A DNA stretch of 29,014 nt from a virus, in the IMG/VR virus record IMGVR_UViG_3300025071_000035, positions 1 to 29,014 of that record; one strand, written 5' to 3'. Shown here one piece after another: positions 1 through 29,014 of the stretch. The notes under the pieces were generated by a model. That model worked only from the letters and a program-made list of their open reading frames with translations, was not told the DNA's origin and ran no database searches. The first letter of the stretch is position 1. Each line of letters starts with the position of its first letter. Made by a program: the position numbers and the translations under genes.

Positions 1-220
1 ACATAATATTTATTTGTCTTTTATCTTGCCACCCTCCCAAAATATTAAAATCTGTATTAATATTATATATATCATTATATATATTAAAATAATTCATTGA
101 GGGATTTGTTGAAGTATGCAAATTTTTTAAAGCTACTATATAACGCTTTTTATCTTTATTAATATAGTGGCTAAAATCTTCTTTTGCATTTATCTTATTT
201 ATTATAGTTTGTTTTTTCAT
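1..220 (-). CDS. Hypothetical protein, 3' part outside window
   Basis: An open frame starts at ATG 220 and runs off the left edge without a stop, giving at least 73 codons. It begins MKKQTIINKINAKEDFSHYI and is rich in Lys, Asn, Ile and Tyr. I recognise no family. The start lies 4 nt after the stop of the upstream gene at 225, behind an A-rich leader (TAAAAAAATAAACAA) and no Shine-Dalgarno, which is the normal arrangement here. It is probably the third gene of a short operon starting at 768. The function is unknown. Confidence 0.6.
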   Translation of the reverse strand, partial: MKKQTIINKINAKEDFSHYINKDKKRYIVALKNLHTSTNPSMNYFNIYNDIYNINTDFNILGGWQDKRQINIM

Positions 221-224
221 TTGT

Positions 225-569
225 TTATTTTTTTAATTGTTTCTTTACTTCTTCAATAGTTAATATTGTTTTTTCTGTTTCTTCTTTTGCCTCATCTAAT
301 AACTCGGTTAAATCTGTTATTTCAGACCAGATAAATTCCTCTAATAATTGGTAAGCTAATTCTGTAACATTTTCGCACCCTTCAAAATTATAAGCGTTAA
401 ATTCTATCATTATTTGAAAGCAGTCAGAATAATATATTACAGCTCGGTCTATCTCTTGAAATATATATAAATTTATTTCGCTTTCGTCGTTTAAATTTCC
501 GCTTTTAATCTCTTCTTTTATATCCTCTTTTAAGTTATCTAAGAATAAATATTTATTAAAGTCTTTCAT
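225..569 (-). CDS. Hypothetical acidic helical protein, 114 aa
   Basis: Begins MKDFNKYLFLDNLKEDIKEE. The protein is strongly acidic, with Glu-rich segments around residues 10-30 and 85-110, and looks mostly helical. It has no signal peptide, membrane segment or recognisable catalytic motif. It follows the 59-aa gene by 19 nt and precedes the edge-cut gene by 4 nt, so the three probably form one transcript leaving the iteron-bearing region. Small acidic proteins of this kind are common among early phage host-takeover or anti-defence genes, but nothing in the sequence shows that here. Confidence 0.7.
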   Translation of the reverse strand: MKDFNKYLFLDNLKEDIKEEIKSGNLNDESEINLYIFQEIDRAVIYYSDCFQIMIEFNAYNFEGCENVTELAYQLLEEFIWSEITDLTELLDEAKEETEKTILTIEEVKKQLKK

Positions 570-588
570 ATTTTTATTTTGTTTTATT

Positions 589-768
589 TTATTGGTTAAT
601 ATTGTTTTTTATTGCTCTTCTTAATGCTTTGTAATATTTAACAGGCGTTTCATATTCCCAAACTCTGTTTAATTTAGTGTTTAATCTGTTGTAATTGTAG
701 TTTCCTTCTCTAGTTTTATTGATATAGAAAAAAGAATTATTATTAATTTTTGTTTCGTGTATTGTCAT
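589..768 (-). CDS. Small basic hypothetical protein, 59 aa
   Basis: A 59-codon frame runs from ATG 768 to TAA 589-591. The product begins MTIHETKINNNSFFYINKTR and ends KALRRAIKNNINQ. It is basic, with many Asn, Lys, Arg and Tyr residues, and no known domain. The start is preceded by the A-rich leader AAAACAAA, like several other genes here. It is the first gene after the repeat-bearing non-coding region, so it should be read from any leftward promoter there. The call rests on an intact frame, correct leader and tight spacing to the next gene. Confidence 0.55.
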   Translation of the reverse strand: MTIHETKINNNSFFYINKTREGNYNYNRLNTKLNRVWEYETPVKYYKALRRAIKNNINQ

Positions 769-797
769 TTGTTTTGTTTTTAGTTAATAATTATAAT

Positions 798-805
798 CAA
801 ATATA
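798..805 (-). promoter_or_regulatory. Possible -7 promoter box for the left-end genes
   Basis: The minus strand reads TATATTTG, an exact match to the Bacteroidota -7 consensus TAnnTTTG, about 30 nt before the ATG at 768. The -33 position has only TTTC at 21-nt spacing instead of TTTG, and such short boxes arise easily in AT-rich DNA, so this is weak. Confidence 0.3.
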
Positions 806-836
806 TAAAACTAATATAAATAAATAGAAAAGTAAA

Positions 837-868
837 TGTTAAAATTTTGTTAAAATTATGTTAAAATT
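837..868. repeat. Three TGTTAAAATT direct repeats, 11-bp phased
   Basis: Exact copies of TGTTAAAATT start at 837, 848 and 859, an 11-bp period close to one helical turn, so all three present the same face of DNA. The TGTTAAA core is shared with the iterons at 1022-1120 and lies in the same orientation. They could be an AT-rich unwinding element or extra protein-binding sites. Confidence 0.6.
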
Positions 869-987
869 TTATACACCTTTAATATTGCGTGTGCGCACGT
901 ATACAAAATATATTTGACACTACAAAAATATTTTATGTTTTTCTACTGGCTTAATTTGTTTTTATAATTGTGTAAGAATTCAGATAT

Positions 988-1008
988 TATTTAGAATAAA
1001 TCTAAATA
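988..1008. repeat. Perfect 8-bp inverted repeat beside the iteron array
   Basis: TATTTAGA (988-995) and TCTAAATA (1001-1008) are exact reverse complements separated by ATAAA. The hairpin lies 13 nt from the first iteron. It lacks a U-tract on either strand, so it is not a standard terminator. It could extrude near an origin or act as an operator. Confidence 0.5.
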
Positions 1009-1021
1009 GCGAAGAGGGGGG

Positions 1022-1120
1022 ATAATGTTAAACGACCCCCATAATGTTAAACAGGGGATAATGTTAAACAAGGCATAATATTAAACAGACCCCTTAATGT
1101 TAAACACCTTAATGTTAAAC
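1022..1120. repeat. Iteron-like array, six copies of (A/T)TAAT(G/A)TTAAAC
   Basis: Copies lie at 1022-1033, 1041-1052, 1058-1069, 1075-1086 (ATAATATTAAAC), 1094-1105 and 1109-1120, all in the same direction. Start-to-start distances are 19, 17, 17, 19 and 15 nt. The spacers are short and alternate G-runs with C-runs: G6 before copy 1, C5 between 1 and 2, G4 between 2 and 3, then C4 between 4 and 5. Individual repeats could therefore sit in hairpin loops closed by G:C stems. The array ends 3 nt from the terL stop. Six conserved copies in a non-coding gap point to binding of a DNA-binding protein, most simply a replication initiator. Confidence 0.75.
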
Positions 1121-1123
1121 AAA

Positions 1124-2338
1124 TTATCGGATAACATATTTTCCAGAATTGTTTCCTTGTATTAAATATTGAAGTGAATATCTAATTGCATCTATGAAGT
1201 GATTGTATTTATCTATTGGCTTCTCTCCTCTTTCATGCCATACATAATTGTTTAGCTCTCTGATAATACCACTAGAGTTTCTCTCTACTATAATCTCATA
1301 GTCTTGCATTAAAGCAATACCAGATAGTATACTACCCTTCTTCTTTATAGTAGGTCTAATGTTTAATCCTGTGTTCTTTAATTCATTTATAAGTCTTGGC
1401 TCTGAATTGTCACATATTATCAAATCTGCTGAACATTCCTGTCTATTCCTAAATGCTATGTCAGAAGTAGATAAACCAGTCTTTCCGTATATTTCTTTAA
1501 CATATACCTTTCTAACATCTTTATCAATAGAAACCTTTACAAGCGTTGTCATATCCATAGAGAAACCAAAATCTTGACCATAACAGGTTAATTCTGTCTG
1601 TGCAAACTCTCCTACTTTCCAATTCCTTATAATTGTTCCTTCAGCTTTCTCCATCCAACCACCTAAGATAACGTGCTCAAACTTATGAGGGTTTCTTCTC
1701 TTCATCTCATATAACTGTGTTAAGAATGAGTCTGATAGGTTCTCCCTATTATCTTCGTATGTAGTATGTATATAAGTAGCATCATCTTTTGCACCATTAA
1801 ATCCTCCTTGTATTGTTTTAAACAAAAAGAATCTTTGATATATCCAATGTTCTTTTGTAGCAGGGTTTAATATTAAAATACATCTGTTCTGTTTATTCTG
1901 TGAACGTATAGAAAAGTCTATCTTGTTAAACACATCTTCTTCCATAAGCTCTTCTGCTTCATCTACAACAAAGGTTGTAACGCCATTTAAGGACTTTAGA
2001 GCTGCTGTTTGGTTACCAGAGGATGTTCGTATCCCTTTAAACATTATAGAGCTTCCTGTCTTAAGATTTATAATCTCATCTTTAGTTATCCTAAAGTCTG
2101 CGTGTACATTCATCAGGTCTATCTTCTCAATGAACTCAGGTATAATAGAGGTGTTAGCTGATGTTAAAGTATATCTAGTAAACAATACTTTGTGTCCTTC
2201 TTCATAAGTTAGGTTAAGTAGAAACAAAGCCACACCAAATGATTTACCTGAACCTCTACCACCAGTTACAATATAGTATCTGCTCTTAGATTGAAACAGA
2301 GGAATGTATTTACTATGTAGATTTATATTACTATTCAT
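1124..2338 (-). CDS. terL: Terminase large subunit (PBSX/Terminase_3 type)
   Basis: This is the DNA-packaging motor: an N-terminal ATPase translocates DNA into the prohead and a C-terminal RNase H-fold nuclease cuts the concatemer. Walker A is GGRGSGKS at residues 26-33. Walker B is TTFVVDEAEE at 121-130, with the catalytic Glu next to the Asp. ILNPA at 156-160 fits the coupling motif. Candidate nuclease aspartates are D256 (GQDFGFSMD), D310 (IICDNSEP) and D383 (HFIDAIRY). The length of 404 aa is typical of the PBSX-like family. The start overlaps the end of the small-subunit gene by 8 nt. The stop lies 3 nt from the iteron array, so packaging recognition there is possible. Confidence 0.95.
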   Translation of the reverse strand: MNSNINLHSKYIPLFQSKSRYYIVTGGRGSGKSFGVALFLLNLTYEEGHKVLFTRYTLTSANTSIIPEFIEKIDLMNVHADFRITKDEIINLKTGSSIMFKGIRTSSGNQTAALKSLNGVTTFVVDEAEELMEEDVFNKIDFSIRSQNKQNRCILILNPATKEHWIYQRFFLFKTIQGGFNGAKDDATYIHTTYEDNRENLSDSFLTQLYEMKRRNPHKFEHVILGGWMEKAEGTIIRNWKVGEFAQTELTCYGQDFGFSMDMTTLVKVSIDKDVRKVYVKEIYGKTGLSTSDIAFRNRQECSADLIICDNSEPRLINELKNTGLNIRPTIKKKGSILSGIALMQDYEIIVERNSSGIIRELNNYVWHERGEKPIDKYNHFIDAIRYSLQYLIQGNNSGKYVIR

Positions 2339-2729
2339 CGTCTGGAGTTACGTCTATTGTATCTTCTAAGCTTTGCATCTCTTTATTGTTAAAGAAGTTT
2401 ATGACAGGAACTTGAACCTTACCAGACTTTTTAACTGCATCAATACTATCAGAAGGCTTACCATAAGCATACTCTAGTAGTAGTTTCATGTGAGTAAAGT
2501 TATTCTTAGCTAAACTTGCTAGGTGTTTAAACGCTTCTTTCTCGCTACCAAATACATCTTTCATAGCTGAGGTAGCATAAGATGCTATCCTATCTTTCTT
2601 AGCTTTATTCTGTCTAGCTGATGGTAATTTATTTGTAGTTGATATAGGTTTTGGTGCAAGTCTCTTATTATGTTTCCTACCGTCTGTAGGTTTTATCTCT
2701 TGTGATTTATTCTTTTTTGCTCTAGCCAT
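2331..2729 (-). CDS. terS: Probable terminase small subunit
   Basis: A 132-aa protein immediately upstream of, and overlapping, the large terminase gene. Residues 1-50 are highly basic and probably bind DNA. The middle (about 60-95, including FKHLASLAKNNFTHMKLLLE) looks like the helical oligomerisation core of Bacteroidota phage small terminases, and the tail is acidic (DVTPDDE). Position and composition support the call; sequence similarity alone is weak. Its leader carries CGTTATCA exactly 4 nt before the ATG, a motif shared with two late genes. Confidence 0.7.
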   Translation of the reverse strand: MARAKKNKSQEIKPTDGRKHNKRLAPKPISTTNKLPSARQNKAKKDRIASYATSAMKDVFGSEKEAFKHLASLAKNNFTHMKLLLEYAYGKPSDSIDAVKKSGKVQVPVINFFNNKEMQSLEDTIDVTPDDE

Positions 2730-2733
2730 AATA

Positions 2734-2741
2734 TGATAACG
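2734..2741 (-). promoter_or_regulatory. CGTTATCA leader motif before terS
   Basis: On the minus strand CGTTATCA lies exactly 4 nt before the ATG at 2729 and overlaps nothing but the 13-nt intergenic gap. Identical octamers at the same distance precede the genes starting at 21093 and 24374. It is not complementary to the usual anti-Shine-Dalgarno. It may be a translation enhancer or a protein-binding site. Confidence 0.5.
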
Positions 2742-2742
2742 A

Positions 2743-2958
2743 TTATTTAGTATTATGTTTTTTGTATAGCTTTAAATATATATCTGTAATACCTTGATGT
2801 ATAGTTGTTTTAGTATATACATCTTCAATAAACACTTTCTTTAATCCTTTCTCTATTACTATATTATAATCCTTATTATTTTTAGTTACAGGATATATAA
2901 CAAAGTCATTCTTAAAGCACCATCTTAAAGCTATCTGTCTTAGGTTCTCTAAGTACAT
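2743..2958 (-). CDS. Hypothetical protein, 71 aa
   Basis: Begins MYLENLRQIALRWCFKNDFV. It is a small, basic, soluble-looking protein with an alternating beta-like middle (KDYNIVIEKGLKKVFIEDVY), resembling a short unnamed family often found beside terminase genes in Bacteroidota phages. No catalytic motif is visible. Its ATG shares one base with the TAA of the upstream gene (TAATG), so translation is probably coupled. It is followed by terS after 13 nt. The role is unknown; packaging or replication is suggested only by position. Confidence 0.7.
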   Translation of the reverse strand: MYLENLRQIALRWCFKNDFVIYPVTKNNKDYNIVIEKGLKKVFIEDVYTKTTIHQGITDIYLKLYKKHNTK

Positions 2959-3164
2959 TAATCTGTATAATTATTCACTAATAAGAACATCTCATCATAG
3001 TTATGTTTCTTATAACAGGATACACAAAATCCTTTGTCGCTTACTTCTACTTCCTTAATAACTTCTTTTGTTATTACTTCTGGATTACCTTGACCTAATC
3101 TAAAAAAACAGTAACATAATAATACTATTAATATACTTAACTTAATTGTTTCTTTCTTGTTCAT
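2958..3164 (-). CDS. Small single-pass membrane protein with CxxC
   Basis: 68 aa. A positively charged start (MNKKETIK) is followed by a hydrophobic span at about residues 9-22 (LSILIVLLCYCFFRLG), then a repetitive charged linker (EVITKEVIKEVEV) and FCVSCYKKH, a CxxC with a nearby His that could bind metal or form a disulphide. The N-terminal charge favours a cytoplasmic N-terminus with the C-terminal part outside. It lies between the DnaA-like gene (1-nt gap, TAAGATG) and the 71-aa gene (TAATG overlap). I recognise no family. It could be a Zn-knuckle membrane anchor or a superinfection-type protein. Confidence 0.65.
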   Translation of the reverse strand: MNKKETIKLSILIVLLCYCFFRLGQGNPEVITKEVIKEVEVSDKGFCVSCYKKHNYDEMFLLVNNYTD

Positions 3165-3165
3165 C

Positions 3166-3618
3166 TTAATATGTTTTTAGCATTTGTACCATAGCATTTA
3201 TTCTAAGCTTAGCTACATCTATTTGTTGTTCAGGTATTTGTCTTATTATATCTACTAACTCTGCATCATCAGGAGCTTCTGTTGATTTAAGTAAAGCTTC
3301 ATAGTCTTCTTTAAGTCTTATGTATTTCTCCTGTATCTCTTCTATAGGGTCAGGAGATTTAAGTATTTCATACATTGATTTATACTTATATTCATGCTTT
3401 GCTATTAAAGGAAATGTATTCCTTAAGGAGTGTATTACATTAGCGTGACTCATTCCTAAGGTCTTAGATATTTCATGGAAACTAAGCTCTGTGTTTTCTC
3501 TACATAATTTAAAGTAAATTGCCCTACAATATATTAATTCTCTTCTTCTGTTTTTAGATGCTAAGTTTAATCCTGTTCTTTGTTCAATTGCGTTTCTAAT
3601 CTCTTGTGTTGTTTTCAT
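3166..3618 (-). CDS. DnaA domain-IV-like DNA-binding protein
   Basis: 150 aa. Residues about 22-70 resemble the C-terminal DNA-binding domain of DnaA: a basic helix NRRRELIYCRAIYFKLCR, then LSFHEISKTLGMSHANVIHS, where SHANVIHSL aligns with the DnaA signature DHTTVxxA that reads the DnaA box. The AAA+ ATPase and the helicase-loading domain are absent, so this is a stand-alone DNA-binding module with a helical tail (90-150). It overlaps the upstream gene by 23 nt. Known roles for such modules are origin binding or transcriptional control. It lies about 2 kb from the iteron array, a plausible target, although no canonical TTATCCACA box was noticed there. Confidence 0.7.
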   Translation of the reverse strand: MKTTQEIRNAIEQRTGLNLASKNRRRELIYCRAIYFKLCRENTELSFHEISKTLGMSHANVIHSLRNTFPLIAKHEYKYKSMYEILKSPDPIEEIQEKYIRLKEDYEALLKSTEAPDDAELVDIIRQIPEQQIDVAKLRINAMVQMLKTY

Positions 3619-3865
3619 CTTCGTTTATAAATTTTATTCTGTTTAATTGTTCGTACTCATTTAATTGTTTTGTTATTGAAACTAATGAATTGAATTTAGA
3701 ATATTCTATTGCTTTGTTTATTCCAGCACACTCTAAATACATTTCTCTGTCTTCGTATTCCTTTAACATCTTTTCTATATCTTCATATAGAGTTCCTTGT
3801 TCTATCTCATACAAGGTTAGCATAAAGTATTCATTAATAGTTTTATTACCTAAGCCTTCGCTCAT
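3596..3865 (-). CDS. Hypothetical protein, 89 aa
   Basis: Begins MSEGLGNKTINEYFMLTLYE and is rich in Glu, Lys, Tyr and Asn, apparently all helical. No membrane segment or recognised motif is seen. Its ATG overlaps the TGA of the exonuclease gene by 4 nt (ATGA), and its end overlaps the DnaA-like gene by 23 nt, so it sits inside a tightly coupled replication operon. A partner or loader role for one of the neighbours is possible but not shown. Confidence 0.65.
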   Translation of the reverse strand: MSEGLGNKTINEYFMLTLYEIEQGTLYEDIEKMLKEYEDREMYLECAGINKAIEYSKFNSLVSITKQLNEYEQLNRIKFINEDENNTRD

Positions 3866-4548
3866 TCAGTTCTTAGCTTTAACAAATTATAACATTGTAT
3901 GTATTTTAACTTAGCTTTGCTCTTGTATATTATTGTAAATAATTCATATACTTTCTTAGTAAATTGATAATGACTTGTACAATCTTTTAGCAATTTCTCA
4001 GCATACTTCTTACCATACCCTTTGCAGTAGTTTACATTGTCTATACTGTCTCCTATAATCATTTGCTCATAAAAGTTATACAAAGCTTCTACAGGTTCTA
4101 TATCATATACACATCTATGTTTGTAGTGATAGTTGTATATTAAAGCTGGTAGTTGTTTATAGTCTTTATCTATAGAAACTATAATCACAGTATCTCTGCC
4201 ATCTTCTTTAGCTATGTTGTTCCAATAAGTAGCTACTAAGTCATCTGTCTCTAAACTATATTTACTTACACTATTATAAGTTTGTGTTACATAATCATGA
4301 AGATGTGTTAAAACACTAGGTATTCCTGAAGACTTTCTATTAGCTTTATAGTTGGTATCTAATATCTTTCTAAAGTTACCCTTACTATTGTTAAAGGTTA
4401 TTACTTCTGATATATCATATATTTCATTCAAATCGTATATTATGTTTGTAAAGGAATCATTATACTTTTCTATAGCTAAATCAATATCCTCTTCAACACC
4501 ATAAGATGATGCCCATACTAAACTATCTGCGTCAAATAATGCTACCAT
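3862..4548 (-). CDS. FEN-like 5'-3' exonuclease (PIN domain)
   Basis: 228 aa. The acidic metal-binding residues of the PIN/FEN superfamily occur in the expected order: D6 and D8 (FDADSL), the arch residues YKANRK (67-72), ETDDLVA (100-106), SIDKDYKQL (125-133) and IGDSIDNV (165-172). A helix-three-turn-helix-like GYGKKYAEKLL (177-187) for duplex binding follows. This matches small phage 5' nucleases such as T4 RNase H or T5 D15. The expected role is removal of RNA primers and flaps, or 5' resection feeding Erf-mediated annealing. It overlaps the 73-aa gene by 7 nt and the 89-aa gene by 4 nt. Confidence 0.9.
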   Translation of the reverse strand: MVALFDADSLVWASSYGVEEDIDLAIEKYNDSFTNIIYDLNEIYDISEVITFNNSKGNFRKILDTNYKANRKSSGIPSVLTHLHDYVTQTYNSVSKYSLETDDLVATYWNNIAKEDGRDTVIIVSIDKDYKQLPALIYNYHYKHRCVYDIEPVEALYNFYEQMIIGDSIDNVNYCKGYGKKYAEKLLKDCTSHYQFTKKVYELFTIIYKSKAKLKYIQCYNLLKLRTE

Positions 4549-4763
4549 ACTTCTTCTAGGTTTTTAACTGCTTCTTCTTCTAGTTCTTCTATAATGTTTT
4601 GTTCAAGTATATCTATAATGTTCTGTCCTCCAGATAACACTTGATGACAATTAAAATCACTACTGATATCTGGGTACATATAACTACCATCTTGTCCTTT
4701 TTCATAATCTCCTACAAGAACTAATACTATGTCATTGTATTCGACTGTTACTTCTTTTTTCAT
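4542..4763 (-). CDS. Hypothetical acidic protein, 73 aa
   Basis: Begins MKKEVTVEYNDIVLVLVGDY. It has a beta-rich first half and a strongly acidic helical end (LEQNIIEELEEEAVKNLEEVW). It is the first gene behind the candidate promoter at 4791-4821, so it leads the exonuclease/DnaA-like/terminase transcript. The leader TTGTTTTATTG/AAAGCAAT is A-rich with no Shine-Dalgarno. No known domain is recognised. It overlaps the exonuclease start by 7 nt, implying coupled expression. Confidence 0.7.
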   Translation of the reverse strand: MKKEVTVEYNDIVLVLVGDYEKGQDGSYMYPDISSDFNCHQVLSGGQNIIDILEQNIIEELEEEAVKNLEEVW

Positions 4764-4790
4764 ATTGCTTTTGTTTTATTGTTTATGTCT

Positions 4791-4821
4791 GCAATATAAT
4801 ATAATTATTTTAATTATCAAA
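4791..4821 (-). promoter_or_regulatory. Bacteroidota-type promoter TTTG-N19-TATATTGC
   Basis: On the minus strand TTTG (4821-4818) is followed after 19 nt by TATATTGC (4798-4791). This is the same architecture as the sites at 9731-9762 and 10306-10337 and close to the host consensus TTTG-N19/20-TAnnTTTG. It lies in a 46-nt gap, with the -33 box inside the end of the nuclease gene. The predicted start is near 4785, about 20-25 nt before the ATG at 4763. Confidence 0.6.
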
Positions 4822-5211
4822 CATTAATTTACTTATATTCCAATTAAAGCCTAATTTATTTAAAACAGTAATCAAAGGCTCATTATCTACTTTAGTCCAT
4901 TTACCCTTGTAATAACAACCATTAACAAAACATTTAACTAAAGGAATGTCTCTGGTATCATCTAAGTAATTATGCGTTACATATAAAGCAATACCTTTGT
5001 CTGTATGCCAACTATCACATATTCTTTCTAACAGGAGTCTTTGTCCTGTAGGAATAGAGTTACCAGCTCTTTTAACTTCCATTAATATTAAAGCCTTGTT
5101 ATCAAACTCTAACACAGCATCTATATCAGAAGGGTGTATCTTACCGTTCTGTACGCCAGTAAAGTCTAAACCTTGCTTTGTTTGATTGCTATTTCTAATT
5201 AAGCTTTTCAC
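4810..5211 (-). CDS. PD-(D/E)XK-type nuclease
   Basis: 133 aa. The core is SDIDAVLEFDNKALILMEVK at residues 28-47: an acidic residue on a strand (D29 or D31), a second strand, then the E45-x-K47 half-motif, followed by Q57 in GQRLLLERICDSW. That spacing is classic for the restriction-endonuclease-like fold, as in Holliday-junction or recombination nucleases. It lies between the dNTP-hydrolase-like gene (17-nt overlap) and the exonuclease operon, so DNA repair, recombination or host-DNA degradation is likely. The exact substrate cannot be told from sequence. Confidence 0.75.
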   Translation of the reverse strand: MKSLIRNSNQTKQGLDFTGVQNGKIHPSDIDAVLEFDNKALILMEVKRAGNSIPTGQRLLLERICDSWHTDKGIALYVTHNYLDDTRDIPLVKCFVNGCYYKGKWTKVDNEPLITVLNKLGFNWNISKLMFDN

Positions 5212-5533
5212 CTTCTAATTCTTTTTGTAAGTTAGCTAAAGCTCTCCAAGCTACCTTAGCTGAATGCCTAACACCATCTGAGTCTATCTTACCTGCTTCT
5301 ATTAAATGTCTCGCTAAAGCATCTAATTCATCTGTACTCTTGTTTCTGTCCCAATGTAAAGGCTTATCAGGATGATGTTGCTCATTCCCTATTAAAGAAA
5401 CTCTAGCAACTTCTGCTACAGCATCAGGAAAGTATTTAATGAGTCCTGTGTATATAGGTATTCTTTTTCTCTCTTGACTATCTGTTGGTAAGCTACCAAC
5501 TAACTCTTCGTATTTCTTTAGACTATCACTCAT
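5195..5533 (-). CDS. dATP/dGTP diphosphohydrolase-like protein (DUF5664 type)
   Basis: 112 aa. RIPIYTGLIKYFPDAVAEVARVSLIGN, HHPDKPLHWDRNKSTDELDALARHL and DGVRHSAKVAWRALANLQKEL follow the pattern of a phage family that I recall as DUF5664, later renamed dATP/dGTP diphosphohydrolase N-terminal domain. Expected chemistry is cleavage of purine dNTPs to monophosphates, in the all-alpha NTP-pyrophosphohydrolase (MazG-like) style, with Glu/Asp residues binding metal. Related enzymes take part in 2-aminoadenine metabolism in some phages, but no PurZ-like gene is seen in this window. The gene overlaps the 49-aa gene upstream by 8 nt. Confidence 0.65.
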   Translation of the reverse strand: MSDSLKKYEELVGSLPTDSQERKRIPIYTGLIKYFPDAVAEVARVSLIGNEQHHPDKPLHWDRNKSTDELDALARHLIEAGKIDSDGVRHSAKVAWRALANLQKELEGEKLN

Positions 5534-5675
5534 TTTCTTTTTCTTCTTTAAATAATATCTTTTCTAGTTTATCTAATCTTTCAGTCATACTTACATTTGT
5601 TAAATACAACTGACTTAGTACTCTTTCCATTCTACCCATTCTCTGTGAGATAGTATGTTTCTTATCTTTTAACAT
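5526..5675 (-). CDS. Small coiled-coil protein, 49 aa
   Basis: A 49-codon frame runs from ATG 5675 to TGA 5526-5528. It begins MLKDKKHTISQRMGRMERVL and ends with a Lys/Glu-rich helix. Heptad-like spacing of Leu, Ile and Met suggests a coiled coil. It starts one base after the phosphoesterase stop (TAATATG) and ends 8 nt inside the next gene, the usual coupled layout here. No family is recognised. Confidence 0.6.
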   Translation of the reverse strand: MLKDKKHTISQRMGRMERVLSQLYLTNVSMTERLDKLEKILFKEEKENE

Positions 5676-5676
5676 A

Positions 5677-6390
5677 TTATAAATTCATTAGTTCGTTAAT
5701 AGCTGTATGTCCTCCTATAACTACTCCACAACCAATAGCTGGTTTCTTTCCAGCTTTAGCATAAGCAAAGGCATATTTCTCGTGGTCTATACCACAACCT
5801 ACCTGTGTGCCAAAGACTCTAAACTTTGCACCTACAGTCCACTCTGTGTAACATTGAGTATGCAAGTGACCTTGTACAGTAGACATCATATCTGCTTTAG
5901 ACTTTGTTCTAGCAGTTCCTCCTTCTCCATGTATATATTGAACATTATCAATAACAACTCTTTCTATAAAGTTCCATTTAGGAGTGTTAAGTACTTCAGA
6001 GTAATCTCTTACCCATCTACTTGGTATACCTCCTGTTTGTGCCTTCCTTGCTATAATCCTATCGTGATTACCAATAGTTACATCTGCTTTAGGAAATGCT
6101 CTATACCACCTAGCTATTCTCTTTATAGCTAAGTCAAGTTCATCTCCTCCACCCATACCATCTGCTGATGCTTCATGATATGATGAATAATGATTATCTA
6201 TAACATCTCCAATAAAAACGACTCTATTACAATTATACTTTGCATAAACATCCTTACAATGTTGAAGGTAAGAGTCTAAACAGAATGGCTCGTGTAAATC
6301 TCCTATAACTAAAACTCTAGTTTCTGGCTTAGTTATATTTAAGAACGCCTTAAGTTTATTACCTTTTAATCTTGGTCTAAAGTCTTTCAT
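5677..6390 (-). CDS. Calcineurin-like metallophosphoesterase
   Basis: 237 aa. All five metallophosphoesterase blocks are present: GDLH (30-33), GDVID (61-65), GNHD (107-110), H154 in YIHGEGG, and GHLH (174-177). The enzyme should bind two metal ions and hydrolyse a phosphodiester or phosphomonoester. Phage homologues act as DNA or nucleotide phosphoesterases or Mre11-like nucleases; no capping domain that would define the substrate is evident. It sits within the recombination block, 1 nt before the 49-aa gene, which favours a nucleic-acid role. All catalytic residues appear intact. Confidence 0.9.
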   Translation of the reverse strand: MKDFRPRLKGNKLKAFLNITKPETRVLVIGDLHEPFCLDSYLQHCKDVYAKYNCNRVVFIGDVIDNHYSSYHEASADGMGGGDELDLAIKRIARWYRAFPKADVTIGNHDRIIARKAQTGGIPSRWVRDYSEVLNTPKWNFIERVVIDNVQYIHGEGGTARTKSKADMMSTVQGHLHTQCYTEWTVGAKFRVFGTQVGCGIDHEKYAFAYAKAGKKPAIGCGVVIGGHTAINELMNL

Positions 6391-6391
6391 A

Positions 6392-6832
6392 CTAATTATT
6401 ATGATACTCGTTAAACAATAGTTTTAATTCGTGTATAACTGTTTTAATACAAGAAGAACAAGATGTTCTTTTCTGTCTCATATTATATACTCTGTTATAT
6501 ATAGTAAACAATAATATTTGGTCTTGTGTAGTTACTACATTTCTTTCTTCACTAAACCAATCCTCTAATGTAAAGTACTCCTCTTCTGTTAAACATTCTA
6601 CATTTCTTTGAGAGAAGAACCTTATCTTATTCAAAGCTTCCTTTCTTTCATCACATCCACAGTCTTCTCCAAAGATAGACTTAACTACTTTCTTTATTCC
6701 CGTAGCTTTTGTTATCTTTTCTACTACATCTCCTAAACCAACACCATTATCAGAATCAAATGATGCTTTCCATTTCTTGTACTCTTTAGTTCTCTTATCT
6801 AAATTCTCGTAATATTCTTTATTTCTCTCCAT
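6392..6832 (-). CDS. Conserved Cys-rich phage protein, 146 aa
   Basis: The segment GLGDVVEKITKATGIKKVVKSIFGEDCGCDERK (about residues 32-64) is reminiscent of an unnamed family recurring in Bacteroidota phages. Cysteines are at 58, 60, 80, 125 and 128 (CGC, a single Cys, and CSSC), enough for one structural zinc site. The rest is helical and charged, with no catalytic motif. It lies between the sigma-like gene (4-nt gap) and the phosphoesterase, so it may be a regulator or an adaptor of transcription, but that is only contextual. Confidence 0.75.
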   Translation of the reverse strand: MERNKEYYENLDKRTKEYKKWKASFDSDNGVGLGDVVEKITKATGIKKVVKSIFGEDCGCDERKEALNKIRFFSQRNVECLTEEEYFTLEDWFSEERNVVTTQDQILLFTIYNRVYNMRQKRTSCSSCIKTVIHELKLLFNEYHNN

Positions 6833-6836
6833 AGTA

Positions 6837-7400
6837 TTATATTTTATCGTAATCTTTATTATAAAAATCTTCTACATCTTCCATAAACTTGTCTTTTATT
6901 ATATCTCTATAGTTTCTTATAGAGTTATATAAACTGGACCTGCCTATGCCTAGTTCTTTAACTAGCTTGTCTAATGATAAACCTGTCGTAAAATATGCTA
7001 TACACAAGTTCTTGTTATAGAAATCCCAGCTATTTATTTCATCTAGTATCTTATTATATATCTTAGTAAACGCTTCTTGTTGTTCTAAATCAACGCCAGA
7101 ATATATACTACTAGACTCATACATATTATTTGCTTCATCATTTTCTAGTATCTCAAAGAACTTATATCTATTTTTAGCTCTTTTATAATCAAAATACATT
7201 GACTTTAATGTTAAATATATATAGAACCTGTTTGCTGATTCATCATTATACATTACATTTTTTCCTCCTTCAATAAGTCTATGAACTTTAATATACATTT
7301 CTTGCACTATATCTTCTGCTATGCTAGGATTACATCCTAAGTTAATTACCATCTTCACCCATAGCTTGTGACTCTTGGCTATCTTTTCTAAATCGCTCAT
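6837..7400 (-). CDS. Phage sigma-70-like (ECF type) factor
   Basis: 187 aa. Residues about 1-75 resemble sigma region 2: an amphipathic helix KSHKLWVKMVINLG, then AEDIVQEMYIKVHRLI (28-43) and YIYLTLKSMYFDYKR (60-74), with basic/aromatic residues fitting the -10 strand-separation surface. Residues about 138-170 (TGLSLDKLVKELGIGRSSLYNSIRNYR) form a region-4-like helix-turn-helix that would read the -35 element. It likely redirects host RNA polymerase, perhaps to late genes. The ATG at 7400 gives a 59-nt overlap with rusA. A start at M17 (7352) would cut this to 11 nt but remove part of region 2, so I keep 7400. Confidence 0.75.
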   Translation of the reverse strand: MSDLEKIAKSHKLWVKMVINLGCNPSIAEDIVQEMYIKVHRLIEGGKNVMYNDESANRFYIYLTLKSMYFDYKRAKNRYKFFEILENDEANNMYESSSIYSGVDLEQQEAFTKIYNKILDEINSWDFYNKNLCIAYFTTGLSLDKLVKELGIGRSSLYNSIRNYRDIIKDKFMEDVEDFYNKDYDKI

Positions 7401-7791
7401 CTATACATTTTATAAAAACTTCCACTCTTGGATTCTCTCCATCTAATTCTGTCGGCAAAATAATCTCTGTTTTTATGTTTTCATCGTCATCATCTGTCCA
7501 GCAACCTAATTCTGTAATAGCATCCATCAAATACTTTGAGGTAACGCTAATTACATTCATTTTATCTAAACGTCTTTTAGAAGCTTTATAGACCTTATAA
7601 GTAACCTCTACAGGTGTTTGTATGGTCAACCCTTCAATCTGCTCTCTAACAGCGTTTAAATAAGCCTTTTTAGCTTGATTGTTTATTATATGATGCAAGT
7701 TTCGGTAAGTATTAAGGTTTATTGCTATTCTCTTATCTTTACTTTTGACTCTTGGTAAATAAACTGCTAAAGGGCAAATTAATTTAATCAT
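7342..7791 (-). CDS. rusA: RusA-like Holliday junction resolvase
   Basis: 149 aa. The RusA pattern is clear: basic residues then RRLDKMN (73-79), K86, D90 in YLMDAITELGCW, and an acidic cluster DDDDEN (100-105), giving D76, D90 and D100-103 as metal ligands. RusA dimers resolve four-way junctions, which would debranch recombining or replicating phage DNA before packaging. This fits with Erf, SSB and the nucleases nearby. The ATG overlaps the TGA of the 49-aa gene by 4 nt. The C-terminus after residue 131 is an extra polar tail that overlaps the sigma-like gene by 59 nt. Confidence 0.85.
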   Translation of the reverse strand: MIKLICPLAVYLPRVKSKDKRIAINLNTYRNLHHIINNQAKKAYLNAVREQIEGLTIQTPVEVTYKVYKASKRRLDKMNVISVTSKYLMDAITELGCWTDDDDENIKTEIILPTELDGENPRVEVFIKCIDERFRKDSQESQAMGEDGN

Positions 7792-7937
7792 ACTATTTCG
7801 TTATCTATTTGTTGTATTAGGTAACGTAAATCTTCTTTACTAAACTTTCCTTCAATACTTTCTTTGTATGTAGAGAGTTTTAAGTTATAGTATTCTGTTT
7901 GTTCTTCTAACCTTTTTATTTTAACATCTATATTCAT
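7788..7937 (-). CDS. Small helical protein, 49 aa
   Basis: A 49-codon frame runs from ATG 7937 to TGA 7788-7790. It begins MNIDVKIKRLEEQTEYYNLK. It is charged and helical, possibly coiled coil, with no known family. It starts one base after the ATPase stop (TAATATG), and its TGA overlaps the rusA ATG (ATGA). The intact frame filling the gap with coupling at both ends supports a real gene. Confidence 0.6.
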   Translation of the reverse strand: MNIDVKIKRLEEQTEYYNLKLSTYKESIEGKFSKEDLRYLIQQIDNEIV

Positions 7938-7938
7938 A

Positions 7939-8805
7939 TTATATCTTTTTATATTTTATTCCTAATCCTTGTAAATGGTCATAAACATTACCAACTACTT
8001 CTGGCAATCCTATGTCATTAATCTTAAAGCTAAACGTCTCAAATGAGTAACCTCTACTTCTTTTGCATTTAACGGTTACTTGCTCTGTATGAACAGTATT
8101 TAATTCTAATTCTATCTGGCTCTCACATTTTTTCTCTAATAAAGAACCAAGATGACCTGTTGGCTTAGAACTTCCAAAGTTACTATGTATAACTGTAATT
8201 ATGTGACAATCAAACTTAGCAGTCCATTCCATAATCTTTTGTACTACAGTATTACTTTCCTCTAAGTTGTTTACATCACTAACCAAGTCAGCAATACCAT
8301 CTATAACTACTAAACCTACTTTACCTTTTTCAATCTTATGTCTTAAATAGTATTCTATAAAATCTAATCTAGTTTTATAACCTACTGTTCTTAAACCAAA
8401 GGTATGGTAGCACCCGACGTTTGCCCCGTCGTTCATATCTAAGACACGCTTAAATACCCTTTGTGAGTGCCACCTACCCTGTTCTGTATCAAAATGTATT
8501 AAACATCTATCTTCTTTATGACCTTGTATATCTCCTCCAAATCTATTCTTACCTGATAAGTAAACAGATGCTAGTAGGCTAATAAAGAATGTTTTCTTTG
8601 TCTTAGGTGGGGCTTGTACAAAACTAAAGTTCCCGTAAGTTCCTATAGGTATAGGATACGTTTTAAGACCTGATTTTGTGTTTATAGTATGTTCCCCTAA
8701 AGACAATGCTACAGGAGGATAAGAAATAATCTCTGTAGTATCTACAAAGCATTCCTTTTCAATCTGTTGCATGAACATATTATTAATTGTTTCTTGTTCT
8801 GTCAT
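7939..8805 (-). CDS. RecA-fold/RepA-like replication ATPase (AAA_25 type)
   Basis: 288 aa. The core is a RecA-like P-loop ATPase: APPKTKKTFF at 65-74 is a Walker A with Lys in place of the usual Gly before KT, FDTEQG (105-110) fits the catalytic Glu segment, and GLVVIDGIADL (164-174) is Walker B. TVIHSNFGSSKPTGHLGS (204-221) is a typical sensor/loop region of RepA/DnaB-like ATPases. It is short and has no primase or winged-helix part. It probably acts as a hexameric replicative helicase, a helicase loader or a recombination ATPase. It follows the SSB terminator by 26 nt with no visible promoter, so read-through is expected. Confidence 0.8.
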   Translation of the reverse strand: MTEQETINNMFMQQIEKECFVDTTEIISYPPVALSLGEHTINTKSGLKTYPIPIGTYGNFSFVQAPPKTKKTFFISLLASVYLSGKNRFGGDIQGHKEDRCLIHFDTEQGRWHSQRVFKRVLDMNDGANVGCYHTFGLRTVGYKTRLDFIEYYLRHKIEKGKVGLVVIDGIADLVSDVNNLEESNTVVQKIMEWTAKFDCHIITVIHSNFGSSKPTGHLGSLLEKKCESQIELELNTVHTEQVTVKCKRSRGYSFETFSFKINDIGLPEVVGNVYDHLQGLGIKYKKI

Positions 8806-8825
8806 TGTTTGTTTTTGTTTATAAT

Positions 8826-8853
8826 AAAAAAGGGAGGGCTTTTACACCCTCCC
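8826..8853 (-). terminator. Intrinsic terminator after the SSB-like gene
   Basis: On the minus strand a perfect 7-bp stem GGGAGGG/CCCTCCC (8853-8847 with 8838-8832) closes an 8-nt loop and is followed by six Ts. It starts 6 nt past the SSB-like stop and stands out from the AT-rich background. Since the ATPase follows without a clear promoter, it may only attenuate. Confidence 0.85.
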
Positions 8854-8859
8854 CAAATA

Positions 8860-9168
8860 TTAAAATGGTAAGTCGTCACTCGCTGATACAACTTCTTTTT
8901 GAGCTTTTTTAGGCTCATCATCCCTCACTACAGCAGTACATTTTCCGTCTGTCCATACCACCTTACCATTTCCTATGTAGTTCCTAGTCTTCTTAGCATC
9001 TCTCTCTTCTTTCGTTTGAGAGTCATAAGCTGACACGTTACTTCCATAGTCGTTAGTTTCATCGTTAACACTTACTGTTAAATTATAGTAAGTTCCTTTT
9101 TTACCTTTTACGAATTTCTCCTTAGGTAAGTTTTCTAAGTTTATACTTAAATTGATAATTGCACTCAT
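8860..9168 (-). CDS. ssb: Single-stranded DNA-binding protein (SSB-like)
   Basis: 102 aa. The N-terminal two-thirds is beta-rich (INLSINLENLPKEKFV, TYYNLTVSVND, NGKVVWTDGK), compatible with a small OB fold. The C-terminus is the classic acidic SSB tip, SASDDLPF, which in bacteria docks recombination and replication proteins. It would coat ssDNA made during replication and feed the Erf annealing protein 13 nt upstream. It is shorter than bacterial SSB (about 150-180 aa) and lacks a long Gln/Gly linker. The terminator immediately downstream suggests an Erf-SSB transcript made in excess over later genes. Confidence 0.85.
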   Translation of the reverse strand: MSAIINLSINLENLPKEKFVKGKKGTYYNLTVSVNDETNDYGSNVSAYDSQTKEERDAKKTRNYIGNGKVVWTDGKCTAVVRDDEPKKAQKEVVSASDDLPF

Positions 9169-9181
9169 AATATATATATAT

Positions 9182-9706
9182 TTATTTAATTAATAATTCT
9201 TTAGTTTCTTTAGCTAATTTATATTTAGCTTCTATTTGTTCTAAGCTTCCTCCACCTTTAATAAAGTCTTTAGCCTTGTTAAACTCTGGGGTATTAACAT
9301 TTAGCCATTTCTTGTCTTTACCATGTGTGTTAGTAGCATCTGCATCTTTAGTATCGTCAATAAGCAGTAAACCATTTAAAGCATACTTTCTTGCATAAGA
9401 ACTTGACGAGCCAAATGATTGTGCTATGTCCATACCTTTTCTATTAGGGTCAATACCTGCTTGTGCAGTTACTTCTATCTTTCCCTCTCCATCAAAGAAT
9501 ACTGCTCTGGCTTCTACATAAGGAATACCTGCTACTTCTTTAATAGTGTCTGTTACCATAATAGATACATCTTCAGCTACAAGGTGTGGCTTTACTGCTT
9601 CTAAAATGTCTTCACAACTTCTGTAGTTATACTTACCGAAGTTATTTCTTTGATTCTTTGGTGCTTTCAATTTAGTTTGAATAGCAATTAATTTTTGTGT
9701 TATCAT
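9182..9706 (-). CDS. erf: Erf-family single-strand annealing recombinase
   Basis: 174 aa. The ERF core is visible: NNFGKYNYRSCEDILEAVKP (21-40), a central strand-rich part (YVEARAVFFDGEGKIEVTAQ), and the signature GSSSSYARKYALNGLLLIDD (99-118). The family (P22 Erf) forms rings on ssDNA and anneals complementary strands in RecA-independent phage recombination, including circularisation or concatemer formation. It is the first gene after the promoter at 9731-9762 and is followed by ssb. The C-terminal 50 residues are a Lys-rich tail. All family-typical regions seem intact. Confidence 0.92.
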   Translation of the reverse strand: MITQKLIAIQTKLKAPKNQRNNFGKYNYRSCEDILEAVKPHLVAEDVSIMVTDTIKEVAGIPYVEARAVFFDGEGKIEVTAQAGIDPNRKGMDIAQSFGSSSSYARKYALNGLLLIDDTKDADATNTHGKDKKWLNVNTPEFNKAKDFIKGGGSLEQIEAKYKLAKETKELLIK

Positions 9707-9730
9707 ATTGTTTTTTATTTATTAATTGTT

Positions 9731-9762
9731 GCAATATAGTGATTTATATTTAATTATACAAA
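9731..9762 (-). promoter_or_regulatory. Bacteroidota-type promoter TTTG-N20-TATATTGC before erf
   Basis: Minus strand: TTTG at 9762-9759, 20 nt, then TATATTGC at 9738-9731. The -7 octamer is identical to that at 4791-4798. It fills the 56-nt gap between the 69-aa gene and erf, with a predicted start about 20 nt before the ATG at 9706. Confidence 0.65.
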
Positions 9763-9972
9763 TTATATAAAGATTTTCTTATTTGTCTCATATCTCATCT
9801 GAGATAAAGCTAATTCTAACTCTCTGTTTTCTATATGCATAGAGTTTGCATAAAAGTATATTTCATTTAATGCTTTTATGTACTTGTCAGATTCTTTAGG
9901 TTTGCTTTTGCTAAACTCTAATAGTAACTCTCCTAACATATTAAAGTTATTATAGAAATTAATCTCTTGCAT
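9763..9972 (-). CDS. Hypothetical helical protein, 69 aa
   Basis: The frame is open to 10041 (92 aa), but that start would overlap the upstream gene by 83 nt. ATG 9972 gives 69 aa (MQEINFYNNFNMLGELLLEF...) with only a 14-nt overlap and an AAGGA-like sequence 2-6 nt before it, so I prefer it. The product is helical and charged, with no recognised domain. It ends exactly at the -33 box of the erf promoter. It belongs with the two small genes upstream, probably the immediate-early products of the promoter at 10306. Confidence 0.6.
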   Translation of the reverse strand: MQEINFYNNFNMLGELLLEFSKSKPKESDKYIKALNEIYFYANSMHIENRELELALSQMRYETNKKIFI

Positions 9973-10150
9973 TGTCCTTAAGTATTTCTTGTTGAACAAT
10001 TCTTTTATAATCTTCTGGACAATCTTTGTCACATAACTCAAATATAAAAGTTGTTAATCTTGTTACTTCTTGTTCTAATTCTGAGTTCTTATTCATTAGC
10101 ACACTATTACTTTGTGTTAACCAATCTACTAAACTATTTATTGTATTCAT
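9959..10150 (-). CDS. Small coiled-coil protein with CDKDCPED motif, 63 aa
   Basis: Begins MNTINSLVDWLTQSNSVLMN. A predicted coiled coil (about 20-40) is followed by ELCDKDCPEDYKRIVQQEIL, with two Cys spaced CxxxC. Similar short proteins occur in flavobacterial phage early regions, without a function that I know. It starts 2 nt after the 41-aa gene stop (TAATTATG). It could be a small host-interaction or regulatory protein. Confidence 0.65.
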   Translation of the reverse strand: MNTINSLVDWLTQSNSVLMNKNSELEQEVTRLTTFIFELCDKDCPEDYKRIVQQEILKDNARD

Positions 10151-10152
10151 AA

Positions 10153-10278
10153 TTATCTGTTTGCTCTTTCTTTGTTATATACTAATTCTGTTTGTCTGTG
10201 TGTTTTAAATCCTGTTATTGGATTGTACTTGTAATCCCAATATTTAAAGGGAATCTTTCTTCTTTTTCTAATGTTCAT
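10153..10278 (-). CDS. Very small basic protein, 41 aa
   Basis: ATG 10278 to TAA 10153-10155. It begins MNIRKRRKIPFKYWDYKYNP, with a strongly basic start and an aromatic patch. It is the first gene behind the promoter at 10306-10337, with a leader of roughly 20 nt and an A-rich AAAACATAAAAC upstream. Coupling to the next ATG by 2 nt supports it as real. It might bind nucleic acid, by charge only. Confidence 0.55.
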   Translation of the reverse strand: MNIRKRRKIPFKYWDYKYNPITGFKTHRQTELVYNKERANR

Positions 10279-10305
10279 GTTTTATGTTTTATTATTATTA
10301 TAAGG

Positions 10306-10337
10306 CAAATATATATAATAACTATTTAATAAACAAA
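10306..10337 (-). promoter_or_regulatory. Bacteroidota-type promoter TTTG-N20-TATATTTG
   Basis: Minus strand: TTTG (10337-10334), 20 nt, TATATTTG (10313-10306), an exact match to TTTG-N19/20-TAnnTTTG and followed by CC. It begins within the U-tract of the terminator at 10335-10365, so transcription stops and restarts at the same place. The predicted start is near 10300, about 20 nt before the ATG at 10278. Confidence 0.7.
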
Positions 10338-10365
10338 AAAAAGAGGCAGAATAAAATCCTACCTC
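10335..10365 (-). terminator. Intrinsic terminator after the M15-like gene
   Basis: Minus-strand stem GAGGTAG (10365-10359) pairs with CTGCCTC (10349-10343) through seven pairs, including one G-U, around a 9-nt loop, followed by eight Ts. It lies 28 nt past the M15-like stop and directly abuts the next promoter, insulating the late side from the early operon. Confidence 0.85.
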
Positions 10366-10393
10366 CTTAAAAACAAAAAAACAAAACAAGGGT

Positions 10394-10780
10394 CTACCAA
10401 AGATATAGACCTCTTTCTTTCAAGTCATCAGTATCAAAGTAAACTATATCATTCGATACAGCTATCCTAGATACTCCTTCTAATATTAATAATCTTATTA
10501 AATCCATTCTTTTCTTAGGGTTTAATACTCTAAGCTTTATAGCTTTTCCTATTCTATGTGAATTGTTTGTTGCTAATGGTATTTTATTAGCATAACTTGG
10601 AGAAGTGTAACCTAATAATACATCAAAGTTTCTTCTAGTCTTTTTGACTATCTTATCTAATATGTATACTGGTTGTCTTTCCATAAACTTATATCCACTA
10701 CCTATCTCATCAGGAGAATCAAATAAACTCCATTGTAAATAATCTAAACCTTCTATGTCTAAATTGTTATCCACATTCAA
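10394..10780 (-). CDS. Degenerate M15-peptidase-fold protein (likely pseudoenzyme)
   Basis: 128 aa. The pattern of phage M15_3 peptidases is recognisable: LFDSPDEIGSG (19-29), LLGYTSPSYANK (55-66), NSHRIGKAIKLRV (73-85), then LILEGVSRIAVSNDIVYFDTD (98-118). In active members the zinc ligands are His and Asp of SHxxGxAxD and His of IHVD. Here H75 remains but the Asp is K82 and the last His is Y114, so catalysis is unlikely. The start is not ATG: TTG 10780, or GTG 10774. It is alone between a regulatory gap and a terminator. It may bind peptidoglycan, modulate the active endolysin at 11565, or be a structural remnant. Confidence 0.75.
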   Translation of the reverse strand: MNVDNNLDIEGLDYLQWSLFDSPDEIGSGYKFMERQPVYILDKIVKKTRRNFDVLLGYTSPSYANKIPLATNNSHRIGKAIKLRVLNPKKRMDLIRLLILEGVSRIAVSNDIVYFDTDDLKERGLYLW

Positions 10781-10981
10781 ATATAAGAATATATAACGTT
10801 ACTTTAAAATAAAGATATTAAGAATTGTTAATAAAATAACTTGACTTTATAATTTATTTTATATAACTTCGTCAATATAATGAAGTATATAAGTTTTTTA
10901 TGTTTGTGATGGAGTCTACAAACGGAATCACAAATCACAATATTTTATAAGTTACTATAAATACAGGATAAGTGTGTTCTA
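10781..10981. promoter_or_regulatory. 200-nt regulatory gap with inverted repeats
   Basis: This separates the holin gene from the M15-like gene. TTTGTGAT (10903-10910) and ATCACAAA (10927-10934) form a perfect 8-bp inverted repeat with a 16-nt centre. A second, bulged inverted repeat pairs 10861-10870 with 10882-10890 (core ACTTC/GAAGT). On the minus strand TTGACG with TATAAA 18 nt later (10875 leftward) looks like a generic promoter but does not match the TTTG/TATATTTG type. No ORF or U-tract terminator is seen. It probably ends the late transcript and controls the M15-like gene. Confidence 0.45.
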
Positions 10982-11425
10982 TTACTTGATAGATTTAAAT
11001 TTTTCTACACCTCGAGAACCGAAGTATGCTACATAAACAGTTATTAAAAGAGATTTAAGTAAATCTACCCAACCAGTATTTACTTCAAAAGTAATGTTAA
11101 AGCTATCTAATAATATTAAACATACCATAGAAACAGTTAGGAATATAAGTGTCATAGGTCTAGTATTCTTACTTAACCAACTATCACTAGACATATCACT
11201 ACTCCAACGCTTAGATATCTCTTGCATCTCTACCATATCCATTTCAAGCAGTTTTAAAGCCTTTTCTTTATCTTCTGGTGGTAATGAGTCATCTTTGTCT
11301 ATAAGTCCTTTAACAAGCCCTAAAACACCGTTATTAGGCAATGCATCGCCAATAGTGTTCACAATGCCTGAACCGTTGTTTAGTAAGAATTGTCCTACCT
11401 TAGTATCTTTAAACTTCTTCTTCAT
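10982..11425 (-). CDS. Holin, 3TM gene-transfer-release type
   Basis: 147 aa. An amphipathic N-terminal part and a helical charged middle (SLPPEDKEKALKLLEMDMVEMQE) lead to WLSKNTRPM (83-91), the family-typical W...(T/V)RP motif. Two hydrophobic spans follow, about 91-108 and 121-137, and then a basic tail. This matches the GTA_holin_3TM family, which makes lesions in the inner membrane for endolysin release. It overlaps the 50-aa gene by 17 nt and lies one gene after the M15 endolysin, giving a compact lysis cassette. It is the last gene of the late block before the 200-nt gap. Confidence 0.85.
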   Translation of the reverse strand: MKKKFKDTKVGQFLLNNGSGIVNTIGDALPNNGVLGLVKGLIDKDDSLPPEDKEKALKLLEMDMVEMQEISKRWSSDMSSDSWLSKNTRPMTLIFLTVSMVCLILLDSFNITFEVNTGWVDLLKSLLITVYVAYFGSRGVEKFKSIK

Positions 11426-11561
11426 TGTTCCATTTAAAGTGTAAGCAGATAAATATTAAATATACATTAAGTTCTGTATGGTCTTCTTCATCTAATGCTG
11501 GATAGTATTCCCAACCAAACATTAAACCTCTTTCTATTAAATTGCTAAATCCTAATATCAT
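11409..11561 (-). CDS. Small protein with hydrophobic segment, 50 aa
   Basis: ATG 11561 to TAA 11409-11411. It begins MILGFSNLIERGLMFGWEYY, then an acidic stretch, then LNVYLIFICLHFKW, a short hydrophobic segment of about 12 residues, and an acidic end. It lies between the endolysin (3-nt gap) and the holin (17-nt overlap). A small membrane-associated lysis accessory (antiholin or pinholin-like) is possible from position. Small proteins of this FGWEYYP type recur in Bacteroidota phages, as far as I recall, without function. Confidence 0.55.
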   Translation of the reverse strand: MILGFSNLIERGLMFGWEYYPALDEEDHTELNVYLIFICLHFKWNNEEEV

Positions 11562-11564
11562 AAC

Positions 11565-11945
11565 TTATTTTTTTGAATAATCCCAACGAGCTTTAGTTCC
11601 TCGTATATCATAATGAACAAAAGAAGAATATATTCCAAGACCTCCTTGTAACATATCTCCCTTACTAACTAACTCTTCTATTATTTTAGACACTTCAATA
11701 GGTGTCATACCTTTAATAACTATATCTGCTGCTCTACCCATTATATGCTGTGAGTTTTTAACTCCACCAATAGAAGCATTATACTCCTCACTTCTCCATG
11801 CAGAGTTAACTTGAATAGGCTTACCTATATAATCTCTTAAAGTCTGTAACTGATTAGCAACCTTTACCATATTATGATAAACATTTATAGGCATCTCGCT
11901 ACCATCATTACAATCAAACTCTTCTTTGCTAAAGTTCTTTGTCAT
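11565..11945 (-). CDS. Endolysin, M15-family D,D-carboxypeptidase/endopeptidase
   Basis: 126 aa. The M15_3 zinc site is complete: NSAWRSEEYNASIGG (47-61), SQHIMGRAADI (65-75) giving H67 and D74, and FVHYDIRG (109-116) giving H111, with D113 near it. The enzyme cuts peptide cross-links of peptidoglycan (D-Ala-D-Ala or L-Ala-D-Glu type) to lyse the host. There is no signal peptide, so it needs the holin encoded two genes later. It lies 3 nt after the beta-barrel gene and shows the residues lost in the M15-like protein at 10394. Confidence 0.92.
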   Translation of the reverse strand: MTKNFSKEEFDCNDGSEMPINVYHNMVKVANQLQTLRDYIGKPIQVNSAWRSEEYNASIGGVKNSQHIMGRAADIVIKGMTPIEVSKIIEELVSKGDMLQGGLGIYSSFVHYDIRGTKARWDYSKK

Positions 11946-11948
11946 TTA

Positions 11949-13016
11949 TTATATCTTAAAGTTAACACCAGCTTTAATTACTTTTATTTCTCTATCCCAA
12001 TATCTTTGCATAGTAATTTCACTAAATAATCCTAGCTTCTTACTTATTCTTACACCAAACACTCCTCCGTACTTATAATCTATCCAATTATCTTTACCTA
12101 TAAAGTTACCATAAGAATATCTTTCATCTCCTTTATGTAGTTTGTGATGAGGTAATATGTTTCCGTAAGCGTGTACCCAGAAGTTCTTTCTGTAGTGATA
12201 AAAATCTAAACCGATTACACTTGATATATCAGCAAAGCTTCCTATCTGTGCCAATTGTTCTTTGTTGTATATGTTTACTAATCTACCATATATGTTATTT
12301 CTATAATCTAAATCAGAGTTGCTTATTAATTCTCCATCATCATTATACCAGAAATAATCATATCCTGTTTCTCCTGTAACTACATTAGTCCACTCATAAG
12401 GCACATCTGTATGATTAAAATAATCGTAGCTTAAATTCCACCAAGAGTTCTCTTCTAAATACTTTTGTATTGGAATAACACCATAAGCTTTCTCATAAGT
12501 TCTATATACTCCACCAACACTTAAAGATAGTTTTTTACCTATTGGTATTCTAACTCTTAAATCTAATGATTTGTAGTCTATATCTACTAGCTCATTCTTA
12601 TTGGCTTCTGCTTTAGCAATCCACCATTTAGATAAGTAACGAACAAATAGTTGTTTATTCTTAAACTCTCTACCTTGTTGTCTACCTTGTTGATGCTCAA
12701 ATAAGTATTCTAATCCTTTTACATTTCCTATATTAGAGTTTAAACTATTGTTTTGTTCTTTTCCATCATAAAACCTTTCTTTATCTTCATAACCAAAGTG
12801 TGCTAGTTTTCTAAACCCAAATGTTTTTATCTCATCTGCTGGGTTTCTTACTGTAGTTTCAAATAGCTCTGAATTTTGAGTAACGTAAAATGTTTTATTT
12901 CCCTGTATAGAGTTGCTTTGACTATAAGCTCCGTATAAAGTAGCGTACTTAAAAACATCTTTAAATATGTCTGCTTGAGCGTTTATTGTAAATAATAATA
13001 ATAATAAATATTTCAT
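11949..13016 (-). CDS. Phage-encoded outer-membrane beta-barrel protein
   Basis: 355 aa. A signal peptide MKYLLLLLFTINAQA (1-15) is followed by alternating amphipathic strands rich in aromatic residues (Tyr, Trp, Phe). Strand pairs near the end (YKYGGVFGVRISKKLGLFSEITMQRYWDR) and a terminal KAGVNFKI give a hydrophobic beta-barrel closing strand. It should insert in the host outer membrane. It lies between a secreted thioredoxin-like protein and the endolysin. Possible roles are receptor masking (superinfection exclusion), outer-membrane disruption at lysis in place of spanins, or a host-derived porin-like cargo. I do not recognise a named family. Confidence 0.75.
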   Translation of the reverse strand: MKYLLLLLFTINAQADIFKDVFKYATLYGAYSQSNSIQGNKTFYVTQNSELFETTVRNPADEIKTFGFRKLAHFGYEDKERFYDGKEQNNSLNSNIGNVKGLEYLFEHQQGRQQGREFKNKQLFVRYLSKWWIAKAEANKNELVDIDYKSLDLRVRIPIGKKLSLSVGGVYRTYEKAYGVIPIQKYLEENSWWNLSYDYFNHTDVPYEWTNVVTGETGYDYFWYNDDGELISNSDLDYRNNIYGRLVNIYNKEQLAQIGSFADISSVIGLDFYHYRKNFWVHAYGNILPHHKLHKGDERYSYGNFIGKDNWIDYKYGGVFGVRISKKLGLFSEITMQRYWDREIKVIKAGVNFKI

Positions 13017-13019
13017 AGT

Positions 13020-13370
13020 TTAGAATTTGTCTTGTAGTAAGTTATCAATATGTTCTTGGATTCTTTCTTGTGTGCTATTTGGTAGTTTCATAGATATACC
13101 AGCTTCTATTTTTTCTATTAGCTCTCCGTTGTTATATAGACAGATAGTAGGCAAGAAGATTATCTTTTCGTTTGCGTGTATCTTCTTATCCCTCTCTATG
13201 TAAAAGGTATTGATGTTATGCTCTCTAAAAGGTTTTAAAGAGTAATTATCTTTGATAAACTCGGCTGTATATAAAACTATACTAATGTCATCTTTATAAG
13301 ACTGACTAACAGTTACAGTTGATACAAAAAGGGCAAATACTACACATATTTTATTTTTTAGATATTTCAT
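13020..13370 (-). CDS. Secreted thioredoxin-fold-like protein lacking CXXC
   Basis: 116 aa. The N-terminus MKYLKNKICVVFALFVSTVTVSQS is a signal peptide (basic start, hydrophobic 8-20, cleavage near 22-24). The rest follows a thioredoxin outline: strand IVLYTAEF (31-38), a helix, a second strand (NTFYIERD), and FLPTICLYNNGELIEKIEAG (72-91), which has the strand-turn and cis-Pro (LPT) typical of the fold. At the usual WCxxC site the sequence is EFIKDN, so no redox pair exists. It would act in the periplasm or outer membrane as a binding module. It overlaps the upstream gene by 20 nt. Confidence 0.6.
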   Translation of the reverse strand: MKYLKNKICVVFALFVSTVTVSQSYKDDISIVLYTAEFIKDNYSLKPFREHNINTFYIERDKKIHANEKIIFLPTICLYNNGELIEKIEAGISMKLPNSTQERIQEHIDNLLQDKF

Positions 13371-13650
13371 ATAATCTTTCGTCCATTTTGTTAAGATGGT
13401 CTTTTATTTCTTTCACATCGTCTTTGATTGTATTCATATCAGCTTGAACACCCTCAACAATCGACCTTGTTAATTTGTCTTTATAAGAGAACTCTATTTT
13501 TGATACTTCTGGTTCTGGTAGTGTCATTGCTTTTGCTATATCAGCTTGTAGTACAAAGTACATACTTGATAATGAAACAGCAAAACCTACAATCATTCCT
13601 ATGGTCTTTATGTCTAAAGTTAATTTAGTATCTTCTCCTATCTGTGTCAT
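13351..13650 (-). CDS. Membrane-anchored coiled-coil protein (i-spanin- or holin-like)
   Basis: The frame is open to 13707 (118 aa), but ATG 13650 lies exactly one base after the upstream TAA (TAATATG), the standard junction in this phage, giving 99 aa. One transmembrane span (about 16-34, TIGMIVGFAVSLSSMYFVL) is followed by a soluble, long amphipathic helix (62-98, IVEGVQADMNTIKDDVKEI...). If the C-terminus is periplasmic, this is inner-membrane-spanin topology. A holin-like or tethering role is the alternative. It belongs to the envelope/lysis module, with a secreted protein and a beta-barrel following. Confidence 0.65.
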   Translation of the reverse strand: MTQIGEDTKLTLDIKTIGMIVGFAVSLSSMYFVLQADIAKAMTLPEPEVSKIEFSYKDKLTRSIVEGVQADMNTIKDDVKEIKDHLNKMDERLYEISKK

Positions 13651-13651
13651 A

Positions 13652-14011
13652 TTACATTTTATTGTCTTGGTATTTAACTCCAAAGAATCCGTGTACTCCT
13701 TCATCATCTAAACTAATAGCTTTTGATTTCCATCCGTGTGGGTGGTCAATAGTTACATTGCCATCTTCATCAGTTTCTTCTAAATCTTTCCATAGTACAT
13801 CAACAGAATATTTGTCTGATAATACAGGTGCTTTAGTTTCTTTTCCTTCTGCATCGTATTCGCCTTGCTCTAATACTATAAAACCAAGCTTAACAATGGT
13901 ATGGGAATGGGTTGCGTAGTCGTTACCATCTTCATCTGTTGCGTGTGGTAAAGCAGCTATTTTAGATTCTGCTTGTTCTTGTGAGTCAAACTCGTATTTA
14001 CTAATTTTCAT
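13652..14011 (-). CDS. Hypothetical acidic protein, 119 aa
   Basis: Begins MKISKYEFDSQEQAESKIAA. It is acidic and rich in Asp, Glu and Gly, with HSHTIVKLGF and IDHPHGWKSKAISLDDEGVHGFFG, giving several His residues. It has no signal peptide or membrane span. It starts one base after the adhesin stop (TAATATG) and ends one base before the membrane coiled-coil gene. Similar small proteins follow fibre genes in Bacteroidota phages, so it may be a virion or fibre-assembly component. No function can be read from it. Confidence 0.65.
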   Translation of the reverse strand: MKISKYEFDSQEQAESKIAALPHATDEDGNDYATHSHTIVKLGFIVLEQGEYDAEGKETKAPVLSDKYSVDVLWKDLEETDEDGNVTIDHPHGWKSKAISLDDEGVHGFFGVKYQDNKM

Positions 14012-14012
14012 A

Positions 14013-15563
14013 TTATAAAGTTGTTAATGTTTGTAATTGTGCATCTGTTAATGCTGTATCAAATAATTGTAAGGATTTGTTTTGTATTTTTGTTTCTACT
14101 GAAGCATCATTAAATCTAAACCCAATTTTGTCAAAGGCATAAACATAAACTCCTGTATATTCATTTATTTTATTTCCATCTGCCCATAATTGAACTTTTG
14201 TTGTACTACAAGAAATAGCAAATTTTTTAAAATTAACACTATTACTTCCAAAAGAAGCACTATTAAAATTATCTCCACTACTCACAACTCCTACTTGTTG
14301 TACATATACTTTTGAATCAGTTCTGCTTTCTAACCTTAAATTAGTAGAAGCAGCAGTATCATATAATGCAATTAAATCTGTAAAGTTATTTGCCGTATTG
14401 TTTAAAACATTTGTGTCATAAAATAAAGTAAAAGCACTTTGATTTAAAATACCATTATCTATATTATGTAAAAAACAAGTTTCAGCAGCTCTTGTTTGAC
14501 TTGCTCCATTAGTTGGGATGTACGATGTAGCGTAGGATAAGGCTTCTACTTGAGTTCCAAAACAACTTAAATCAGCAGTTTGACTATTTTGGTTTCCATA
14601 AAGTAAAATTTGTACTCTATCAACACTTGTGTTACCACTTAAAGCAAATCTTTTCCATTCAGAAGTAACAATAACATCGTGGTCAAATAAACCAGTTCCT
14701 AAACGTAAGGTAACATCTTTAGTAGTTCCATCATTAGTTTTTAAATAAATAGATAATGTAGCATCAATAGTCCCTAAAGATAAACTTTTAGTTACATAAC
14801 TTGTATCAATTGATAAAGTTCCACTACCTCTGTTAAATTGTATTCTATCAGCATTTTGTGTACCATCTGGCGAAACAGAATAATTAGAGGTAATAACTGG
14901 ATTAGTTCCAGTTCCATTAGAAAATGCACCAAACACAGTATAATCTTCTGAATTGGGAAAGGAGTTAGTAGAAGCTGGTTCTAACAAAAGCGAAGGGCAA
15001 GATTGTACTACTCCATTTGATATATCGTAGTTTAGTCTTGGTTGGTCGCCTGTTACTTGTTGAACAACTATCTTGTCTATACTTGCAATAGCACTTGAAT
15101 CTGCAAATATTCTTAATCTGTCTGTACTTGTTGCAGTTATAAAGTCAGAGTAAGAACCTACTTGGCTTACTGAAGAACCTGCAACACCACCTAAAGTTAT
15201 TCTAATGCTTCCTTGCGAAATACTTAAAACATCATAAGACACTTTAAAAGTTGTAGATGCAATTCCTACTGTTGACGCTTGGCTCATACTATTTGAAGCG
15301 CTACCATCACAAGAAGCTTTACCATTAGCAACAGACCAGTTTGAGCCTAAACCCCAATCTGTACTTCCATTACTAAAATCTCCATTTGTAACCAAATTGT
15401 TTCCAAAGAATCCTACTGTTTGTATTAATCCATTTTGTCCTACTCTTGTAGCAGAGCTATCTCTATTAAAAGTAAAGTCTCCATCTCCATTATTAGGTAG
15501 TACTGAATATACTTTAGAATCTGCATAAGCAGATGGTATCATTGCTAAACTTGGTGTTGCCAT
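14013..15563 (-). CDS. Adhesin/fibre-like virion protein with LamG-type C-terminus
   Basis: 516 aa. The N-terminus (MATPSLAMIPSAYADSKVYS, then GDGDFTFNRDSSATRV) is of a type common in marine phage appendage proteins. A carbohydrate-binding-like module starts near residue 55 (LVTNGDFSNGSTDWGLGSNW). SYATSYIPTNGASQTRAAET leads into a LamG/concanavalin-like domain ending DTALTDAQLQTLTTL. The protein probably decorates the particle and binds surface glycans or the receptor. It is paralogous along most of its length to the 813-aa protein 2 nt upstream. Residue use is Ser/Thr/Asn/Gly-rich, as in beta-sandwich proteins. It has no depolymerase motif. Confidence 0.75.
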   Translation of the reverse strand: MATPSLAMIPSAYADSKVYSVLPNNGDGDFTFNRDSSATRVGQNGLIQTVGFFGNNLVTNGDFSNGSTDWGLGSNWSVANGKASCDGSASNSMSQASTVGIASTTFKVSYDVLSISQGSIRITLGGVAGSSVSQVGSYSDFITATSTDRLRIFADSSAIASIDKIVVQQVTGDQPRLNYDISNGVVQSCPSLLLEPASTNSFPNSEDYTVFGAFSNGTGTNPVITSNYSVSPDGTQNADRIQFNRGSGTLSIDTSYVTKSLSLGTIDATLSIYLKTNDGTTKDVTLRLGTGLFDHDVIVTSEWKRFALSGNTSVDRVQILLYGNQNSQTADLSCFGTQVEALSYATSYIPTNGASQTRAAETCFLHNIDNGILNQSAFTLFYDTNVLNNTANNFTDLIALYDTAASTNLRLESRTDSKVYVQQVGVVSSGDNFNSASFGSNSVNFKKFAISCSTTKVQLWADGNKINEYTGVYVYAFDKIGFRFNDASVETKIQNKSLQLFDTALTDAQLQTLTTL

Positions 15564-15565
15564 AA

Positions 15566-18007
15566 TTATATGTTAAAAGTTTGTTCTGCGCAGCTTAAAG
15601 CTTCTGTATTAGCTCCTACATACTGCATTCTATAATAATAATTTAAAAATATTTCTCTGTTGTTTGTACTTGTTAAACAAGCTAATTCTGTATCTGATAA
15701 TGCTTCTTTAAATACTGCTACTGTTTTGCATCTTCCTTGAAATTTAGTTGCAGCTGCATTATCAAAAGCTAATTCTTTAAGACCAACAGGTGCTGCTCCA
15801 CTTGTATCTGTTAAAACTTCTATACCATTAATCCATAAAGCAAAATCATTTTCTTTGTATTTTACTGCTATTTTGTTAAATAAAGATTGATTAATTCCTG
15901 TATAAAGCATATCAGCAACAGTTACTCCACCAGAATTTACTCTGCCTACAACTTGTGTCTGTGAAGCTGGAAAAAATAAATTTATTCTATTTGATGTTGT
16001 TCCATCGCTTATGCTTATAGGTCTACTTAATGCATCATTTACAAAACCTTTTATCTCTGCATATAAAACTCCCTCTGTTGAATTTATTAAGTCGCTATTA
16101 CCAGCGTTCTTTAATGTTTCTGCTGCTCTTGTAACTGCACTTCCTGATGTTGGTATGTATGATGTAGCGTATGATTGAGCTTCTATTTGTGCGCCCCAAA
16201 CAAAAACACCTGAACTACCATCTCCTGTGTAAGTTATACCCTCTTTTAAATATATTCTAAAATGTGCATTGTTACCTACTAAAGCATTTTCTGAAGAAGT
16301 GAAAGAACATCTAAACCACCCATTACCACAATCCTCTATTTTACCATTAGTTGCTCTTATCCCTAAAACAATAGTTTTTGTTGTTAAATTAAAATCTGCT
16401 GTAGTGCCACCGCTAAAATAATTTGCTCCTTGTATTCTTATTACATCTCTACCATTAGACTTTATAAAAGCACTAAAAGTGTATTTATTTGCCAAAACAT
16501 TAATATTTTGGGTTTGTACATAGTGGGTGCTGTTAGAAGTGTCTTCTGTTATAGAGTAAGCGTTTAATAGTCCGTCAGGCGCTAAAAAACCTGAAGTTAC
16601 TGTAACATCATTTTTTGTCCATACAGATTGGCTAAAATCTTCTGAATAAGCAATCAAGTTAGTACTCTGTGGCTCAAGTAAGATACTTGCAGTACCATTA
16701 GTATAATCTAATCTTGGTATGTCTGTTTGTTGTGTTTGTATTACTGATATGTTTGTAATTCCAAAAGCACCATTATCTGTGTCAGCTTGTACTCCTATTT
16801 GTGTAGCTACTATACCTGAAGTTAAATATACTTCGTGTGTTCCTGAAGCATACGAAACCCAAGTACCTGAAAACCTTGAACCATTCTCGTTTACAAACCT
16901 TAATTTAGCATTAGAATCTAAAACAAAAGTAATTTTTAAATTATCGCCTACTGCTATATTTACAGGGTTTAAGTTATACAAATATGGTTCAGATACTCCA
17001 TTATATAACGCTTTATTTTCTCCAAAACTCCAACCAGTTCCTAAAGTCCAATTATCATTAGGGTCTACTTGTTTAACTGATATTATAAAACTATTAATGT
17101 TGTAAGTTTCTGTTCCGTCAAAAGAACCAAAAACATTTCCATTATCTGTAAAATATATTTCTTTAATAGTAGAAAAATCATAATTTTGAAATATATAACT
17201 TGAACCATCATAAAATTTAAAATTAATTGTGCCTGTTACTGTACCTATTGGCGTTATAATTAATTTATATGTTTTTCCACTTGTTGTTGCAAAATCTATT
17301 TTAGGTCTTATTGAGCTGCCTGAAGTTCCATCACTTGTAGAACTGTAAGTATTACCACTTATTTCTGTTATCGTACCTCCACCTGCATTAGTAATTGTAG
17401 TGATAGATGGAATTAACTCGCTTCCTAATTCACTAAAGTTTCCGTTTTGTACTAAATTAGAAGATAGTATTGAAACATCTTGTATTAAATAATCTGGATT
17501 AACTCTTGTGGCACTTGAATTTCTTGTAAAGTCGAAATCAGCTTCTGTTTCAACCTTAACGCTAAAGTTATCTACACTACCAACAAAAGATGAATTTGCA
17601 GAAAATCCTACATTACCATTATGACCAGTTGGAATATTTACATACCAAATATAATTTCCGTTAGCATTAGCTCTGGTTTCAGAAGCTGGTAAACCTGTGC
17701 CAAAAAAAGATAAATCTAAATGACCAGCACTATAATTACTAATAGTATATTCTACTTTAACTGATTTATTTGACAAAATACCCATATTTTGAAACAAGTT
17801 GCTTGTTCCTGTTTGTGAGCCATCTGAATTAGCTTTACCTCCAGATATTGTCCAACCTGTACCCTTTGTCCAATTAGAATCAGTAGCAAAATCTCCGTTA
17901 GTTACAAGCTCCTCGCCTAAAGCATAAGCTGGTTTTATAGAATTTAACACACCTACTCCATAAGCTGTTGGAGTTGTAATTATACTTGCTTTTTGTAGTA
18001 AACTCAT
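15566..18007 (-). CDS. Large adhesin/fibre-like virion protein, multi-module
   Basis: 813 aa. Begins MSLLQKASIITTPTAYGVGV. CBM-like modules of the form LVTNGDF...W..GTGW occur near residues 32-60, 185-200 and 315-335, with the shared FDFTRNSSATRVNPDYLIQ block near 155-175. Another module starts at LLEPQSTNLIAYSEDF. SYATSYIPTSGSAVTRAAET precedes a C-terminal LamG-like domain (FALWINGIEVL, ALSDTELACLTS). It is likely a receptor- or glycan-binding appendage. Repeated modules and the 516-aa paralogue suggest growth by duplication. It starts one base after the 61-aa gene stop (TAATATG). Confidence 0.75.
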   Translation of the reverse strand: MSLLQKASIITTPTAYGVGVLNSIKPAYALGEELVTNGDFATDSNWTKGTGWTISGGKANSDGSQTGTSNLFQNMGILSNKSVKVEYTISNYSAGHLDLSFFGTGLPASETRANANGNYIWYVNIPTGHNGNVGFSANSSFVGSVDNFSVKVETEADFDFTRNSSATRVNPDYLIQDVSILSSNLVQNGNFSELGSELIPSITTITNAGGGTITEISGNTYSSTSDGTSGSSIRPKIDFATTSGKTYKLIITPIGTVTGTINFKFYDGSSYIFQNYDFSTIKEIYFTDNGNVFGSFDGTETYNINSFIISVKQVDPNDNWTLGTGWSFGENKALYNGVSEPYLYNLNPVNIAVGDNLKITFVLDSNAKLRFVNENGSRFSGTWVSYASGTHEVYLTSGIVATQIGVQADTDNGAFGITNISVIQTQQTDIPRLDYTNGTASILLEPQSTNLIAYSEDFSQSVWTKNDVTVTSGFLAPDGLLNAYSITEDTSNSTHYVQTQNINVLANKYTFSAFIKSNGRDVIRIQGANYFSGGTTADFNLTTKTIVLGIRATNGKIEDCGNGWFRCSFTSSENALVGNNAHFRIYLKEGITYTGDGSSGVFVWGAQIEAQSYATSYIPTSGSAVTRAAETLKNAGNSDLINSTEGVLYAEIKGFVNDALSRPISISDGTTSNRINLFFPASQTQVVGRVNSGGVTVADMLYTGINQSLFNKIAVKYKENDFALWINGIEVLTDTSGAAPVGLKELAFDNAAATKFQGRCKTVAVFKEALSDTELACLTSTNNREIFLNYYYRMQYVGANTEALSCAEQTFNI

Positions 18008-18008
18008 A

Positions 18009-18194
18009 TTAACAGTCTTTAAGGTTTTCTAATAACTGAGTAGTCATTATGTTGTTTTCGTATGTACTCGTTCTTCTTCTTAAATCAGAAGTTAAGTATT
18101 CTATATCATAAACAGACCCCCAGTATACAGGATTGGTAGCATTACCCCACCAACTATAACTATAATCTATTCCCCAGTTTATCGTGTTTGCCAT
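18009..18194 (-). CDS. Small Trp/Tyr-rich protein, 61 aa
   Basis: MANTINWGIDYSYSWWGNAT is followed by NPVYWGSVYDIEYLTSDLRR. The aromatic-rich, beta-like first half and the polar second half suggest a structural or peptide-like virion component. It precedes the large adhesin by one base and overlaps the 36-aa frame. It may anchor or cap the adhesins, from position only. Confidence 0.6.
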   Translation of the reverse strand: MANTINWGIDYSYSWWGNATNPVYWGSVYDIEYLTSDLRRRTSTYENNIMTTQLLENLKDC

Positions 18195-18270
18195 TTCTTT
18201 CTTGTTTCTTTAAATACTCTTTTAATTTCTTAATATTTACCTTTTTAGGCTTATACATTCTCTCTCTCAT
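18160..18270 (-). CDS. Very small Lys-rich protein, 36 aa
   Basis: ATG 18270 to TAG 18160-18162. It begins MRERMYKPKKVNIKKLKEYL and is strongly basic. It starts one base after the connector stop (TAATATG), the standard junction here, but overlaps the next gene by 35 nt, which is unusual. Coupling argues for translation; the overlap keeps confidence modest. Confidence 0.45.
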   Translation of the reverse strand: MRERMYKPKKVNIKKLKEYLKKQERNGKHDKLGNRL

Positions 18271-18271
18271 A

Positions 18272-18784
18272 TTATAAAACCCATCCATGAAAATTAACAT
18301 CTTTGTCTGGATTCATATCATCATTACTATTAGAAGTATATTCTGGATATAATGTACTGTTATAAGACATATAATCTAAAAACCTTCTTGTATAGAAATC
18401 AGCAGTTTCAGCAACTCTATTTATTAACATAGCCATTTCATCGTAAGTAACCGTATCTGAGTTCTCACTTCTATGCTTAAATACTCCTCCATTACTTATT
18501 TGATACATAGCAAAAGGTAAAAAGTTACTTTGTGCATACCATATAAGCATTGGCTTTATATATGTGTTTAATAATAATTTGTAATTAGAATTAGCTGGTT
18601 GGTCTACTGTACCTGCTATAATAATATCTTGTAATTTCTGATATAACTTTCCTCCTAAATAATTTTGTATATGCGTATCTTGAGCTACTTCAATAAACTG
18701 AATTACTTTGTCAGAGTCTAGGTTACCATCTAAGATAGACCTTTTCTTTAAATCTAGTACGCTTATAAATAATGCTTTTGACAT
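18272..18784 (-). CDS. Head-tail connector-like protein (DUF6712 type)
   Basis: 170 aa. MSKALFISVLDLKKRSILDG, then DKVIQFIEVAQDTHIQNYLGGKLYQKL (25-51) and a helical MLIWYAQSNFLPFAMYQISNGGVFKH segment follow the pattern of the Bacteroidota phage family I recall as DUF6712. By helical content and place after the portal it probably plays the gp6/adaptor role, forming a ring below the portal. It lies 4 nt after the portal stop. Confidence 0.75.
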   Translation of the reverse strand: MSKALFISVLDLKKRSILDGNLDSDKVIQFIEVAQDTHIQNYLGGKLYQKLQDIIIAGTVDQPANSNYKLLLNTYIKPMLIWYAQSNFLPFAMYQISNGGVFKHRSENSDTVTYDEMAMLINRVAETADFYTRRFLDYMSYNSTLYPEYTSNSNDDMNPDKDVNFHGWVL

Positions 18785-18788
18785 AATA

Positions 18789-20687
18789 TTAAATATTAGG
18801 ATATGCTCCTCCGTTAGCCATATCTGCTGGTCTAGTAGATACCTCTGAAGGGTTTATCGGTTCAACAAATCCATCTTTCAATGCTTCACTCGTGTCTACA
18901 TCAGTTTCAGGAGATACTCTCTTCTTATATACTCTTAACTCCCAGAAATGCTGACAGTTCTTTCCTCCCTTAAATTTAAACAGAGAATAGTTATTACCTT
19001 TATGTCCTAACTTTCTGTTTACACCTTGAAAACTCATAAGACCTATATCTTCTTTACGGAATACTACATTTCTATCAGTAAACATTTCCATCTTTTTACA
19101 GAAGTCTCTACTATTAGGAGACTTTCTGTTTGGCATATAAGCATATCTTACTTTAAAGATACCTTTATCTTGCTTAGAATCCTTGTTTGGATTAGCTTCA
19201 GCTAAATTAGCTAAATTAAAGCCCTTTTCCGAGTCTTTTACAGCTTCTGAGTGTATTAACTCCCAATCGTCTGAGATACGCTCTCCTAGAGGCTCTAATT
19301 GGCTTAAAAGGTCATTTCCGTCATCATCACTAAAGTCCTTTAGTTCTTCTAATGAAGTAGCACTATCGTGAGACTCACAAGGCATATACCATACTTTACC
19401 ATCCATTTCATGCTCGTGGTATCCTTTACACCCCTGTTCTAATGCTTTATCTTCTGCTTCTTTAATGGTTTCAAAAGCCTCAACTCCATCTATTTTCTTT
19501 AGTTTAGCATTGTAAGTAGCCTTTGAGCCTAATTTCTCTCCTGTTTCCTCTTCTCTCTTCACTTTAGTAGATATATTATCTAGTTGTGTAAATTCTATTG
19601 GTTGTAGAGTAATAAAGTAAAGATTTAAGTATATCTTGTTAAAGTTTAGCATATCTTCTAAACCTTCTATAATTTCTTCTTGGAATGGTCTAATAACTAT
19701 GTTATCCATAAGTACAGAAGCAGTTCTAAGCTCTTCTGCATTATTACCAAATCCTGTATTGTCTTTTATTCCTAGTAATATAGGAGATACAATACCGTGA
19801 CCTAACATTATCTTCTCTCTACTCTCATCAGATAAGAACTGATACTGAGCGTGAGCATCTGGTAAGTGTATAGGGTCAATATCTGCTTTAGTTTCTATAG
19901 ACTCGTTAAATGCTAGTATAAATTTACCTGCATTAGACGTTCCACTAAACTTATCGTATATTTTTCTTTCAATTAACTCTTGAGTTTCCTCATTAGGCAC
20001 TCCATTGTTAAAGTTGATTAATAAAGAAGGCTGTAAACCTTGCTTTATGTTATTTATGTGATAATTACTTACTTCTTCTTCTAAAGAGCAGTATTGTAAA
20101 CATCCATGATAATCAACAGGAGCATAATAATAAAAACCACTTCTATATGGCTTGAATATATATAACTCTGCTGTTTCACTCTTTTTACCGTTACCAAATG
20201 TAGGTATTCTCTTAGGATTGTCACTAGGCTTTATATCTACCCACTTAGGATGATAATAATAAGCTCTAATAACACCTTTAGCATCACATTTCTCAGCTCT
20301 TAGAGTTTCCATAGGGAAATGCAGTATCTTAACAATTTTAGTCTTAGGCTTGTTGTATACTACTTGCATAGCAGCTTGTCCTAGCATCTTATAATCATTA
20401 GAGACTCTCTTTATTTCTCTTGGTCTAACTAATAATTTAAATTTAGCATACATTTCAGGAAAGTCTTCGCTGTCTGTAGCTTCTATACCTCTACCGTAAA
20501 TCATATCAACAATACCGTTAATACATCTACTGTTTGTAGGTGAGCCTAAGTATTTCTCTATAAGGCTATCAAAGTAATCATTGTTTTCTCCATAAGAAAC
20601 CCAATCTTTACCATACACTTCCTTAACCTCTGGTGTTTCATAACCAGATAAGTTTACTACTCTTATAGAATTGTTCTTGTTAGTCAT
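18789..20687 (-). CDS. Portal protein with C-terminal Cys/His extension
   Basis: 632 aa, longer than many portals (400-550). Residues 1 to about 385 look like a portal: the beginning DWVSYGENNDYFDSLIEKYL, RCINGIVDMIYGRG, LGQAAMQVVYN, then HGIVSPILLGI and NTGFGNNAEELRTA (310-323). It would form the dodecameric vertex for DNA passage. The extension contains EAEDKALEQGCKGYHEHEMDGKVWYMPCESHD (410-441), with C420, H424, H426, C437 and H440 suited to metal binding. A terminal domain (510-590) ends GGKNCQHFWELRVYKKR. The extension may be a minor-head or MuF-like fusion. It starts 8 nt inside the 137-aa gene. Confidence 0.85.
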   Translation of the reverse strand: MTNKNNSIRVVNLSGYETPEVKEVYGKDWVSYGENNDYFDSLIEKYLGSPTNSRCINGIVDMIYGRGIEATDSEDFPEMYAKFKLLVRPREIKRVSNDYKMLGQAAMQVVYNKPKTKIVKILHFPMETLRAEKCDAKGVIRAYYYHPKWVDIKPSDNPKRIPTFGNGKKSETAELYIFKPYRSGFYYYAPVDYHGCLQYCSLEEEVSNYHINNIKQGLQPSLLINFNNGVPNEETQELIERKIYDKFSGTSNAGKFILAFNESIETKADIDPIHLPDAHAQYQFLSDESREKIMLGHGIVSPILLGIKDNTGFGNNAEELRTASVLMDNIVIRPFQEEIIEGLEDMLNFNKIYLNLYFITLQPIEFTQLDNISTKVKREEETGEKLGSKATYNAKLKKIDGVEAFETIKEAEDKALEQGCKGYHEHEMDGKVWYMPCESHDSATSLEELKDFSDDDGNDLLSQLEPLGERISDDWELIHSEAVKDSEKGFNLANLAEANPNKDSKQDKGIFKVRYAYMPNRKSPNSRDFCKKMEMFTDRNVVFRKEDIGLMSFQGVNRKLGHKGNNYSLFKFKGGKNCQHFWELRVYKKRVSPETDVDTSEALKDGFVEPINPSEVSTRPADMANGGAYPNI

Positions 20688-21093
20688 CTAATATCACGTA
20701 TTCGTTAGAAGGCTCTGCATATTCTGTGTAATCTGAATTACTTATAGAATATCTTCCTTCGTTATTATAAGGAACACTAGCATCTGGCAGAACAGATACT
20801 TTATCTCTGTAAACTAATTTATTTGTTGTAGTATTGAATATAGTAATAAAATAATCAAAACTTGTTCTTAGTTTATTTGATGTGCTCACTTGAAATGCCA
20901 AATAATTATCATGCTTAGTACTTTGGATGTTAGTAAAGTTAAAAGTATCATTTGTACTTTCCTCTAAAAACGATATTGTTAAAGAACCAGCAGATGCAAC
21001 AACAGTTCCATTGCCTAGAGTCGTATACGTTACCGAAGTACTTCTAGGAATGATGTTAAACGTCTGTGCACTATCATTATTTGTTATTATCAT
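20680..21093 (-). CDS. Hypothetical beta-sandwich virion protein, 137 aa
   Basis: MIITNNDSAQTFNIIPRSTS opens a beta-rich, Ser/Thr/Asn-rich protein (SVTYTTLGNGTVVASAGSLTISF..., FDYFITIFNTTTNKLVYRDK), compatible with an Ig-like or tail/neck structural fold. It lies between the major tail-like gene and the portal, overlapping the latter by 8 nt. It follows the terminator at 21131-21156 and has the CGTTATCA motif 4 nt before its ATG, so its expression may be separately tuned. Candidate roles are neck, completion or decoration protein. Confidence 0.6.
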   Translation of the reverse strand: MIITNNDSAQTFNIIPRSTSVTYTTLGNGTVVASAGSLTISFLEESTNDTFNFTNIQSTKHDNYLAFQVSTSNKLRTSFDYFITIFNTTTNKLVYRDKVSVLPDASVPYNNEGRYSISNSDYTEYAEPSNEYVILDD

Positions 21094-21097
21094 ATTA

Positions 21098-21105
21098 TGA
21101 TAACG
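21098..21105 (-). promoter_or_regulatory. CGTTATCA leader motif before the 137-aa gene
   Basis: The minus-strand octamer lies exactly 4 nt before ATG 21093, between a strong terminator and the gene. It is identical in sequence and spacing to those before terS and the protease gene. Confidence 0.5.
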
Positions 21106-21130
21106 ATATTTTTCTTTTTTGTTTTATAAT

Positions 21131-21156
21131 AAAAAAGGGTAAGCTAATGCCTACCC
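21131..21156 (-). terminator. Intrinsic terminator after the major tail-like gene
   Basis: Minus-strand stem GGGTAGGC (21156-21149) with GCTTACCC (21144-21137), eight pairs including one G-U, has a 4-nt loop followed by six Ts. It lies 27 nt past the stop at 21184. It would cap a short, abundant capsid/tail message. Confidence 0.85.
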
Positions 21157-21183
21157 TATTTTTACTAATAATAAACAATATTA

Positions 21184-21762
21184 TTATTCGTTAATCATAT
21201 TCGCTGTTTGTACATCGAATCCTGAAGAACTACCTACAGCAACTAATGTATTTAACACAAATAAAGATGGTAATACTTCTTTTCCTTCGAAAGAAATATT
21301 ATATCCATTTAAGTCTCCCATTGCACCTCCTGTAGAAGTATTAACAGAAACTTCACATCCGTTTTGCGCTCCAGCAATTCTGAATTGTCCGTTATAGTCC
21401 TCAATAATTATATGAGGTCTTCCATAAGATAATAATTTTAATTGCATCATTGTTTCAGCATTTTGTCTTTTAAGTACAAAAGCACCTGATTGAGTCCAGA
21501 ATGAAGTTCCATTGTCTCTAGAATTTTCATTAGTTTCTTCAAATGTATTATTATCTCCTCTTAGTTCAAATTTAAAAACGTCTACAGCAGCAGCTAAAGT
21601 TGCCACCGTACCGTTAAATGCAGCATCGGTTGGAGGTTTTGTACTAGAATCGTCCATACCACCGTACATAGCGTCAGAGTAATTAGCAATGTAAAGATTT
21701 TTAATTCCACCTACGGACTCTTTACAAGCTTCTAGTCTCCCTTTTGATAAATCACAAGCCAT
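21184..21762 (-). CDS. Probable major tail protein (Bacteroidota phage family)
   Basis: 192 aa. MACDLSKGRLEACKESVGGI, with a central VDVFKFELRGDNNTFEETNENSRDNGTSFWTQ and then LLSYGRPHIIIEDYNGQFRIAGAQNGCEV and GGAMGDLNGYNISFEGKE, matches a family I recognise from many Bacteroidota phages, where it is usually taken as tail-tube or another major virion protein. Alternating strands are compatible with a tube fold. It lies directly after the capsid gene and is enclosed by terminators at 21781 and 21131, suggesting stoichiometric control. A capsid decoration role is the alternative. Confidence 0.7.
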   Translation of the reverse strand: MACDLSKGRLEACKESVGGIKNLYIANYSDAMYGGMDDSSTKPPTDAAFNGTVATLAAAVDVFKFELRGDNNTFEETNENSRDNGTSFWTQSGAFVLKRQNAETMMQLKLLSYGRPHIIIEDYNGQFRIAGAQNGCEVSVNTSTGGAMGDLNGYNISFEGKEVLPSLFVLNTLVAVGSSSGFDVQTANMINE

Positions 21763-21780
21763 TTTTTATATGTTTTTAAT

Positions 21781-21812
21781 AAAAAAGGGTAGGTAGAATA
21801 TCCCACCTACCC
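21781..21812 (-). terminator. Intrinsic terminator after the capsid gene
   Basis: Minus-strand perfect 8-bp stem GGGTAGGT (21812-21805) with ACCTACCC (21794-21787), 10-nt loop, then six Ts. It starts 27 nt past the capsid stop. No clear promoter lies between it and the next gene (ATG 21762), so it must be leaky or attenuating. Confidence 0.85.
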
Positions 21813-21838
21813 CTTTTATATGTTAGTATTAAGTTATA

Positions 21839-22762
21839 TTAAGAATAAAGAACGATGTCAGAACCGATACCGTATTGTACAGCAGCAGTAAATCTCATTA
21901 CTATTCTTACGTTTTGACTTCCGTCAATGTCAGCCATATCGATAACTTTTACTTCATTGTGGTCAGATAATAAACCTGTACCGAAATATAAGTTAGACTT
22001 TTCAGCAGCCATTGCATGATTGTCAGCTAATCCATTAGCAACAAAGATTCTTACGCCATCGAAAGATAATTCTCCTCCGTTGTACCATTGAGTACCTTCG
22101 TTCATTGTTCCAGCTCCACCTAAGTTAGAAGCAAATCCACCTAAAGCTCTTACATAAGCTCTAGCGATGTTTTGTGATACATATAAGAATAAGTCTTCTT
22201 TACCGTATAGTGAAGAAGGAATTGCATCAACGATAGCTCCTAATTGAGCGATAACATTTGCAGAAGTTACAGTTGCTTTTGCTACGTCAATAACAGTTGC
22301 GTCAGCTTTAGCAAGAGTTACAAATCCGTCATACTCTCCAGCGTTAGCGTTAACACCTCCCCAGATGTTTTGCTCATTCTTTTCAGCTACTTTAGCTACA
22401 ACGTGAGCTAATAAGTAATCTTGGAATGTTTTAGGTAATGAATCAAATGCAGAATATCCCATAGATACTGCTTCCCAATCTGAACGGAAATCAGCTTTAC
22501 ATAATTGTAAATTTACTTGAAATGTTTCTGGCTCGATAATTCTTTCTGTTAAAGTTACAGAAGAAGTTGCAGCGAAGTCACATCCTCCGTTAGCTATAAG
22601 TGCTCCTGTAGCTAATTTCTTGATTACTTCTTTAAATTTAATGTTTGGTTTTACTTCGATACCACCTCTTTCGATAGTATTAGCAGATAATAAAGCAGCA
22701 GAAATATATTTCCCTGCAAATTCACCTGCGTAAGTAGTTGTAATTGATGTTGTAGTTGCCAT
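21839..22762 (-). CDS. Major capsid protein (HK97-fold type)
   Basis: 307 aa. It begins MATTTSITTTYAGEFAGKYI and ends IGSDIVLYS. The middle, QLCKADFRSDWEAVSMGYSAF (about 85-106) followed by KTFQDYLLAHVVAKVAEKNEQNIWGG, resembles the spine helix and P-domain of HK97-like capsids of Bacteroidota phages. Basic and neutral composition, length, position after protease and scaffold, and its own terminator all fit the main shell protein. GC-richer, well-adapted codon choices (for example GCT/GCA runs) compared with neighbours would fit high expression. An N-terminal propeptide cut is possible. Confidence 0.85.
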   Translation of the reverse strand: MATTTSITTTYAGEFAGKYISAALLSANTIERGGIEVKPNIKFKEVIKKLATGALIANGGCDFAATSSVTLTERIIEPETFQVNLQLCKADFRSDWEAVSMGYSAFDSLPKTFQDYLLAHVVAKVAEKNEQNIWGGVNANAGEYDGFVTLAKADATVIDVAKATVTSANVIAQLGAIVDAIPSSLYGKEDLFLYVSQNIARAYVRALGGFASNLGGAGTMNEGTQWYNGGELSFDGVRIFVANGLADNHAMAAEKSNLYFGTGLLSDHNEVKVIDMADIDGSQNVRIVMRFTAAVQYGIGSDIVLYS

Positions 22763-22770
22763 AATTAATG

Positions 22771-23250
22771 TTAATTGTTAAATAATTTGTTAAATACTCT
22801 TTGTTTTGTTGTTACTGGTTGTTTCTGAGAAAATAAGTTCATTGTGTTTGAGCTTACTTCAGCTTCAGGAGAATGTGCGATAGACTCTGCTTCTTCAGAT
22901 AACTCTACTTTGTCAGAGCTTAATTCTTCAGGAACATCATACGATTCAACATCGCTCATGTTGTCCATCATTTGGTCGTACATAGCTTTAAATTCAGCTA
23001 CTACCTTGTTTAATTCTTCTTTGGTAGCGTAAATGCTTTCTTCTTCTACTACTTCTTCAACCACGTCTTCTTCGATTACCTCTTCTTCTAAAGAAGTCTC
23101 ATCTACTGTTTCTTCAGCAAGTTCTACTTGCTCTTCTACTACTTCTGTTTCTACTTCAGCAGAAAGCTCCTCTTTAACAGGAGTTTCTTCTTCAGCTTCT
23201 ACAGAAAGTAATACGTTTTTAAATTTGTTGATAATTTCTGTTGCTTTCAT
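22771..23250 (-). CDS. Capsid scaffolding protein
   Basis: 159 aa. A short basic helix (MKATEIINKFKNVLLSVEAE) precedes an extreme Glu/Val-rich stretch (about 18-75, many EE and EVVEE repeats), a coiled-coil-like helix (YATKEELNKVVAEFKAMYDQMMDN), and a basic C-terminal tail (KQPVTTKQRVFNKLFNN) suited to bind the inner face of the capsid. This composition and the place between protease and capsid are typical of scaffolds that are cut and expelled during maturation. It ends 8 nt before the capsid ATG. Confidence 0.8.
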   Translation of the reverse strand: MKATEIINKFKNVLLSVEAEEETPVKEELSAEVETEVVEEQVELAEETVDETSLEEEVIEEDVVEEVVEEESIYATKEELNKVVAEFKAMYDQMMDNMSDVESYDVPEELSSDKVELSEEAESIAHSPEAEVSSNTMNLFSQKQPVTTKQRVFNKLFNN

Positions 23251-23304
23251 AAATAATTATTATAATTTGTTAACGTTTAATAAATAATCTGTTTCATTTT
23301 CGGA

Positions 23305-23451
23305 TTATTCTGGATTACCTTGATTGGTTAAACTACCAATTCCTTGAGCCTGTAAACTACCATCACAGCACTTAGTGCTATAGGTGCTATCTTTACATAA
23401 ACAAGCTCGTTTACTATTCTTTGGGCTGTTGTCACTTGGTGTTTTTTTCAT
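23305..23451 (-). CDS. Cys-rich small protein coupled to the protease gene, 48 aa
   Basis: ATG 23451 overlaps the protease TGA (ATGA), stop TAA 23305-23307. It begins MKKTPSDNSPKNSKRACLCK and continues with Y...KCCDGSLQAQGIGSLTNQ. Four Cys at 17, 19, 28 and 29 (CxC then CC) could hold one zinc. Small proteins of this type lie near capsid genes in other Bacteroidota phages, as I recall. The role is unknown; capsid assembly is suggested by place. Confidence 0.65.
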   Translation of the reverse strand: MKKTPSDNSPKNSKRACLCKDSTYSTKCCDGSLQAQGIGSLTNQGNPE

Positions 23452-24374
23452 TTATCTATTTGTTTTAGTTTGTTTATTGCCCAGTTAACTCCAGAGCTAC
23501 CACCCCAAGCATCCCACATAATACCTCCACATCCCTCACTATAAGGAACATCTTTATGTTGTTGATGTCTTTTGAATGAAGCCATTCTAGCTATTGTTGA
23601 ACGAGATATATTCTCTCCTGAAGCTAATTGATTAGCTCTTGTCCATCCTACTAAAGTTCCACATTCACTACCATTCTCTTCTTTCCATTTTAATGCTCTC
23701 TTAGCATTGTTTTTTGCAGCTTGTGGATAATCACTATATGTTTCTAGTTCTATTTCTTCTCCCTTAAGTAAAAAGTCCTCTAGCTGAAATAATTTAGCTA
23801 ATGCTTCAAACTCATCGTAATCCATTTGTTCTCTTACACTTTCATTAGGTCTGTCATCTAGTTTATCTGTAAAGAACCCTTCTATACTAAATCCTTTTAC
23901 TTTACCTTCTTTAACAAACTCTTCCCAAATCTGGTCGTTATTTACTTTTACAGAAACCATCCAAGTTCCTACTGGTAAGTTAAGATTATACTTAGCTGAC
24001 TTGTCTTTTTTCTCATCTTCTATTATCCAACTCTCTACAACACTTAGTCCATTTAATTCTACCTCGTGTTCTAATGTTGAGTTATTCTGCTTACCCTTAG
24101 TCAAAAACAGCTCAGAAGCTTTTCTTACAGTTTCTTTAGAGAAGAATATATAATACTCTTCTTCTCCGTTATGTCTGTATATCTTCTTGTCTGGTATTAA
24201 AGCAGCTCCCATAAGTATGCGTTTCTCAGCATCTACTTCAGCTAACTTAATCTCCTGTGCTTTTAAAGCAATGAAGTCTTCTTCTATTGCAGGGTTTTCC
24301 ACTATAGATATAGCTTCTATACCAGCAAAGTCATTTTCCTCATCAATAAATAATTCTATAATATTTTCTTCCAT
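23448..24374 (-). CDS. Prohead maturation protease (XkdF-like, S78_2) with C-terminal extension
   Basis: 308 aa. Residues 1-30 (ELFIDEENDFAGIEAISIVENPAI) and LMGAALIPDKKIYR (54-67) are typical of XkdF-like proteases. The catalytic pair fits H103 in STLEHEVELNGLSVVESW and S163 in KGFSIEGFF. The enzyme would cut scaffold and capsid during maturation. From about 218 there is a separate conserved module: NNAKRALKWKEENG, TRANQLASGENISRSTIARM, HKDVPYSEGCGGIMWDAWGG. This module is common in Bacteroidota phage proteins, but its function is not known to me. It is followed by the Cys-rich protein (ATGA) and scaffold. Confidence 0.85.
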   Translation of the reverse strand: MEENIIELFIDEENDFAGIEAISIVENPAIEEDFIALKAQEIKLAEVDAEKRILMGAALIPDKKIYRHNGEEEYYIFFSKETVRKASELFLTKGKQNNSTLEHEVELNGLSVVESWIIEDEKKDKSAKYNLNLPVGTWMVSVKVNNDQIWEEFVKEGKVKGFSIEGFFTDKLDDRPNESVREQMDYDEFEALAKLFQLEDFLLKGEEIELETYSDYPQAAKNNAKRALKWKEENGSECGTLVGWTRANQLASGENISRSTIARMASFKRHQQHKDVPYSEGCGGIMWDAWGGSSGVNWAINKLKQIDK

Positions 24375-24378
24375 AACT

Positions 24379-24386
24379 TGATAACG
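24379..24386 (-). promoter_or_regulatory. CGTTATCA leader motif before the protease gene
   Basis: The minus-strand octamer lies exactly 4 nt before ATG 24374, in the 35-nt gap after the tape measure. This is the third copy with the same spacing in the window. Confidence 0.5.
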
Positions 24387-24409
24387 TATTTAATGTATTT
24401 TGTTTTATA

Positions 24410-26437
24410 TTAATCACCTCCTAATGAAGCTCCTGTTGATATTTGTAAGTCTAATTCTTGTTGTGATGTCATCTGACTGCTTACTACATAAGCTTGAACA
24501 GGTTCTTGGAATTGACTACCTACTGCTTGGGCTAATTGATTAGTTCCTGTAGAACCAACTAAGTTAAAGTCAAAAGTTCTATCTCCAGCTCCACTAGCTC
24601 CTGCTGAAGTAGTTGTACCTCCATCTCTTTTAGGTGTCGGTGTGTTTAGTATCTTGTTAACATTAGAAAGACCCATAGCTGTTACAAGAGCTGCTTGAGC
24701 TATATTCCAAGGACCATAAGGTTCAGCTCCTAATGCAGCTACAGCAGCTTTTCTAGTGCTCATTAAAGTTGCTGCGACAGCGGCAGCTTTACCTATAGCA
24801 CTACCTTTTTCAGCTATTGAACCAATAACTTCAAATCCATATTGAACAATATCTAATTTAGCTTCTTCAGTCTTTTCAGTTAATACTAATTTATCATTAT
24901 TAAATTCCTTTTCTGCATTTAGTTTTTGTTTTAATAAGTCCATGTAAGACTCCTTATCTCTAATTCTGTCTTTTATTTCTTCATCCAGCCAATATACTTT
25001 CTGGTCATATTGAGCCTGAAGTAATATACCTTCTGCATTTAAAGCGTCAACTCCAGCATCTTGAGTCATACCAAAAGTAAGAGCCCGTATTTCTCCAGCA
25101 TCAACTGCTTCTTGATATTTTCTAGTAGATTCTCTAGCTATTTCTAATTGAAAATTAAATCTTTTAGATGCTTGAGTTATTGTTAATTCAGTTAAAGCAT
25201 CTTGATGTTCCTTTTCTGCTTGTAATTTAGTTTCATTAAAAAGAGCTTTTGCTTCGGCTATCTTAGCCTCATCTTTAGTTGTGTTTAAGAAGTTCTCTAA
25301 TCTAAGCCTTTCTTTTTCCATAAAAGAGTCATGCTTATTTTGCAAATCTTCCCTTTCATATTTCTGTTTTATTTCTAATTTCTTAAACTCATTTTCTTCT
25401 GTAGCTAATTCATCATCTCTGTTAAATTTAAGTATCTCTTTTGAGAAATCAAGCAGTCTCTGTTTGAATGATTTTACGCTTCTCGCACGTGAACCTTTAG
25501 TTTTTTCTTCTTCTTTATTTGTTTTTGCTAATAATAAAAAGTATTCTTCAGAGGTTTTATTATATTTTTTTGTCGCATCGTCTAAATTATTAGTCGTATC
25601 TTCTAAATTATTTAATATTTGTACTCTATCCCCATTCTTTGTGATAAAATCATCGGCTGTCATTTTATCTATTTTTGCTTGAGTCTCTGTTTGTTCTATT
25701 CTTAATTCAAGCCTTTTGTCAAAGACTTCATCTAGCTCCATTTTTTTTAGACCTATCTCAAGTTCTAACTCTTTTTGTTTTAAGAAATCCTTATTTATTT
25801 TAGTTAGCTTTTCTGTATCTGTTCCAGCTTCTTTTAATTTATCAGCTAAATCTTTGTCTAACCTAGAAAGTCCTTTAATAATTCCAACTCTCTCTTCTAA
25901 AGACGTATTTACATCCAATAAAGCTTCATCATAAATCTTTAGCGTTGTTATTTCGTCAGTTAGAGATGAGTTAAATTCATTACTAGCTGATTTAGCTTTC
26001 ATGCTATTAATTTCAAACTTCTCTAGTAAAGCTATAACACCTTGAATCGCTAACAATATACCTAAAGGTCCTAATATTGTTGACCCCACTTGTCTTAAAG
26101 CTCCACCAAAACCAATAGCTTTTTGGGTTGTTTCATCAACCTTTCTAGTCATAAACAAGAAGTTAGACGCTAACTGAGAAACATTGTTTGCCATACCTCT
26201 AATTCCATAGTTGGAATCTGATATAGCTCTACCAAGCTCCATTACTGTTGCAGTAGCTCCACCTGTTGCCCCTGAAGCACCTCCTCCTCCTTTACCTTTA
26301 CCTGCGTTTTTAGATAGCTTTACTAATTCACTATTTAATTCTTTAGTGCTAAGAGTAACATTGTCCATAGAAGCAATCGCTTGACCACCTTCTACTTTTA
26401 TTACTATGGTTTTTACTGTTGATGAACCTGTTGCCAT
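24410..26437 (-). CDS. Tail tape-measure protein
   Basis: 675 aa. Gly-rich linker (47-62), an early hydrophobic span (about 120-138, TILGPLGILLAIQGVIALL), a very long charged coiled-coil (140-545, with Lys/Glu/Leu heptads), a small-residue hydrophobic segment (about 550-610) and a flexible C-terminus are the standard tape-measure plan. It would set tail length (by the 1.5 angstrom per residue rule roughly 100 nm) and help DNA ejection. It shares one base with the TAA of the 45-aa gene (TAATG). No lytic transglycosylase or peptidase domain is seen. Confidence 0.85.
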   Translation of the reverse strand: MATGSSTVKTIVIKVEGGQAIASMDNVTLSTKELNSELVKLSKNAGKGKGGGGASGATGGATATVMELGRAISDSNYGIRGMANNVSQLASNFLFMTRKVDETTQKAIGFGGALRQVGSTILGPLGILLAIQGVIALLEKFEINSMKAKSASNEFNSSLTDEITTLKIYDEALLDVNTSLEERVGIIKGLSRLDKDLADKLKEAGTDTEKLTKINKDFLKQKELELEIGLKKMELDEVFDKRLELRIEQTETQAKIDKMTADDFITKNGDRVQILNNLEDTTNNLDDATKKYNKTSEEYFLLLAKTNKEEEKTKGSRARSVKSFKQRLLDFSKEILKFNRDDELATEENEFKKLEIKQKYEREDLQNKHDSFMEKERLRLENFLNTTKDEAKIAEAKALFNETKLQAEKEHQDALTELTITQASKRFNFQLEIARESTRKYQEAVDAGEIRALTFGMTQDAGVDALNAEGILLQAQYDQKVYWLDEEIKDRIRDKESYMDLLKQKLNAEKEFNNDKLVLTEKTEEAKLDIVQYGFEVIGSIAEKGSAIGKAAAVAATLMSTRKAAVAALGAEPYGPWNIAQAALVTAMGLSNVNKILNTPTPKRDGGTTTSAGASGAGDRTFDFNLVGSTGTNQLAQAVGSQFQEPVQAYVVSSQMTSQQELDLQISTGASLGGD

Positions 26438-26574
26438 TATTTATTTCGTTTTATTGCGTTTTTTAATTCTTTCCAATTAGTAGGTGCTAAATATTTGCCT
26501 TTAGCTATATCTATATCTTCGTCTTTGACATCCCAATCAGATGTTCCTAATAAATCTATTATCTCTCTTATCAT
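26437..26574 (-). CDS. Small protein before tape measure, 45 aa
   Basis: ATG 26574 to TAA 26437-26439. It begins MIREIIDLLGTSDWDVKDED and ends with a basic LKNAIKRNK. It lies between the 735-aa tail protein (TAATATG junction) and the tape measure (TAATG overlap), where tail-assembly chaperones often lie. Its small size and absence of a slippery sequence argue against a typical G/GT chaperone. Confidence 0.6.
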   Translation of the reverse strand: MIREIIDLLGTSDWDVKDEDIDIAKGKYLAPTNWKELKNAIKRNK

Positions 26575-26575
26575 A

Positions 26576-28783
26576 TTACACTTCGTTTATTAATTCTAAT
26601 GTAGCCTTACCAGTATTTATATTCATTTGTATCTTATTTATCTTATAAGTTCTACCTGATATAATTAGTTTGTCGTTTAATTCTAACTTAGTAACTAATC
26701 TTAAAGGTAATGTAGCTTCAAACTTAGATAATCTTGACTTTTCGCTGTATATAGGCACTATATAGTTAAAGTAAAATGTCTTAAACAAGCTAACTGTATT
26801 CTCACCTTCAAAAAACTCGTCAATCTCAGAACCAAAGTTAATTGTCTGTAGGTTACTGCCTAAGGTGTTAGCAGGTTTAATATAATCTGTTACAGTCTGA
26901 TGTGAGTTTGATGACACTTCTATATTTATAGGCTCTGAAGATGTGTTTTGCTTATGACAATAAAAAACCAAAGGCTTACCAAGTGCTGTATTTTGGTCTT
27001 TACTAACCATCCATCCCCATTGTATATTTGTTTGGTCAGTACTGTCTGTTTGGTTTCTCATTCTTTCATAAAGAACGTGCTCAAATCCTAGTTTAACTGT
27101 ATATGTTCCTCCGTCAAACGCTAAAGGACTGCTTATGTCAGAACTTCTATTGCTTAACCTTTCATTTCCAAATTCATCATTAGTAATTTCATTACTGTTG
27201 ACTATAGCAAAAGTAGATGCGTTTTGATATTCAAAATCTATCTTAGAGAATAAATTTGCTTTATCTATATTATGTTTATCTGCGTGTATATACTCACTAA
27301 TCTCATAACTATTTCCTTCTGCATAAAAATTGTCTAATGTCCTTACTTTTATTATCTCTCCATCATAAAAAGCAGTTAGATTAAACATCTTAAATATAGA
27401 TGTTAAGAAATCTATTACTTTCATCTTAGGCATATTGTCCACTACATCAAGACCACTAGATACAGGAATGTCTGCTCCGTTGTTGTAAGTATAAGTAATA
27501 TCGGTAGTCGTGGGAGTTGCTGAGTTTTGTTGTTGTACAATAATTATTTTTAAACTATCTATAGATACAGCAGTTATTCCTCCTTGAGTTCTTATTTTAA
27601 ATACAGGAGTAAATGTTTCTGTACGTGGTTGACTACCAGATACAAATAAAGAAAAACTTTTTGTTACTGGCGTATTATTTCCAGAGTGTTCGCTACTACC
27701 TATTGTTGCTCCTGATACTGAATCTAGTAATTCTAACGTGTATAATCCTCCCCCTGTAGGAGTTACCGTAACTTCATATATAAAAGAAGTCCGAACAATA
27801 CCTCCTCCACCGAAATTTAATATAGAACCTATTAATGAAGTGTTTCCATTGTTTCTTGGGTCGTTTTGAGTTGCTGGAGCTAAAGTATAATCGTTTAAAT
27901 AAATAGAGACAATCTTTTCTGATATTTGCGAAGCTAAATCTCCTTTTTCTCTATGAAGCCATAAGTATAGCTGATAAAATGAAGCATTAGACGTACTAAA
28001 GAAGTCATTTGTTCCGTTTTTAGAGAATGTAATGCCATATTTATCTTCTATACCTAAAATTATATGATAAAGTCTTATTGCAGGTTTTAAGTCTATCATT
28101 TTAAGTCCTTTCGTATTCCCTGTCGCATTAGCTTGTAAGTTTCTTGACTCTATTCCGTTAGTTACAGGAACATTACCAGAGTTTGTAGTATCCCAAAAGT
28201 AATAAGATTTTGAGCTCATAAAAGGATAGCATAAATCACCAGCTGTTGTTCCTGTATTAATAGCTAAAGAATTTCCATCTAAATTATATCCACTAACAAA
28301 TCCTGTTTGTGCGTTAGACTGACTATATACTTGATTAAATTTAGATAAATAAGAAGTGTTATCTACAGCTAAGTTATCTAACTCATCATCACCAAAAAGT
28401 AAGTTAAGGTTTACTGTTTTACCATAAAACACTATTTTATAAGCAAAAGGAACTCCGTTTTTCATGCTTACGCTATTTAAACTAATGAATCCTTTTTTAT
28501 AATCCTCTCCATTTATCTTTATTAATGCTTCTCTCTTTACTCTAGCATCATAACCACCTATAATATCAAAATTATAGTAGTGTTTAAATATTAGGTTATT
28601 AGGAGAACTAGCAGGTACGCTAAATTGCTGTGTAAAGTCAGTAAATACCTTCGCTATGTCTCTAATATCCTGTATTGAGTTAGTTATATTAACAGATTCT
28701 TCTGAAAAGATATCTAATCGCTTATAAGTTACAGTTTCGCCAAATCCTGCTGTATTTATGTATATTTCTACTTCTCTACGCAT
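26576..28783 (-). CDS. Tail/baseplate structural protein, 735 aa
   Basis: Begins MRREVEIYINTAGFGETVTY, continuing with RLDIFSEESVNITNSIQDIRDIAKVFTDFTQQFSVPAS and GYDARVKREALIKINGEDYKKGFISL. This pattern recurs in Bacteroidota phage tail proteins next to tape measures. The protein is beta-rich throughout, with a central low-complexity Gly/Thr/Ser part and a C-terminal strand block (LSKFEATLPLRLVTKLELNDKLIISGRTYKINKIQ). It probably forms the tail tip or hub. It starts one base after the upstream tail gene (TAATATG). Confidence 0.75.
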   Translation of the reverse strand: MRREVEIYINTAGFGETVTYKRLDIFSEESVNITNSIQDIRDIAKVFTDFTQQFSVPASSPNNLIFKHYYNFDIIGGYDARVKREALIKINGEDYKKGFISLNSVSMKNGVPFAYKIVFYGKTVNLNLLFGDDELDNLAVDNTSYLSKFNQVYSQSNAQTGFVSGYNLDGNSLAINTGTTAGDLCYPFMSSKSYYFWDTTNSGNVPVTNGIESRNLQANATGNTKGLKMIDLKPAIRLYHIILGIEDKYGITFSKNGTNDFFSTSNASFYQLYLWLHREKGDLASQISEKIVSIYLNDYTLAPATQNDPRNNGNTSLIGSILNFGGGGIVRTSFIYEVTVTPTGGGLYTLELLDSVSGATIGSSEHSGNNTPVTKSFSLFVSGSQPRTETFTPVFKIRTQGGITAVSIDSLKIIIVQQQNSATPTTTDITYTYNNGADIPVSSGLDVVDNMPKMKVIDFLTSIFKMFNLTAFYDGEIIKVRTLDNFYAEGNSYEISEYIHADKHNIDKANLFSKIDFEYQNASTFAIVNSNEITNDEFGNERLSNRSSDISSPLAFDGGTYTVKLGFEHVLYERMRNQTDSTDQTNIQWGWMVSKDQNTALGKPLVFYCHKQNTSSEPINIEVSSNSHQTVTDYIKPANTLGSNLQTINFGSEIDEFFEGENTVSLFKTFYFNYIVPIYSEKSRLSKFEATLPLRLVTKLELNDKLIISGRTYKINKIQMNINTGKATLELINEV

Positions 28784-28784
28784 A

Positions 28785-29014
28785 TTATCTTACGTTGTTT
28801 ATCTTATCAAATGCAAATTCTAGTTCTATTGTGTAATTTATTAGCTTATCATCTAATTTAGTCTTAAAAGCAAGGCTAGATGAGGTTAATCTAACAGGTA
28901 AAGTCTTTTCATTGTATTTTATCCATATTTTGTCACTTAAGGACATCTGCCTAAATACCTCATTGTAAGATTCTGGATAGAATCCTGTATTTAAGCTTAA
29001 TTTTTCTTTAGCAT
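28785..29014 (-). CDS. Tail protein, C-terminal part only (5' end outside window)
   Basis: 75 codons of an open frame end at TAA 28785-28787. The visible part includes LNTGFYPESYNEVFRQMSLS, WIKYNEKTLPVRLTSSSLAF and DKLINYTIELEFAFDKINNVR, a C-terminal pattern typical of distal-tail-like proteins in Bacteroidota phages. It is upstream of, and one base from, the 735-aa tail protein. Confidence 0.75.
   Translation of the reverse strand, partial: AKEKLSLNTGFYPESYNEVFRQMSLSDKIWIKYNEKTLPVRLTSSSLAFKTKLDDKLINYTIELEFAFDKINNVR

Follow-up and report, generated by a model that had tools for sequence, protein, structure and literature searches.

A multi-site, transcription-oriented intergenic repeat beside terL in uncultured marine phages of Flavobacteria type

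Introduction

The stoperators of the cluster A mycobacteriophages L5 and Bxb1 are short asymmetric sites that occur many times per genome, are oriented with transcription and have a group-specific consensus (PMC6550527). The boxA element of gamma-proteobacteria has the sequence GYTCTTTAANA (PMC5725501). Here we describe an intergenic repeat that was compared with these and other systems. The window, which is the whole 29,014-nt stretch analyzed, is a 29-kb virus record and comes from a group of uncultured, Flavobacteria-type, marine phages. Its genes lie almost all on the minus strand: tail and head genes come first, followed by those for lysis and replication, then by a TerS-like gene and terL, after which comes an array of repeats (Table 1). 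Domain annotation identified Erf and a 5′-3′ exonuclease, no tRNA was found, and an Rfam search gave no match.

Results

A pattern scan of the window located WTAATRTTAAAC on the plus strand at 1022-1033, 1041-1052, 1058-1069, 1075-1086, 1094-1105 and 1109-1120, with start-to-start distances of 19, 17, 17, 19 and 15 nt. The preliminary description, which reported six direct 12-bp repeats in noncoding DNA beside terL, was correct in both respects: all six were matched and the array occupies the noncoding gap 3′ of terL. Just two stray matches were found elsewhere in the window, the expectation being 0.17 sites for its whole length, and the total of 8 was attained by none of 100 shuffles. The spacers read, in order, G6, GACCCCC, AGGGG, AAGGC, AGACCCC and ACACC, and the alternation of G-runs and C-runs is partial. 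Hairpins with the repeat in the loop are possible in this array, which folds only slightly better than its shuffles (z of -1.57 for RNA of the minus strand, -0.98 for RNA of the plus strand and -1.12 for DNA of the plus strand). The U-run or T-run of an intrinsic terminator was not found in it.

Table 1. Coordinates of the array and of associated features in the window
Feature	Position	Strand	Remarks
Array of six class A units	1022..1120	-	Minus is the transcribed strand; each unit reads GTTTAAYATTA(T), then a G-run or C-run
G6 run, flag of the last unit	1016..1021	+	C6 when read on the transcribed strand; may pair with GGGGG in the adjacent spacer
terL, large terminase (Terminase_3)	1124..2338	-	Stop codon 3-4 nt from the array
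Single unit TTTAATATTTGGGG fused to intrinsic terminator AGGGTGTAAAAGCCCTCCCTTTTTT	8815..8864	-	Between the SSB-like and AAA-helicase genes
Dyad TATTTAGA..TCTAAATA	988..1008	.	Adjoins the array; simple pattern, beside 31 of 111 arrays
Alternating purine-pyrimidine run TGCGTGTGCGCACGTATACA, 20 nt	886..905	.	Longest GC-containing run of its kind in the window
AT-rich control region, array to first early genes	600..1015	.	Host-like TAnnTTTG boxes on both strands
DnaA domain-IV-like protein (Bac_DnaA_C)	3166-3618		Near terS/terL; present in most relatives; recognition helix very variable
Small sigma-like protein	6837-7400		In 20 of 20 genomes compared; PHROG sigma factor; Pfam region 2 below cut-off

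A TerL search retrieved 80 close relatives from IMG/VR. An array of at least three units lies within 400 nt of the terL stop codon in 53 of the 63 relatives that have at least 300 nt after terL, and further on in 6 more; the 4 without an array comprise two short flanks and two loci with diverged units. Absence of the repeats from related phages, which the preliminary description had named as a point that would count against it, was not what was found: they are present in the relatives checked. The unit consists of an AT-rich core of 11-12 bp followed by a flag, which is a G-run (460 units) or a C-run (104 units). Three classes were distinguished, A (GTTTAAYATKAKGGGG, the class of the window), B (CTCTTAAACATAGTA followed by GGGG or CCCC) and C (TCCGTCTTTGTTATGGGGGT), and classes A and C are mixed within some arrays. 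Arrays have 3-8 units at irregular spacings of 13-33 bp, and some intervals hold whole genes. Alternating spacers are not a conserved arrangement: 50 of 122 distinct arrays have no C-run at all, and G and C flags are adjacent 133 times, with 130.8 expected by chance. One clade, clade 2, keeps a G-C-C-G flag order, but its structural covariation was unfavourable (covariation term +0.8). The suggestion that neighbouring spacers pair and present the repeat in a loop therefore fares unevenly, since the alternating layout behind it is not conserved and such hairpins are real at many sites, most clearly at the single-site intrinsic terminators described below.

Comparison of the class A and class B arrays with cultured phages by blastn produced no match, and no array follows terL in the Nonlabens phage P12024L, which has the nearest cultured TerL (51%). 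At the sensitivity used, the element is absent from cultured-phage records. The lone bacterial match to the tandem pattern was in a Prevotella MAG (L207:1200-1310), where a terminator-like tandem array of GTTTAACATAATGGGCTC follows a gene; it looks like an independent tandem terminator and was discarded. A separate element beginning with AAGGTAGGRCGGAGTCTACTCTTTCG is common to class A and class B phages and is located just after the arrays (L020:3720, L058:9456, L057:4659, L043:6567 and L068:8648). It had no Rfam match in the four contigs scanned (L057, L043, L068 and the L020 contig as L157), and its folding was not above that of shuffles.

A genome can have the unit at as many as about seven intergenic places, and the distance from the preceding stop codon to these noncoding sites is usually 4-30 nt. 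Counted over 20 whole or near-whole genomes, 165 units are on the terL (transcribed) strand vs 7 on the other, when chance would give about 4-5 per strand; the corresponding numbers in the TerL loci are 377 and 6. Arrays separate successive operons in the phages L098 and L102: one array lies between terL and an early operon and a second between this operon and another early operon, and L102 has a third array ahead of the tail genes. The sites found in the class B genomes G013 and G021 belong to class B, with more than one place in G021. Orientation of the unit is unchanged beside minus-strand genes, a property that a purely transcript-bound function does not predict. An encoded peptide (MFNMMG or LLNIVG) was considered and rejected because the frames are not kept between copies.

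The preliminary description had suggested that the array is an origin or a packaging site. A packaging signal (pac/cos) next to terL would agree with the location of the array in most relatives. However, further arrays are found far from terL, including one 11 kb away in the genome G020, contigs run through the array, and the four contigs that have end repeats of 77-114 bp break at different places. Comparison of contigs showed no contig end shared at the array. A packaging function is highly improbable.

The alternative was an iteron origin, in which an initiator encoded by the phage, such as the DnaA domain-IV-like protein, would bind the repeats and open the adjoining AT-rich region. Direct repeats, dyad, purine-pyrimidine run and AT-rich DNA do occur together in one gap, and most relatives encode a DnaA_C-like protein near terL, which in the window is a candidate replication initiator. 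Nonetheless, the repeats are found at several loci per genome instead of being confined to one replicator locus, their irregular spacing includes intervals that hold whole genes, and the recognition helix of the DnaA_C-like protein diverges widely among class A phages while the unit does not change. The GC-skew check proposed for the origin revealed no replichore switch at the array, and what was observed was a local dip of about 3 kb after the array followed by recovery. A maximum of the detrended skew near the array in several genomes was dismissed as this local dip, tied to the minus-strand early genes. An iteron origin is disfavoured, and we consider it quite unlikely; neither half of the earlier suggestion was supported. 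The dyad, AT-rich DNA and purine-pyrimidine run indicate that the neighbouring gap may itself serve as an origin or a control region that the array borders. Equivalents of the purine-pyrimidine run are found 89-221 nt past the array in most near-complete relatives, and the run beyond the array is the longest GC-containing one of the genome in about 11 of 19 array-bearing genomes. In this Z-DNA-prone run the alternation is kept while the sequence varies; the version in L104 has 44 nt and begins with CGCGCGCACGCG.

At several single sites the unit forms part of a plain intrinsic terminator: the stem pairs the G-run (5′ arm) with the C-run (3′ arm), and the core occupies the loop, the position immediately 5′ of the stem, or both. 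TTTAATATTAAGGGGGCTATGTTTAACATTAGCCCCTTTTTT, whose loop or 5′ flank contains the unit, is one such site. A terminator was recognized in 26 of 43 gaps with a unit vs 61 of 269 gaps without one (odds ratio 5.2, p 1.5e-6, an optimistic value because the genomes are related and not independent). The remaining 17 of the 43 unit gaps have no recognizable terminator. The unit is in or just 5′ of the hairpin in only 18 of 87 terminator gaps, and most terminators have no unit.

Phages with two arrays (L106, L124, L126, L139 and others) match the one-array phages on the terL side and then again directly after the second array, which indicates that the inter-array operon is either there as a whole or missing as a whole. 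Identity of L130 to L124 and L139 is 99.5% on the terL side and 100% right after array 2, and this operon is missing in L130; comparison of L062 with L106 showed the same array-to-array pattern. On this pattern, phages with a single array look like the products of array-to-array crossover in two-array phages. Small genes are also lodged between units, in the minus orientation relative to terL, among them MKQTIYY (86 aa), METLFIQ (49 aa) and MVTEILL (53 aa), and the MKQTIYY stop codon abuts the G-run of the next unit in several phages. The MKVYLVFK family is found between units in both orientations. Opposite-strand orphan genes of 49-92 aa between units were seen in L049, L096, L099, L109, L111, L117, L122, L133, L135, L143 and L150. 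The small inter-unit genes had no match in Pfam (7 tested) or PHROG (6 tested) and are candidate host-interaction genes. Their ATG is 6-26 nt from a reversed unit. The reversed unit was rejected as their promoter, since reversed units never precede plus-strand genes above chance and the late sites would be antisense promoters.

The crossover pattern, the small minus-strand genes between units and the two orientations of the MKVYLVFK family are what would be expected if the repeat were a recombination linker or cassette border with no regulatory role, persisting since exchange at it shuffles modules. No phage integrase (PF00589) was detected in 21 genomes, yet Erf and the 5′-3′ exonuclease are present, which also agrees with such linkers. 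However, this explanation does not account for the conserved core plus G-run within terminators, nor for the position after stop codons and the fixed orientation at cassette-free sites. As a full explanation it is possible but rather unlikely.

No binding factor for the unit was identified among the phage proteins checked. Divergence between classes A and B in TerL, Erf, the sigma-like protein and capsid is no greater than among class A clades. A/B divergence was only slight in the TerS-like protein (ratio 0.83) and more marked in a small 90-aa protein encoded next to the DnaA_C gene (0.38). The DnaA_C-like, sigma-like and TerS-like proteins were discarded as readers because none of them tracks the A/B class. 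Since the universal phage proteins do not follow the class of the unit, it is plausible that a host factor, or no factor, reads it.

These results bear on stoperator-like operators, asymmetric DNA sites in the orientation of transcription at which a bound phage protein would block elongation. The logic is that of the cluster A mycobacteriophage sites (PMC6550527), and the genome-wide occurrence of asymmetric units in one orientation, their multi-site recurrence and a consensus that varies from one phage group to another all fit it. On the other hand, no HTH_3 protein (PF01381) and no integrase, the marks sought for a cognate repressor or a temperate phage, were found in the 21 genomes, divergence of the phage proteins checked does not follow unit class, and the units form dense arrays and are inside terminator loops. 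We regard a stoperator-like role as unlikely.

BoxA/nut-like RNA sites bound by host NusB-S10 were a further candidate. Their reader would be encoded by the host, which would account for the lack of a phage protein that tracks the class. The core of class A, TTTAAYA, is the same as the 3′ half of the gamma-proteobacterial boxA (PMC5725501), and class B, with CTCTTAAACA, is nearer, at 9 of 11 positions. However, the essential C4 of boxA is mostly G in class A (55% G, 14% C), class B has C4 but T7 is changed to A, the 16S leaders of Bacteroidota show GTTCTTTGA-like elements and not TTTAACA, and likeness between short AT-rich motifs is cheap. The resemblance is a lead only, and boxA-type function is very doubtful.

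Discussion

We tentatively propose, as a reasonable possibility, that the intergenic repeat, which is oriented with transcription and has several sites per genome, the array being one of them, serves as end-of-unit transcript punctuation and doubles as a recombination joint. On a transcript in the terL direction, the G-run and C-run would form stems that help to end transcription or to set the 3′ end of the RNA, and a factor might read the core, placed either in the loop or immediately 5′ of the stem. The arrays would insulate the terL operon from the early control region beyond. As the same sequence recurs at module borders, it could also offer a homologous joint for the gain or loss of small genes and of entire operons, and exchange would probably proceed through the Erf annealing pathway of the phage. 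Against the punctuation part stand the window array, which has no U-run and folds weakly, and the G-run-only arrays (50 of 122), which cannot form G/C hairpins.

The genes between units are each bordered by copies of one site, as in integron-type cassettes, and the site-specific integrase of such systems was not found in the 21 genomes. We can imagine, with little confidence, an integrase-free, integron-like variable locus beside terL, where oriented units of core plus G-run would be both terminators and borders, and annealing recombination would insert or remove small orphan genes and early operons.

If the repeat is such punctuation, a large set of uncultured Flavobacteria-type phages gains a shared, easily searched sequence for the ends of transcription units and the borders of modules. 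It would aid genome annotation and the finding of the variable early locus, which exchanges small genes without assigned function (possibly for host takeover or counter-defence), and would help to test the origin of phage mosaicism without integrase.

With respect to known systems, the repeat resembles the iteron origins of plasmids and phage lambda in that direct repeats, spaced by roughly two helical turns, adjoin AT-rich DNA, but it is multi-site, one-way, irregularly spaced and interrupted by genes. It has the TTTAANA half of the boxA of rrn and lambda nut; however, the key C is usually G, there is no boxB, and the form is not that of Bacteroidota boxA. Like intrinsic (rho-independent) terminators, many single-unit sites are a G+C stem plus a T-run, whereas the arrays mostly have no T-run and the conserved core in the loop or 5′ flank is outside the definition of a terminator. 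As in the boundary or linker sequences of mosaic phages, a short sequence is shared at module borders where exchange occurs, but here it is a defined repeat unit in arrays, identical at many borders of one genome. Unlike the stoperators of L5 and Bxb1, the units carry G-run flags, are grouped in arrays of 3-8, and are positioned after stop codons and within terminator loops; no repressor or integrase was found. The repeat is real, conserved and multi-site and was placed in none of the families tested; the system closest to it in logic is that of the mycobacteriophage stoperators (PMC6550527).
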